Below, piece by piece: positions 1 through 52,274 of a stretch of 52,274 nt of DNA. Position 1 is the stretch's first letter, and every line of letters starts with the position of its first letter. The notes beneath the pieces are model-generated. The model made no database searches. It saw only the letters and a program-made list of their open reading frames with translations, and had not been told where the DNA came from. The position numbers and the translations under genes are program-made. Source of the DNA: an uncultured Myxococcales bacterium (lineage in GTDB: Bacteria > Myxococcota_A > Polyangia > Polyangiales > Polyangiaceae); NCBI GenBank assembly GCA_937902985.1, contig CALFNG010000029.1:1-52274 (forward strand), given 5' to 3'.

Positions 1-567
1 GGCGGCCCTCGTCTCGACGTCGAGCCAGTGCAGCAGGGTGGCGCCGTCGCGAGCATGCGCGTCGGCCACGCCCTTCACCCTGGCGACCACCGGACTGAGG
101 CGCGCCTTCACTTGACCGGCCGGGTTCGCCGGCGCCGCGGCTGGCGCGGGGAGCATGACGCGCAGATCTTCGCCGCCCGGATCGGCGCCGCTCGCGCGGA
201 GGCCCTCGGTCCACTTGAGCGACTGCGGAACGAGGAGCGCGAGGTCGGCGGCGCGATCGCTACGCCCTAGCCGGGCGTGAACGATCGTTCCGTCGGCATA
301 GAGAACTTCGGCACCGTCGCCGCCGCCAAGGGCGGAGAGCGAGGTCAGGACGCGGCCATCGCCGCCGAGCACGGTGCCGATGGCCAATGGGACGCCGTCG
401 CGTTCGAGCGCGACCACCCCGTGAAGAACGTGCTCGTAAAGCTGCTCCGGTGTGGGCGCATTCGCGCCGGCTGGCGGCTGAGCGCCGGCCGCGCGGGTCA
501 CGGCCAACAGCCCCAGCAGCGCGAGCACTCCCGGGCCGAGCATCGAGCGCTTCACATCGAGCAGCAT
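1..567 (-). CDS. Trypsin-fold exported protein, 3' part missing (probable pseudo-protease)
   Basis: The gene runs off the left edge, so only the first 189 residues are seen. A signal peptide is visible (KR, then a Leu/Ala/Gly-rich core to about residue 28, cleavage near AGAQ). Residues 48-114 follow the N-terminal barrel of S1C/HtrA-like proteases: GVVALERDG, then GTVLGGDGRVLTS, then DLALL. In active members the motif is LTNAHVV; here it reads LTSLSAL, so the catalytic His position holds Ser78, while the Asp of DLALL (Asp108) is kept. An active protease is therefore unlikely from this domain; a binding or scaffold role is inference. The catalytic Ser region lies outside the window. A second Met at 543 is possible, but the start at 567 supplies the basic residues of the signal peptide. 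Confidence 0.6.
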   Translation of the reverse strand, partial: MLLDVKRSMLGPGVLALLGLLAVTRAAGAQPPAGANAPTPEQLYEHVLHGVVALERDGVPLAIGTVLGGDGRVLTSLSALGGGDGAEVLYADGTIVHARLGRSDRAADLALLVPQSLKWTEGLRASGADPGGEDLRVMLPAPAAAPANPAGQVKARLSPVVARVKGVADAHARDGATLLHWLDVETRAA

Positions 568-643
568 AGCGCAAAGGCGAATGCAAGCCGCGATCCGCTT
601 GACAGGCGAGTCTGCAGAGTGAAAGAACGTGGGCCCCCCGCCC

Positions 644-955
644 ATGACCGACCTGCATTCGGACACGGTTTCGCCCGCGGAAGACGAGCCCGAGACGCCG
701 TTCTGGCTCCCGGCGCTCGGGTTCGCGCTGTTCGTGTTCGGGGGCATCGGGTGGGCGGTATCGCCGTCGCTGCCGTCGGCGACCCCGCCGCCGCTCCCGC
801 CGCCAACGGTCGTGACGGCGGTGGCGGCGTCCGCGCTTCCCCCGCCGCCGCCCGCGGCTCCGCCGCCGCCCTCGCAGTCGGCTGCGCCCGTTCATGGAGC
901 GCGAAAAGTGCCGCCGCCGGCGGGAACGCACCCACTGACGAAGCCTCACGCCTGA
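644..955 (+). CDS. Small single-pass membrane protein with proline-rich tail
   Basis: This 103-residue protein has an acidic N-terminus, one membrane segment at about residues 21-43 (FWLPALGFALFVFGGIGWAV) and a tail very rich in Pro and Ala. No family was recognised. A GTG at 629 would add five residues. It is divergent from the partial trypsin-fold gene and ends about 120 bases before argC. Evidence that it is real: a clear hydrophobic helix in a plausible place and ordinary spacing. Against: no obvious ribosome-binding site and strong compositional bias, which GC-rich DNA can produce by chance. Confidence 0.45.
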   Translation: MTDLHSDTVSPAEDEPETPFWLPALGFALFVFGGIGWAVSPSLPSATPPPLPPPTVVTAVAASALPPPPPAAPPPPSQSAAPVHGARKVPPPAGTHPLTKPHA

Positions 956-1073
956 CGAGCGCCGGGCCACGGTACGCCCCCCGCGGCTTCGGCCGGCCCG
1001 CCGTGCCGGCCACGCAAAACCAGCGGCTCGTCCATCGCATCGACCGGCGACTTGCGGTAGATCGCAGCACGCC

Positions 1074-2105
1074 ATGAACAAGCTGCGAGTCGGAGTCGTC
1101 GGTGCGTCCGGCTATTCGGGGAGCGTCTCGTCTCGCCTCATCGCGATCCATCCGCGCCTGTCGCTCGCGTTCGGCACGAGCGACAAGCTCGTCGGCGAGC
1201 CGCTGGGAGCCCACCTCGGCGTGCGCGTCGACGACGGGCTCCGCTTCGTGAGCAACGGCAGTGCGATCGAGCACGCCGACGCCTGCGACGCCGTGCTCCT
1301 CTGCACGTCGGCCGACGTGTCGATGCGCCTCGCGCCCGCGTTCGCCGAGCGCGGCAAGCAGGTCATCGACCTGTCGGGCGCGTTTCGCCTCGAGGCCGGC
1401 GCGTACCCGCGCTGGTACGGGTTCGAGCACGCCGCGCCCGCGGCGCTCGCGAAGGCCCACTACGGGTTGCCGGAGCTCTTCGGCGCTCCGCCGAAGGACG
1501 GGATCGTGTCGAACCCGGGCTGCTATCCGACCGCGTCCATCCTCGCGCTGGCGCCCCTCGTTCGCGAGCGGCTGGTCGAGCCGGCGGGCCTCGTGGTCGA
1601 CGCGAAGAGCGGGGTCACCGGCGCGGGAAAGCAGAGCGGCGAGGCGTTCTCGTTCGCCGAGTACGCCGACGACTCGCACGCCTACAAGCTGCTCGCCCAT
1701 CAGCACTCGCCCGAGATCACGCGCGCGCTCTCCCGCCTCGGCGCCGACGTCAAGCTCACGTTCACCGCTCACTACTTGCCCATCAAGCGGGGCCTCTTCG
1801 CGACGTGCTACGGGCGGCCGCGCGCCGGAGCCACGGCGGCGCGCGTGGCCGAGTGCCTGGCCGACGCCTACCGCAGCTCCGGCTTCGTGCGGGCCATGCC
1901 GCCCGACCAGGTCACCATCAAGCGCGTCGTCGGTACGAACGCATGCCACGTAGGCGCGACCGCGAACGACGACGTCGTCATCGCCGTGGGCGCGATCGAC
2001 AATTTGCTCAAGGGCGCCGCGGGGCAGGCTCTCCAGAACCTGAACCTGATGAACGGCTGGGACGAGACCCTCGGGCTCGACGGCTTGCAGCGCGTCTCGC
2101 CCTAG
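1074..2105 (+). CDS. argC: N-acetyl-gamma-glutamyl-phosphate reductase
   Basis: ArgC makes N-acetylglutamate semialdehyde by NADPH-dependent reduction of N-acetylglutamyl phosphate, the third step of arginine biosynthesis in the cytoplasm. The 343-residue length is normal. The N-terminal nucleotide-binding loop GASGYSG lies at residues 10-16 and the catalytic cysteine is Cys150 in SNPGCYPTA. The C-terminal half carries HQHSPEI and FTAHYLPIKRG, both typical of the family. The ATG at 1074 begins directly with the Rossmann strand. It is followed after 44 bases by the argJ-argB fusion on the same strand, so one transcript for three consecutive enzymes is likely. Confidence 0.95.
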   Translation: MNKLRVGVVGASGYSGSVSSRLIAIHPRLSLAFGTSDKLVGEPLGAHLGVRVDDGLRFVSNGSAIEHADACDAVLLCTSADVSMRLAPAFAERGKQVIDLSGAFRLEAGAYPRWYGFEHAAPAALAKAHYGLPELFGAPPKDGIVSNPGCYPTASILALAPLVRERLVEPAGLVVDAKSGVTGAGKQSGEAFSFAEYADDSHAYKLLAHQHSPEITRALSRLGADVKLTFTAHYLPIKRGLFATCYGRPRAGATAARVAECLADAYRSSGFVRAMPPDQVTIKRVVGTNACHVGATANDDVVIAVGAIDNLLKGAAGQALQNLNLMNGWDETLGLDGLQRVSP

Positions 2106-2149
2106 CCGACCGTGAAAGGAACGCGCTACCCCGTCGTGATGACGCCGCC

Positions 2150-4237
2150 GTGAAGACGCCGCGAGGTTTTTCGTACGCAGGGATCAACTGCGGCATCAAG
2201 GCGGCCCGCAAGGACCTGGCGCTCGTCTTCAGCGAAGTGCCGTGCGCCGTCGCCGGGTGCTTCACGGTCAACGCGTCGCGCGCGGCCCCGGTCTCCGATG
2301 CGGCCGCTCGCATTCCGGCCGAAGGGATGCGCGCGATCGTCGCCAACAGCGGCAACGCGAACGCGCTCGCCGGCCCCGAGGGCGAGCGCGACGTGCGCGA
2401 CGTGTGCGCGGCCGTCGCCCAGGCGCTCGGCATCGCCGCCGACACGGTCGTCGCCGCGTCCACGGGCGTCATCGGGGTCCGGCTCCCGGTGCAGAAGCTC
2501 GTGGCCGCGGCGCCGAGGCTCGCCGCGACGCGCGGGCAGGCGATCGCGCAAGCCGCCGAGGCGGTGTGGACCACCGATACGCGGGTGAAGCTCGCGCACC
2601 GCACGATGCAGGTCGGGGGGGTCGAGGCGACGTTCGCGGCGTTCGCGAAGGGGGCGGGAATGATCGCCCCCGAGATGGCGACCGTGCTCGCGTTCATCAC
2701 GACCGATCTGCGGATCAACGCGCGCACGCTCCAGGCCGCCCTTCGCCGCGCGATGAAGACGAGCTTCGAGATGCTCACGGTCGACGGCGACATGAGCACC
2801 AACGACGCCGTGTTCGCGATGGCCAACGGCCTCTCCGCGAACCCCCCGGTCCACGAGGGAACGACCGAGTTCGGCGCGCTGGTCGAGACGCTCGAGGCGC
2901 TCTGCGTCGACCTCTCGCGTCAGATCGCCGAAGACGGCGACGGCGCGACGAAGCTCATCGAGGTCCGGGTCGGCGGCGCGCCGAACGCGACAATGGCGCG
3001 CGAGCTCGCGCGAGCGGTGGCCGGTTCGAGCCTGGTCAAGACGGCGATCTTCGGCGCCGACCCGAACTGGGGCCGCGTCCTGGCGACGGTCGGGGCGCGG
3101 GTCGGCTCGCGCCGGTGGCCCATCGACCCGACGCGCGCGATCGTGCACGTCCAGGGCACGTGCGTCTACGACGGCGCTCCGACGGGGGCCGACGCGCCGG
3201 CGCTGCGAGCCAAGATGCGCGACCCGCTGGTGCTCCTCGAAGTGCGCCTCGTCGAGGGTGACGCGAGCGCCACCGCGTGGGGCTGCGACCTCAGCTACGA
3301 CTTCGTCAAGATCAACGCCGACTACACGAGCCTCACGCACGCCACGGCCGACGGCACCATCGCGCGCGACGACCGCCTCACGAACTACAGCCCGGCGTTC
3401 AAGCGAGCGCACCTGGTCGAGGCGCTCAGCTACATCGCGCGCTTCTCGAACACGCGGGCCGTCGTCAAATACGGCGGCGCCGCCATGGTGAAGCACTCGC
3501 TGAGGACCAGCTTCGCCAACGACATCAATCTCCTCCGGACCGCCGGTCTCTTGCCGATCGTCGTGCACGGCGGCGGCCCCGAGATCACCCAGACGATGGA
3601 ATCGCTCGGGCACGTCGCGGAGTTCGTCGACGGCGTCCGCATCACCGGGCGCGACGACGTGAAGCTGGTCGAGATGGTGCTCACCGGCCGCATCAACACC
3701 GAGCTCGTGTCGCTCCTCAACCAGTCGAGCGCGCACGCGGTCGGCGTCTCGGGCAAGGATGCGGGCCTCTTGCGGGCGCGCAAGCTCGTGGGCGAGGGCG
3801 GGCGCGATCTGGGCATGGTGGGCGAGGTCACGCACGTGAACCAGGAGCTCCTCGAGATGCTCCTCGAAAAGAAGTACGTGCCGGTCGTGTCGTCGGTGGG
3901 CCTCGGCGAAGACGGCGAGGGCTACAACATCAACGCCGACGCCGCGGCGGCCGAGATCGCGATCGCGCTGAAGGCCGAGAAGCTGATCTTCCTGACCGAC
4001 GTGGCGGGCATCCTCGAAAACGGCGAGCTGGTCAGCGAGATGTCCGCCAGCGAGCTCCGGTCCAAGCTGGCAAACGGCTCGATCGCCCCGGCGATGATCG
4101 GCAAGGCCAGGAGCGGGCTGCGCGCCATCGAAGGCGGCGTTGCGCGCGTGCACATCCTCGACGGGCGAACGCCGCACTCGGTGATCGCCGAGCTCTTCAC
4201 CGACCGCGGCGTCGGCACGCTCGTCCACGGCGACTAG
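2150..4237 (+). CDS. argJB: ArgJ-ArgB fusion: ornithine acetyltransferase + acetylglutamate kinase
   Basis: One uninterrupted 695-codon frame encodes two enzymes usually made from separate genes. Residues 1-396 are ArgJ (glutamate N-acetyltransferase/ornithine acetyltransferase), with the self-cleavage motif KGAGMIAPEMATVLA; Thr178 is the expected nucleophile and new N-terminus of the beta chain. The ArgJ C-terminus is complete, ending in KINADYTSLT. After a linker of about 24 residues, residues 421-695 are ArgB, with VVKYGGAAM, VVHGGGPEI, INADAAAAEIA and a full C-terminus. ArgB keeps the N-terminal helix (HLVEALSYIARFS) seen in arginine-inhibited hexameric kinases. No in-frame ATG, GTG or TTG lies between the two domains before the KYGGAAM motif. 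The start is taken as the GTG at 2150, just before KTPRGFSYAG; no strong ribosome-binding site is visible. After autocleavage the ArgJ beta chain would carry ArgB. Confidence 0.9.
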   Translation: MKTPRGFSYAGINCGIKAARKDLALVFSEVPCAVAGCFTVNASRAAPVSDAAARIPAEGMRAIVANSGNANALAGPEGERDVRDVCAAVAQALGIAADTVVAASTGVIGVRLPVQKLVAAAPRLAATRGQAIAQAAEAVWTTDTRVKLAHRTMQVGGVEATFAAFAKGAGMIAPEMATVLAFITTDLRINARTLQAALRRAMKTSFEMLTVDGDMSTNDAVFAMANGLSANPPVHEGTTEFGALVETLEALCVDLSRQIAEDGDGATKLIEVRVGGAPNATMARELARAVAGSSLVKTAIFGADPNWGRVLATVGARVGSRRWPIDPTRAIVHVQGTCVYDGAPTGADAPALRAKMRDPLVLLEVRLVEGDASATAWGCDLSYDFVKINADYTSLTHATADGTIARDDRLTNYSPAFKRAHLVEALSYIARFSNTRAVVKYGGAAMVKHSLRTSFANDINLLRTAGLLPIVVHGGGPEITQTMESLGHVAEFVDGVRITGRDDVKLVEMVLTGRINTELVSLLNQSSAHAVGVSGKDAGLLRARKLVGEGGRDLGMVGEVTHVNQELLEMLLEKKYVPVVSSVGLGEDGEGYNINADAAAAEIAIALKAEKLIFLTDVAGILENGELVSEMSASELRSKLANGSIAPAMIGKARSGLRAIEGGVARVHILDGRTPHSVIAELFTDRGVGTLVHGD

Positions 4238-4251
4238 CCCGCCTCGGGAGA

Positions 4252-4404
4252 GTGAGATTGGCCGCTGAGGCGCAGAGAGCGCGGAGATCAGCTTGGCGAA
4301 GATCGGAGCATCGCGATCCCGAGCGAAGCGGCGAACCCGATCAACACACCCCCCTTTCCTTACTGCTCTGCGCCCTCTGAGCCTCTGCGGCAAATCGCCC
4401 TCTC
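4252..4404. repeat. Dispersed inverted-repeat element, copy A
   Basis: An intergenic hairpin-like element of about 150 bases lies between argJB and the SDR gene. The left arm reads GATTGGCCGCTGAGGCGCAG and continues AGAGCGCGGAG. The right arm is its imperfect reverse complement, containing CTCTGCGCCCTCTGAGCC then TCTGCGGCAAATC. The central part contains TTGGCGAAGATCGGAG, which recurs in reverse orientation in copy B at 5478-5632. No coding capacity is visible. Conserved arms and a conserved centre suggest a REP/MITE-type non-autonomous element rather than a simple terminator. Confidence 0.75.
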
Positions 4405-4442
4405 CTCCCAAGTGACCGGCACTGGCGCTAGACTCGCTGCCC

Positions 4443-5408
4443 ATGAGCGATTGGACGGCAGACCAGATCCCCGACCTTTCGGGCAAGACGTTCATCGTGA
4501 CCGGCGCCAACAGCGGCATCGGGCTCGAAGCCACGCGCGCGCTCGCGGCGAAGCGGGCCGCCGTCGTGCTCGCGTGCCGGAACCTCGAGAAGGGGCAGGC
4601 CGCGGTCGACGGCATCCGCAAGCAGTCGCCGGGGGCCACAGTGTGGCTCGAGCGGCTCGATCTCGGCGACCTCGGGTCCGTCCGGTCGTTCGCCGAGAAG
4701 TTCACGAGGGAGCATCCGCGGCTCGATGTCCTCGTGAACAACGCGGGCATCATGGCGATCCCGCGCCGCACCACGAGCGACGGATTCGAGACCCAGATGG
4801 GAACGAATCACCTGGGCCACTTCGCGCTGACGGGGTTACTCCTCGGGCGTCTCGTCGAGAGCGCGCCGGCTCGGGTGGTGTCGGTCAGCAGCATGGCGCA
4901 CACGATGGGCAAGTTCGGCACGCTCGACGCCGCAGACCTCGGGCTCGAACGCGGCTACACGAAATGGGGCGCGTACGGGCGGAGCAAGCTCGCGAACCTC
5001 CTCTTCGCCTACGAGCTCGAGCGCCGGCTCGAGGCCCGCTTCCCGGGCGTGAGCAGCGTCGCGTGCCACCCCGGATACGCGGCGACGAACCTGCAGGCGG
5101 TCGGACCCGAGATGACCGGGTCGGTGGTGGGAAAGGCGCTGATGACCTTCGGCAACGCGGTGTTCGCGCAGAGCGCGGCCGCCGGAGCGTGGCCCACGCT
5201 CTACGCGGCGACGGCGCCAGACGTCCGCGGCGGCGACTTCATCGGCCCGGGCGGTCCGTTCAAGATGGCCGGTGCTCCGGTGAAGCAGCGCTCGAATCGC
5301 GCGTCGCACGACGTCGAGGCCGCGCGCAAGCTCTGGGACACGTCGGTCCAGTTGACTGGCGTCGACTTCGCGCTCTTGCGCCCCGAGGCGACGCGCGCCG
5401 CCGTCTGA
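4443..5408 (+). CDS. Short-chain dehydrogenase/reductase (retinol-dehydrogenase-like)
   Basis: This 321-residue classical SDR carries the cofactor motif TGANSGIG (residues 20-27), a basic residue after strand 2 (ACRN, favouring NADP), the NNAG motif (99-102), the catalytic serine region SVSS (147-150) and YGRSK (Tyr178, Lys182). NHLG (122-125) supplies the active-site Asn. The substrate cannot be read from sequence; the layout and length resemble the retinol dehydrogenase/protochlorophyllide-reductase-like group. The gene sits inside the arginine cluster but is flanked on both sides by copies of a dispersed repeat, which suggests that it may be an insertion and not part of the pathway. Confidence 0.9.
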   Translation: MSDWTADQIPDLSGKTFIVTGANSGIGLEATRALAAKRAAVVLACRNLEKGQAAVDGIRKQSPGATVWLERLDLGDLGSVRSFAEKFTREHPRLDVLVNNAGIMAIPRRTTSDGFETQMGTNHLGHFALTGLLLGRLVESAPARVVSVSSMAHTMGKFGTLDAADLGLERGYTKWGAYGRSKLANLLFAYELERRLEARFPGVSSVACHPGYAATNLQAVGPEMTGSVVGKALMTFGNAVFAQSAAAGAWPTLYAATAPDVRGGDFIGPGGPFKMAGAPVKQRSNRASHDVEAARKLWDTSVQLTGVDFALLRPEATRAAV

Positions 5409-5477
5409 CCACGGTCCGCTCTTCGATCCGGCGACGAACACGTGCCGATCGGCGCCCTGACGGCGCCGTGGAGAACC

Positions 5478-5632
5478 AGATTGGCCGCAGAGGCGCGGAG
5501 GGCGCAGAGATCTGGGCCCAGAGGAGACGCGACCGCGCTCGACGCTTCCCTCGCGCTCTCGATCTCGGTCTTCGCCAATCGCCGCTCTGCGCTCTCTGCG
5601 CTCTCTGCGCCTCTGCGGCCCATCTCGCTCTC
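5478..5632. repeat. Dispersed inverted-repeat element, copy B
   Basis: This second, better conserved copy lies between the SDR gene and argG. The left arm is AGATTGGCCGCAGAGGCGCG followed by GAGGGCGCAGAG. The right arm holds three CTCTGCG-type units and ends TCTGCGCCTCTGCGGCCCAT. The centre has CTCGATCTCGGTCTTCGCCA, the reverse complement of the centre of copy A. The element lies immediately beside the argG stop codon and could also act as a transcription end for genes on either side; that is inference. Confidence 0.8.
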
Positions 5633-5641
5633 GCCCGTGCA

Positions 5642-6982
5642 CTACCCCTCGGACCCGTCGCCGAGGAGCAGGTCGCCGACGCCCGCGCCCGCGCCCGCGC
5701 CGAGGGTCTTGGCGAGATGGAGCAAGAGTCCGCGGTTGTCGAGGACGCCGAGCGACTGCATCTCGAGCGCGCCGATGCGATCCTCGGGCGTGAACGCGCT
5801 CGCCGTTCGTTCCATGGACAGCTTGTCGGGCTCGTAGGCGCTGCGCACGGCCTTCGTGTCGAGCAGCGTGTAGTCGTCGCCCCGCCGGAGCTCGATCGTG
5901 ACCGTGCCCGATACCGCGGGGGCGACCCAGCGCGTCAGCGCCTCTTTCAGCATGAGCGACTCGGGATCGAACCATCGCCCTTCGTAGAGCAAGCGGCCCA
6001 GCCGACGGCCCAGAGTGAAGTAGAGGTCGGTCGTGTTCTCGTTGTGAACGGCCGTCAGCAGGCGCTCGTAGACGATGTTGGCGAGCGCCATGCCCGGCGC
6101 CTCGTAGACCCCGCGGCTCTTGGCGTCGATCACGCGGTTCTCGATCTGGTCGCTCATGCCGAGTCCGTGCCGGCCGCCCGCGGCGTTCATCGCGCGGAAG
6201 CACTCGAAGGTCGAGGCGAACCGTTCGCCGTTGAGCGCCACGGGGACCCCGCGCGCGAGCTCCACCGTCAGCTCCTCGGGCGTCACCGCGACCTCGCTCT
6301 TCCAGTGGGCGAGGCCCATGATCGGCGCGACGATCCGGATGCCCCGGTCGAGGCGCTCGAGGTCTTTCGCCTCGTGCGTCGCGCCGAGCACGTTGGCGTC
6401 GGTCGAGTACGCCTTCTCGGTCGCCATCGTGTACGGCAACTTCTGGGAGACGAGATACTCGCTCATCTCCTTCCGGCCGCCGAACGCGTCGACGAACGCC
6501 CTGTCGAGCCACGGCTTGTAGATCTCGAGCGTCGGGTTGACCAGCACGCCGTAGCGAAAGAACCGCTGGATGTCGTTGCCCTTGTGCGTGCTGCCGTCGG
6601 AGAAGACGTTCACGCCGTCTTCGCGCATCGCGCGAATGATCGCGGTGGTGGTCACGGCGCGACCGAGCGGCGTAGTGTTGAAGTAGCGCCTTCCGCCCGT
6701 CGAGAGGTGGAACGCGCCGCACTGCACCGCGATCATCCCCTCGCGAACGAGCGCGTCTCGGCAGTCGACGAGGCGCGCGTCCTTCGCGCCGTGCTGGGTG
6801 GCGACCGGCGGGATGTTAGCCACGTCGGTCTCGTCGGGCTGGGCGAGGTCCGCGGTATAGGCGAAGACGTCGAGCCCCTGCCGGGACATCCAGGCGACGG
6901 CGCAGCGGGTGTCGAGGCCACCCGAGAACGCGATGCCGATGCGGGTGCCCTTGGGCGGTAGGGTGCGGTGGATGCGGCTCAT
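5642..6982 (-). CDS. argG: Argininosuccinate synthase (long, E. coli-type)
   Basis: ArgG joins citrulline and aspartate using ATP to form argininosuccinate, the penultimate step to arginine. The ATP-binding P-loop AFSGGLDT is near residues 18-25, followed by CAVAWM. Later motifs include [27 protein letters not shown] and the C-terminal [22 protein letters not shown]. The length of 446 residues and these motifs match the longer E. coli-like subtype rather than the roughly 400-residue common type. The start [12 protein letters not shown] at 6982 is conserved in this subtype; the open frame continues upstream but without homology. It is transcribed divergently from argH with 174 bases between them. 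The C-terminus is Gly/Ala-rich. Confidence 0.93.
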
Positions 6983-7012
6983 GGTGTCGGTCAGATACAC
7001 GGAGAACGCCTG

Positions 7013-7042
7013 GGCGGCGAGAGCCGGCGGCGAGAGCCGGCG
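7013..7042. repeat. 13-bp tandem repeat in the argG-argH intergenic region
   Basis: The unit GGCGGCGAGAGCC occurs twice in perfect tandem and is followed by a third partial unit, within the 174-base divergent region between argG and argH. No clear ArgR-type operator was seen here; AT-rich ARG boxes would stand out in this composition. Confidence 0.7.
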
Positions 7043-7156
7043 AGGTGCCCAGGCCAGACCTCGATTGCGAGGGATATCCGGCGCCTTTTCGGGGTGGCGG
7101 GCGCGGGGAGCCGACCGGGCTGGCGTCGACACGGCGGACACACTACAGGGTCGGCC

Positions 7157-8614
7157 ATGTCCGGTATCGCCCGCACGAGCGCGACGGGGGCCGATGGAAT
7201 GCTCCCGGAGCTTCTCGCCTGGTCGTCCTCGTTTCACGACGATCGCGCCCTCGTCCGGGAAGACCTCATCGGTAGCGCCGCGCACGTGACGATGCTCGCG
7301 CGCACGGGTATCGTGTCCACGGCCGACGCTCGGTTGCTCCGCGACTCCTTGCGGTCGCTCTATCAAGAGGCGTGCGCCGGCACGCTGGCCCTGCCCTCGG
7401 ACGAGGAAGACGTGCACATGGCCGTCGAGGCCGAGCTGGGCAAACGGGCGGGCGCCGTCGCCGGGCGCCTCCACACGGCCCGGTCGCGCAACGACCAGGT
7501 CGCCCTCGATCTGCGACTCCACGTGCGCGACCAGGGCGTCGCCCTCGTGGGCGAGCTCGGGCCCCTCATCGGCGCGCTCGCCGAGCGCGCTTCGCGCGAG
7601 AAAGACGTGCTGCTCCCGGCCTACACGCACCGGCAGCGCGCCCAGCCCGTGAGCGCGGGCTTTCTGGTCGCGGCGTGGGGAATCGGCCTGGTTCGCGCCA
7701 CCCAGACCGTGATCTTCGGTCTCGATCAGATCGAGATGCCGCTCGGAAGCGGCGCTTGTTCCGGGACGTCGCTCCCGATCGACCGCGCGCTGGTGGCGCG
7801 CCTGTTCGCGCCGTGGGAGCCCACTCGAAACGCCCTGCAGACGGTGGGCGATCGAGACTTCGCGCTCGACTGGACGTGGGGCGTCGCGCGCGTGGTGCTC
7901 GCGCTCGGCCGGCTGGCGACCGACGTGGTCGACTTCTCGACCAGCGAGTTCGGGCTCGTCCGGCTCGACGGCGCCATCTCGGCGGGTTCGAGCATGATGC
8001 CGCAGAAGAAGAACCCGGACATCTTCGAGCTCGTTCGCGGGAAGAGCGCGAGGGCGGTGGGCAACGTGGTCGCGATGCTCGCGCTGATGAAGGGCCTCGC
8101 GAGCGGCTACAACCGCGATCAGCAAGAAGACCGCCTGCCCCTGCTCGAGGCCGGGCCTCTCGCGCGCGGCTGCACGCGAGTGGTCTCGCTCGCGGTCGAG
8201 CACGTGGAGTTCGACGCGGAGCGCGGGAGGCGCGCCCTCGACGAAGGCTTCACGCAGGCGACCGACCTGGCCGAAGCGCTCGTGCGCCGCGGCGTGCCCT
8301 TTCGCGAGGCGTACAAGGCGGTCGGCGCCCTGGTGGCGCTGGCCGTGGGCGAGGGGGTGTCGCTGCGGAGCGTCGACGCGTCGCGCGCCCACGCCATCCA
8401 CCCGGGCCTCGACGCCGAGTCGCTGCGCGCGCTCGACCCGGCGGCCGCCGTCGCGGCCAAGGAGAGCATCGGCGGCACGGGGCCGCGCTCGGTCGACGCG
8501 CAGGTCGCGTGGCTGCGCGATCGCGGGCGAGACTGCGCGGCCAAGGCCGCGGGCCATGGGTCGCTGGCGCTCCTGGCCGAGCGCGTGTTCGCCGAGCCTC
8601 TGGAGCTTTCATGA
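7157..8614 (+). CDS. argH: Argininosuccinate lyase
   Basis: ArgH splits argininosuccinate into arginine and fumarate. The fumarase/aspartase superfamily signature [12 protein letters not shown] is present, with the catalytic serine in its SS pair. Other family motifs are [29 protein letters not shown] and [11 protein letters not shown]. The family's usual YTHLQ reads YTHRQ here, a mild deviation next to the active site. The product is 485 residues, slightly longer than usual. The ATG at 7157 is chosen because [19 protein letters not shown] aligns with the normal N-terminus. The stop codon overlaps the argF start (ATGA), so the two are almost certainly translationally coupled. Confidence 0.94.
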
Positions 8615-9531
8615 CCACGAAGCGCGACTTCCTCAAGCTCTCGGATCTCTCCCTCTCCGAGGCGCGCGAAGTGCTCGCCCTCACGACGCGCCTGAAGCGC
8701 GAGCCCAAGGGACTGCGAACGCAGCTCCTGGCCGGCCGCGCGGTGGCCATCGTGCTCGAGAAGGCGAGCACGCGAACGCGTGTCTCGTTCGAGGTCGGTT
8801 GCGCCCAGCTCGGGATGCATCCGGTGGTCCTCGGCGTCCAGGGCAGCCAGCTCGGTCGCGGCGAACCGATCCGCGACACCGCGCGGGTCCTGGCGCGTTA
8901 TTGCGACGCGATCGTCTTCCGGACGTCGGCCTCCTCCCGGCTGGTCGAGATGGCGACCGCGGGCGTGCCGGTCGTGAACGCTCTGTCCGACGACGGCCAC
9001 CCGGTCCAGGTCCTGTGCGACGTCTTCACGGTCGAGGAGTACCTGGGGCCGCTCGCGGGCAAGCGGATCGCGTTCGTCGGGGATTGCGCGAACAACATGG
9101 CTCGATCGTGGCTCGAAGCCGCGTCGATCTTCGACTTTCACCTCGTGCTCGCGGGCCCTCGCTCGCACATGATCCCGCTGGACGAGATCGTGCGCGCGGG
9201 CTCGCACGTGACGGTCGTGCACGAGCCTGCAGGCGCGCTCGCCGGCTGCGACGTCGTCAATACCGACGTCTGGACGAGCATGGGCCAGGAGGCCGACTCC
9301 GACGTCCGCACCAGCGCCTTCGCCGGGTGGACGGTCGACGCCGCCCTGCTGAGGGCCGCGAAGCCGGAGGCGATCGTCCTCCACTGTCTGCCGGCGCACC
9401 GCGGCGAAGAGCTCGACGACGCCACGATCGAGGGGCCGCGCTCGCGCGTGTGGGACCAGGCGGAGAACCGCCTTCACGTGCAGAAGGCGCTGCTCGTGTG
9501 GTTGCTCGGCGCGAAGGACCGCGTCGTCTGA
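8611..9531 (+). CDS. argF: Ornithine carbamoyltransferase
   Basis: ArgF transfers a carbamoyl group to ornithine to give citrulline, the substrate of ArgG. The carbamoyl-phosphate loop STRTR is at residues 53-57, the ornithine-side motif HCLP at 258-261 and the SMG loop at 223-225 in DVWTSMGQE. The 306-residue length is normal. The start overlaps the argH stop by four bases. Together with argC, argJB, argG and argH this covers every step from glutamate to arginine except the transaminase argD, which is not in the window. Confidence 0.94.
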   Translation: MTTKRDFLKLSDLSLSEAREVLALTTRLKREPKGLRTQLLAGRAVAIVLEKASTRTRVSFEVGCAQLGMHPVVLGVQGSQLGRGEPIRDTARVLARYCDAIVFRTSASSRLVEMATAGVPVVNALSDDGHPVQVLCDVFTVEEYLGPLAGKRIAFVGDCANNMARSWLEAASIFDFHLVLAGPRSHMIPLDEIVRAGSHVTVVHEPAGALAGCDVVNTDVWTSMGQEADSDVRTSAFAGWTVDAALLRAAKPEAIVLHCLPAHRGEELDDATIEGPRSRVWDQAENRLHVQKALLVWLLGAKDRVV

Positions 9532-9548
9532 CGCCGCGAGCGTGGCCG

Positions 9549-10454
9549 GTGCGAACGCGCTTCGCCCCGTCACCCACGGGCGATCTTCATCTCGGCGGCG
9601 CGTGGACGGCGCTCGCCTCGTGGGTGGTCGCCCGACGCGCCGACGGCCGGTCCGCGCTTCGCTTCGAAGACCTCGATACGGCGAGGTGCGTCCGCGGCGC
9701 CCGAGAGCGCCTCGAAGACGACCTTCGCTGGCTGGGCCTGGACTGGGACGGCGCGGCCGTCACGCAGAGCGAGCGAGGTTCGCTCTACGAAGAGGCTCTG
9801 GCGAAGCTCGCCGGCCTGGGGCTCGTCTATCCCTGCGACTGCTCACGCGCCGAGGTCGCGCGGGCGGCGAGCGCACCGCACGAGGGCGAAGAGGCGGTCT
9901 ACGGAGGCCTCTGCCGAGACCGTGACCCGGCACGGCCGATGAAGCGACCGCCCGCGCTTCGCGTGCGCGTCCCCGACCAGGTCGTCGCGTTCGACGATGA
10001 CGTCGCCGGTCCGTTCGCTCAGAACCTGGCCCGCGACGTGGGCGACTTCGTCCTCCGCCGCGGTGACGGCGCCTACGCGTATCAGCTCTCCGTCGTGGTC
10101 GACGACGCGGCGATGGGCATCACGCACGTCGTCCGCGGCGCCGATCTCGTGAGCTCGACGCCACGGCAGATCTGGCTCGCCCAGACGCTGGGTTTCGCGG
10201 CGCCCCGCTTCGCCCACGTGCCGCTGGTCGTCGCCTGCGACGGCGCCCGACTCGAGAAGCGGACGCGCGGCGCCACCGTTCGCGAGCTGCGCGATGCCGG
10301 CGTGGCGTCGACGGCGGTCATCGGCGTCCTGGCGCACGGGCTTGGGCTGCGACCCACCGCGGCCCCCGCCGCGGCGAGCGACGTCGCGCAGGCAACCGCG
10401 GGAGCGCCGATCGTCTGGCGGCAAACTGCGTGGCCGATCCCTCGGAGCTGGTGA
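9549..10454 (+). CDS. gluQ: Glutamyl-Q tRNA(Asp) synthetase
   Basis: GluQRS is a truncated glutamyl-tRNA synthetase that attaches glutamate to queuosine at the anticodon of tRNA-Asp; it lacks an anticodon-binding domain. The 301-residue length fits. The class I start RTRFAPSPTGDLHLGG is present (HIGH-like HLGG), as is the tRNA(Asp)-type zinc site (CDCSRAEV, then YGGLC). The KMSKS counterpart reads LEKRTRG, which is degenerate. The GTG at 9549 is chosen because it directly precedes the conserved RTRFAPSPTG; it begins 17 bases after the argF stop, so cotranscription with argHF is likely. A short standalone GluRS is the alternative, but the zinc motif and length favour GluQ. Confidence 0.87.
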   Translation: MRTRFAPSPTGDLHLGGAWTALASWVVARRADGRSALRFEDLDTARCVRGARERLEDDLRWLGLDWDGAAVTQSERGSLYEEALAKLAGLGLVYPCDCSRAEVARAASAPHEGEEAVYGGLCRDRDPARPMKRPPALRVRVPDQVVAFDDDVAGPFAQNLARDVGDFVLRRGDGAYAYQLSVVVDDAAMGITHVVRGADLVSSTPRQIWLAQTLGFAAPRFAHVPLVVACDGARLEKRTRGATVRELRDAGVASTAVIGVLAHGLGLRPTAAPAAASDVAQATAGAPIVWRQTAWPIPRSW

Positions 10455-10463
10455 CTCGCCCCC

Positions 10464-11384
10464 TCAGTGGGCGTCGCAGGCCTCGCGGATCTTCGGCGAG
10501 ACGCGGACGGGATCGAGCACGGGGTTCGGCTCGCTCGACTTCCAGGCCGCGCAGGCCTGGGCGGCCGCGGCGCGCGCGTCGATCGCGACATAGGCTTCGA
10601 GGAGCGCGCGTTGTGTCATGGCGAGCTGCGGGTGCGTCAGAGCCGCCCCCCCGAGGAGGCGGTTGCCCCGCGCGATGGCCTCGGCGTAGCGCCCGTAACG
10701 GACGTCGGCGAGCAACTGCGGGAGGTCCGCGTCGGCCTTTCGTTGCTGCTCGAGCGCCATTCCGCCGCTCGCGCCGTCGCGCTCGGCCGACGCGCGCGCC
10801 TCCGTGCGGCCAGCCTCGGTCAGCTTCAAGCCGGGCATGGGCACGAGGACGATCTGGCCGCCTTTGACGAAGACGCCCTCGCGGAAGTTGTATCGATTCA
10901 GCTCCCAGCCGCGGTTGGGATCACCCCAGAAGCGGCCCGCGATCGCGTTGATGGTCTCGCCGTCGCCGGTGATGTAGGTGACGACCGCCGGCATCTCGAT
11001 CTCCTGGCCCTCGACCGGCGGCACCCACGAGACGCCCTTGTTCACGCGCGCCAGGAGCTCGGTCCGCGCGATGTCGTTCGTGCCGAGCCACCCCGCCGAG
11101 AGCTCGCCCCACGTCTCGCCTTGCATCACGGTGTGGTGGCCGGGCGCGGGGACCTCGAGGCGCATTCCGGTCACGATGACGGTGCCGCCCTGGACGTCGA
11201 GAGCGTTGGCCCCGACGAGCACGACCTCGCGCCTGGCGTCGCCGTAGATGCGGTCGGCGATGAGCGCCAGCGTCTCGCCGGGCTTCACGACGTGCGTGAA
11301 CGCCGCGGCGGGGGCGGACGCGGCCGCCGACACGCTGGCCGCTCCGCCGATGAACATCATGGTGAAGAGAGCGCGCGACCTCAT
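10464..11384 (-). CDS. Exported LysM-repeat protein with helical tail
   Basis: This 306-residue protein has a signal peptide (cleavage near ASAPAAA, about residue 28) and LysM-type modules. The clearest is at about 29-79 (HVVKPGETLALIADRIYGDA). A second starts at HTVMQGETWGELS and a third at VTYITGDGETINAIAGRFWGD. LysM domains bind peptidoglycan, so a periplasmic wall-associated role is likely. The remaining third is helical and TPR-like. The start overlaps the stop of the upstream kinase gene (ATGA), and both follow gpmI. A kinase coupled to a LysM protein suggests an envelope-related signalling unit, which is inference. Confidence 0.85.
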   Translation of the reverse strand: MRSRALFTMMFIGGAASVSAAASAPAAAFTHVVKPGETLALIADRIYGDARREVVLVGANALDVQGGTVIVTGMRLEVPAPGHHTVMQGETWGELSAGWLGTNDIARTELLARVNKGVSWVPPVEGQEIEMPAVVTYITGDGETINAIAGRFWGDPNRGWELNRYNFREGVFVKGGQIVLVPMPGLKLTEAGRTEARASAERDGASGGMALEQQRKADADLPQLLADVRYGRYAEAIARGNRLLGGAALTHPQLAMTQRALLEAYVAIDARAAAAQACAAWKSSEPNPVLDPVRVSPKIREACDAH

Positions 11385-12808
11385 CGCTTGTTGTCCTTCG
11401 GCATCGGGTTCCTGTCGGAGCTCGCCTCTTCGGGCCCGGCGTCGTCGGCCGCCGCGGCGTGATCGCCGGGTCCGGGCGGGGGGGGGATGTTCATCACGGC
11501 GTCGAGCGTGCGGAGCTCTCCGCGGGCAATGGGCACCGTGCGCTTCTCGATCGGCGCACTGGGGTGCACGAGGGTCACGTAGTGAGTCCCCTCGGGAAGC
11601 GGGATCGGCCGCGCGAACGGGGTCACGTCGACGCGCTGCCCGTCGACCCACACTTCGGCCCACGGCGTCGCGAGCACGCGCAGGTAGCCAGGCGACGGCG
11701 GAAGCAGGTCGAGCGGCCGGGCGCCCGCCTGCTCGCCTTCGCGGCGCGCTGTCGTCTGCAGGGCAGCGCCGCCAGTGAGCGCCGCGACGCCGAGGAGCGC
11801 CAAGCCCGCGATCGCCCGCCGCGCGGAGACACGCCTGGCGCGCGCGGGCGCCGCGCCGCGTCCCGCCTCGGATGGACTGACCAGCCCCGCGCTCTCGAGG
11901 GCTTGCACCAGGACCGTCGGCCCGCGAAGGCCAGACCGGGCCGTCGCGACCTCTTCGAGCTGCTCGGCCATGGCGTCGGCGGTGTGGAACCGATCCGCGG
12001 GCAGCTTCTGGATCGCGCGCATCACGATCCGCTCGAGCGCGGCGGGAACTTCGGGCGCTCTCCGGTGGAGAGGGATCGCCGGATCGCGGCGAATGCGGTG
12101 GGCTGCCGGACGTTGGTCGGCCTCGTCGCCGCGCTCGAAGGGACGGGCGCCGCAGAGCAGCTGATAGAGCACCACCCCCAGCGAGAAGAGGTCGCTCCGC
12201 GCGTCGACGCCCTCGCCGAGGATCTGCTCCGGTGCCATGTACGCGGGCGTTCCGAACGCGGCGATGTTCTCGAGCCGCAGCGGCGCAGACGGCGCAAGCG
12301 ATACGCGCTCGTCGACCTTCGTCGTTCGCTGCGCGATCCCGAAGTCGAAGACCTTCACGTCGCCGCGGCGGCTCACCAGGATGTTCGCGGGCTTCACGTC
12401 GCGATGCACGATGCCGCGCTCGTGCGCGTGGCCGAGCCCGCGGGCGACGGCCGCGCCGATTACGGCCACGGCGTCGGGCGGCAGGATCGGCTTCTTCTTC
12501 GCGAGCTCGGCGAGGCTGAAGCCGTCGACGAACTCGAGAACCAGGTGCATCCCGGCGTCGGTCTTCGAAAACGCGTAGAGCGAGCCCAGGTTCGGGTGCG
12601 ACAAGATCGCGAGCACGCGCGCCTCGCGCTCGAGCTGCGCCGCGAACGGCGACTCGCGGCCGATCGTATTCTTGAGCACCTTCAGCGCCACGATGCGCCC
12701 GAGGGGCTCTTCGACCGCCTTGTAGACCGACGAGAGCGAGCCCGAGCCCAGCTCTTCGAGAAGGCGGAATCCTTCGATGCTCGGCAGTTCCGCCACGAGT
12801 CCCCTCAC
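11381..12808 (-). CDS. Membrane Ser/Thr protein kinase with C-terminal PEGA-like domain
   Basis: A Hanks-type kinase domain fills about residues 12-280: glycine loop LGSGSLSSVYK, ATP-anchoring Lys43 in ALKVLK, catalytic loop HRDVKPANIL, DFGIA and the activation-segment end GTPAYMAPEQ. All key residues are present, so it should be active. A single membrane helix follows (about 325-345, AIAGLALLGVAALTGGAAL), then an outer part with a PEGA-like segment (PGYLRVLATPWAEVWVDGQR...PIPLPEGTHYVTLVHP). It starts 12 bases after the gpmI stop and overlaps the LysM gene by four bases. PEGA domains are surface or envelope modules in such kinases; what it senses is unknown. Confidence 0.9.
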   Translation of the reverse strand: MRGLVAELPSIEGFRLLEELGSGSLSSVYKAVEEPLGRIVALKVLKNTIGRESPFAAQLEREARVLAILSHPNLGSLYAFSKTDAGMHLVLEFVDGFSLAELAKKKPILPPDAVAVIGAAVARGLGHAHERGIVHRDVKPANILVSRRGDVKVFDFGIAQRTTKVDERVSLAPSAPLRLENIAAFGTPAYMAPEQILGEGVDARSDLFSLGVVLYQLLCGARPFERGDEADQRPAAHRIRRDPAIPLHRRAPEVPAALERIVMRAIQKLPADRFHTADAMAEQLEEVATARSGLRGPTVLVQALESAGLVSPSEAGRGAAPARARRVSARRAIAGLALLGVAALTGGAALQTTARREGEQAGARPLDLLPPSPGYLRVLATPWAEVWVDGQRVDVTPFARPIPLPEGTHYVTLVHPSAPIEKRTVPIARGELRTLDAVMNIPPPPGPGDHAAAADDAGPEEASSDRNPMPKDNKR

Positions 12809-12820
12809 CAGCGGAACGGA

Positions 12821-14359
12821 CTAACCACGAACGAGCAGCGAGTGGCCGGTCATCTCGGCGGGCTGCGCGAGGCCGAGCACGTCGAGCATCGTCGGTGCGA
12901 CGTCGCACAGCCGGCCGCCGCTGCGAACGCGAGCGCCGCGATCGGCGTCGTTCACGTAGACGAGCGGAACGGGATTGAGCGTGTGCGAGGTGTGTGGTTG
13001 CCCCGACGCTGGATCTCTCATGAGCTCGCAGTTGCCGTGGTCGGCGGTGATGAGCAGGGCGCCGCCCGCGGCGCGGGCGGCGTCGACGATCGTGCCGACC
13101 CCCGCGTCGACCGCCTCGACCGCGTGGATGGCCGCGTCGAGGACCCCGGTGTGGCCGACCATGTCGGGGTTGGCGAAGTTGACGAGAACGAAGTCGTAGG
13201 CGCCGCTGGCGATCGCAGTGCGCACGGCCTCGGCGACCCCTGCGGCTGACATTTCCGGCTTGAGATCGTACGTCGCGACGTCCTTGGGGGAGGGCAGCAT
13301 CTTTCGGTCTTCGCCGTCGAACGGCGCTTCGCGACCGCCGTTGAAGAAGTACGTGACGTGCGCGTACTTCTCGGTCTCGGCGCACCGGAACTGCTTCATG
13401 CCTGACCGGGCAATGATCTCCGGAAAGATGTTCGAATAGGACTCCTTCGGAAATGCGATCGGGAGGCCGAACGTGCCGTCGTATGTGGTCATGCACGCGA
13501 AGCGACCGGTGAACGGCGCCGCGCCCGCGCGAGCGAACGCGTCGAAGTCGGCGATCGCGAGCGCGCGCGTCAGCTCGCGCGCGCGGTCGGGACGGAAGTT
13601 CAAGTGGAGGGCGGCGTCGCCGGGCCGGACGCCGTCGTAGTCGCCAACGGCGAACGGTTCGACGAACTCGTCGGTCTTTCCGGCGGCGTAGCTCTTTTCG
13701 ACGCCCTGCAGGGCCGACTCGGCGCGCAGGGCTCCGCCTTCGGCGATCGCGCGGTAGGCGCGCTCGACGCGCTCCCATCGGTTGTCGCGATCCATCGCCC
13801 AGAAGCGGCCGGCGACGGTGCCGATGCGGCCGACTCCGCCGGCGAGGCGCGGCTCGAGCTGCGCCAGGTAGGAGGGCGCGGTCCCGGGCTGAACGTCCCG
13901 CCCGTCGAGGAAGGCGTGCACGACCACGGGGACGCCAGCGCTCCTGGCGAGGTCGACGAGGGCGAAGAGATGCACGAGCGACGAGTGGACACCGCCGTCG
14001 CTCAGGAGCCCCAAGAGATGCAGCCGCCCGCAGGCCTGCTTGGCCTGGCCGATCACCTGCGCGAGCACGTGGTTCTTGCCGAGCGCGCCCTCGTGGACCT
14101 CGTTGTCGATCCTCGAGATGTCCATCATCGCGATGCGCCCGGCGCCCAGGTTCAGGTGGCCAACTTCGCTGTTGCCCATCTGACCCGGCGGCAGCCCGAC
14201 GTCGGGGCCGCTCGTTCCGATGAGGCCGCGCGGATAGTCGTCGAAGATCGCCTTCAAGACCGGCGCGCGAGCGAGGCGAATCGCGTTGTCGGCTTGCTCT
14301 TGCCGCTCGCCGTAGCCGTCGAGGACGATCAGGACCAGCGGTTTCGGGCGCGCCGTCAT
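12821..14359 (-). CDS. gpmI: 2,3-bisphosphoglycerate-independent phosphoglycerate mutase
   Basis: GpmI interconverts 3- and 2-phosphoglycerate in glycolysis/gluconeogenesis using two Mn ions. The alkaline-phosphatase-fold metal motif LIVLDGYG begins at about residue 9, and the phosphoserine nucleophile is Ser64 in GNSEVGHLN. LSDGGVHS, HAFLDGRD, LNFRPDRARE, ANPDMVGHTG and TADHGN are all recognisable. The 512-residue length is normal. An alternative ATG at 14371 would add four residues (MVAE); the shorter start is chosen because MTARPKPLVL matches the usual N-terminus. It is divergent from RNase H and heads the kinase-LysM operon. Confidence 0.95.
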   Translation of the reverse strand: MTARPKPLVLIVLDGYGERQEQADNAIRLARAPVLKAIFDDYPRGLIGTSGPDVGLPPGQMGNSEVGHLNLGAGRIAMMDISRIDNEVHEGALGKNHVLAQVIGQAKQACGRLHLLGLLSDGGVHSSLVHLFALVDLARSAGVPVVVHAFLDGRDVQPGTAPSYLAQLEPRLAGGVGRIGTVAGRFWAMDRDNRWERVERAYRAIAEGGALRAESALQGVEKSYAAGKTDEFVEPFAVGDYDGVRPGDAALHLNFRPDRARELTRALAIADFDAFARAGAAPFTGRFACMTTYDGTFGLPIAFPKESYSNIFPEIIARSGMKQFRCAETEKYAHVTYFFNGGREAPFDGEDRKMLPSPKDVATYDLKPEMSAAGVAEAVRTAIASGAYDFVLVNFANPDMVGHTGVLDAAIHAVEAVDAGVGTIVDAARAAGGALLITADHGNCELMRDPASGQPHTSHTLNPVPLVYVNDADRGARVRSGGRLCDVAPTMLDVLGLAQPAEMTGHSLLVRG

Positions 14360-14435
14360 CTCGGCGACCATAGCATCGGCGCGGCGCTCCGGGCAGCCGC
14401 CCGCGACGCCATCCGTGGTATGAAACGCGTCCCCC

Positions 14436-15119
14436 ATGCCGTGGATCGAAGCGACCCTGCGCGGTCAACGCGTGCTGGCTCGAGCCAGGGAAGACGGAGC
14501 GCTCGCGGTCGAGGGGGGCAGGGTCGAGATTCGCTACAACGCGAAAGACGGCCGGGCGTATCGAGCGGCCGCGGCCAACCTGGTGCTCGCAGGCGGTGCG
14601 CCCCTCCTCCCCGACGAGGCCTGCGCTCCGGCCGGCGCGGCGACCACGGCTGCCGCGAAGCGGTCGGCGGCGCCGCCGGTGCACACGCCCGGCTCGTGGA
14701 TCGCGTACACCGACGGCGCGTGCTCCGGCAATCCGGGGCCCGCGGGGTCCGGCGTCGTGCTCGTGTCTCCGAAGGGGAAAATGCACGAGGGCTTCGAGTA
14801 CCTGGGAACGGCCACGAACAACGTCGCCGAGCTCACCGCGATCCTGAAGGCCGTCGAGTGGCTGCCGTCTACGGCGAACGGCGTGGTCGTTCACACCGAC
14901 AGCCAGTACGCGATCGGCGTGATCCAGAAGGGCTGGAAACCGAAGGTGAACCAGGAGCTGGTGCAGCGCACGAGGCGGGCGGTCGAGACGCGCGGGGCGC
15001 GCCTCGTGTACGTGCCCGGTCACAGCGGGGTGCCGTTGAACGAGCGCGCCGACGAGCTGGCGCGCGAAGCCATCGTCCTGCGGCGAAGCGAGGCCGCCCT
15101 CGTGTCCGAAGAAGCGTGA
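14436..15119 (+). CDS. rnhA: Ribonuclease HI with N-terminal extension
   Basis: The C-terminal 140 residues are RNase HI, which cuts the RNA strand of RNA-DNA hybrids. The acidic catalytic set is complete: Asp93 (YTDGACSGNPGPAG), Glu132 (NNVAELTAI), Asp155 (TDSQYAI) and Asp206 (ERADELA), with His196 in GHSGV. The first 85 residues are not part of the standard enzyme. They form a small predicted beta-rich module (LRGQRVLARARED... GGRVEIRYNAKDGRAYRA) and an Ala/Pro linker. It is not the canonical hybrid-binding domain by eye. It may be another nucleic-acid-binding module, which is inference. Confidence 0.93.
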   Translation: MPWIEATLRGQRVLARAREDGALAVEGGRVEIRYNAKDGRAYRAAAANLVLAGGAPLLPDEACAPAGAATTAAAKRSAAPPVHTPGSWIAYTDGACSGNPGPAGSGVVLVSPKGKMHEGFEYLGTATNNVAELTAILKAVEWLPSTANGVVVHTDSQYAIGVIQKGWKPKVNQELVQRTRRAVETRGARLVYVPGHSGVPLNERADELAREAIVLRRSEAALVSEEA

Positions 15120-15130
15120 CTGGCGCACGA

Positions 15131-15146
15131 GCACGCCGAAGCGTGC
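15131..15146. terminator. Short hairpin between convergent rnhA and the metallopeptidase gene
   Basis: A perfect six-base stem GCACGC/GCGTGC with a CGAA loop lies in the 39-base gap between two convergent genes. No T-tract follows on either side, so a classical intrinsic terminator is not proven; position is the main argument. Confidence 0.4.
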
Positions 15147-15158
15147 GGCGAGGTGACC

Positions 15159-16571
15159 TCAGCGGGCCGCGGCGAGCTCGCGGACCCACTTGCGCGATAG
15201 CTCGCAATCGCCGGCGCTCGCCCAGCCGCCGGGCGTCGTACGGGCGGGGCCCATGACGAAGACGAGATCCGCGCCCAACCGGGCGACCGCGAGAGGGCCG
15301 CGGTCCGCTCGTTCGCGGCAAACGAAGTCGCCCTCATGCAGCTGGGGGGCCCCGATGACACCCTCGAGGCCGCGGCTCACGAGAGCGTAGGCGCGCCGGG
15401 TCAGCTCGTCCTTCGCCTTGCCGGGGTCGTAGCGGAGCCTCCACGCAAAGGCGGCTCTGCCGGCGCTCTCGACCAGCACGCCGCGATCGCCCCCCCACCC
15501 GGCGCTCGCCGCGGCGGCGCTCTTCGCATCGAGCCACTCTTCGAACGCGATGCGCGTCCCGAGCTCGCCTTCGGAGTCTTCGTCGGCCACTTTCCAGCCC
15601 TCGCCCAGAGCCGCGAACGTCGGCGCGGCGACGGTCATCGCGGGCTCGCGCGCCAGCCACTTTTCGGGGTGCATGATCTGCTCGCTCGTGACCGGCGACT
15701 CGTCCCATGCGTGGTCGACGGCGGCCCACCCCCCGCGTCGCCGCAGGGCGTGCACGAAGAGCGTCCCGTAGATGTACGGAGCCGCCAGCGACGAGCGCAT
15801 CACGCGGGGCGAGTTGGCGCCCGGCCCCTGGTTCATCCCTTCGCGGATTTGCTGGGCGAACGCCTCGTCGGGCAGATCGATGGCGGTCTTGCCGCTCCCT
15901 GGGGCAGAGTGCTCGATCATCACGTCGAACATCGCGCTCGTGGCGTCGCCCTCGGCCAGAGCGCTGACGGCCTCGCTGTGGTCGCCTTCGCCGGCCTGAT
16001 AGCGCGACCGGCGTTCGAGGTCCCATCGGTGGTCCTGCAGGGCGTGAACGAGCTCGTGAGCGAGGGTCGCTTCGGCCTCTTCGTCGCCAAGGTCGCTCGC
16101 CATGTACATGGTCCCGTCCGACGGCTCGTAGTAACCGGCGAGCTGGTCCTGCAGGAGCTGGTACTCGGCGGCCTCGTAGTCGAACTCGGTGGGTATGAAG
16201 CCAAAGAGCTGGAGGGCGAGCCCCTCGTTGTGGATGGCCAGAGGCGGGAGCTCTCGCGCCACGTGCTCTTTGACTCGCGCGATCAGCGCGGGACGGTCGA
16301 GGAGCACGCCCGGCACCGGCCTCCTGGCAGAAAGGTGGCGAGCGATCTCCACTCGCTTGAGCATTCGGGCCACAAGGCGGGTCTCGCGCTGCTCGCGCGG
16401 ATCGGGCGCCGGCGGGGTTAACGACGGCGCGACCGAGAGCGCGGTCGTCGCGGCAAGCGCGGAGACCGCGCCTTGCGGGGGAGTCGTCGGTCCAGCGTTG
16501 GCGTGCGGGGCGGTCTTCGCCCCGCACGCCGCGAGCGTCGCCACCGCAGTGACGACGAAGACTCGCGTCAT
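15159..16571 (-). CDS. Lipoprotein with HExxH zinc-metallopeptidase motif
   Basis: This 470-residue lipoprotein has a signal peptide ending in the lipobox LAAC (Cys16), followed by an Ala/Pro/Thr-rich linker to about residue 58. The central region carries HELVHALQDHRWDL at 172-185: an HExxH zinc site (His172, Glu173, His176) with a further His181. The preceding sequence LAGYYEPSDGTMYMASDL resembles a substrate-strand segment of gluzincin-like peptidases. The third zinc ligand cannot be fixed by eye. Its start overlaps the rpe stop (ATGA). Function is probably envelope proteolysis, substrate unknown. Confidence 0.78.
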   Translation of the reverse strand: MTRVFVVTAVATLAACGAKTAPHANAGPTTPPQGAVSALAATTALSVAPSLTPPAPDPREQRETRLVARMLKRVEIARHLSARRPVPGVLLDRPALIARVKEHVARELPPLAIHNEGLALQLFGFIPTEFDYEAAEYQLLQDQLAGYYEPSDGTMYMASDLGDEEAEATLAHELVHALQDHRWDLERRSRYQAGEGDHSEAVSALAEGDATSAMFDVMIEHSAPGSGKTAIDLPDEAFAQQIREGMNQGPGANSPRVMRSSLAAPYIYGTLFVHALRRRGGWAAVDHAWDESPVTSEQIMHPEKWLAREPAMTVAAPTFAALGEGWKVADEDSEGELGTRIAFEEWLDAKSAAAASAGWGGDRGVLVESAGRAAFAWRLRYDPGKAKDELTRRAYALVSRGLEGVIGAPQLHEGDFVCRERADRGPLAVARLGADLVFVMGPARTTPGGWASAGDCELSRKWVRELAAAR

Positions 16572-17329
16572 CGCTTGAGAGCCATTCCCCGATGCCCTTC
16601 GATGCGCAGACGCGCGATGGCGTCGGCGTAGGGGGGGTGCCCGAACACGGCGCTCCCCGCGACGAGGACGCGCGCTCCCGCCTCTGTCGCGAACGCCACG
16701 GTGTCCGGCGCGATCCCGCCGTCGATCTCGAGGTGAACGGGCCGCCCCGAGTCGTCGATCATGCGCCGGATGGCGCGGACCTTCGGGAGGACCTCGGGCA
16801 GAAACGACTGGCCGCCGAAGCCTGGATTGACGCTCATGACGAGAACGAGGTCGGTGACGCCGAGCACGTAGCGAAGCGTATCTTCGTTCGTCGACGGGTT
16901 GAGCACGACGCCGGCGCGCTTTCCGAGGCCGCGGATGTGCTGGAGCGTGCGGTGAAGGTGCGGCGACGCCTCGACGTGAACCGTGAGCCCGTCGGCGCCC
17001 GCTTTGGCGAACTCGTCGACGTAACGTTCGGGCTCGACGATCATCAGGTGAACGTCGATCGGCAGCATGGTGGCGGCGCGGATCGCCTTGACGATGGGCG
17101 GCCCGAGCGTGATATTCGGCACGAAGCGGCCGTCCATCACGTCCACGTGAATCCAGTCGGCTCCCGCGGCCTCCACGGCGCGGATCTCATCCGCGATGTG
17201 GCCGAAATCGGCGGCCAGAATCGACGGCGCGATGATGAGCGCGTCGGTGCGCGAGTCGGTGCCGGTGGAGGCGGACGCCGGATCAGGTTGAGGCAAGTTG
17301 GGCAAGGTAGGTAGGAGGTGGCGGAACAC
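16568..17329 (-). CDS. rpe: Ribulose-phosphate 3-epimerase
   Basis: Rpe interconverts ribulose-5-phosphate and xylulose-5-phosphate in the pentose phosphate and Calvin cycles. The TIM-barrel motifs are clear: APSILAADFGHI, WIHVDVMDGRFVPNITLG, VHLMI, VMSVNPGFGGQSF and HLEIDGGI. The catalytic Asp pair and metal-binding His are present. The start is uncertain. No ATG lies close to the conserved core; the GTG at 17329 gives 253 residues with a Pro/Thr-rich lead of about 30. TTG codons nearer the core are alternatives. A longer frame reaching 17458 would run into the divergent acetyltransferase gene and is rejected. The 3' end overlaps the metallopeptidase gene by four bases. Confidence 0.92.
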   Translation of the reverse strand: MFRHLLPTLPNLPQPDPASASTGTDSRTDALIIAPSILAADFGHIADEIRAVEAAGADWIHVDVMDGRFVPNITLGPPIVKAIRAATMLPIDVHLMIVEPERYVDEFAKAGADGLTVHVEASPHLHRTLQHIRGLGKRAGVVLNPSTNEDTLRYVLGVTDLVLVMSVNPGFGGQSFLPEVLPKVRAIRRMIDDSGRPVHLEIDGGIAPDTVAFATEAGARVLVAGSAVFGHPPYADAIARLRIEGHRGMALKR

Positions 17330-17405
17330 CGACCCGACGTCAAGGTCCCCGTCCGTCGTTCGTGTTGCGGATGGTCTAGAAAGAGGCGACCCTGGCTCTC
17401 TGACC

Positions 17406-17879
17406 ATGGATGTCCGCCGCATCACAAAAGGCGACTTCGACCGGATCGTCGAGGTCATCGATCACTGGTGGGGCGGGCCGATCAGCACGTTCGCGCATCC
17501 CATCTTCTTCTACGAGCTCGGCGGAGAGGCGCTCGTCGTCGAAGAGGGCGAGCTGATGATCGGGTTTCTCCTGGGCTTTCTCGCTACGGGGACCGGCGCC
17601 CCGCACGCCGGACCCCAAGAGACCGGGCCGCGCATCGGCTACGTCCACCTCGTCGGCATCCACCCCGACTATCGGCGGCGCGGCGTGGGACGGCTCCTTT
17701 ACGATCGTTTCACGCAAGACTGCCGCGCGGCGGGATGTGTGGGAATGAAAGCGATCACCGCGCCGGGAGCCGAGGGCTCGATCCGATTTCACGTGGCGCT
17801 CGGTTGGGACGTGCAAGAGGTCGAGGACTACGCCGGACCCGGCCGGCGCCGCGTCGTGTTCGTGAAGCGCCTCGCCTGA
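17406..17879 (+). CDS. GNAT-family N-acetyltransferase
   Basis: This 157-residue protein shows the GNAT fold: a first strand MDVRRITKGDFDRIVEV, a central strand YVHLVGIHPDYRR, and the acetyl-CoA pyrophosphate loop RRRGVGRLLYDRF (R/Q-x-x-G-x-G/A). The end, GWDVQEVEDYAGPGRRRVVFVK, fits the final strands. The acceptor substrate cannot be deduced. It is divergent from rpe and one base precedes an upstream-possible GTG of the next gene. Confidence 0.88.
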   Translation: MDVRRITKGDFDRIVEVIDHWWGGPISTFAHPIFFYELGGEALVVEEGELMIGFLLGFLATGTGAPHAGPQETGPRIGYVHLVGIHPDYRRRGVGRLLYDRFTQDCRAAGCVGMKAITAPGAEGSIRFHVALGWDVQEVEDYAGPGRRRVVFVKRLA

Positions 17880-17928
17880 GGTGCGCGATCCACTCCGCAC
17901 CGCCCGTTCGAGGCGTATACTGTTCGGC

Positions 17929-18468
17929 GTGATCCCTTCGAACGCAACCAAGGCGCAGGTGCGCGAGGCGCACGAATCACCGATCACGATCGCGACGCTC
18001 CGCGAGATAGGCCTGTTCGGGGCGCTGAGCGACGACGTACTCGAACGGCTCTCCAAGATGTTGAAGACGATGCGCGTCAGCCCGGGAGACACGATCTTCC
18101 ACGAGGGCGACGGCTCGGGTCGCGAGATGTACGTGGTGCTCGACGGTGAGATGGAAGTGTCGAAGCGCAGCCGTCGCGGGCGTGACATGCGCGTGGCCAT
18201 TCTCGGCCCCAACGATTGCTTCGGCGAGATGTCGATGATCGACATGCAAAACCGATCCGCGACGGTGAGAGCGCTCGCGCCGTCTCGCTTGCTCAGGGTC
18301 ACGAGCGAAGACATGGACGCCCTCTACCGGGCCGATCTCAAGTCCTATGCGCTCATCGTGCTCAACATCGCGCGCGACATGTCGCGGCGGCTTCGCGTGA
18401 CCGACGGCATTCTCGCCGACTTCACCGCCAACGTCCTCGACGAGTACGTCGCCGCCAAGCGCCCCTGA
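17929..18468 (+). CDS. Cyclic nucleotide-binding (CRP-like effector domain) protein
   Basis: This 179-residue protein contains one cyclic-nucleotide-binding beta-roll at about residues 20-130. Visible motifs are LFGALSDDVLERLSKML, VSPGDTIFHEGDGSGREMYVVLDGEMEV and the phosphate-binding cassette DCFGEMSMIDMQNRSATVRA. The cassette has GEMS and RSAT, close to the GE-L and R-A-T pattern of functional sites. No helix-turn-helix follows, so it is not a complete CRP transcription factor; the C-terminus is helical. The GTG at 17929 is preferred. A TATACT hexamer ends eight bases before it, which could even give a leaderless transcript. A GTG at 17881 would add 16 residues. Confidence 0.85.
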   Translation: MIPSNATKAQVREAHESPITIATLREIGLFGALSDDVLERLSKMLKTMRVSPGDTIFHEGDGSGREMYVVLDGEMEVSKRSRRGRDMRVAILGPNDCFGEMSMIDMQNRSATVRALAPSRLLRVTSEDMDALYRADLKSYALIVLNIARDMSRRLRVTDGILADFTANVLDEYVAAKRP

Positions 18469-18477
18469 ATCGGGCGG

Positions 18478-18493
18478 CCGCCGCTCGCGGCGG
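18478..18493. terminator. GC-rich hairpin between convergent genes
   Basis: A perfect seven-base stem CCGCCGC/GCGGCGG with a two-base centre lies directly after the stop of the cyclic-nucleotide-binding gene and before the convergent lipoprotein gene. There is no T-tract. It is suggested as a terminator from position and stem stability only. Confidence 0.4.
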
Positions 18494-18517
18494 GGTCACT
18501 CGGCCGAAGCCTCCGGG

Positions 18518-18979
18518 TCAATAGGCTGCCGAATCGACCGTGCCATCGTTGAGACCGGCGTCCGCGCTGGCGTCAGTCAGCGTCGCGTCCGGAACGCTCG
18601 CGTCCGCCGTCCCGCTGTCCTCTCGGGCCGCATCCAAGCCGGCATCGCTGTTGGCGTCTGCTGGCGGGGGCCCGCTGTCTGCAACTGGGGCGTCGTTCGA
18701 CGCGTCGTCCCCCGTGGCGTCGCCGTTTCCGGGTGGGGACGAAGCGTCGACGCTCCTCGCTGTGCCCGAGCCTCCGTCGCTGGTACCGGAGCTTCCGCCG
18801 GCGAAGCCGCTGCTACCTCCGCTGGACGCGCCCGCTCCGTCGCCGCCACCCGACAAGTACGGCTGATCCTCGTCCGGCGGAAGCGGCTGAGGATTGAGAT
18901 TGCAGCTGGCGACGGCGCCCGCGACCGCCAGGGCAATGGCAACCGGAGACCCTCTGCGACAACGACTCAGACCTCCCAT
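18518..18979 (-). CDS. Low-complexity Ser/Gly/Asp/Ala-rich lipoprotein
   Basis: The signal peptide (RCRRGSPVAIALAVAGAVASC) ends in a lipobox with Cys26, followed by NLNPQPLPP. The remaining 120 residues are low-complexity, rich in Gly, Ser, Asp and Ala (for example GGSSGFAGGSSGTSDGGSG), with no folded domain visible. It is most likely a surface or periplasmic lipoprotein with a disordered tail. In this composition a spurious frame is possible, but the lipobox and signal peptide support a real gene. It is convergent with the cyclic-nucleotide-binding gene. Confidence 0.65.
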   Translation of the reverse strand: MGGLSRCRRGSPVAIALAVAGAVASCNLNPQPLPPDEDQPYLSGGGDGAGASSGGSSGFAGGSSGTSDGGSGTARSVDASSPPGNGDATGDDASNDAPVADSGPPPADANSDAGLDAAREDSGTADASVPDATLTDASADAGLNDGTVDSAAY

Positions 18980-19142
18980 TTCGCCATGCGGCAGAGGTGC
19001 ACGCCATGTGCCATTGCCCGCGCTCGAGAATTCCCTCGGGCGATGCGCCTCGACCTGCCTCGGGGATCCCGGTCCGGCTCACAGTGGCACACGAGGCCTT
19101 CCCGCCTTGAGAGACGTGGGCTCGCATGTTACCGCTCCCGAG

Positions 19143-19415
19143 ATGATCCCGCCGCGACCGCAGGCAGGAGCCCTGCCGCCGAAGCTCAAGCGAACGCTTG
19201 AGCTCACGTATGCGGTCGAAGGCGTGCTGTCGGCGCGGGTCTGGCAGTGGCCAGGCTGTGTCGCGGTCGGCGTTCGCGGCAATTGCGCCGCGTCGCCCAC
19301 CGAACTCCTCCGCCGCGTCGAGATCGCGGTAGCGGGGCTACGCAATCCCGACGAGCGCTGGGAGTTTGGCATCCTCGACGACGAGGCGCCCCTGCGACAG
19401 CCGTCGAGGGCGTGA
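19143..19415 (+). CDS. Small hypothetical protein, 90 residues
   Basis: The frame from ATG 19143 encodes a mixed-charge, apparently foldable protein (LKRTLELTYAVEGVLSARVWQWPGCVAVGVRG, then TELLRRVEIAVAGLRNPDERWEFGILDD). It has an alternating strand/helix character, unlike the Arg/Ala-rich shadows in other frames. No family was recognised. No strong ribosome-binding site is visible; the frame is open further upstream but that part looks non-coding. It is convergent with cdnL. Confidence 0.5.
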   Translation: MIPPRPQAGALPPKLKRTLELTYAVEGVLSARVWQWPGCVAVGVRGNCAASPTELLRRVEIAVAGLRNPDERWEFGILDDEAPLRQPSRA

Positions 19416-19485
19416 CGAGCGGCGGCGCAGCCGTCCGCGTCAGGGAGGTCACGACGGAGGCGGTCGCGCTATGCGCGAAGGCCTC

Positions 19486-19992
19486 CTAGTTCGCGACGAA
19501 GATCGCTTCGATCTCCGTTTTGACCTGCTCTTCCGTCTGCTTGCGCGCGATCGCAATCTCTTTGACGATAAGGGTCCGCGCCGTGTCGAGCATGCGGCGC
19601 TCACCGAAGCTGAGCTGCTTGTCGGTCTTCAGCCGGTAGAGGTCGCGGAGCACTTCGGCGACGTCGTAGATCGAGCCCGTCTTGATCTTGTCCATGAAGC
19701 CGCGGTAACGGCGGTTCCAGGTCTGATTGTCGAATGCAATCGTTCGTTCCCTAAGAATATCGAAGATTTCGCGGATCTCCTGCTCGCTGATAACCTGACG
19801 GAGACCGACGGCCCCGGCGTTGGCCACAGGCACCATGATCTTGCGATCGGTATCCAGGATTCGCAGTACGTAAAACTGCTGCCGCATGCCGGCGATGTCC
19901 TTTTCCTCGATACGGATAACTTCCGCAACGCCTTGGGCGGGGTACACGGCCTTGTCGCCCACCTTGAACTTGACGTCGGTAGCAGCTTGCAT
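19486..19992 (-). CDS. cdnL: CarD/CdnL-family RNA polymerase-binding regulator
   Basis: The protein has 168 residues. The N-terminal RNA-polymerase-interacting Tudor-like domain (KFKVGDKAVYPAQGVAEVIRIEEKD...YVLRIL) covers about residues 8-70. The C-terminal helical domain contains WNRRYRGFMDKIKTGSIYDVAEVLRDLYRLK and GERRMLDTARTLIVKEIA, typical of CdnL/CarD proteins that stabilise open complexes at rRNA and other sigma-A promoters. It lacks the HMGA-like extension of Myxococcus CarD, so CdnL is the better name. The start at 19992 is set by AGGAG seven bases upstream. A sigma-70 promoter at 20171-20199 implies a 5' leader of about 170 bases. Confidence 0.93.
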   Translation of the reverse strand: MQAATDVKFKVGDKAVYPAQGVAEVIRIEEKDIAGMRQQFYVLRILDTDRKIMVPVANAGAVGLRQVISEQEIREIFDILRERTIAFDNQTWNRRYRGFMDKIKTGSIYDVAEVLRDLYRLKTDKQLSFGERRMLDTARTLIVKEIAIARKQTEEQVKTEIEAIFVAN

Positions 19993-20166
19993 AGCGTCTC
20001 CTTGAGTGATCCGCGCCCGACGAGGTCTTTCAATCGTAAGCCGCGCGCGGTGCCCCCATCCTGAAAGCACGTAACCTGCGGCGAGAACGAGAAAGCCTCG
20101 AAGTTCATTCCTGGCCGAAACCGTTACGGGCCGAGTCAGTCAGCCCGAGGCCATGAAGAGAGGCAC

Positions 20167-20182
20167 GCGCACTGTAGTGCGC
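20167..20182. repeat. 16-bp inverted repeat over the cdnL promoter -10
   Basis: GCGCACT, a GT centre and AGTGCGC form perfect seven-base arms that contain the -10 hexamer of the minus-strand promoter. The position is that expected of an operator bound by a dimeric repressor, or of a transcript-start hairpin. No protein is known from the sequence. Confidence 0.6.
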
Positions 20183-20199
20183 TAGGGTCGCTTTGTCAA
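20171..20199 (-). promoter_or_regulatory. Sigma-70 promoter for cdnL
   Basis: Read on the minus strand: TTGACA at 20199-20194, a 17-base spacer and TACAGT at 20176-20171. The -35 is a perfect consensus and the -10 matches four of six. The -35 overlaps the stop codon of the upstream ppx gene. Transcription would begin near 20164, about 170 bases before the cdnL start codon. Confidence 0.75.
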
Positions 20200-21182
20200 C
20201 GACTGCCGCGGGTGTGGGGCAAGCTATCGAAGACGTTGCGAATCGACGGGTCGCCGTGCTCTTCGGCAAGTTCCGCAGCGAGACCCCATCGCACGCCGCG
20301 GTCGGAGATCACGACGTCGTTGACGTTCCAGTGGTCGAGAAGCGCCAGCGCGATGCAGCCGCCCGCGACGATCACGTCGGCGCGTTTTGGCTCCATTCCG
20401 GCGATGCGGCGTCGTGAGTCGAGGTCGACCCGTGCGAGGCGGTCGACGACGCGCCGCAGTTCATCGCGCTTCATCGTGTGACCATGAACGCGAGCGCCGT
20501 CGTATGGCGAGAGCCCGAGTTCAATAGCGGCCAGCGTTGTCATCGTACCGGCGATGCCGAACGGCGGATGAGGGCTCCGCAGCGGCGGCACCGCTGCAAA
20601 GGCCTCGCGAGCCGCTCGTGAGAGCGCGCCGAACTCGTCGGCAGTGAGAGGGTCGTGGGAGACGTGTCGCTCGGTGAGGCGCACGCTTCCGATGTCGAAG
20701 CTCGCTCCGTATTCGACGGTCGGCCGGCCGGCGCCCAGTCGTCCGAAGACCACCTCGGTGCTCCCTCCCCCGATGTCGAAGACCGCGAGCTCCGCGTGTT
20801 CGGCCGCATCGAGGCCGCCAAGCGCGCCGCGAAACGTGAGACGAGCTTCTTCGCTGCCGCTCACGATTCGCACGGCGACGCCGAACGCGGACTGGATATG
20901 CCTTGCGAGCTCTTCGCCGCCGGCCGCGTCGCGCATCGCGCTGGTACCGACGACGGCGATGCGTTCCGCGCGAAGATTCCCGACGACTTCGGCATATGCG
21001 TCGAGGCAAGCCTCGGTGCGCGCTATCGCGGCGGCCGACAGACGTCGATTCACGTCGACGCCTTCGCCCAGTCTCGTGATGGTCGCTCGCTCGTCGAGCG
21101 CGACGAGAGCGCCATCGGCGCGCCGTTCGGCGATCAGGAGAAGAACGGTATTCGTCCCGATGTCGATCGTCGCGACTCGCAT
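20196..21182 (-). CDS. ppx: Exopolyphosphatase / pppGpp phosphohydrolase family
   Basis: This 328-residue protein of the Ppx/GppA actin-like ATPase fold has phosphate-1 motif DIGTNTVLLLIAE at about 6-18, phosphate-2 motif FDIGGGSTEVVFG, GTSAMRDA, and GIAGTMTTLAAIELGL as the adenosine-like region. The C-terminal RADVIVAGGCIALALLDHWNVNDVVISDRGVRWGL is characteristic. It has the short, two-domain length, without the helical C-terminal regulatory domains of E. coli Ppx. Polyphosphate degradation or pppGpp hydrolysis cannot be separated by sequence. ATG 21182 starts exactly at the first strand. Upstream on the same strand is the OmpA-type lipoprotein gene (59-base gap). Confidence 0.9.
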   Translation of the reverse strand: MRVATIDIGTNTVLLLIAERRADGALVALDERATITRLGEGVDVNRRLSAAAIARTEACLDAYAEVVGNLRAERIAVVGTSAMRDAAGGEELARHIQSAFGVAVRIVSGSEEARLTFRGALGGLDAAEHAELAVFDIGGGSTEVVFGRLGAGRPTVEYGASFDIGSVRLTERHVSHDPLTADEFGALSRAAREAFAAVPPLRSPHPPFGIAGTMTTLAAIELGLSPYDGARVHGHTMKRDELRRVVDRLARVDLDSRRRIAGMEPKRADVIVAGGCIALALLDHWNVNDVVISDRGVRWGLAAELAEEHGDPSIRNVFDSLPHTRGSR

Positions 21183-21241
21183 CGGCACCCTGGCGGCGAG
21201 CGCGGCGGGGACGGTCGAACGGACCGACCCCGCCCACGATC

Positions 21242-22087
21242 TCAGTTCGCGAGATCCTTCAGGTTGAGCATCTCTTCGACGTTCGGTTGAAGGACCAGTT
21301 CGACGCGGCGGTTCTTGCCCTCTTCTTCGCGCGTCTGCTGCTCCACGGTGCCGGCGACGGGGTCCATCATACCGTACCCGGCCGCCGCCCAGTGAATCGG
21401 ATTGAGCCCTCCACCTGCCGGAATTCCCTTCTCGCCGCCCTTGTCCGGCGAAACGAGGAACGTGACGACCTGGCGCGCTCGCATGACGCTGAGTCCCCAG
21501 TTGTCGAAGTACTGGCCCGCGTACGGCTCCTTGTCGGTGTGGCCGGCGACCTGGAAGTTGCGCGTGCTCAGCGTCGAGTCTCCGCTGATGACGTCCGCAA
21601 CTTGCTTGAGGATCTTCTTGCCGTCCGGCTTGAGAGAGTCCTTGCCCGAATCGAACAGAATGTCGCCCGGGAGCTGAATCACCATTCGGTTGTTTCGAAC
21701 GACGACCTTCAGGCCAGCGCTCGTCAGCTTGTCGAGCCTTGCCTTCAGGTCGCGAAAGCGCGCCTTCATGTCGTCGAGCTGCTTCAGGCGCGCCTCGTAC
21801 TCCGACATGGCCTGGCGCAGCTTCGACTTCTCCTCTTCGGACTTCGAGAGGTCGACCCCCAGGCCTTTGAGCTTGGCGGTGAGGTCGTCGATCTGCTGCT
21901 GAGCGGCGGCGAACTTCTGGTCGTCGTCGACATGCCGCTTGTTCGAAGCGTCGAGATCGGCCTTCAACTTGGCGATGTCGCGCTGCGCTTGCTGCCATTC
22001 GTCTTCACTGTGACCGCAGCCGGCAAGCGCGAACATCGCGAAGCATGCGACGAGTAGCGCGCCGATGCGGCTCTTCAAAATATGCAT
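21242..22087 (-). CDS. OmpA-family lipoprotein with coiled coil
   Basis: A signal peptide ends in the lipobox LAGC (Cys24). Residues about 28-130 are a long heptad-rich coiled coil (KLKADLDASNKRHVDDDQKFAAAQQQI and onward). The C-terminal OmpA/MotB peptidoglycan-binding domain follows, with ILFDSGKDSLKPDGKKIL, the ligand-binding region VAGHTDKEPY, LSVMRARQVVTFL and the final NRRVELVLQPN. It probably tethers the outer membrane to peptidoglycan, with the coiled coil spanning the periplasm. A sigma-70 promoter lies upstream at 22122-22150. It is divergent from the H1-like gene. Confidence 0.93.
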   Translation of the reverse strand: MHILKSRIGALLVACFAMFALAGCGHSEDEWQQAQRDIAKLKADLDASNKRHVDDDQKFAAAQQQIDDLTAKLKGLGVDLSKSEEEKSKLRQAMSEYEARLKQLDDMKARFRDLKARLDKLTSAGLKVVVRNNRMVIQLPGDILFDSGKDSLKPDGKKILKQVADVISGDSTLSTRNFQVAGHTDKEPYAGQYFDNWGLSVMRARQVVTFLVSPDKGGEKGIPAGGGLNPIHWAAAGYGMMDPVAGTVEQQTREEEGKNRRVELVLQPNVEEMLNLKDLAN

Positions 22088-22121
22088 CGGTAACCTCGTA
22101 GTAATTTCGTGAAGCTACGCG

Positions 22122-22150
22122 ACGGTATCGACCGCGTCTGACAGGGTCAA
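22122..22150 (-). promoter_or_regulatory. Sigma-70 promoter for the OmpA-family lipoprotein gene
   Basis: On the minus strand: TTGACC (22150-22145), a 17-base spacer and TACCGT (22127-22122). Transcription would start about 28 bases upstream of the start codon at 22087. Confidence 0.65.
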
Positions 22151-22217
22151 GGGACCGATCGCGCGCTCCGCCATCACCTCGCGGCAGCCATCGCTTGACG
22201 TCGCGAAATCAAGGGCG

Positions 22218-22235
22218 GTCAACTTTTTTGTTGAC
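22218..22235. repeat. Inverted repeat GTCAAC-T6-GTTGAC at the H1-like promoter
   Basis: Perfect six-base arms flank a run of six T. The right arm overlaps the -35 element of the H1-like promoter, so a bound protein would block or recruit RNA polymerase. The T-run is unusual in this GC-rich DNA and may also bend the site. Confidence 0.6.
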
Positions 22236-22259
22236 AGGTAACGTACGTGACCATATACG
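22231..22259 (+). promoter_or_regulatory. Sigma-70 promoter for the H1-like gene
   Basis: TTGACA (22231-22236), a 17-base spacer and TATACG (22254-22259). It is the strongest promoter match found in the window. Transcription would begin near 22266, about 30 bases before ATG 22297. Confidence 0.78.
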
Positions 22260-22296
22260 TCATCTCAGATCCAACCCCACCTTTAGGAGGACGACC

Positions 22297-22593
22297 ATGG
22301 CAGCGAAGAAGGGTGCGAAGAAGGCAGCCAAAAAAGGCGGCAAGAAGACGAAGACCACGAAGAAGGCAGCCAAGACGGCGAAGAAGCCCGCAAAGCGAAA
22401 AGCTGCAAAAAAGCCAGCTAAGCGGGCAGCCGCCAGAAAGCCCGTGAAAAGGGCGGCGCCTCGATCCGCAGCGAAGAAGACTCCCGCGGCGGCGTCCAAA
22501 GGCGCTCCGAAGGCCGCTCCGCCGGCCGGCGTGCCGTCACTGCTGGGCGGTACTCCGACGTCGAGCCACGGTGTCGACGACGGAGAAGAGTAG
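22297..22593 (+). CDS. Histone H1-like Lys/Ala/Pro-rich DNA-binding protein
   Basis: This 98-residue protein is made of KKAAKK, KKPAKR and RKPVKR-type repeats to about residue 75, then ends in an acidic tail (HGVDDGEE). The composition matches the C-terminal domain of eukaryotic H1 and bacterial H1-like nucleoproteins, which bind DNA without sequence specificity and compact chromatin. There is no globular domain. The start is fixed by AGGAGG seven bases upstream, one of the best ribosome-binding sites here. The near-consensus promoter suggests strong expression. Codon use is less GC-biased than its neighbours because of many AAG/AAA codons. Confidence 0.9.
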   Translation: MAAKKGAKKAAKKGGKKTKTTKKAAKTAKKPAKRKAAKKPAKRAAARKPVKRAAPRSAAKKTPAAASKGAPKAAPPAGVPSLLGGTPTSSHGVDDGEE

Positions 22594-22635
22594 GCTTTTC
22601 TTACGGTTGGCTCGGTCCCTTACGGTCCGAACCTC

Positions 22636-22709
22636 GCCCGCTTCGAAAACAAGGCGGGCTCCAAGACAACGGGCGTCTCCTCCTCACGGGGGTGGCGCCC
22701 ATTGTTTTT
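22636..22709 (+). terminator. Hairpins with T-tract downstream of the H1-like gene
   Basis: Two hairpins follow the gene. The first is GCCCGC/GCGGGC (22636-22659). The second pairs CAACGGGCG (starting 22667) with CGCCCATTG and is followed by TTTTT (to 22709), with one mismatch. The second has the layout of a rho-independent terminator. It lies between convergent genes and might serve both. Confidence 0.6.
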
Positions 22710-22725
22710 GGAGATCCGGACGCCT

Positions 22726-24336
22726 TCAATCGCCCAGATAGAGCTTCAGAGCCTCCGCCGCCGCGCGTCGATCGAACGGCGTCGTAGCGAGCTCGTCTCT
22801 CCGGGAGATAGCCTCGAACAGCTCGGTCAAGAAGGTCCTGAACCGCTCGGCTTCGGTGACCGCAGCCTCGAGCCGGGTCGGGTCGAGGAGATCGGCCTCC
22901 GTGAGGCTCGCCATCGCGCCCAAGAACGCGTCCACGTGCGGATAGTCGGCCGCGCGCAAGAGCGGATACCCCATGGCCCGGAAGTAGGCCATGAACTCGC
23001 GCGCGAACGTGAGCGGGGATCCCCCGAGCCAGCGCTCCTGCCCGAGTTCCTTCACCGATCGCGCCTTCAGCGCGAACGCACGCACGATCTGGGCGAACAT
23101 CCACACGTCTCTGCGCAGGCGTTCGCTCAACGCCCGGCGTGCCGACTCGTCGTCGAAGACGCCGCGAGCATCGAGCCGCGCCCCCAGGGAGCGGCCCAGG
23201 AACATGACCGCGTGCTGCAATGCGGGTCGCAAATTGGCCGTGAGGCTACCCACCGCGGCTCTAAGGTCGTCGAGCGAAGGAGAAGAATCCAGCGCCGGAA
23301 AGTCGCGCTCGAAGGCTCGGCGCATTTCGAGGCGGAGGCTGGCGGCCACACCCTCCAGCGTGGCCTTGATGTCGCGGAGCTCGTGGCCACGGGCCAGAAG
23401 CCGTTCGTAGTCCACCGCGATCTCGATGGCCGACGTGCGAAACACGTCGTCTTCGAAGCCGTTCGCGAGCAGCGGTCCTGCGCGCCGGCGAAGGTAGCCT
23501 GACAGCGCTCGCGCATCGGAGCGAAGCACGCTGAGCACCAGGTACACGAGCGATACGGATCGCTTCGGCGTCTCCGTCGCGTCGCGCGCGATGCTCTCCG
23601 CCAGTGCGATGTAGCGAAGCATCCGGAAGAGGGACAGCACCGTGAGCGCGACGAGGCGCCGGGCGTGCTCTCCCGAGACCCCTCGCATGAGTTCGAGCAT
23701 CTGAGAGTTCGTGATGCGGTCGAACTCGGGGCGGAACTCGAGGGCGTGCAGCGGGTTGAAGTACGTCGTCTGCGCGATCTCTCGCTGAGCCACCGCGAGG
23801 AGCGCGTAGAGCAGTCGAAACGGTACGCGCGGCAACCGGGTCAGCCCCGTGGTCACCTCGAGGAGATTCGTCATCGCCTGGCGAAGGACGAAGAGCGATT
23901 GCTCCGGCGCCTCTTGCGTCAGCGCTTCGCCCACGAGTCTCCTCCGCGCGCGATCGTCGGGGAGTACCGTTTCGAGATAGCGCTGAAAGACGAACGCGCG
24001 CTCACGCTCGGCGAGGAACGAGCGGCACGTGTGCACGATCCGAGTCAACGCTTCACGAACGATCGCCGCGTGTTCCCGAAAATCCTGTGCGACCACGGGG
24101 GTCTTCCGGGGCGGCCCGGGATGGTTGCGAGGATTGGAGAAGCACGCGAGGCCCTTCAACAGGATCTCGAGCTCGAAGAGGTGCTCGACCTTTCGGTCCA
24201 TCGTCATGCCCGCAAGCCAGGCCTCGCGCGCTTGCGCCTGTTCGCGGCGGAGACCGCGCGTGTCGCGCAAGAGGTCGTCGTACGCGTCTCGCTCTTCTGC
24301 GTTTCGGTCCGAGCCGGCGTTCACCACGCCTTGCAT
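22726..24336 (-). CDS. Conserved-looking hypothetical protein, 536 residues, helical
   Basis: No family was recognised. The protein looks soluble and almost entirely alpha-helical, with many Leu/Ala/Arg heptad-like stretches (for example RLVALTVLSLFRMLRYIALAE and ALSGYLRRRAGPLLANGF) and no signal peptide or obvious enzyme motif. Hydrophobic patches near FRLLYALLAVAQREI and SLVYLVLSVLR are too charged or short to be confident membrane spans. The start at 24336 is the first Met. It is divergent from the bufferin-like operon, sharing about 200 bases of upstream DNA; no link between them is proven. Codon pattern and amino-acid balance support a real gene. Confidence 0.7.
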   Translation of the reverse strand: MQGVVNAGSDRNAEERDAYDDLLRDTRGLRREQAQAREAWLAGMTMDRKVEHLFELEILLKGLACFSNPRNHPGPPRKTPVVAQDFREHAAIVREALTRIVHTCRSFLAERERAFVFQRYLETVLPDDRARRRLVGEALTQEAPEQSLFVLRQAMTNLLEVTTGLTRLPRVPFRLLYALLAVAQREIAQTTYFNPLHALEFRPEFDRITNSQMLELMRGVSGEHARRLVALTVLSLFRMLRYIALAESIARDATETPKRSVSLVYLVLSVLRSDARALSGYLRRRAGPLLANGFEDDVFRTSAIEIAVDYERLLARGHELRDIKATLEGVAASLRLEMRRAFERDFPALDSSPSLDDLRAAVGSLTANLRPALQHAVMFLGRSLGARLDARGVFDDESARRALSERLRRDVWMFAQIVRAFALKARSVKELGQERWLGGSPLTFAREFMAYFRAMGYPLLRAADYPHVDAFLGAMASLTEADLLDPTRLEAAVTEAERFRTFLTELFEAISRRDELATTPFDRRAAAEALKLYLGD

Positions 24337-24539
24337 GGTACTCGCGCGGGCGACGCGAGACGGTCCGAAGCGGTCGCGGGCGCGTCATCCGAGGCGCTGT
24401 CGAAAAAAGTGCGCTGGTCGCCCGATACCTCGCCTAGTCTTGGCGCGTAAGGATTCACCGACCCCGACGCGGCGTCGTCGGGACACGAACCCAAGGGAGA
24501 CGCTCTTCGCAAACGAGGAGCTGAGGAGACGAAGAAGCT

Positions 24540-24782
24540 ATGAACCTTGCGAAGACTCTGGCAGTTTCGGCCGTCGCGGGAATGCTGATGGGCTCTGCGA
24601 TCGGGTGTGGCGGCGGAAACGGCGCGACCCCGGGCGCGGCGGATCCGTCGGCCGCGGGAGGCAAGGCCTCGTGCAGCGCGAATGCTGCGCCTGCAGGCAG
24701 CGGCAAGTCGTCGTGCAGCGCCTCCGCTGCTCCCGGCAAGTCGTCGTGCAGCGCCTCCGCGGCGCCTGCTCCGAAGTACTGA
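24540..24782 (+). CDS. Candidate bufferin-like RiPP precursor (Cys-repeat lipoprotein)
   Basis: This 80-residue protein has a signal peptide with lipobox SAIGC (Cys23) and a short Gly/Ala/Pro spacer. Three repeats follow: GKASCSANAAP (41-51), GKSSCSASAAP (55-65) and GKSSCSASAAP (66-76), ending APKY. Each repeat has one cysteine in a K-x-S-C-S context; there are no other cysteines. The last two repeats are 33-base near-identical DNA units. It is followed by a hairpin, then MNIO (BufB-like) and DUF2063 (BufC-like) genes, the layout of bufferin operons, in which Cys of secreted precursors are converted to copper-binding heterocycles. Known bufferins use EGKCG-type motifs, so this core differs. 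Modification and metal binding are inference. An AGGAG lies 12 bases before ATG. Confidence 0.8.
   Translation: MNLAKTLAVSAVAGMLMGSAIGCGGGNGATPGAADPSAAGGKASCSANAAPAGSGKSSCSASAAPGKSSCSASAAPAPKY
24702..24767 (+). repeat. 33-bp tandem repeat encoding the precursor core
   Basis: Two adjacent units, each encoding GKSSCSASAAP, differ only at a few third positions near their ends (GCTGCTCCC against GCGGCGCCT). A more diverged third unit lies upstream (about 24660-24692). Such near-identity suggests recent duplication of the modified core. Confidence 0.8.
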
Positions 24783-24790
24783 GCGTCGAG

Positions 24791-24824
24791 CGCCAGGTCG
24801 CGCCTCGGGCCGACCTGGCGTTTG
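24791..24824 (+). terminator. Perfect hairpin between precursor and MNIO gene
   Basis: A ten-base perfect stem CGCCAGGTCG / CGACCTGGCG with a ten-base loop, followed by TTTG, begins nine bases after the precursor stop. The short T-tract suggests a partial terminator: most transcripts would end after the precursor, with some reading through to the enzyme genes. Protection of the precursor mRNA 3' end is an alternative. Confidence 0.7.
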
Positions 24825-24845
24825 CATTTAAGGGAAACGCGTTCG

Positions 24846-25709
24846 ATGGGATATCGAGAACGCCACGCGATCCCGGATCTAGGCGTCGGGGTCGGACTGC
24901 GAAGCGCGCACATCGTCCACGTGTTGCGCGAGCGTCCAGCGATGGACTGGTTCGAGATCATCAGCGAAAATTTTTTCGCCGAGGGCGGCGTGGCGCGCGC
25001 ACACCTCGATGCGGCTCGAGCCCACTACCCACTGGTCCCTCATGGCGTTTCGCTGTCGATCGGGGGTACCGATTCGATCGATCGAGACCATCTGTCGAGG
25101 CTCCGAGCCTTGGTGCGTCGGGTCCGACCCCCCTGGTGCAGCGATCACTTGTGCTGGACCGGAGCGGCGGGGCTCGACGTGCACGATCTCCTCCCCATGC
25201 CGTACACGCGCGAGACGCTCGCGCACGTCGTCGAGCGGGTGCGGCGCGTGCAGGGCGAGCTCGAAACGCCATTCGCGCTCGAGAACGCCTCGTCGTACAT
25301 GGAGTATCGCGAGAGCACGATGACGGAACACCAGTTTCTCGCCGAGCTGGCTTACAGAGCTGACTGTGGGATTTTGCTCGACGTCAACAACGTGTTCGTC
25401 AGCGCCTACAATCACGGGTTCGACGCCAACGCGTACGTCGACGCGATTCCCGGCGATCGAGTCGTTCAAATGCATCTCGCGGGTCACACCGACAAGGGGA
25501 CGCACCTCCTCGATACGCACTCGGATCACGTGCGCGACCAAGTCTGGGAGCTCTATCGGCGCGCGATTGGACGCTGCGGCGCCGTGTCCACCCTAGTCGA
25601 ATGGGACGAGAACATCCCGACCTGGTCGGTCCTCGAGGCCGAAGGGCGCGCCGCGCGAACGGTACGCGACGAGGTGCTGGGCGCGACCACGAAGGTGAGG
25701 CCATGCTAG
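24846..25709 (+). CDS. bufB: DUF692 multinuclear non-heme iron oxidase (BufB-like)
   Basis: MNIO enzymes are TIM-barrel, multi-iron oxidases that modify cysteine residues of RiPP precursors. The 287-residue protein starts with the family pattern GVGVGLRSAHIVHVL and DWFEIISENFF. Candidate iron ligands include His66 (PHGVSLSIG), Glu146 (ALENASS), Asp179 (LLDVNNVFVSAYNHGFD), His210 and His214 (MHLAGH), the DTHSDHV cluster (223-229) and Glu252 (LVEWDENIP). WCSDHLCW is also typical. ATG 24846 is used, with AAGGGA upstream. The stop overlaps the next gene by seven bases, so the two are coupled. Its substrate is most likely the adjacent Cys-repeat lipoprotein. Confidence 0.9.
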   Translation: MGYRERHAIPDLGVGVGLRSAHIVHVLRERPAMDWFEIISENFFAEGGVARAHLDAARAHYPLVPHGVSLSIGGTDSIDRDHLSRLRALVRRVRPPWCSDHLCWTGAAGLDVHDLLPMPYTRETLAHVVERVRRVQGELETPFALENASSYMEYRESTMTEHQFLAELAYRADCGILLDVNNVFVSAYNHGFDANAYVDAIPGDRVVQMHLAGHTDKGTHLLDTHSDHVRDQVWELYRRAIGRCGAVSTLVEWDENIPTWSVLEAEGRAARTVRDEVLGATTKVRPC

Positions 25710-26542
25710 ACCCTCGCGACGGTTCGCTAGCTGGCCTCCAGCGCTTCATCACCGACGCCGTTCGCAGCGGAACGGCGAGTCCTCTGGATCCTCACCGCGC
25801 GCAGGGTGCCGACCGCGTTCTCGTGGCCGGCAAGCACGGACTCTCGCCCGCCGATCGGCTCGAGATCTATCGCGAGCAGTTCTGGGTCCGCCACGTCTCG
25901 AACCTGATCGACGACTTTCCGACGTTGGGCTGGGTCATCGGCGCGCCCGCGTTTCGCGAAGTCGCGTCCGGCTATCTGACGGCGCACCCTCCACGCACCT
26001 GGAACCTGCAGCGCCTGGGCGCGGACCTCCCCGCGTTCATCGCGAGCGAGCCGCGATGGGCGAGCGACCGCCTCGCGGTCGACGCTTCTCGGCTCGACTG
26101 GGCCTTCATGGAAGCCTTCGACGCGCCCGACGCCAGTCCACTGGATCTCTCGCCGCTCGCGGGCGCCACCGAAGACGCGGTGACCACCGCGCGGCTGAGG
26201 TTCCATCCGTCGATGCGGCGGCTCGCGTTCCACCACCCCGTGCACGAGGTCCGCGAAGCCACGAAGCGCGGGGACGCGCGCGAACGCCCGGCTCCCCGCA
26301 ACGTTCGGGTCGTCGTCTGGCGAGACGCGACCTTTGCCGTCAGGGCCACGAGCGTCGAGCCCATCGCCTTCGATCTGCTGGCCGAGCTCTCTGCGGGCGC
26401 GCCTCTCGGTCAAGCGTGCGAGGCCGTAGCGAACGCGAACGGAGTCTCCACACCCGCGGGAGAACTCGGCGAGCGAGTTGGCGCGTGGTTCCAGGACTGG
26501 ACCGCGAACGGGTGGGTCAGCGAGGTCGCCATCGCCCGCTGA
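25703..26542 (+). CDS. bufC: DUF2063 partner protein (BufC/HvfC-like)
   Basis: The 279-residue protein has the N-terminal DUF2063 domain at about 8-110: LAGLQRFITDAVRSG, RLEIYREQFWVRHVSNLIDDFPTLGWVIG, FREVASGYLTAHPPRTWNL. A less conserved C-terminal domain follows, rich in short strands and ending in a winged-helix-like DLLAELSAGAPLGQACEAV. BufC-type proteins bind the precursor leader and present it to the MNIO. The start ATG 25703 lies inside the end of bufB and is preceded by GGTGAGG. No DoxX-type BufD follows; the next gene is convergent. Confidence 0.87.
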   Translation: MLDPRDGSLAGLQRFITDAVRSGTASPLDPHRAQGADRVLVAGKHGLSPADRLEIYREQFWVRHVSNLIDDFPTLGWVIGAPAFREVASGYLTAHPPRTWNLQRLGADLPAFIASEPRWASDRLAVDASRLDWAFMEAFDAPDASPLDLSPLAGATEDAVTTARLRFHPSMRRLAFHHPVHEVREATKRGDARERPAPRNVRVVVWRDATFAVRATSVEPIAFDLLAELSAGAPLGQACEAVANANGVSTPAGELGERVGAWFQDWTANGWVSEVAIAR

Positions 26543-26584
26543 CCGCTGGGCGTCGCGAGGTGCGGGCGCGAACCGGCATCGAGC

Positions 26585-27205
26585 TCACGGCGTGTGGGGC
26601 GCGGTCCCGTGGTGCGGGTGGAAGTTGAATGGATAGAACGCCTTGGTTTCGTAGCCGCCCGGGCTCGGCGCGAACTGGACTTTCTTGATGATGTCCGAAA
26701 CGCACCCGACCACGGTCGGCTCGACGATCTGACTCCGCGAGGTGTCGAGCGACGTTTGCGTGACGTTGCCCTTCGGGTCGATCGTCCACGCGATGACGAG
26801 ATCGCCCTCGATCCCGGGGTGATCTTTCACGGAGTTGTCGTAACAGGCCCGCGCTTCGTCGCGGCGCGCCATGACGATCGCCCGAATGTCCTCGGGCTGC
26901 CGGCCCGCCTCGTGCGCGTGCGGCCCCTTCGGCGGCGTGGCGCTCGCCGAGGTCGAAGCCACGGTGTGCACTTCGCTGAGCTTCGCCCCCTGGAGGTCTC
27001 CGCCGTCGGGCAGGGCCACGGTCGTCGTGCTCTGTGTGGCTTCGGGCCCGCTCGCCGACCCCGCGCCGGCGGCCGCGGACGCCGGCGCGCCCGGCGACTT
27101 CGCGCCGTCGCCCTCGGCGCCCCCACCGCCGCACGCGAATAACACCAGGGGGAGCAGGGGAACGAGCAGCGCCAGAACGAGAGCACATCCGGAAGCGGTT
27201 CGCAT
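26585..27205 (-). CDS. Lipoprotein with AgmX/PglI-type C-terminal domain
   Basis: This 206-residue protein has a signal peptide ending LFAC (Cys25), a Ser/Ala/Gly-rich linker to about residue 95, and a C-terminal domain. The domain contains IRAIVMARRDEARACYDNSVKDHPGIEGDLVIAWTIDPKGNV, VVGCVSDIIKKVQFAPSPGG and FYPFNF. This is the TonB-like AgmX/PglI domain common in myxobacterial envelope and motility proteins, where two Cys (CYDN and GCV) probably form a disulfide. The partner is unknown. It is convergent with the bufferin-like operon and divergent from a kinase gene. Confidence 0.82.
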   Translation of the reverse strand: MRTASGCALVLALLVPLLPLVLFACGGGGAEGDGAKSPGAPASAAAGAGSASGPEATQSTTTVALPDGGDLQGAKLSEVHTVASTSASATPPKGPHAHEAGRQPEDIRAIVMARRDEARACYDNSVKDHPGIEGDLVIAWTIDPKGNVTQTSLDTSRSQIVEPTVVGCVSDIIKKVQFAPSPGGYETKAFYPFNFHPHHGTAPHTP

Positions 27206-27262
27206 GGGGGCACGGTAACTCAATTCCTCGGCTCGACGCAGCACCGTCCTCGTGCTTCGCTT

Positions 27263-28936
27263 GTGGAGAGCGCTGTGTCCACAGCCCCGATCCCCCCCTC
27301 CGAGAGCCAGGAAGTCTCGGGCCCTCGAGGAGAGCGACTGGGATCGTACGAACTTCTCCTCGAACTCGCGTCGGGCGGCATGGCGACCGTGCACCTCGCC
27401 CGCGCGACCGACCAGCGACAGGGCCCGCCGCTGGTCGCGATCAAGCGCCCACACCGGCACCTGTCGAGCGACAAGACATTCGTGACGATGCTGGTCGACG
27501 AGGCACGACTCGCGTCGGCCATCGACGACCCGCACGTCGTCAAGGTGCGGGAGCTCGGCTTCGCCGGGGGCATGCCGTTCATCGTCATGGACTACGTCGA
27601 AGGCGCGTCTCTCGCCGAGCTGCGGCGCGAGCTGAGCGCGCTGGGCCGCGCCATCGACGTCCGCGTCGCGGTTCGAATCGTGCTCGACGCGCTCGCCGGC
27701 CTTCACGCCGCGCACGAGCTCCGTGACGACAACGACAAGCCGCTCCACATCGTTCATCGCGACGTCTCGCCGCACAACGTGCTCCTCGGGTGCGACGGCC
27801 ATTCGTACATCACCGACTTCGGCATTGCGAAGGCCGAGGACCGCATCCAGACGACGCGCACGCACGAGGTCAAAGGCAAGCTCGCCTACCTCGCGCCCGA
27901 GCGCGTCGACAAGCGGCGCATATGCACGGTGCAGAGCGACGTCTTTTCGATGGCGGTCGTCTTGTGGGAGTGCTTTGCCGGGCGAAGGCTCTTCCGAGGC
28001 GACGAGGCCGTCGACATCTTGCAGCAGGTCATGAGCTCGCCCATTCCGACGCTCGAACAGATCGGCGCCCAGGTGCCTCGCGCGCTGGACGACGTCATCG
28101 CTCGAGCGCTCTCGCGCGACCTCGACACGCGGTACCTGACGGCCCGGGCGCTGGCGCAGGCGGTGGAGCGCGCGGCAGGACCCGAACAGATCGGAACCCA
28201 CGCGGACGTCGCGCGCCTGATGGAAGCGGTCTTCGGAGCGCGCATGACGGCGCGCCAGAACACGGTGCGCGCCACGATAGGAAGCGAGCTCGCGGACCTC
28301 CTTCGGGAATCCGGCCTGCGCGCGCGCGACCCGGCGGGGATCGACGACGCGCCGGAAGGGCAGCTCCTCACGGAGCTCGCACCGCCGATGCCCACCGGTC
28401 GGTATGCGGTCGGAACGGACTTCCGCGCCGCGGTCGCGAGACTGCGGCCCCGGTCCGTGCCCTGGCGTTCGATCGCGGCAGTGGGCACGGGCGTGGCCAT
28501 CGGCGCGGCGGCCACGCTGACCTGGCTCGCGAATCACTCCAAGCCGAGTCCCCTCGTGCTTCGGGGCGTTTCGAGTGCGGCCAGCTCGGCGGCGCCCAGC
28601 GGACCGGTCACACGTCGCGTGCTCCTGCCGCTGCCGTTCACCGCGAGTCACGCGTCGCTCGACGATGATTCACGCGACCTCGATCCGCCGACCGACGTCG
28701 TCGCCTTCGAGGTGGGAACCGAAGACGGCACGCGCCACCACGTGGTCGCCGTCGCACCCGACGGAACGCGGGCCGAGGGCTACGCCCTCGAAGAAGAGGG
28801 GGTCGCGCGCGCGGAGGGCGACGGATACACCGTGGTCGCGCCGGCCGCGCGCGTCGAAGACGAACGGCGCGCCGGTCCGCGACGGCCATCGCACCCGCTC
28901 GGGACCGTTCACAACGGATTCACCAAGCTACGGTGA
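27263..28936 (+). CDS. Membrane Ser/Thr protein kinase, 557 residues
   Basis: The kinase domain lies at about residues 28-310: glycine loop LASGGMATVHLA, Lys in VAIKRPH, catalytic loop HRDVSPHNVLL, DFGIAKAED and LAYLAPERV. The catalytic-loop Lys (HRDxK) is replaced by Ser, a variant frequent in myxobacterial kinases, so activity is possible but not assured. A membrane helix lies at about 410-430 (SIAAVGTGVAIGAAATLTWL), then an outer region without recognised domains. The GTG at 27263 is used; a GTG at 27275 is an alternative. The stop lies only nine bases from the convergent HNH gene. Confidence 0.88.
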   Translation: MESAVSTAPIPPSESQEVSGPRGERLGSYELLLELASGGMATVHLARATDQRQGPPLVAIKRPHRHLSSDKTFVTMLVDEARLASAIDDPHVVKVRELGFAGGMPFIVMDYVEGASLAELRRELSALGRAIDVRVAVRIVLDALAGLHAAHELRDDNDKPLHIVHRDVSPHNVLLGCDGHSYITDFGIAKAEDRIQTTRTHEVKGKLAYLAPERVDKRRICTVQSDVFSMAVVLWECFAGRRLFRGDEAVDILQQVMSSPIPTLEQIGAQVPRALDDVIARALSRDLDTRYLTARALAQAVERAAGPEQIGTHADVARLMEAVFGARMTARQNTVRATIGSELADLLRESGLRARDPAGIDDAPEGQLLTELAPPMPTGRYAVGTDFRAAVARLRPRSVPWRSIAAVGTGVAIGAAATLTWLANHSKPSPLVLRGVSSAASSAAPSGPVTRRVLLPLPFTASHASLDDDSRDLDPPTDVVAFEVGTEDGTRHHVVAVAPDGTRAEGYALEEEGVARAEGDGYTVVAPAARVEDERRAGPRRPSHPLGTVHNGFTKLR

Positions 28937-28945
28937 GGTCGCCTC

Positions 28946-29524
28946 TCAGCTCGCCGCCTTGAGGAACGGCTCCCACTCTTTGAACCGCCACCCACTTCCC
29001 AGGAGAATCTGGGCGGTCATCGTCCACTTGGGTCGAAACGGGCGGCGGGCGAGCCGCATGTTGGCCTCGTCCGGCGTCTTCCACCCCTTGCGCAGATTGC
29101 AAATGCGGCACGCGGTGACGAGGTTCTCCCACGTGTCGTCGCCGCCGCGAGAGCGCGGAACGACGTGATCGATGTTCAGCTCCCGCAGGGGCGGGCGCTT
29201 GCCGCAGTACTGACACTGATGGGCGTCCCGGAACATGAGATTGCGACGCGTCAGCCGAACGGTCACGCGCGGCGTCCGATCGTAGCGCAGGAGATGAACG
29301 ACGCGCGGAACCCGGAGATGCCCGCCCACGATAGGGAGGGCGTCGTCTCCCTCGCGGGGCGGCAGCTCCCGCCAGAGCGAGAAGTCGTGGGAATCGCCGT
29401 CTTCGTCGAGAGCAAGCGCCGCGCCGCCGTAGAGGAGCACAATCGCCCGCTTCACCGTCGTCACCTGAACGGCGACGAGGTACCGGTTGAGCACGAGGAC
29501 TGGAAGAGAAAGGACGTCGGTCAT
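28946..29524 (-). CDS. HNH endonuclease domain protein
   Basis: This 192-residue protein carries an HNH nuclease at about residues 100-147. The zinc Cys pairs are CQYC (104, 107) and CRIC (139, 142), the motif NIDHVVPRSRGG holds His120, and TWENLVTAC holds the Asn. The N-terminal 95 residues start MTDVLSLPVLVLNRYLVAVQVTTVKRAIVLLYGG, a pattern seen in a widespread family of small standalone HNH proteins. It is probably a housekeeping or DNA-processing nuclease rather than a homing enzyme. Start 29524 is the Met of that conserved N-terminus. Confidence 0.88.
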   Translation of the reverse strand: MTDVLSLPVLVLNRYLVAVQVTTVKRAIVLLYGGAALALDEDGDSHDFSLWRELPPREGDDALPIVGGHLRVPRVVHLLRYDRTPRVTVRLTRRNLMFRDAHQCQYCGKRPPLRELNIDHVVPRSRGGDDTWENLVTACRICNLRKGWKTPDEANMRLARRPFRPKWTMTAQILLGSGWRFKEWEPFLKAAS

Positions 29525-29642
29525 CGGTCTGAACCCCGTCGAGGTGCGAACCGTCGCATTCGAGTGTACACCGGCGGACGTCCGACTGCAGCCGCGTGCG
29601 TTTGACGCGGTCGCCGGTGCGGGTACCCTTCGGTGAAGAGTC

Positions 29643-30227
29643 ATGCCCGACGACGCCCATCACGATCCCCTCGATCCCCCGCCGGTGACGACCGCCGCGC
29701 AGCCACGCGCGGGGCGGGGCCGAGGCGACGACGGAGGCGACGGCCGCAAACGCTGGGTCGGGCCTGCGGTCGCCAGCGGACTGGCCATGGTCGCGGCGGC
29801 CATCGCGGGCCTGGTCCTCACGGGAATGCAGGACAACGCGATCTACTCGAAGCCGGTCGACCAGCTCCTCGCGGCGAAGGCCAAGTTCGTCGGCCGGCCG
29901 GTGCGTGCGGAGGGCAACCTCGCCCATGGCTCTCTCGTGAAGCGCGATCAACCCTGCGAGTACCGGTTCTCGATCACCAAGAACGGCGCCGAGCTCCCGG
30001 TTCGCTTCGCGCAGTGCGTGGTGCCAGACACCTTCCGAGACGTGCCGGATCTCGATGTCGGGGTCACCGTGGAAGGCGAGCTCCAGAGCGACGACACGTT
30101 CGAGGCGACGAGCGTGCTCGCTAAGTGCCCAAGCAAGTACGAGATGAAGCAGCGGAAGGATCATGGCGAGACGATGCCTCACACCCCGCTCGCGGCGGCG
30201 GCGGAGCCCGGCATCCAGGCCCCGTAG
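29643..30227 (+). CDS. ccmE: CcmE-like heme chaperone with CxxxY motif
   Basis: CcmE carries heme across the periplasm during cytochrome c maturation (system I). The 194-residue protein has a polar N-terminus, a membrane anchor at about 40-60 and an OB-fold domain (FVGRPVRAEGNLAHGSLVKR, VPDTFRDVPDLDVGVTVEGEL, TFEATSVLAKCPSKYEMKQ). The usual heme-attaching His of HxxxY is Cys162, with Tyr166, giving the CxxxY variant described for some deltaproteobacteria and archaea (system I*). Extra cysteines 105 and 125 lie in the domain. No other ccm genes are adjacent. The family call rests on the fold pattern and this motif. Confidence 0.75.
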   Translation: MPDDAHHDPLDPPPVTTAAQPRAGRGRGDDGGDGRKRWVGPAVASGLAMVAAAIAGLVLTGMQDNAIYSKPVDQLLAAKAKFVGRPVRAEGNLAHGSLVKRDQPCEYRFSITKNGAELPVRFAQCVVPDTFRDVPDLDVGVTVEGELQSDDTFEATSVLAKCPSKYEMKQRKDHGETMPHTPLAAAAEPGIQAP

Positions 30228-30249
30228 CGGCAGCCCACGCGCCCGAGGC

Positions 30250-30305
30250 GCAGAGAGGGGAGAGGCAGAGAGGGGAGAGGCAGAGAGGGGAGAGGCAGAG
30301 AGGGG
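30250..30305. repeat. 15-bp minisatellite, about 3.7 copies
   Basis: The unit CAGAGAGGGGAGAGG is repeated three times in perfect tandem from 30251, with a fourth partial unit. The preceding bases GAGGCGCAGAGAG match the arm of the dispersed elements at 4252 and 5478, so the array may have grown out of a degenerate copy of that element. It is too short and has no spacers, so it is not CRISPR. Confidence 0.85.
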
Positions 30306-30343
30306 AAGCGCGCGGTACTCGCGCGACGAGCCCGAGCCCGAGC

Positions 30344-30372
30344 TTTGGTGAAGCGCCCAGACTTCTTATGAT
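30344..30372 (+). promoter_or_regulatory. Sigma-70 promoter for the TPR membrane protein gene
   Basis: TTTGGT (30344-30349), a 17-base spacer and TATGAT (30367-30372). The -10 matches five of six consensus bases and the -35 is weak. Transcription would start near 30379, sixteen bases before ATG 30395, with AGGG as a close ribosome-binding site. Confidence 0.6.
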
Positions 30373-30394
30373 ACGGTGCCGATTCTAGGGCACA

Positions 30395-31282
30395 ATGTTC
30401 CGTTCCATCCGTAAGCCGCTCCTTGCCGTCACGCTCGGTCTTACCGCAGTCGCGGTCCCTGCCCTCGCGCAGCAGCCCGCGAGCTATCCGCCTCCCTGCG
30501 ACGCCTCGAAAGTCAGCAAGGGCGACGTCGATCGGGCGCACACCGTCTTCTTGAGTGGCAAGCAATATCTCGACGAGTCGAATTACGATAAGGCCATCGG
30601 CTACTTCGATGACGCGTATTCGATCGACTGCAGCGTGCACGCGATCCTCCCGATCATCGCGACGGCCTACGAGCGCAAGGGCGACAAGGGCGAAGCGGTG
30701 CGAGCGCTCGAAGAATACCTGCGCCGCGTGCCGAGCTCCTCGGATCGCGAGCGCATCGAGCGCCGGATCAAGAACCTGAACGACCAGCAGGCGCGAGAGC
30801 AGCCGTCGGCCACGGCCACCCCGGCGGCGACCTCGAGCGCTGCGGTGACGCCGCCGGCCGCGAGCGCGATCGCCGAGAGCCCGACCGCCTCGACCATGGT
30901 CCCGCCCCCGCCTGCGACTTCGAACGACACGACGGCGAGGCCTTCGCCCGGCCCCGGCCCCTGGATTCTCACCGGCGTCGGCGGCGCCGCGGCCGTATCG
31001 GGCATCGTCTTGTACGGCGTGGGCGCGGGCAAGATCTCGAGCGCCGAAGACGCCTGCGGGGGGCGCGTCGGATGCAGCGACTCGGTCGCGTCAAAAGGCA
31101 ATAGCGGTCGGACCCTCGAGACGGTCGGCGTCGTCGTCGGCGTCGCCGGGGTCGTAGCGGTCGGGGCGGGCCTGGTCTGGTTCTTCACCTCGAAGGCATC
31201 GGCGCCCTCGCGGGGTAGTGCGTTCGTGAGCCCGGTGCTGGCTCCGGGGTACGCCGGCATCGCTCTCGGCTCGCAGCTCTGA
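30395..31282 (+). CDS. Exported TPR protein with two C-terminal hydrophobic segments
   Basis: This 295-residue protein has a signal peptide (cleavage near ALAQ, residue 25). TPR-like helices lie at about 45-130 (AHTVFLSGKQYLDESNYDKAIGYFDDAYSIDCSVHAILPIIATAYERKGD), followed by a Pro/Ser/Thr-rich linker. Two membrane segments lie at about 190-210 (WILTGVGGAAAVSGIVLYGVG) and 240-262 (VGVVVGVAGVVAVGAGLVWFF). The two Cys in between (CGGRVGC) could form a disulfide. This layout (periplasmic TPR, linker, membrane hairpin) is recurrent in Polyangia; function unknown. ATG 30395 has its own promoter. Confidence 0.8.
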   Translation: MFRSIRKPLLAVTLGLTAVAVPALAQQPASYPPPCDASKVSKGDVDRAHTVFLSGKQYLDESNYDKAIGYFDDAYSIDCSVHAILPIIATAYERKGDKGEAVRALEEYLRRVPSSSDRERIERRIKNLNDQQAREQPSATATPAATSSAAVTPPAASAIAESPTASTMVPPPPATSNDTTARPSPGPGPWILTGVGGAAAVSGIVLYGVGAGKISSAEDACGGRVGCSDSVASKGNSGRTLETVGVVVGVAGVVAVGAGLVWFFTSKASAPSRGSAFVSPVLAPGYAGIALGSQL

Positions 31283-31462
31283 CGGGGCGCAGGCGACGCG
31301 CGCGCGCCAGGCCGGCGGCCGGGTTGCAAGTGGTCGGCGATCTGATCCTGGCGATCTGATGCTGCGCTGGGCCTGCGGGGGTGGTGAGTGGGTGGCGGGA
31401 GCGCGCGTACGATTGCGAGCGGAGGGCCTGACGGGCCAGGCTCCGCGCCTACCCAGCGGCCC

Positions 31463-31505
31463 CGTACGCCTTTATTAAGGACCCGCCAGAGCGTACGCTT
31501 ATAAG
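31463..31505. repeat. Direct repeat upstream of the sensor kinase gene
   Basis: CGTACGCCTTTATTAAG (31463-31479) and CGTACGCTTATAAG (31492-31505) share the same 5' half and an AT-rich 3' half, with starts 29 bases apart. They are the only AT-rich patches in a 220-base intergenic region and end one base before ATG 31507, so they may be regulator sites or promoter parts. Confidence 0.5.
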
Positions 31506-31506
31506 C

Positions 31507-33333
31507 ATGCGGAGTAGCGTCTTGACGGGCGCTTCGGGGGGGACCGTGCGGCAAGGCGGCAAAGAAGAGCTCAGAGCGTCTGTCTTGAAGACGTATCTCC
31601 TCCGCATGCGCACCGAACGGGGCGAGCGACCGGTGGCGCAGCTCCTCGCGGGCGCCGGCATCGACCCGAGCGCGGTAGACAACGAAACCGGTTGGGTCAG
31701 CACGCTCGCAGCCAAGCGCGCGCTTCGTGCCATCTCGGTGCTGCTCGGTCGCGACGCGATCCGGCACCGCGGCGACTGGGTCACGCACCCCGAAGCCCTC
31801 GGAGTGCTCGTCCGCATGCTCCGCTCGAGCGAGCACCCGATCGACGCGTACCGCTACGTCGCCGAACACGCGCGCGAGGCGACGCGCGTCGGCACCTGGG
31901 CGATCGAAGACGTGGCGCGCAGCAAGCGACCCGCGACTCACGTCCGCATGACGTACCGTCCGCGGGCCGACGGCGGAGACGACACCGGGGAGCGACCCGA
32001 CGTCGAAGGCGAGGAGCTGCTCTGCGACGCGCGCCTCGGGGAGCTCGGCAGCCTTCCTCGCATCTGGGGCCTGCCGGATGCGGACGTCACGCACGAGACG
32101 TGCATCGCCAAGGGGGGCTCCGAGTGCATCTATGACGTCCGCTGGAGCGCGCGGAGCTCGCGAAAGGGACTCATCGCCGGAGCGGTGGGCGCCTTTGCCA
32201 TCTGCGGCTCGACGGTCGCGATTGCCGGCGGCGCCGTCGCGGGCGGGCTCGCCGGGGTCTTCGCGGCCGCCCTCGGGGCCACCACGGGATTCATGTGGGA
32301 CCGCTCGCGCGAGGATCGCTCGGCGCGCGCCTTCGAGCGAAGCCGGATCGCCGCTCTCGAGCGCGGGCTCGAGCTCCGCGGCGAGACCGGAGTGACCCCG
32401 ACGGATCTCACGGGAACGGTGCTCGGCGCCAAGTACCGCATCGGGCGCAAGATCGGGTCCGGCGGGATCGGGGTCGTCTACGCGGCCGAACACGTGACCC
32501 TCGGACACGAGGTCGCCGTGAAGGTGCTTCGCGGCGCAGCCGCGCGCGACGGTGGAGAGATCGCCCGGCTCCGACGCGAAGCGTATATCCAGGTGCACGT
32601 CGAGCATCCCAACGTCGTGCGCGTCCTCGATCTCGATCAGATGCCCGACGGGAGCATCTACGTCGTCATGGAGCGCCTCATCGGCCGCTCGCTCGCCGAC
32701 AAGCTCGCGCGCGACGGGATCGTCGCGCCGGGGCACGCCGTCGCCATCTTCACCCAGGTATGCCGTGCCCTCGACGCGGCTCACAAGAAAGACGTGGTCC
32801 ACCGCGACCTCAAGCCCGGGAACATCTTCCTGTGCGAAGACAAGCTCGCGAAGGTGCTCGACTTCGGAATGAGCAAGCTCGCGAGCGCCGAGTCGCTGAC
32901 CCAGGCCGGCTACACACTCGGGACTCCCGAGTACATGGCCCCCGAGCAATGCATCGGAGCCCAGGTCGAGCCCCGCACCGACATCTATGCGCTGGGCGTC
33001 ATGATGTACGAAGCCCTCACCGGCGAGTTGCCCATCGTGGCGACGAGCCGGCGCGAGCTGCTCGATCTGCACCAGAGGCAGATTCCGATTCCGATGCGGC
33101 AGCGCCGGCCCGACCTTCCGATCCCCGAGGCGCTCGACCTCGCCGTGATGAAGTGTCTGAAGAAGCGGATCAACGAACGCCCGCGAAGTGCGTCCCAGCT
33201 CGAGCAGATGCTTTCCGTCGTTCCGCTCGAGGGCGTGCCGATGAGCTATCCGCCGGGGATGACCCGCCGCGCGGCGGCGCCCCAGGCAGGAACGCTCATC
33301 CGCGAAGAAGCCAAACGAGCCCAGCGAGACTGA
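31507..33333 (+). CDS. Ser/Thr protein kinase with N-terminal V4R-like sensor domain
   Basis: The order of domains is reversed compared with most bacterial kinases. Residues about 25-213 form a sensor-like domain ending in THETCIAKGGSECIYDVRW, the C-x-x-x-G-G-x-x-C signature of V4R/heme-NO-binding-related ligand domains (Cys199, Cys207). A membrane hairpin follows at 221-262. The kinase domain (310-575) has GSGGIGVVYAAE, Lys339 in AVKVL, HRDLKPGNIFL, DFGMSK and GTPEYMAPEQ; all catalytic residues are intact. ATG 31507 lacks a ribosome-binding site. The GTG at 31546, with GGGGGG four to ten bases upstream, may be the true start. The 3' end overlaps the convergent FHA gene by 38 bases. Confidence 0.87.
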   Translation: MRSSVLTGASGGTVRQGGKEELRASVLKTYLLRMRTERGERPVAQLLAGAGIDPSAVDNETGWVSTLAAKRALRAISVLLGRDAIRHRGDWVTHPEALGVLVRMLRSSEHPIDAYRYVAEHAREATRVGTWAIEDVARSKRPATHVRMTYRPRADGGDDTGERPDVEGEELLCDARLGELGSLPRIWGLPDADVTHETCIAKGGSECIYDVRWSARSSRKGLIAGAVGAFAICGSTVAIAGGAVAGGLAGVFAAALGATTGFMWDRSREDRSARAFERSRIAALERGLELRGETGVTPTDLTGTVLGAKYRIGRKIGSGGIGVVYAAEHVTLGHEVAVKVLRGAAARDGGEIARLRREAYIQVHVEHPNVVRVLDLDQMPDGSIYVVMERLIGRSLADKLARDGIVAPGHAVAIFTQVCRALDAAHKKDVVHRDLKPGNIFLCEDKLAKVLDFGMSKLASAESLTQAGYTLGTPEYMAPEQCIGAQVEPRTDIYALGVMMYEALTGELPIVATSRRELLDLHQRQIPIPMRQRRPDLPIPEALDLAVMKCLKKRINERPRSASQLEQMLSVVPLEGVPMSYPPGMTRRAAAPQAGTLIREEAKRAQRD

Positions 33334-34279
33334 GGGCGAGCACGCTCACGGCAGCGGCCATGACCAGAAGGTCGGTGACGGACCACCCGCCCTTCGCCTT
33401 CGCGCGCTCCGGCGTGGTGTTCGGATCGAGTCCGCCGACCGCCACGGGTACCGGCAAGCCCGCGATGTCGGAGAGAGACGGCGACGCCGGCGCGACGGGA
33501 TCCGCGGGCGGCGGCGGCGCGTCGTTCGCGGCCTCGTCCGGCGCTTGCTCGATCTCGGCGAGCGTGTGGGTCACCGGCTCCTCGAGCGCGAGCACCGTGC
33601 GGCCGATGCGAATCATCGTCGCGGGACGCCAGGCGACGTCGCGATCCGACGGGGCCCGCGTCTCGCCGAGCTGAGTGCCGTTCTTCGCGCCCTGATCGCG
33701 AATGAAAACGGTGCCTCCACGCACGGTCACGTGCAGGTGCTCCCGCGAGCAGTCGCCGTCGTCGAGCGCCAGATCGCAGTGGGCCGCGCGACCCACCACG
33801 TAGACTCGGTCCGCCTGGCCGAGCGAGAGCTTCGCGCCCTGGTCGCGTCCCTCGACGACCGCCACTCGCGGCGTTCGATCCGTACCCACCGCGGCCATGG
33901 CCTGGGACACCAGCGCGAGCGCAAGGTCGCGCGTGGCCGCGGCCACGTCGCGAGTCACCGGGGTCTGATCCATTCGCAGCTCGAGCCAGACCCTGCCGAC
34001 ACGGACCTTGTCGCCCGAGCGGACGACGCGCGACGTATGCGGCGCGATCCGGACTTCTCCGACGTACGTCCCGTTCGTGCTCCCCTCGTCGACCACGGCG
34101 AAGTCGCCGCCCTGCGCCCGCAGGCTGGCATGCCGGTGGCTGACGCTCGCGTCGGGGAGGCGTACGTCGCTCCCTGCCCCGCGCCCGATGACGACGCGCT
34201 GCGTTCCGTCGAACGTCAGGCGCGTGTCGCCGCCGTCTCCGTGACGAGCGACGACGCGAACGATAACCGTGACGGCCAT
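33296..34279 (-). CDS. Double FHA-domain membrane protein
   Basis: This 327-residue protein has two phosphothreonine-binding FHA domains. The first (about 25-95) has VVIGRGAGSDVRLPD, SVSHRHASL and GSTNGTYVG. The second (about 155-235) has YVVGRAAHCDLALDD, CSREHLHV and GAKNGTQLG. Both retain the Gly-Arg, Ser-x-x-His and Asn-Gly motifs. A Pro/Asp-rich linker leads to a C-terminal membrane helix (SVTDLLVMAAAVSVLALSLAGLVWLL), so the FHA domains face the cytoplasm on a tail anchor. A receiver for phosphorylation by the neighbouring kinases is likely but inferred. It may be the last gene of the sigma/anti-sigma/gshB run (41-base gap). Confidence 0.9.
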   Translation of the reverse strand: MAVTVIVRVVARHGDGGDTRLTFDGTQRVVIGRGAGSDVRLPDASVSHRHASLRAQGGDFAVVDEGSTNGTYVGEVRIAPHTSRVVRSGDKVRVGRVWLELRMDQTPVTRDVAAATRDLALALVSQAMAAVGTDRTPRVAVVEGRDQGAKLSLGQADRVYVVGRAAHCDLALDDGDCSREHLHVTVRGGTVFIRDQGAKNGTQLGETRAPSDRDVAWRPATMIRIGRTVLALEEPVTHTLAEIEQAPDEAANDAPPPPADPVAPASPSLSDIAGLPVPVAVGGLDPNTTPERAKAKGGWSVTDLLVMAAAVSVLALSLAGLVWLLRG

Positions 34280-34320
34280 GCGGAAAGCGATTCGCGGTTC
34301 GTCGTGCGCTCGTCGCGGGT

Positions 34321-35259
34321 CTACGCCTTGATCACGTGGCGCTCGACCCAGCCGACGACTCGCTCGGCCACGTCGCGCCCGAGATGCCGGCTCAGCTCCT
34401 GGATCCCCGTCGGTGACGTGACGTTCACCTCCGTGAGCTTGCCTCCGATGAAGTCGAGCCCGACGAAGACCAGCCCGTCGGCCGCGAGCCGGGGTGCGAT
34501 GTGCGCAACCACCGCGCGTTCGCCCGCCGTCACCTCGCACGCTTCGACGCGACCGCCCACGTGGATGTTCGAGCGGACGTCGTCTTCCCGGGCGACGCGG
34601 TTGATGCCCCCGAGCACCTCGCCGTCGAGCAAGAGCACGCGCTTGTCGCCGGCTCGAACCGCCACGAGGTACTCTTGCACCATCGCGTGACGCGTGCCTT
34701 CGCCGGTGATGTAGTCGACGATCGACCGGCTGTTCCGGTCGGTCTTCGACACCACCATCACGCCGCTGCCGCCGGCGCCGTCGAGCGGCTTGACCACGGC
34801 GACGCCGAGCTCGGCGACGAACCGGTGAATGCGATCGCGATCGCTCGTGACCAGCGTTCGCGGCATGTGCTCCGCGAAGTGCATCGTGTAGAGCTTCTCG
34901 TTCGCGTCGCGAAGACCGCGCGGGTCGTTGACCACCAGCGTCTGGCCGCGGAGCCGCTCGAGCATCAGCGTGACGTAGAGGTACTCGGCGTCGAACGGCG
35001 GGTCCTTTCGGATGAAGACGCAGTCGAGCTCGGCTAGACGGACGTCTTGCGGCGCGCCGAGCGTGAAGTGAGGCGGCGCAGCGGCGACGCGAACCTCCCG
35101 CACGCGCGCGAAGACGTAGCCCCCTTCGGCGTACACGTCGCGCGGCTCGCAGTGCAGGCTCGTGTGGCCGAGACGCTGCGCAGCGCGCTGGAAGGCGAAC
35201 GTCGTGTCCGTGTCGAAGGCGACCCGATCCATTGGGTCCATCACGTAGACGAAGCGCAT
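34321..35259 (-). CDS. gshB: Glutathione synthetase
   Basis: GshB joins gamma-glutamylcysteine and glycine with ATP to give glutathione. The 312-residue ATP-grasp protein shows RFVYVMDPMDRVAFDTDTTF at its start (the IMDP-like first strand), FIRKDPPFDAEYLYVT, VNDPRGLRDANEKLYTMHF, VKPLDGAGGSGVMVV (ATP loop), MVQEYLV and FVGLDFIGGKLTEVNVTSPTG. Length and motifs match E. coli GshB. gshA is not in the window. It lies 40 bases after the anti-sigma gene on the same strand, which may mean that the sigma factor controls it. Confidence 0.95.
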   Translation of the reverse strand: MRFVYVMDPMDRVAFDTDTTFAFQRAAQRLGHTSLHCEPRDVYAEGGYVFARVREVRVAAAPPHFTLGAPQDVRLAELDCVFIRKDPPFDAEYLYVTLMLERLRGQTLVVNDPRGLRDANEKLYTMHFAEHMPRTLVTSDRDRIHRFVAELGVAVVKPLDGAGGSGVMVVSKTDRNSRSIVDYITGEGTRHAMVQEYLVAVRAGDKRVLLLDGEVLGGINRVAREDDVRSNIHVGGRVEACEVTAGERAVVAHIAPRLAADGLVFVGLDFIGGKLTEVNVTSPTGIQELSRHLGRDVAERVVGWVERHVIKA

Positions 35260-35299
35260 GGCACTTCGAGCATAGCGGAGGGACGAGCGAACCGCTTCG

Positions 35300-36163
35300 C
35301 TACCGCTCGCGATCGTTGTAGACCGAGGCCGCGAGCTCGGCGCTCGCCTCGGGGTCCATGTCCGACGCGATGAGATAGCCGACGCCCGCCCGCTGCGTCG
35401 CAGCGACCGAGTAACCCTTTTCGCGCCCGACCCGGACTTCGGCGGTGCCGATCGCGCGCGGGGCCAGGTTCGCCCTGCCGACCTCCGGAATCTTCTCCGC
35501 GTCGTAAACGAGCACGCTGAGGTGCCGCTCGTCGGCCCCGGAGCCGAAGACGTAATGGACCATCGCCGCGCGCTGGGCACGCATCGGAAACGAGAGGATC
35601 CGGCCGCCGACCAGGTGAGCCCCTGCTCGCTCGAAGTTTCCCGGGGAGACCGGCACGCCGACATAGCGCTCGAAGCCACGCACGTCCTTCGCGTTGTGGG
35701 CTTCCGACGGCAGCGGCTCGGACTGCTCCGACAAGAGCTCCGCCAGCAAGTCGTCGCCCGCGAGGCTGGCGCGAGCCTCGGTCGCGGTCTGGTTTCCGCG
35801 CGTGGCCGCGGCCCACACGAGGGCGATGGCCGCCGCGGTGGCCAGCGGCACCAGCGTGCGCCACGTCGGCAAGGGAGCGACCGGAACGGCGGGCCCGAAA
35901 GCCGGCGGCGCGGCCAGCGCGTCGACCCGAGCTCGCTCGGCGGCCATGGCGTTGCCGATTCGATCGCGGAACCCGCTCGGCGCGGCGCTTCGCACGACCC
36001 GCTTCAGCGACCCGCGCATCGCACGAAGCAGCTGAACCTCTTCGCAACAGGTCTCGCAATTGAGGACGTGCTCGTCGAGCTCGATGAGCTTCGCGGCCCC
36101 GAGCTCGCCATCGAGGTAGGAGCCGAGGAGAGTGATGCGATCGCGGCAATCGTGAGTGGTCAC
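35300..36163 (-). CDS. Zinc-finger anti-sigma factor
   Basis: The N-terminal 45 residues hold a ZAS-type anti-sigma domain with the H-x3-C-x2-C pattern (His32, Cys36, Cys39, in [14 protein letters not shown]). A membrane helix is at about 104-121 ([16 protein letters not shown]). The periplasmic part (about 125-287) is a mixed alpha/beta domain of unknown type. It should hold the ECF sigma factor at the membrane until a signal releases it; ZAS proteins are often redox- or envelope-responsive. The gene overlaps the sigma gene by four bases (ATGA). Confidence 0.9.
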
Positions 36164-36837
36164 GCTGCCCCCCGTTTTCGTGCGCGGTAGTCAGCGAGCC
36201 GCGCGGGCGCGGCGCTCGCCTGGGCTGCCGGTCGCTGCGCGACCTCGCCGGGCCGCTCTTCGCCCTTCACGATGCCGAGCGCGAGGGCGTGGTTGTAGAG
36301 CGCGCGCTGGAGCAACTTTCGACCCCGGTGCAGCCGGCTCATCACGGTGCCGATGGGGCAGCCCATGATCTGAGCGATCTCTTCGTAGGAGAACTCTTCG
36401 ACGTCGCAGAGCACGACCGCCAGCCTGAACTCGGCGGGCAGCGCGTCGAGGGCGCGCTGGATCTCGCCCTCGACCAGCGGCATGAGGGCCAAGGTCTCGG
36501 GCTCTCGAAGCTGTCGCATTGTGCTCGCGCTCACCCAGCCGTCGGCCAGGGGGTCGGCGTCGGGACCTTCAAGGACCGACCGCTCGAGACCGCCGCGACG
36601 GTACTTGTTGATGAACGTGTTCGTGAGGATGCGAAACAGCCAGGCCTTGAGGTTCGTGCCGGTGTTGAACTGGTCGCGCGCGCGCATCGCCTTCACGAAG
36701 GCGTCCTGGACCAGGTCTTCTGCTTCGGTCGGGTTCCGCGTCAGCTTGCAAGCCACGCCGTACATCGCGTCGAGATGCGAGAGCGCCTCGTCGGCGAAGG
36801 GGTCGTGTTTGGAGGCGTCCGGAGCGGCAGAAAGCAT
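36160..36837 (-). CDS. ECF-type RNA polymerase sigma factor
   Basis: This 225-residue sigma-70 family protein has regions 2 and 4 only. Region 2 is visible as [42 protein letters not shown]. Region 4 is [47 protein letters not shown], with the helix-turn-helix. A C-terminal tail of about 40 residues is Arg/Ala-rich. Overlap with the anti-sigma gene makes a classical sigma/anti-sigma pair. The similarity to RpoE/SigR-like redox sigmas (ZAS partner, gshB downstream) suggests an oxidative or thiol stress regulon, which is inference. Confidence 0.94.
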
Positions 36838-36974
36838 GGGCTGACCTCGATGGCTCGAAAGGAGTCGCGCTGGGCTGGTGCAGCTAGAACCAGGTCGCGG
36901 CGGTCCCTATTCCTCTGGACGATCTAACAGCGAGCAGGCGCCCCGTCAGCGTCCGCCGTCGATTGTTGGGCCCA

Positions 36975-37580
36975 TCAGCTGGGGTCGCTTGGTCCGTTTT
37001 TTGGCTTGGTCAGCCGACCTTCGAGCTCTTCTACACGCTCGTTCAGCCTCCGCAGCTCCTGCTCCATCTGCTGAAAAGGCCGGAATGTCGCGAGGATGGC
37101 CTTGATGCGCTCGTCGAGCTGGTGCTGCACTTCTTCGAGCTTCTCCTTGGCCTGGTCGACCAACGTGGGTTTCGCGTCTTTCGCGGCGGGCGTGACGACC
37201 ACCTCGACCCCCTTTTCGTCCGTGGGCTTTGCGCCCGGGATGAGCCGGCCGATCGGACCCTCGCGCAGGTCTGCGAGCACCTTCTCCGTACGCGCGTGAA
37301 TGAGCTCCTTGAGCGTCTGCAAGGGCACGCTTCGGGAGTGGGCCTTCTGCTCCTCGTAGATGATCTGCGCGAGCGTGACCTCGGTGAGGTCGTCTTTTGT
37401 GTTGTTGTCGATGATCTGGACTTCTTCCCCGGTCCGCACCATTCCGGCGATCTGGAGGAGCGTCACGTAGCGACTATCCTTCGTGTCGTAGAGCTTCCGA
37501 TTCGAGTATCGCTTGATGATCCGAACCGGACGTTCGGTCGTCGAAGGCGGCGACGCGGCTGTCTCGGGCTTTGTGTCCAA
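36975..37580 (-). CDS. phaR: PhaR-type polyhydroxyalkanoate regulator
   Basis: This 201-residue protein has the PHB/PHA accumulation regulator DNA-binding domain at about 18-80 (RIIKRYSNRKLYDTKDSRYVTLLQIAGMVRTGEEVQIIDN, then TKDDLTEVTLAQIIYEEQ). A helical C-terminus follows, with a predicted coiled coil (about 150-195, KEKLEEVQHQLDERI and QQMEQELRRLNERVEELEGRL). PhaR represses granule-associated phasin genes and binds PHA or DNA. No PHA synthesis genes are in the window. It is divergent from the ABC ATPase gene. Confidence 0.92.
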   Translation of the reverse strand: MDTKPETAASPPSTTERPVRIIKRYSNRKLYDTKDSRYVTLLQIAGMVRTGEEVQIIDNNTKDDLTEVTLAQIIYEEQKAHSRSVPLQTLKELIHARTEKVLADLREGPIGRLIPGAKPTDEKGVEVVVTPAAKDAKPTLVDQAKEKLEEVQHQLDERIKAILATFRPFQQMEQELRRLNERVEELEGRLTKPKNGPSDPS

Positions 37581-37650
37581 GATCGTTCTCCTGGCGCGCT
37601 GATGCGGCGGGCGTTTGAATCAAAGAGTACATTATTGTTCGGAGCGATAC

Positions 37651-38598
37651 GTGGAGAACGGACGACAGGCCGTGAACACGGAAGCCGGCCTCGACCGCCA
37701 GCCCTCGCCCGAGCCAACGGGCACATCGGGCCAGGCCTCGCCCGGCGCGGCGCGCGCTTCGGCGGCGCGCGAGCCGGTTCAGCCCGTTCCGCCTCCGGAG
37801 CGCCCGACGGACGCCGACCTCGCGTTCGAACGCGTGTCGGTTCATTACCCGGGCGCTCCTACCCCAGCGCTTTCTGACGTGTCGCTCCGGGTTCGAGGGG
37901 GAGATGTCGCGGCGCTCCTCGGCGCGAACGGGGCCGGCAAGTCGACGCTCTTGCGAGTCGCGGCGGGAATTCTGTCGCCCACGTCGGGGACCGCGCGGGT
38001 CGGCGGGAGCGACGTGGCCACGAAGCGGCGGCAGGAGCTCGCCCGTGAGATGGCGTTCGTTCCGCAGACCGAAGCGATCGCGTGGGGGTTTCGCGTTCGA
38101 GACGTCGTCGCCATGGGGCGGGCGCCGCACCAGGGCGTCTGGATGCAGGAGAGCGCCGTCGACCGCGCCGCCATCGACGATGCGCTCGACCGGTGCGATC
38201 TCGCCTCGCTCGCCGAGCGGCGCATCGAGACGCTGAGCGGAGGCGAGCAGCGCCGGGTGTCGATCGCCCGGGCGCTGGCCCAGCGGCCGCGGGTCCTCTT
38301 GCTCGACGAGCCGGCGGCGTTCCTCGACGTGCGTCATCGTCTCGGCCTTTACCGCCTGCTCGCCGACGCGGCCGCACGCGACCGGATCGCGTGCGTGGTG
38401 GCGATGCACGATCTCGACGCCGCCGCGCGTTTCGCTTCGAACGCGATCCTGATGCGCGAAGGCCGCATCCTGGCGGCGGGCACACCCGACGAGGTGATGA
38501 CACCCGCGCGCCTCGAGGCTGCGCTCGACGCCGAGGTGGCGGTCGGGGTGCACGCGGCGAGCGGTGAGCGCTATTTCTTGCCGGTCGACACCCGCTGA
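37651..38598 (+). CDS. ABC transporter ATPase, iron-siderophore/cobalamin type
   Basis: An ATP-binding subunit of the FecE/FhuC/BtuD class. Walker A is GANGAGKST (about 91-99), followed by the Q-loop region AFVPQTEAIAWGFRVRDVVAMGRAPH, the signature LSGGEQRRVSIARALAQ, Walker B VLLLDEP and the switch His in AMHDLD. MGRAPH and FLDVRHR are characteristic of metal-chelate importers. No permease or binding protein gene is adjacent, so it is an orphan here. The first 50 residues are Pro/Ala/Ser-rich and not part of the domain. GTG 37651 with GGAG upstream is chosen; TTG 37615 and GTG 37672 are alternatives. Confidence 0.87.
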   Translation: MENGRQAVNTEAGLDRQPSPEPTGTSGQASPGAARASAAREPVQPVPPPERPTDADLAFERVSVHYPGAPTPALSDVSLRVRGGDVAALLGANGAGKSTLLRVAAGILSPTSGTARVGGSDVATKRRQELAREMAFVPQTEAIAWGFRVRDVVAMGRAPHQGVWMQESAVDRAAIDDALDRCDLASLAERRIETLSGGEQRRVSIARALAQRPRVLLLDEPAAFLDVRHRLGLYRLLADAAARDRIACVVAMHDLDAAARFASNAILMREGRILAAGTPDEVMTPARLEAALDAEVAVGVHAASGERYFLPVDTR

Positions 38599-38903
38599 CC
38601 TGGAGCGTGGCGGCGACGAGACGCCAAGCAAGACCGAGAACCCCAATCCCGTCCTTTTGCGTCCTCTGCGGTCCCGATCTCGATCACCCGGCCCGCGCGC
38701 TTACCCGCCTACGCTTCGGCGATGGGGTCGCCCCCAACTCCGCAAGGTCTGGGCTTCCCGGGGGCGGATTCCTCCCGGGGTAGGACTTGCTTCCGATGTC
38801 TACTCACCTTCCGCTCACCTACTTCCTCCTGCCGGTCTCCCGGCGCGTACCCTCTGCGGCCAATCTCGCTCTTTCCCTGGGCGCGTCTGCGTCCGTAGCG
38901 CAT
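38599..38903. other. 305-base intergenic region with degenerate repeat copies
   Basis: There is no credible gene in this stretch. It holds two partial copies of the dispersed element: about 38628-38690 (AAGACCGAGA, TTTGCGTCCTCTGCGG, CGATCTCGATC) and about 38850-38873 (CCTCTGCGGCCAATCTCGCT). Between them is unassigned GC-rich sequence with a CCCGGGGG / CCTCCCGGGG-type self-complementary patch near 38758-38776. The region separates the + strand ABC ATPase gene from the - strand TlpA-like gene and probably contains the transcription ends of both. Confidence 0.6.
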
Positions 38904-39473
38904 CTAGTCGAGCGCGCGCTGGAGGAGGCGCTCGATCTCGCTGTCGTCGGTGATCCCGGTGCGCACCGCCACGACCTTGCCGGTGCGCGACACGACGACC
39001 AGGGTCGGAATGCTCTCGATCTCGTACGCGCGCGAGGCCGCGCCCGACAGGTCGCGCACGATGGGGTACGTCAGCCCGTGCGCCACGGCGAACTCGCGCG
39101 GATCGCCCTGCTCGGCGGTGTCGGTGTCGATGCCGACGACCACCACCCCGCGGTCGCCCCAGCGCCGCGAGATCTTGTCCACGATCGGCGCCTCGGCGCG
39201 GCACGGCGGGCACCATGTGGCCCAGAAGTCGAGGAGCACTGCGCGTCCGCGGAGCTGGCCCATGGTCACGGCGCTCCCGTCGCCGCCGAGCGACGTGCCG
39301 TTCGCCACCAGCGACAGCGAGAACTCGGGGACGTCGCGGCCGACGAGCGACCCCTGACGGAACGACAGCGCTCGCGGCAGCAGGGCGAGTCCCGCCAGGA
39401 AGAAGAGGACCGCCCCGAGCGTCGCAAGCGTCGTCTGCGTCGTTCGGACGGCGCGGGGTTCGGCAGCGTCCAT
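38904..39473 (-). CDS. TlpA/ResA-like membrane-anchored thioredoxin
   Basis: This 189-residue protein has an N-terminal signal anchor at about 15-35 (TLATLGAVLFFLAGLALLP) and a periplasmic thioredoxin fold. The active site is WCPPC (Cys88, Cys91) in LLDFWATWCPPCRAEAP. The cis-Pro region is IESIPTLVVV. CPPC is usual for TlpA/ResA reductases involved in cytochrome c maturation or copper-site assembly. It follows the histidine kinase gene by 32 bases on the same strand. A link with the CcmE-like protein 9 kb away is plausible but unproven. Confidence 0.9.
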   Translation of the reverse strand: MDAAEPRAVRTTQTTLATLGAVLFFLAGLALLPRALSFRQGSLVGRDVPEFSLSLVANGTSLGGDGSAVTMGQLRGRAVLLDFWATWCPPCRAEAPIVDKISRRWGDRGVVVVGIDTDTAEQGDPREFAVAHGLTYPIVRDLSGAASRAYEIESIPTLVVVSRTGKVVAVRTGITDDSEIERLLQRALD

Positions 39474-39505
39474 CCCCTATGAAGTAGCACGAACGACGCG
39501 CCGCC

Positions 39506-41164
39506 TCAGGCCATGGGCCGGCGCGACGGTGCAGCGGGCTCGCTTTGCCTCTCGCTCTCGCGGCGACTCTCCTCGGCCCGCATGGCTCGGCTGGCCAGCG
39601 AATCGGTGAGGGGAAGGACGAGCGCGAACTCCGCGCCGCCGAGGCGCTCGCTTCGCCCGGCGGCGATCGAGCCGTTGTGCTCCACGACGATCTTCTTGAC
39701 GATCGCGAGCCCGAGGCCGGTGCCTTGCCTCTTGGACGTGAAGTACGGGTCGAAGATCCGCTCGCGAGACGCGTCGGCCACCCCGGGCCCGTCGTCTTCG
39801 ACGACGATCGCGACGGTCTCGTGGTCGCGTCGCGCCCTCACGATCACGCGACCCCGGGCGGGGGCGCTCGTCACCTCGGCGCCGTCGACGCGCGCGCCAC
39901 GAATGGCCTCGATGGCGTTGCGCACGAGGTTCACGAGGACGCGCCGGAACATCTGCCGGTCGATCGCCACGATCAGCGGATCGTCGGGCAGCTCCCAGCG
40001 GACCTCGACGTCGTCGGCGTCGTGCGCGAGAACGGCGTCGTCGGCGCCCTCGACGGGCTCGTTGCCGATGTGACCGAGCTGCTCGGAGCACTCGCGCAAG
40101 AAGTCGCGCAGACTCGCCTCGCGAAGCTCGGCATGGGGAAGGCGCGCGAAGCTCGAGAAATTGCCCACGAGCCGACGGAGCGTGCCGACCTCTTCCTCGA
40201 CGATCTCGAGCGTCGTGTCGAGGAGTGCCCGGAATTTCGGGCTCTCGCCCCCGTACTTGCGGTGGCACTCCTGCACCGCGAGCTGGATCGGCGTCAGCGG
40301 GTTCTTGATCTCGTGGGCCAGGCGCTGTGCCATCTCCTGCCACGCTCCGATGCGCTGCAGATACTCGATGCGCGCGCGCGACTGCTGCATCTCGCCGAGC
40401 ATGCGGTTGAACACTCGCGCCAGCTCCGTGAGCTCGTCGGAGCCGGTGACCGGCACCCGGACATCGAGGTCTCCGGCGGCGACCAGATTGATCGCATTGG
40501 CCAGGCGGTTGATTCGCACCGTGAAGCCGCGGGCGAGAAAGAACCCGAGGACGACCGTCGCGACGACGGTGATCCCGAGGAGCACCGCGAACGCCTCGAA
40601 GTAGCCCGAGTTCACGCGGGATCGCTCTTTCTCGAGGTGCGAGTAGGTGTCGTGCGTGGCGCCCGCCCGCTCGAGCTCCTGCTCGTAGCGGCGATCGAAC
40701 GCGAACGTCGCCACGAGCATCCGCCCGTCGGCGCTGCCGATCAGAGGCCGCCGCACGGCGAGCTCGCGCTCGGTGGCTTCGTCGAGCGGGCGCCCCCGGC
40801 TGCGCGAGGCGAGCGCGTGGTCCTCGCCATCCGAGACCGCGAGCGACACGAGCCCGGCGTACCGGGGGAAGAGCGCGTCGAGCGCGCGTCCACAGTTGGG
40901 CCCGTCGCCCTCGTGCGCCGCCTCGCGGAGCGCGGAATCTCCGGCCATCGCGTCGGTCTGGTGCTTCATGTCGTCTTTGACGACCCGCACGTAGTCCTTG
41001 TAGAGCTCGATGCCTCGCTCGAGCTCCTGCTCGACTTCGGGGCGCAGCCAGACCGACGACGCGTAGTTGAGGAGCGAGTACGCCAGCATCATGGCGCTCG
41101 CCAGCGGCAGGATGGCCGTCAGGAGAATGACGAGAGCCAGACGCCGTTCGGTCTTTCCACGCAC
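39506..41164 (-). CDS. NtrY-like membrane sensor histidine kinase
   Basis: The 552 residues run as follows: membrane helix 1 (about 9-31), a periplasmic region of about 160 residues without a recognised domain, membrane helix 2 (191-212), HAMP (212-264), the phosphoacceptor helix with His284 in AHEIKNPLTPIQLAVQE, and an HATPase_c domain. That domain shows NLVRNAIEAIRG (N box), VEDDGPGV (G1), YFTSKRQGTGLGLAIVKKIV (F and G2 boxes). The H-box and lack of PAS resemble NtrY-family kinases. No response regulator gene is in the window, so it is an orphan here. The C-terminus is Glu/Arg/Ser-rich. Confidence 0.93.
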   Translation of the reverse strand: MRGKTERRLALVILLTAILPLASAMMLAYSLLNYASSVWLRPEVEQELERGIELYKDYVRVVKDDMKHQTDAMAGDSALREAAHEGDGPNCGRALDALFPRYAGLVSLAVSDGEDHALASRSRGRPLDEATERELAVRRPLIGSADGRMLVATFAFDRRYEQELERAGATHDTYSHLEKERSRVNSGYFEAFAVLLGITVVATVVLGFFLARGFTVRINRLANAINLVAAGDLDVRVPVTGSDELTELARVFNRMLGEMQQSRARIEYLQRIGAWQEMAQRLAHEIKNPLTPIQLAVQECHRKYGGESPKFRALLDTTLEIVEEEVGTLRRLVGNFSSFARLPHAELREASLRDFLRECSEQLGHIGNEPVEGADDAVLAHDADDVEVRWELPDDPLIVAIDRQMFRRVLVNLVRNAIEAIRGARVDGAEVTSAPARGRVIVRARRDHETVAIVVEDDGPGVADASRERIFDPYFTSKRQGTGLGLAIVKKIVVEHNGSIAAGRSERLGGAEFALVLPLTDSLASRAMRAEESRRESERQSEPAAPSRRPMA

Positions 41165-41217
41165 GCGCGCAGCATACCGCTAGCCATCTCTCGAGCCCGC
41201 ACAGGAAGGCGAGAAGT

Positions 41218-42750
41218 TTAGGCGGGAGCTTCTGCGGTGCGCATCTGGGCGATCTGGGCGTCGAGGCGCTCGACGTCGCGTCGGAGCTCATCGACCATGC
41301 GCGCCGAGCGATCGACGATCTTTTCGCCGTGTCCTTTCACCGTCTCGGCCCACTTGCGCACCTCTTCGAGGTAGCCGACCTGCTTCTCGATTCCGCGCGC
41401 GGCCTGCTCGATCTCGAGAATGGCCGCCAGGGACTCGTGATCGGTGCGCCGCTCGCGAACGGCGAGGCAGCGCGCAAGGCTGTAGGCCGCGCGGACGACG
41501 ATCTCGCTCCCCGGATCGTCGGGGTTCCACACCACCATGATGTCGCTGCCGTGCCGTTGCAGCGGCTGAAGCCCCTCGGGCGCGGTCTTGCTCGAGAAGA
41601 CGAAGACGCCGATCTGCGCCTTTCGGTTTCGCCGGGCCTCGGCGATCTCGTCGATGGCGGCGCGTAGCGACGACCCGTTCTTCTCCTTGGCCTCCCACAC
41701 GATGCGCGCGTTCGACGCCGCAGAGTCGGCGCCGAGCTCGATGACGTGGTCGCCGACCTTGCAGTTCTTGATGCTGCCGGTGGTTTCGCCCGTCGCCTCG
41801 TGGAGGTCGCCGAGGCGCTGGGCTTCGTCGTTGAGCAGGGCCCCGAGGCGCTCTTCGAACTCGATGCCGTGACGCGGGGAGCGCGCTTCTTCTTTGCGGC
41901 GAGTATCGAGGCGGGCGAGGGCTTCGCGCATCTGCGTCTGGAACTCGACGTTGTCGCGCATGAGGCGCCCGATCATGCTCTCGAGCTCTCGCTTCAGGCG
42001 CGAGAGCGCGGAACCGTCGTCGTCGAGGGTCAGGTTTCGGCCGATCTGTTCGCTGGTGGCGGCCAGCATCTTGGCCATTCGGTTCATCGCCGAGCCTTCG
42101 CCGTCGAGCGAGAACTCGGCCACCATGCGCGACAGCGCCGAGTCTTTCTGGTCGAGCGAGAACTCCCGCAAGATGACCGTGCGCTGATCGGCGAGCGCCT
42201 CTTGCACGGTGGTCGAGATCTGGGACCGCAGGCCCGCGGCGTCGGTGGGCGACAGCAGCTTGAAGAGAGGGCTGCCTTCGCCCAGGTGCGACGCGAGGGA
42301 GCGCGCGAGCAGCGAGTCGTCGGCGCCGATCTGCGCGCGGAACAGGCGTTCGAGCTCGCCATCTTGCCGCACAAGCGCGTGGAGCCGCTGCGGGAGCGCG
42401 CCGCTCTGCGGGTCGAGGTACTGGGTGAGCGTCGACGCGACGCGCTCGTTCATCTCGGTCACCCGCGTCGACAGGAGCTCGCGCACCTCGGACATGAGGG
42501 CGGCGCCGGCCTCTCGGATGCTGCCGGCGTCGATCTGGCCGGCCGCCGAGCGGAGCGCGAGCACCCCGATGCGCAGGGCCGCGAGCGCGAACTGCGTCCG
42601 ATCGTCGCCTTCGTCGTGACGCAGGAGCTCGGCGACGACGTCGGGCTCGGTGACGTCGAGCGAGAGAGCGAGCAGAGGCGCCGGGGAGCGCCGCTTTTTC
42701 ATGGATTCGAGCGGCGGCACGCCGCTGAGGGCCCACGCGACCTGTTCCAT
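41218..42750 (-). CDS. Coiled-coil protein with PD-(D/E)xK nuclease-like C-terminal domain
   Basis: No named family was assigned. The 510-residue protein has a helical N-terminal two-thirds with three copies of a short repeat, xxSLDxxxSALSRM: FSLDQKDSALSRM (197-209), FSLDGEGSAMNRM (213-225) and LTLDDDGSALSRL (240-252). From about 296, GIEFEERLGALL, GDHVIELG (Asp334) and ARIVWEAKEKN (Glu353, Lys355) fit the E...D...ExK pattern of PD-(D/E)xK nucleases; RmuC or DUF2130 proteins are loosely similar. The end is again coiled coil. It lies 65 bases downstream of recD on the same strand, so a DNA-repair role is suspected. Nuclease activity is inference. Confidence 0.65.
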   Translation of the reverse strand: MEQVAWALSGVPPLESMKKRRSPAPLLALSLDVTEPDVVAELLRHDEGDDRTQFALAALRIGVLALRSAAGQIDAGSIREAGAALMSEVRELLSTRVTEMNERVASTLTQYLDPQSGALPQRLHALVRQDGELERLFRAQIGADDSLLARSLASHLGEGSPLFKLLSPTDAAGLRSQISTTVQEALADQRTVILREFSLDQKDSALSRMVAEFSLDGEGSAMNRMAKMLAATSEQIGRNLTLDDDGSALSRLKRELESMIGRLMRDNVEFQTQMREALARLDTRRKEEARSPRHGIEFEERLGALLNDEAQRLGDLHEATGETTGSIKNCKVGDHVIELGADSAASNARIVWEAKEKNGSSLRAAIDEIAEARRNRKAQIGVFVFSSKTAPEGLQPLQRHGSDIMVVWNPDDPGSEIVVRAAYSLARCLAVRERRTDHESLAAILEIEQAARGIEKQVGYLEEVRKWAETVKGHGEKIVDRSARMVDELRRDVERLDAQIAQMRTAEAPA

Positions 42751-42815
42751 GTGTTTCTCCTGGTCGCATGTATAGCATGGACCGGACGCGCCCCGGGGAG
42801 ACTCAGTCGAAACCC

Positions 42816-44756
42816 TCAGCGATTCTTCAGCTTTTCGGCGACGCCACTGAAACGCTCGACCGTCCGTGACACCGCACGGGCGAGCAGCTCCTGGCTACCG
42901 ACGAGCAGTACCGAGCGGCGGGCTCGGGTCATCGCCGTGTACAGGAGCTCGCGGGTCAGCAGGGGCAGGTCGGCGTCGGGGAGGATGACGGCCACGTGGT
43001 CGAACTCCGAACCTTGCGACTTGTGCACGGTCATCGCGAACGCGGGCGCGACCTCGCCGAGCACGTCGAGCGGAAAGGCCTCGAAGGTCTCCCCGCGCGG
43101 GAACACCGCCATGAGGCGGGGGTCGTCGTCGACCGACGACACGACGCGGATCACGAGCCCCTGATCGCCGTTGTAGAGCCCCCGCTCGTAGTCGTTACGC
43201 TGGACCGAGACGGGATTCCCGGGGCCGAGGGGGCGGCTGCGGCGCCACGCGGCGTCCGGCGCCGACTCGCCGCGCAACCGGGCGACGAGGCGGTCGTTGA
43301 TCACGTCGGCGCTCGTCGAGAAGCCGCGGACCCGCGTCACGCAGAGGATGCGGCAGCGCGCGTGCTCGTCGAACAAGGCGCGGAGCTCCGCGCGGTCGGG
43401 CTCGTCGAACCCGGCCGCGCCGACGCGATAGGGCCGCGTGGAGCGCTGGACGAACCCTTCGCGCGCAGCGACGCGGTCTCGCCACCAGCGATCGATCAGC
43501 GCGTCGCCGACGTCGGACCACCGGCTCGCCAGGTGCTCCACGCCCTCGAAGGTCACGTCGGCGACGGTGCGCTTCACCCTCACCACCTCGACGAACGCCG
43601 CGTCGACCGCGCCGGCGTTCACGGCGTGAGCGGCGGTGGTGATCCGCCGGGCGTCGGGGTCGTTGGCGACGCGGAGGTTCACCGTGAGGCGCGCGCCGCC
43701 GAGGCCGGCGCAGAGATCGCGGAAGACCGCGCCGGCCTCGATCGACGGCAGCTGGTCGGCGTCGCCGAAGAGGACCAGCCGGGCGTCGTCGCGAAGCGCG
43801 CGAACGAGTCGGTCCATCATCGCGAGATCGATCATCGACGCCTCGTCGACCACGACGAAGCGATAGGGGAGCCGGTCGTTCTCGTGACGCGCGAAGCGCC
43901 CGCGGGACGGAGACCACCCGAGCAGGCGATGGAGCGTCAGGGGCGCCGGCGCGATCGCGCGCAGGCCGACATCGGCGAGATCGCGCGACTGCGCCAGGCC
44001 GCGCGACATCGCGTCGGCGAGCCGCTGGGCGGCCTTGCCGGTCGGCGCGGCGACCGCGAGCTGGTCCATGGGCGTGCCCATCCAGGCGATGGCGCGCACC
44101 AGCGCCACCGCGGTCGCGGTCTTTCCCGTCCCCGGCCCGCCGGTGATGAGCGCGAGGGGAGCGCCGAGGGCCTGCCGGATCGCGCGCTTCTGCTCGTCGG
44201 TGAGCGCGGGCGGACCCGGCGCCACGGCGTTGACCGCGCGACCGAGCCCGCGGGCGTCGACGGTCGTCGCGGGGTGGAGCGCCCGAGCGCGAACCCGGGC
44301 GCAGAAGCGCTCTTCGAGCGCGTGCATCCGCTCGGCGTAAAGCCAGTCGCCGTCGACGATGAGCGGCTTGCGGGCGCCAGGGCGGCCGATCGTCGAGACG
44401 ACGGGATCCTCCGGCGCGCCCAGGCGCGCGCGCACGAGGAGCTCGAGCGCCGCCGCCCTCACGTCGGGGAAACCCGCGGCCGCGAGGGCCGTCGTCAGCG
44501 GCGCGCCTTCGAGCGGGAGCCGCGTGCTCCCGGCGCGCATCGACAGGACGCAGGCCGCGGCGAGCCCCGCGAGCGTCCGCCGGTCGGCGTCGAGGAGCCC
44601 GGGCGCGCAGCGCGCGATCTCCCAGCCGAGATACGCTGGCTCGAAGTCCTCCGGGTCTGCACCGGACGCGATCGCGGGCGCGGCTGCGTCGCGATCGGAC
44701 GGGGTCGCCCGGAGCCATGCCTCTCGCGCGGTACCGAGCGGAGCGAAGTGCGTCAC
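42816..44756 (-). CDS. recD: Exodeoxyribonuclease V alpha subunit
   Basis: RecD is the 5'-3' helicase of the RecBCD double-strand-break repair enzyme. This 646-residue superfamily 1B helicase has Walker A GGPGTGKTAT (206-215), AAPTGKAAQRL (motif Ia), VVVDEASMIDL (motif II), LFGDADQLPSIEAG (motif III) and the C-terminal AMTVHKSQGSEFDHV and LLYTAMTRAR (motifs V and VI). GTG 44756 overlaps the recB stop (GTGA), so it is translationally coupled. It has the normal RecD length and is not the longer RecD2 type. Confidence 0.94.
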   Translation of the reverse strand: MTHFAPLGTAREAWLRATPSDRDAAAPAIASGADPEDFEPAYLGWEIARCAPGLLDADRRTLAGLAAACVLSMRAGSTRLPLEGAPLTTALAAAGFPDVRAAALELLVRARLGAPEDPVVSTIGRPGARKPLIVDGDWLYAERMHALEERFCARVRARALHPATTVDARGLGRAVNAVAPGPPALTDEQKRAIRQALGAPLALITGGPGTGKTATAVALVRAIAWMGTPMDQLAVAAPTGKAAQRLADAMSRGLAQSRDLADVGLRAIAPAPLTLHRLLGWSPSRGRFARHENDRLPYRFVVVDEASMIDLAMMDRLVRALRDDARLVLFGDADQLPSIEAGAVFRDLCAGLGGARLTVNLRVANDPDARRITTAAHAVNAGAVDAAFVEVVRVKRTVADVTFEGVEHLASRWSDVGDALIDRWWRDRVAAREGFVQRSTRPYRVGAAGFDEPDRAELRALFDEHARCRILCVTRVRGFSTSADVINDRLVARLRGESAPDAAWRRSRPLGPGNPVSVQRNDYERGLYNGDQGLVIRVVSSVDDDPRLMAVFPRGETFEAFPLDVLGEVAPAFAMTVHKSQGSEFDHVAVILPDADLPLLTRELLYTAMTRARRSVLLVGSQELLARAVSRTVERFSGVAEKLKNR

Positions 44757-47700
44757 GTGGCTCGCCCTCCGGCGCGCGCGGCGACCCGGAGATCGGCCGC
44801 CGGCGCCCAGAAGCGTCGATCGCGGAGGCGCTCGTCCCAGGCGACGATCTCCTCCCAGCTCGGGCGCGCCGTGAAGAGGCCCCCGCCCTCGCCGTCGAAG
44901 CCGCGCAGGAAGCAGTAGAGAAGGCCGCCGAAGCGTGCCGCGTGGTCGGCCCGGGAGCGAACGCCGAGGAGCCTCACGACCGCGAGCGTGTAGAGCCTCA
45001 CCTGCTCCTCGTAGTGTCCGGCCACGTGCCGGGCGAGCGCGTCCGGCGCGTACGATGCCAGCGAGTCGCTCTTCCAGTCGGCGAAGTACGTGAGGCGCTG
45101 CCCGTCGATGACCTCCTCGAACGCGAGATCGAGCGAACCGCGGACGTAGCCGCGGACATCGCCGGACGGGACACTCGAGCCGTCGCGTGGCGCAAGCTCT
45201 CCGGGGCAGTCCGGCCCCCCGAGCGCCGGGTCGCTCGCGGCGGGGATCGGGTAGACGAAGTCCATCTCGCGAACGAGCGAGGCAGCCGCCGCGAAGCCCT
45301 CGAGCCGGCCGCCGCCCGGGAGGGCGACCGGCTTCTTGTAGGCCGCCCAGACGAGCTGCTCGGCGTGCCCTCGCTGCTCGGGGTCGATGCGGTGGGTCGC
45401 CATCGCCTCGTTGAAGAGCGCGGAGACGTCGGCGCGCGCGCGCCACTCGGCGAGCGAGCCTTCGGCCCCGAACGAAGCGATGGGCACGCGCTCGAGCAGC
45501 TCGTGCAGGAACACGCCCGAGGCCCGCGCCGCGCGCAGCGTGGTCAGGGGCGCCTCGTCGATCGCGCCGCCGGATTTGTCGACGCGAAGCTCCTCGACCG
45601 ACTCGCCGCGCGAAGGCCGCGCGCCGCCCGCTCCGCGCATGCGCGTGTACGACGTCACGATGGCCGCGGCGTGACGCTGGCGCAGCTCCTCGTAGTGCGC
45701 GCCCTCGTCGTTCTCTCGAAGCAGCGCCGGCGGGGGCGTCCAGTCGGCCGGCGCCGGCGGGGCCACATCCGGCCCGCCCGCGGCGCCGACCTCTTCGATC
45801 GTCAGGATCGGATCTTCGGCCTGCACGAGCGCGGCGAGTCGCCCGTGGACGCGCCCGTAGGGGCCGCGGAGCGACTTCGGCTCTCCCGCGGCGTCGAGCA
45901 CGTAGGGCAGGTACACGCGGCCCATCGCGCGCGTGAGCGCCACATACATGAGCCGCTCCTCTTCTTCGCCCTCTTCGCGCTCGATCGTCGCCTTCACCTC
46001 CGGTGACGGAGTGCCCACCCACGCGAGGCGCCGCCCCCCCTCGTGGAAGACGCGCACGTCGTCCGAGCGCGGCAGCCACATCCCGCCGGCCACGAAGACG
46101 AGCGGCGCCTCGAGGCCTTTGGCCTTGTGGATCGTCATGATCTGCACCGCGCTGCGATCGCTCTCGAGGCGCTGCATGTTGCCCTCGAGGTCCAGCGGAA
46201 AACGCGTCTGGGCGATCAGGCCGGACAGCTCTTGCACGAGGTCCGCGAGGGTCGCCCTCCCGCCCCGCGCGCGCTCGATCAGCGTCTCGAGGAGGTGCAT
46301 CGTGTTGGTGAGCTCGCGCTCGCCGTCGGCGAAGAAGAGCTCGCGCCGCACGACGCCCGAGTCGCTGACGAGGCTCTCGAAGAGGCGATCGAACTCCCGC
46401 GCATCGGCGATCGACTTCCAGGCGTGGAGGCGCGCGACCAGCGGATGGGTGGCGGGGAGGCTCCGAGCTCGCTCGACCTCGGCGAGCGGCAAGCCGAAGA
46501 ACGGCGTCAGCCACGCCTCCATGCGGCGCGCCGGGTGATCGGGCTCGTCGATCGCGCCGAGCAGGGCCCGGAGGTCGCGGGCCTCGTCGGTCTGGAAGAG
46601 GCCCTCCTCCTTGTAGAAAGCGTGCGGGATGCGCGCCGCGCGAAGCGCCGCCCCGATCTCGAGGCCCTCGCCGCGCGTCCGCGTGAGGATGAACGCGTCG
46701 CGGAAGTCGAGCGGTCGCCCGTCGAGCCGCCACGGCCGCGCCGGATCGGTCGCGGTCCGCACCTCGCCCGCGATCCACGCGCCGAGGTGCGCCAGGCGCA
46801 CGTCGCCGCGCAGGGTGAGCGCGCACACCGGCGAGACGGCGTTCCCGTCGCCGCCGACGAGCGCGCGGTCGGGGCGCCCGCATGCGACGGGCGCGTAGTC
46901 GATGTCGCCGCTGAAGATCGGCTCGGGCGCTTCGCGATCGAAGAGCCGGTTGGTCGCCTCGACGAGCGCCGGCGTCGCCCGGTAGTTGCTCTCGAGGCGA
47001 ACGCGCGCCCCGCCGCCCGCCAGCACTTCGCTGCCGGCCGCCAGGTAGGTGTGAACGTCGGCCCCGCGGAACCGGTAGATCGACTGCTTGGGATCGCCCA
47101 CGAGAACGAGCGGGCTCGGCGCGCCGCCCGCCGGTCGCTCGAAGAAGACCTTGCGGAAGATCGACCACTGGGTCGCGTCCGTGTCCTGGAACTCGTCGAT
47201 GAGCGTGTAGCGCCAGCGCTGGCGCATCGCCTCGGCGAGCGCGTCGCCGCCGGGGCCGCGGAGCGCGTCGTCGACGAGCGACAGCATGTCGTCGAAGTCG
47301 TAACGACCCGCGGCGCGCTTGCCCCGCGAGAGCTCCTCGCGAACGCCGCCGAGCAGCGCGTGCGCGATGGCCGCCGCGAACGGAGGCGTCGCCCCCGTGA
47401 GCTCGAGCGCCGCCGCGACCACCTGCGCCCCCCGCCCCGGACGCGGCGTCATGGGCAGCAGGCGCTCGCGCAGCTTCAGGATCACGTCCCTCGATTGCGC
47501 CACGAAGAGCGGCGCGTCTCGCGTCGCCCGGGCGCGCTCGACCAGGTCGGCGAGCGCGGCCAGGTTCTCGACGATGGTCCGCGACGTTCGCGCGTGCGTT
47601 CCCCACGCCTTGAACTCGGCGAGGAGCCGAGGCTCGCGCGCCTCGTCGGTCGGGAACGACGCGAGCGCCGCCTCGAGCGCGCGCGCGTCGAACGCCGGGC

Positions 47701-48307
47701 GGATCTCCGAGCGCTCCCGCGTGCAGTCCCACAGGAGCTTCTCGATGCGGGCGATCGACCACCCCGTGCGCAGCGCGGTCTCGAGCCAGCGCGCGCTCTC
47801 CGGGTTCCGCGCGAGGTCGCCGCGGAGCGCCTCGCGCAGCGCCCGCCCGAAGGCTTCGCGCCCGTCGACCTGCCGCTCTTCGAAGCACCGACCGCTCGCG
47901 AAGGCGTTCTCCTTCAAGACGCGGTGGCAGAAGGCGTGGATGGTGGCGATCGTCGCCCCATCGAAGGCATGGAGCGCGCTCTCGAGCTTCTGCCGGCGCC
48001 GGTCGTCGAGCGTCCAGTAGTCGCCGTCGCGAAGGTCGGCGTCGGTCGGAGCCGCGCCGCCGCCGGTCAGGAGCGACTGCAGCTTGCCGCGGACGCGCGC
48101 CCGGATCTCGTGGGTGGCCTTCTCCGTGAAGGTGACGCAGAGCAGCCGGTCGAGCGTCAGGTCCGTCGACAGCACGAGCTCGACGACGAGGTTCTCGAGC
48201 GTGAACGTCTTGCCCGTGCCCGCCGACGCCTCGATGACCACGTGGCGGTCGAGCGGCACCGATCGCAAGACGGGCGGCCGCGCGACGCGGATCGTCGCGA
48301 CGCTCAT
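44753..48307 (-). CDS. recB: Exodeoxyribonuclease V beta subunit
   Basis: RecB supplies the 3'-5' helicase and the nuclease of RecBCD. This 1184-residue UvrD-like helicase has Walker A EASAGTGKTFTL (26-37), VTFTEKATHEIR, DEFQDTDATQW (motif II), LVGDPKQSIYRFRGAD (motif III), VRLESNYRATP (motif IV), MTIHKAKGLEAPLVFVAGG (motif V) and LMYVALTRA (motif VI). The C-terminal nuclease domain has GSLDLAFEEV then YFADWKSDSL, the D...D-x-K signature. The start overlaps the recC stop (ATGA) and the stop overlaps recD. Confidence 0.96.
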   Translation of the reverse strand: MSVATIRVARPPVLRSVPLDRHVVIEASAGTGKTFTLENLVVELVLSTDLTLDRLLCVTFTEKATHEIRARVRGKLQSLLTGGGAAPTDADLRDGDYWTLDDRRRQKLESALHAFDGATIATIHAFCHRVLKENAFASGRCFEERQVDGREAFGRALREALRGDLARNPESARWLETALRTGWSIARIEKLLWDCTRERSEIRPAFDARALEAALASFPTDEAREPRLLAEFKAWGTHARTSRTIVENLAALADLVERARATRDAPLFVAQSRDVILKLRERLLPMTPRPGRGAQVVAAALELTGATPPFAAAIAHALLGGVREELSRGKRAAGRYDFDDMLSLVDDALRGPGGDALAEAMRQRWRYTLIDEFQDTDATQWSIFRKVFFERPAGGAPSPLVLVGDPKQSIYRFRGADVHTYLAAGSEVLAGGGARVRLESNYRATPALVEATNRLFDREAPEPIFSGDIDYAPVACGRPDRALVGGDGNAVSPVCALTLRGDVRLAHLGAWIAGEVRTATDPARPWRLDGRPLDFRDAFILTRTRGEGLEIGAALRAARIPHAFYKEEGLFQTDEARDLRALLGAIDEPDHPARRMEAWLTPFFGLPLAEVERARSLPATHPLVARLHAWKSIADAREFDRLFESLVSDSGVVRRELFFADGERELTNTMHLLETLIERARGGRATLADLVQELSGLIAQTRFPLDLEGNMQRLESDRSAVQIMTIHKAKGLEAPLVFVAGGMWLPRSDDVRVFHEGGRRLAWVGTPSPEVKATIEREEGEEEERLMYVALTRAMGRVYLPYVLDAAGEPKSLRGPYGRVHGRLAALVQAEDPILTIEEVGAAGGPDVAPPAPADWTPPPALLRENDEGAHYEELRQRHAAAIVTSYTRMRGAGGARPSRGESVEELRVDKSGGAIDEAPLTTLRAARASGVFLHELLERVPIASFGAEGSLAEWRARADVSALFNEAMATHRIDPEQRGHAEQLVWAAYKKPVALPGGGRLEGFAAAASLVREMDFVYPIPAASDPALGGPDCPGELAPRDGSSVPSGDVRGYVRGSLDLAFEEVIDGQRLTYFADWKSDSLASYAPDALARHVAGHYEEQVRLYTLAVVRLLGVRSRADHAARFGGLLYCFLRGFDGEGGGLFTARPSWEEIVAWDERLRDRRFWAPAADLRVAARAGGRAT

Positions 48308-51300
48308 GGCGTCCTCTGGAGCTTCCGGAAGAAGAGGCCGAAGCGCGCGTCGGCCATCGCGCGCGCGCGCTCTTCGTCGGGCGAAGGGTACGCCTGCGGC
48401 CGCGGAACGGGGCCGTACGCCGAGCGAAGAGCCAGCGCGCCCTCGGCGTCACCGAGGAGCGCCCGCGCCTTTTCCAGGTACGGCAGGTACGGCGCGAACG
48501 GACCGGCTCGCTCGCCATCACGGCGCTCGCGCGCGAAGACGGCCTCGCAGGGGAAGAAGTAGTCGTGCGGTCCCTGCAGCAGCTCGCGCACGAGGCCGCG
48601 CAGCCACCCGAGGGCCTCGTCTTGCGTGAGCGCCGCGAACCCGACGCGTTCGCTGAGCGGCCCCTCGGGCGTCCGGACGACGATCATCGACGCGTGCGGC
48701 TGCCCCGCGGCGACGCCCGACGCCGACAGCATCGCGTGGTCGACGAAGGCGCGGAGAGCCGTGCGATCGCGCTCCGCGGCGACCCAGAGATCGTCCCACT
48801 TTTGCTTCGGTCGCTTGTTCAGCGTGATCGACGTGACGGCTCCGGCGCCCATCGGTAGCGTGCGGCCGCCGATGTCGACGCGGAGCATCCGGGCAACGCC
48901 GGCCGCGTCGACGAGCTCGAGGTCGAGGGCCACGGAGTCGAAGACGCGGCCGCTGTTCGCGTGCTCTCCGGCGCGCCCGAACCGGACCACCTCGATGGCG
49001 TCGACGACCTCGCCGCGCGCCTCGAGCTCGTCGCGCCACGACGCGAGCGTCTCGAGGTGCGGGCCGCGCTCGCCTCGCGCGAAGACCCCCGAGGGCCCTG
49101 CCCCGCGGAGCTCCCGCCCGCGTACCGCGTCGTCGTAGGCTTGCTCGAGCCGGCAGCGCCGCGCGACCGAGTCGAGGAGCACCTCGCGCAAGAAGATCAC
49201 TTCGCGCCGCGCGTCGGTCTCGAAGAGCTCGTCTTCGCGGGCCATCGGGTCGTCGTCGTCGCGCTCGTCGAGACCCACGCGGAAGCGCGCCCACCCCTGG
49301 AGCGGGAACTCGAGGAACTTCACGAGCGCGTGCACCGGCACCGTCAGGCGGCCGTGCGGGAACGGCGGGGCCGGCGGCAGCTGCGCGAGGCCGAGGTGAG
49401 CCGCGAGGTCGCCCCAGAGGGAATCGAGGGCCGCGCGGGCGAGGACGTCGTCGGGTCGCAACCGCTCGCCGGACGCGTCGAGGCTCCTGCGGAGCGCCAG
49501 CGTCCGGGCCTCGGCGCGCGCCTCGGCGATCCGCGTCGTGCCCAGCGGCGCGCGCGGCTCGAGCGAGCCGAGCGTCATCCCGGGCTCGCTCGCCCGGGAG
49601 GGCGGAGCGGGCTCGCGACGGATCGCTCCGAAGAGATCGGGGAAGTACTCCGGAGCCCACCGCCGAAGGGGATGGCGCCTGCGGAGCCGCGACGGATCGA
49701 TGCCGTAGCCGCGCTCGACCGCGTGCAGCAGCTCCTCGACGACCGACGAGGCCGCGAGCCCCTCGCCCGTCAACGGCTCTCGCGACACGTACGAGAGGTA
49801 CAGGCGATCGCGGGTGCCGAGCAGGAGCTCGAGGAAGCCGTACTTGTCGCGCTCGCGCGCGGTGACGTCGCCCTCGCGGCGTCGCGCCCAGCGGAGGTCG
49901 AGCGGATCTTCCGCCTCGGGCGACGGGAACTTGCCCTCGCCCATTCCGCACGCGAAGACAACGCGAAACGGCACGGGCCGCAGCGCCGCCAGCGTGGAGA
50001 CGACGACGCCCTCGCCGGTGGCGCCCCCCGGGAGCCCCTCGACGCGACGACGCGCGAGCTCGCACGCGATCCGGAAGCGGACGCGCAGGTCGCCGCCCGT
50101 CCCGCCGAGGTCGATCTCGCCGAGCGTGTGGACGCGTCGCAGGCACCGCGCGAGCTGCTCTTCTTCCGCGGGATTCGCGGGCGTCACGTACGTCTCGACG
50201 AAGCGGCACAGAAAGGCGGCCCACTCGCGCATCGTGAGCCGCGCCTCGCGCGCGAAGCGCGCGTCGGCCACGAGCGAGCGCACGAGCAGGCCGAACGCCG
50301 CGGCGTCGGGCAGCTCCGCGGCCGACACTTCGTAGGGGACGTACGCCTCGCCGTTCACTTCGAAGGGCCGCTCGTCGCCGCTCGCGTCGCCGCTCATGAA
50401 CGCGCCGAGCGCCAGGCGCCGCAGGCCCTGGTCCCAGTTCAAGACGTCGCGCTCGATGTACGTCGCCTCGTGGTCGCTCCGATCGGCGCCGTGCACGATG
50501 CCGAGGCCGTCGCACCAGGCGGCCCATCGAACGGGATCGACGTCGCCCATGGCCCCGAGGATCGCGGGGTGGAGCACGAGGCGCATGAGCTCCTGGCGGG
50601 TGAACCGCCCGAGCGGCGCAGCGAGCAGGAGATCGACCGCTTCGACCACGCCCCCGCCCCGCGCGAAAGGCGCCGTCGAGCTCGCGCGATGCGGGAGGTC
50701 ATACGCCTCGCGAAAGACCGAGGGCACCTGCGCCACGTACCCGTCTTCGTCGGCGGCCGGAACGAGCACGGCGATCTCGTCGAAGCGAAGCGTCTCGTCG
50801 GCCTCGACCAGGCGCCAGATCTCGCTCGCGACCGCCTCGAGCTCCCGCCGGACGCTCGCGTGCTCGAGGACGACGACACTCTCGTCGCGCTCGAGGCGCG
50901 GATCGGCGGCAGGGCGCGCGGCCGGCGCTGATACGCGGTGAAGGACGTCGCTCTGGATGCGATGCAGGAGCGCGCGACCGGAACGACCGGCGCGAGCAGC
51001 GCTCGGTCCGCCCGCGGGCGCGTCCGCGGGTGCCGCGTCGAGCGGGTCGACGAACCGGTCGTCGTGGTCGAAGCCGGCGATGGCGTTCCATGCGCGCACC
51101 TGCTCGCGTCCAGGGCGGCCCCAGAGGTGCAGCGGCGCGGGGTCGCTGGCGTCCGGATCTTCCCAGAAGCCCTCGCACGGGCTGATGGCGTAGAGCACGA
51201 CCTCGGTCGCGCGCGCCACGCGCTCGATGAGCTCGAGGAACCCGCGCGCGACGTGCGCGAACCCGAAGACGTGAACGGCGCGCGGCAGCCTCTGCGGCGT

Positions 51301-51960
51301 CGCCTCGAGGGCGGCCACCGCCCGGTGAAGGGGAACGAGACGAACGAGAGGTCGCTGTCCATCGCCCACGCGCTCGGCCAGCCCGCCCTCGCCGAACATC
51401 GCGAGCCAGAGACGCCGCTGCCAGGTCGCCGTCTCGACGTACCGAGGCGCGGTCGCCGCGGACCCGGCCGGCTCGTCGCCGAGGCCGCCGAGGCCGCGCT
51501 GCCACGCGGCCAACATGTCGCCGCGCGAGTAAGTGTACTCCTCGAAGAGGCGCCCGATGCGCGACGCGAGCTGCACGCGGCGCACGTCCATCGGGTCGGT
51601 CGCGTCGCCTCCGCCGCCGAGGTACGCGCGCACCGGCGCGAGCTCGGCGTGCGCGAGCGCCTCGTCGTCGAGCAGGATACGGAGGGCCATCGCCTCGATC
51701 GCGGCCGCGTCCGCCACGCGCGCTCCCGACAGCGCCTCGACGACGTCGGCGGCGAACGCCGTGAGCCTCGTGAACTCGAGGTTGGCAGCGACGCCCTGCT
51801 CGCGCGCGATGCCCAGGCGAAGGTAGGCCTCGACGTCCGCGCTCGGCACCACGACGCGCACGGGCGCGAGGGCTCCGTCCCGGGCCTGCTGCGCCCGCAC
51901 GCGCGTCGCGAGCTCGGCCAGGATCTCTGCGGCGCTGTTCGAGTAGACGAGGCTGACCAT
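48304..51960 (-). CDS. recC: Exodeoxyribonuclease V gamma subunit
   Basis: RecC holds the complex together and reads the Chi site. The 1218-residue protein begins with VYSNSAAEILAELATRV, followed by VRVVVPSADVEAYLRLGIA and LEFTRLTAFAADV. RecC-type segments include VHVFGFAHVARGFLELIERVA, EIAVLVPAADEDGYVAQVPSVF, FRVVFACGMGEGKFPSPE and DKYGFLELLLGTRDRLYLSYVSREPLTGEGLAASSVVEELL. The helicase motifs are degenerate and there is no intact Walker A, as expected for RecC. The order recC-recB-recD with four-base overlaps makes a coupled operon. About 220 bases upstream lies the tRNA-Ser gene on the other strand. Confidence 0.93.
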   Translation of the reverse strand: MVSLVYSNSAAEILAELATRVRAQQARDGALAPVRVVVPSADVEAYLRLGIAREQGVAANLEFTRLTAFAADVVEALSGARVADAAAIEAMALRILLDDEALAHAELAPVRAYLGGGGDATDPMDVRRVQLASRIGRLFEEYTYSRGDMLAAWQRGLGGLGDEPAGSAATAPRYVETATWQRRLWLAMFGEGGLAERVGDGQRPLVRLVPLHRAVAALEATPQRLPRAVHVFGFAHVARGFLELIERVARATEVVLYAISPCEGFWEDPDASDPAPLHLWGRPGREQVRAWNAIAGFDHDDRFVDPLDAAPADAPAGGPSAARAGRSGRALLHRIQSDVLHRVSAPAARPAADPRLERDESVVVLEHASVRRELEAVASEIWRLVEADETLRFDEIAVLVPAADEDGYVAQVPSVFREAYDLPHRASSTAPFARGGGVVEAVDLLLAAPLGRFTRQELMRLVLHPAILGAMGDVDPVRWAAWCDGLGIVHGADRSDHEATYIERDVLNWDQGLRRLALGAFMSGDASGDERPFEVNGEAYVPYEVSAAELPDAAAFGLLVRSLVADARFAREARLTMREWAAFLCRFVETYVTPANPAEEEQLARCLRRVHTLGEIDLGGTGGDLRVRFRIACELARRRVEGLPGGATGEGVVVSTLAALRPVPFRVVFACGMGEGKFPSPEAEDPLDLRWARRREGDVTARERDKYGFLELLLGTRDRLYLSYVSREPLTGEGLAASSVVEELLHAVERGYGIDPSRLRRRHPLRRWAPEYFPDLFGAIRREPAPPSRASEPGMTLGSLEPRAPLGTTRIAEARAEARTLALRRSLDASGERLRPDDVLARAALDSLWGDLAAHLGLAQLPPAPPFPHGRLTVPVHALVKFLEFPLQGWARFRVGLDERDDDDPMAREDELFETDARREVIFLREVLLDSVARRCRLEQAYDDAVRGRELRGAGPSGVFARGERGPHLETLASWRDELEARGEVVDAIEVVRFGRAGEHANSGRVFDSVALDLELVDAAGVARMLRVDIGGRTLPMGAGAVTSITLNKRPKQKWDDLWVAAERDRTALRAFVDHAMLSASGVAAGQPHASMIVVRTPEGPLSERVGFAALTQDEALGWLRGLVRELLQGPHDYFFPCEAVFARERRDGERAGPFAPYLPYLEKARALLGDAEGALALRSAYGPVPRPQAYPSPDEERARAMADARFGLFFRKLQRTP

Positions 51961-52181
51961 CGGCGCGCGATACCGTAGCGTGCGCGCGGCGTGCGCCTAG
52001 CCTCGCGGGCTCGCGCACCGGGGCGTTCGTCCGGGGGCTTGGTCCCGACGCGCTTGTCGCGGCTCATTCGTCCCGGTCGGCGGTGCGCCCCCGGCAAAAG
52101 CGGCCCCGGCGCCGGAGAGGGCGCCGCCCTGAGGCTTGTCGTAGGGCACTTTTCGTGTAAGTTGCCCGCCCTGGCCCACTA

Positions 52182-52269
52182 GGAGAGGTGACCGAGTGGC
52201 CGAAGGTACCCGCTTGCTAAGCGGGCGCAGGTCAAAAGCCTGCCGCGGGTTCGAATCCCGCCCTCTCCG
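52182..52269 (+). tRNA. tRNA-Ser (anticodon GCU)
   Basis: A complete 88-base class II tRNA. The acceptor stem is GGAGAGG paired with CCTCTCC, with discriminator G at 52269. The anticodon stem-loop is CCCGCTTGCTAAGCGGG (anticodon GCT in DNA). A long variable arm (CGCAGGTCAAAAGCCTGCCG) is typical of serine tRNAs, and the T arm is CGGGTTCGAATCCCG. CCA is not encoded (next bases are CTG). It reads AGC/AGU codons. Confidence 0.95.
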
Positions 52270-52274
52270 CTGAC

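Follow-up and report, generated by a model that had tools for sequence, protein, structure and literature searches.

Few RiPPs are as numerous as the MNIO-modified metallophores. The bufferins proper are Buf1 (DUF2282) and Buf2 (6/12-Cys, Cys-Lys), and EGKCG is the defining motif of the oxazolin/fontiphorin group. What is made by an MNIO operon whose precursor carries none of these cores, and how did such a core arise? We address this question in a window of 52,274 nucleotides, the whole stretch of DNA analysed, from an uncultured Myxococcales bacterium. We propose that the product of a three-gene operon in this soil myxobacterium is, very probably, a metal-binding peptide of the known bufferin class that is modified by an enzyme and tethered to a membrane. 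Very probably, too, the metal-holding part of the peptide is a new short Ser-Cys-Ser repeat, with signal sequence and modifying enzyme unchanged relative to that class.

A bufferin-type operon with a precursor outside the named families

The operon runs from an 80-aa lipoprotein precursor through an MNIO enzyme to a DUF2063/RRE partner (Table 1). A first-pass annotation had described these genes, with three one-Cys GK[AS]SCSA repeats in the precursor and a seven-base overlap between enzyme and partner; open reading frames and sequence bear this out, the partner ATG lying at 25703 and the MNIO stop TAG at 25707-25709. The precursor ORF starts at an ATG with GAGGAG upstream, and its hydrophobic signal carries the lipobox AIG-C23. 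The bacterial lipoprotein pattern of n-region, hydrophobic stretch and lipobox Cys is found in the window and in its sister species (TAA-C23), and most family-level counterparts of the precursor also have a lipobox by pattern.

Table 1. Features of the operon
Feature	Position	Strand	Basis
Precursor lipoprotein (BufA-like), 80 aa, predicted lipid Cys23, core Cys45/59/70	24540..24782	+	sequence, sister conservation, dN/dS
Signal peptide + lipobox Cys (MNLAKTLAVSAVAGMLMGSAIG, then C), probable leader for enzyme complex	24540..24608	+	identity vs control; PMC13419390
Core repeat 1 GKASCSANAAP, residues 41-51	24660..24692	+	sequence
Core repeat 2 GKSSCSASAAP, residues 55-65	24702..24734	+	sequence
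Core repeat 3 GKSSCSASAAP, residues 66-76	24735..24767	+	sequence
Terminator-like hairpin (GCGCCAGGTCG...CCGACCTGGCG, then TTTGCATTT) between precursor and MNIO genes	24790..24829	+	folding MFE, z
MNIO enzyme, BufB equivalog, 287 aa	24846..25709	+	NF050167, PF05114, 3bww_A
Predicted catalytic-base Asp254 and neighbouring specificity residue Glu255	25605..25610	+	alignment to 3bww_A ERDFN; PMC13097082
MNIO partner PME type 1, DUF2063 + RRE-type C-terminal domain, 279 aa	25703..26542	+	Pfam

The enzyme scores 353.4 bits against the BufB maturase model NF050167 (equivalog cut-off 310), higher than against any other MNIO model, and 244.3 bits against HvfB, below that model's cut-off of 360. It also matches PF05114 (356.7 bits, cut-off 25; 8.6e-107) and aligns with solved DUF692 proteins, with 3bww_A (4.4e-47) through the motifs HGVSLS, SDHL, LDVNN, NHG, HLAGH, DTH and EWD. 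Because homologues align from 24846, the ATG there is most likely the start, not the TTG at 24822 of the mechanical ORF. In the partner, PF09836 (59.6 bits) and PF22106 (NGO1945_C, the RRE part; 32.8 bits) are both above cut-off, and these domains and its length agree with PME type 1 (DUF2063 plus an RRE-type domain, about 250-280 aa).

For the precursor, by comparison, NCBIfam and Pfam gave no family match. The BufA2 model NF050166, with six conserved Cys, is unmatched by a protein with three core Cys; Pfam offers only DUF6861 (E 0.35) rather than the DUF2282 match with four Cys that defines BufA1; and the repeats read GK[AS]SCSA rather than EGKCG. The earlier view of an MNIO/PME operon of bufferin type, whose exported, predicted lipid-anchored Cys precursor has a motif outside the named families, is thus upheld, although it had taken EGKCG as the bufferin precursor motif, which is the wrong group: the closest relatives of the locus are Cys-Lys BufA2-like lipoproteins. 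We found no convincing second copy of the precursor in its own genome (next best E 0.016) and no plasmid relatives.

A sister species (G143; loci L004/L011), with an enzyme 75% identical, has the identical gene order and keeps GGKASCSA...GGKSSCSA in two units, as the search for the motif beside DUF692/DUF2063 pairs proposed in the first-pass annotation would have it; related Cys-Ser, Cys-Asn and Cys-Gly lipoproteins are also present at orthologous loci. Between window and sister, precursor codons differ at 33 of 73 third positions and at 16 of 146 first and second positions (NG86 dN 0.12, dS 0.88). Given this and the retained motif, the precursor is a real gene under purifying selection. Repeats 2 and 3 are near-identical in DNA, which suggests that they come from a recent duplication.

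The locus is a positional counterpart of Cys-Lys lipo-bufferins

The comparison covered about 220 loci of the order and the phylum, which gave 206 distinct MNIOs with their upstream ORF; as precursor we took the best-scoring hydrophobic, Cys-bearing ORF upstream of the MNIO. Since this choice is heuristic and not all evident misfits were removed, some distant precursor calls will be wrong. Cys-bearing signal-peptide precursors lie upstream of most related MNIO genes; L030, L045, L049, L104, L107 and others have none recognisable by the heuristic, which may miss substrates. Within the same family, most precursors are lipoproteins starting like MN.GKTLA.SAV.GML.G..GCG, with mostly BufA2-like, Cys-Lys-rich cores such as CCKGKNECKGKSGCK...CAGQNECKGKGTSCP. 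Two Cys-Lys precursors of relatives score 28.6 and 37.2 bits against BufA2 NF050166, below its cut-off of 60.

In about 14 genomes with differing cores, the upstream region contains a divergently oriented gene for an OmpA-type lipoprotein, in most cases at a distance of 1-5 kb, and the window and the sister locus L004 have flanking Ppx/GppA, OmpA, TonB_C-like lipoprotein, kinase, HNH and CcmE genes in common. Based on the common neighbours and the similar signal peptide, we regard the window precursor as the positional counterpart of BufA2-like Cys-Lys lipo-bufferins. Two nearby ORFs lack a Pfam match: a 536-aa ORF divergent from the operon (22726-24336, minus strand), with no counterpart at that place in L004, and a small Lys/Ala-rich, histone-H1-like protein (AKKGAKKAAKKGG...; 22195-22593, plus strand). 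The copper binding put forward in the first-pass annotation finds no support at the locus itself, a Pfam scan of eight neighbouring ORFs having revealed no DoxX, copper or metal gene.

The genome has three MNIO and three DUF2063 genes, side by side on the same three contigs. The second MNIO locus encodes a Cys-Lys lipoprotein (CKGKNDCKGQGGCKT...) and the third a long lipoprotein in which GHASCSAAAC and GEASCGAGTC occur. Myxococcota also harbour a second, distant MNIO lineage (L003, on contig C352 of this genome, and L120, L124, L134, L136 and L139), whose lipoprotein-like precursors have GEASCSG/GEGSCSG repeats and a GEASCGAGSCGG end, with no named-family match found; in its enzymes, Gln often follows the catalytic Asp. 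Separately, a MAG titled Klebsiella pneumoniae (L009, CAMASI010000011.1) encodes a BufA2-like lipoprotein of myxobacterial type, whose 12 core cysteines are mostly Cys-Lys, together with an MNIO that shares 56% identity with that of the window; the Klebsiella label is probably wrong.

The core was replaced repeatedly behind a conserved signal peptide

In a tree of 47 MNIOs, evaluated with branch supports and AU tests, the window and its sister form a pair (100/99) nested in a clade of 17 rows (100/99) together with Cys-Lys, Cys-Asn and Cys-Gly types; further Cys-Ser types fall outside it. The AU test rejects one common origin for the non-Lys cores as a whole (p 3.7e-5) but does not reject a clade uniting the window pair with a neighbouring seven-row non-Lys clade (p 0.22). 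Short Ser-, Asn- or Gly-flanked Cys repeats took the place of the Cys-Lys core at least twice, and four times on the best tree. Loss of the Cys-Lys core is the likelier direction, since this elaborate core is common across the tree.

Across 10 genomes, the precursor signal peptide has a mean identity of 0.60. For the OmpA-type lipoprotein encoded nearby, which served as control, the value is 0.33, and the precursor signal peptide is the more conserved of the two in 45 of 45 (non-independent) pairs. The mature parts behave in the opposite way (0.40 for the precursor and 0.67 for the OmpA-type lipoprotein, in a closely overlapping earlier genome set). Such unusual conservation is as expected if the signal peptide doubles as a leader, and the enzyme complex probably recognises it as such. 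A leader function of Sec signal peptides in the making of bufferins and oxazolins is reported in PMC13419390 (citing Junger et al. 2026) and PMC12452194.

A residue beside the catalytic base may be paired with the core type

Asp254 and Glu255 of the enzyme, which we tabulated in relatives, are the equivalents of FonB D249 and F250, and Asp254 also of BufB2 D251. FonB Phe250, adjoining the catalytic base Asp249, sits at the substrate Lys and Gly; Cys-Lys enzymes have Asp at this position; and of the substitutions tried at the position following Cys, all but Ala blocked FonB (PMC13097082). Given this block, a Cys-Ser core should need a differently tuned enzyme. In the order-level set, Glu occurs in 9 of 9 Cys-Ser cases, and Asp or Ala in most Cys-Lys cases (Fisher 7e-8); the phylum-wide table has the same direction, Glu going with low-Lys cores (5e-7). 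However, Glu with Cys-Ser has only about three independent origins, and independent-pair tests, in which contrasts are few, fall short of significance (median p 0.5 and 0.125, respectively). We therefore dropped the covariation as proof of coevolution and keep the pairing as a hint, suggestive of a tie between Glu255 and the choice of a Cys-Ser core. Tentatively, and with considerable doubt, the lipo-bufferin core may be a swappable module behind a conserved leader, repeatedly changed from Cys-Lys to Cys-Ser, Cys-Asn or Cys-Gly, with the residue beside the catalytic base changing in step (Asp to Glu) and re-tuning substrate choice, possibly also product or metal preference.

A recurrent hairpin follows the precursor gene

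The hairpin after the precursor stop is strong, with an MFE of -36.5 (z -3.3). Among 112 comparable intergenic regions of relatives the median z is -3.2, with 71% below -2, and the hairpins often have a T run after them. The hairpin is probably a partial terminator or attenuator, which would set precursor above enzyme levels.

Relation to known systems

The nearest known system is Buf2/BufA2 (Buf_6/12Cys, NF050166), especially its lipoprotein subset, with the same precursor-MNIO-PME1 order, BufB equivalog and signal peptide with lipobox; positional orthologues of the window carry BufA2-like cores, whereas the window itself has three isolated Cys in GK[AS]SCSA in place of a 6-Cys Cys-Lys core. 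The EGKCG captophorins (oxazolins, fontiphorin, lipo-NedA) also have short one-Cys repeats and are in some cases lipidated, but the window motif differs at 4 of 5 positions, the enzyme is not HvfB-type, and Glu replaces Phe. TIGR04222 proteins resemble the precursor in being extracytoplasmic with a Ser/Gly-rich, low-complexity, Cys-bearing segment, yet they are multi-spanning membrane proteins with a PME-type 2 or no partner.

Lipid anchoring is not new in principle: lipo-NedA was shown to be lipidated, with -4 Da per motif (PMC12636315), and lipidation is predicted for 16% of Buf2 (PMC12452194). The latter paper also reports hundreds of unclassified signal-peptide Cys precursors beside MNIOs (Table S2), which, like that of the window, are small ORFs directly before a large-cluster MNIO, with 1-18 Cys. 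The novelty therefore lies in a lipo-bufferin of BufB type whose core consists of Cys-Ser repeats, and the papers that we read contain no description of such cores in Myxococcota.

Proposed pathway and alternatives

We propose, at a probability of about three in four, that this is a bufferin/captophorin-type RiPP operon making a membrane-anchored, thiooxazole-bearing, metal-binding lipopeptide. The DUF2063-RRE partner would bind the precursor via its signal peptide and present it to the MNIO in the cytoplasm, where the diiron enzyme would oxidise Cys45, Cys59 and Cys70 to 5-thiooxazoles (expected -4 Da each). After Sec export, the precursor would gain a lipid on Cys23 and be cleaved by signal peptidase II, leaving three thiooxazole groups on a flexible, membrane-anchored Ala/Ser/Pro tail that may bind soft metal ions, most likely copper by analogy with the family. 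The partial terminator would yield more peptide than enzyme. As a positional orthologue of BufA2-like lipo-bufferins, the locus would have swapped its core for Cys-Ser repeats and kept leader and enzymes. Every characterised MNIO-PME1 pair installs 5-thiooxazole (PMC13097082), and Cu binding holds for the bufferins and captophorins examined to date (PMC13097082, PMC12452194); the window agrees with the captophorin class (5-thiooxazole on Cys, Cu binding) in genetic architecture alone. Against this proposal, the core is unlike any tested substrate, and its three cysteines imply a low metal capacity.

It is quite possible, though at less than even odds, that the modified lipoprotein has a job other than copper buffering, such as a part in handling another metal, in redox or sulphur stress, or in the envelope. 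The eight scanned flanking ORFs without a copper or DoxX gene, the nearby haem-related CcmE gene, and the roles beyond copper proposed for MNIO peptides (PMC12452194) all point this way; the Cu binding of the tested peptides and the BufB identity of the enzyme argue for copper. A different product, owing to the Ser flanks, is improbable: Glu at the specificity site of all nine Cys-Ser cases would fit, but it arose independently only about three times, and the uniform 5-thiooxazole chemistry of characterised pairs speaks against it.

The loss of the Cys-Lys pattern and most cysteines from the core, together with the missing BufA2 match, might suggest a degenerate, unmodified relict of a BufA2-like lipoprotein. 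Purifying selection, with cysteines and GK[AS]SCSA kept in the sister, the intact enzyme and partner, and the repeated origin of similar cores beside intact enzymes make this very unlikely. Scarcely more credible, and if anything slightly less so, is membership in the EGKCG/oxazolin (HvfA) group with a drifted pentamer, as the first-pass annotation implied. The short one-Cys repeats in a low-complexity core are shared with that group, and K-A/S-S-C-S can be aligned with E-G-K-C-G; the BufB and HvfB scores, the Cys-Lys cores of the enzyme's tree neighbours, and Glu rather than Phe at the specificity site speak otherwise, and we reject this membership on the enzyme score and, as far as it goes, the present tree.

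Taken as a family, these orthologous operons, with one leader, one enzyme lineage and very different cores, are a natural experiment on how MNIOs choose their cysteines, and Glu255 offers a single-residue test of MNIO specificity. They also extend what is known of the bufferins by predicted lipid-anchored variants and by an intergenic hairpin that recurs among relatives.
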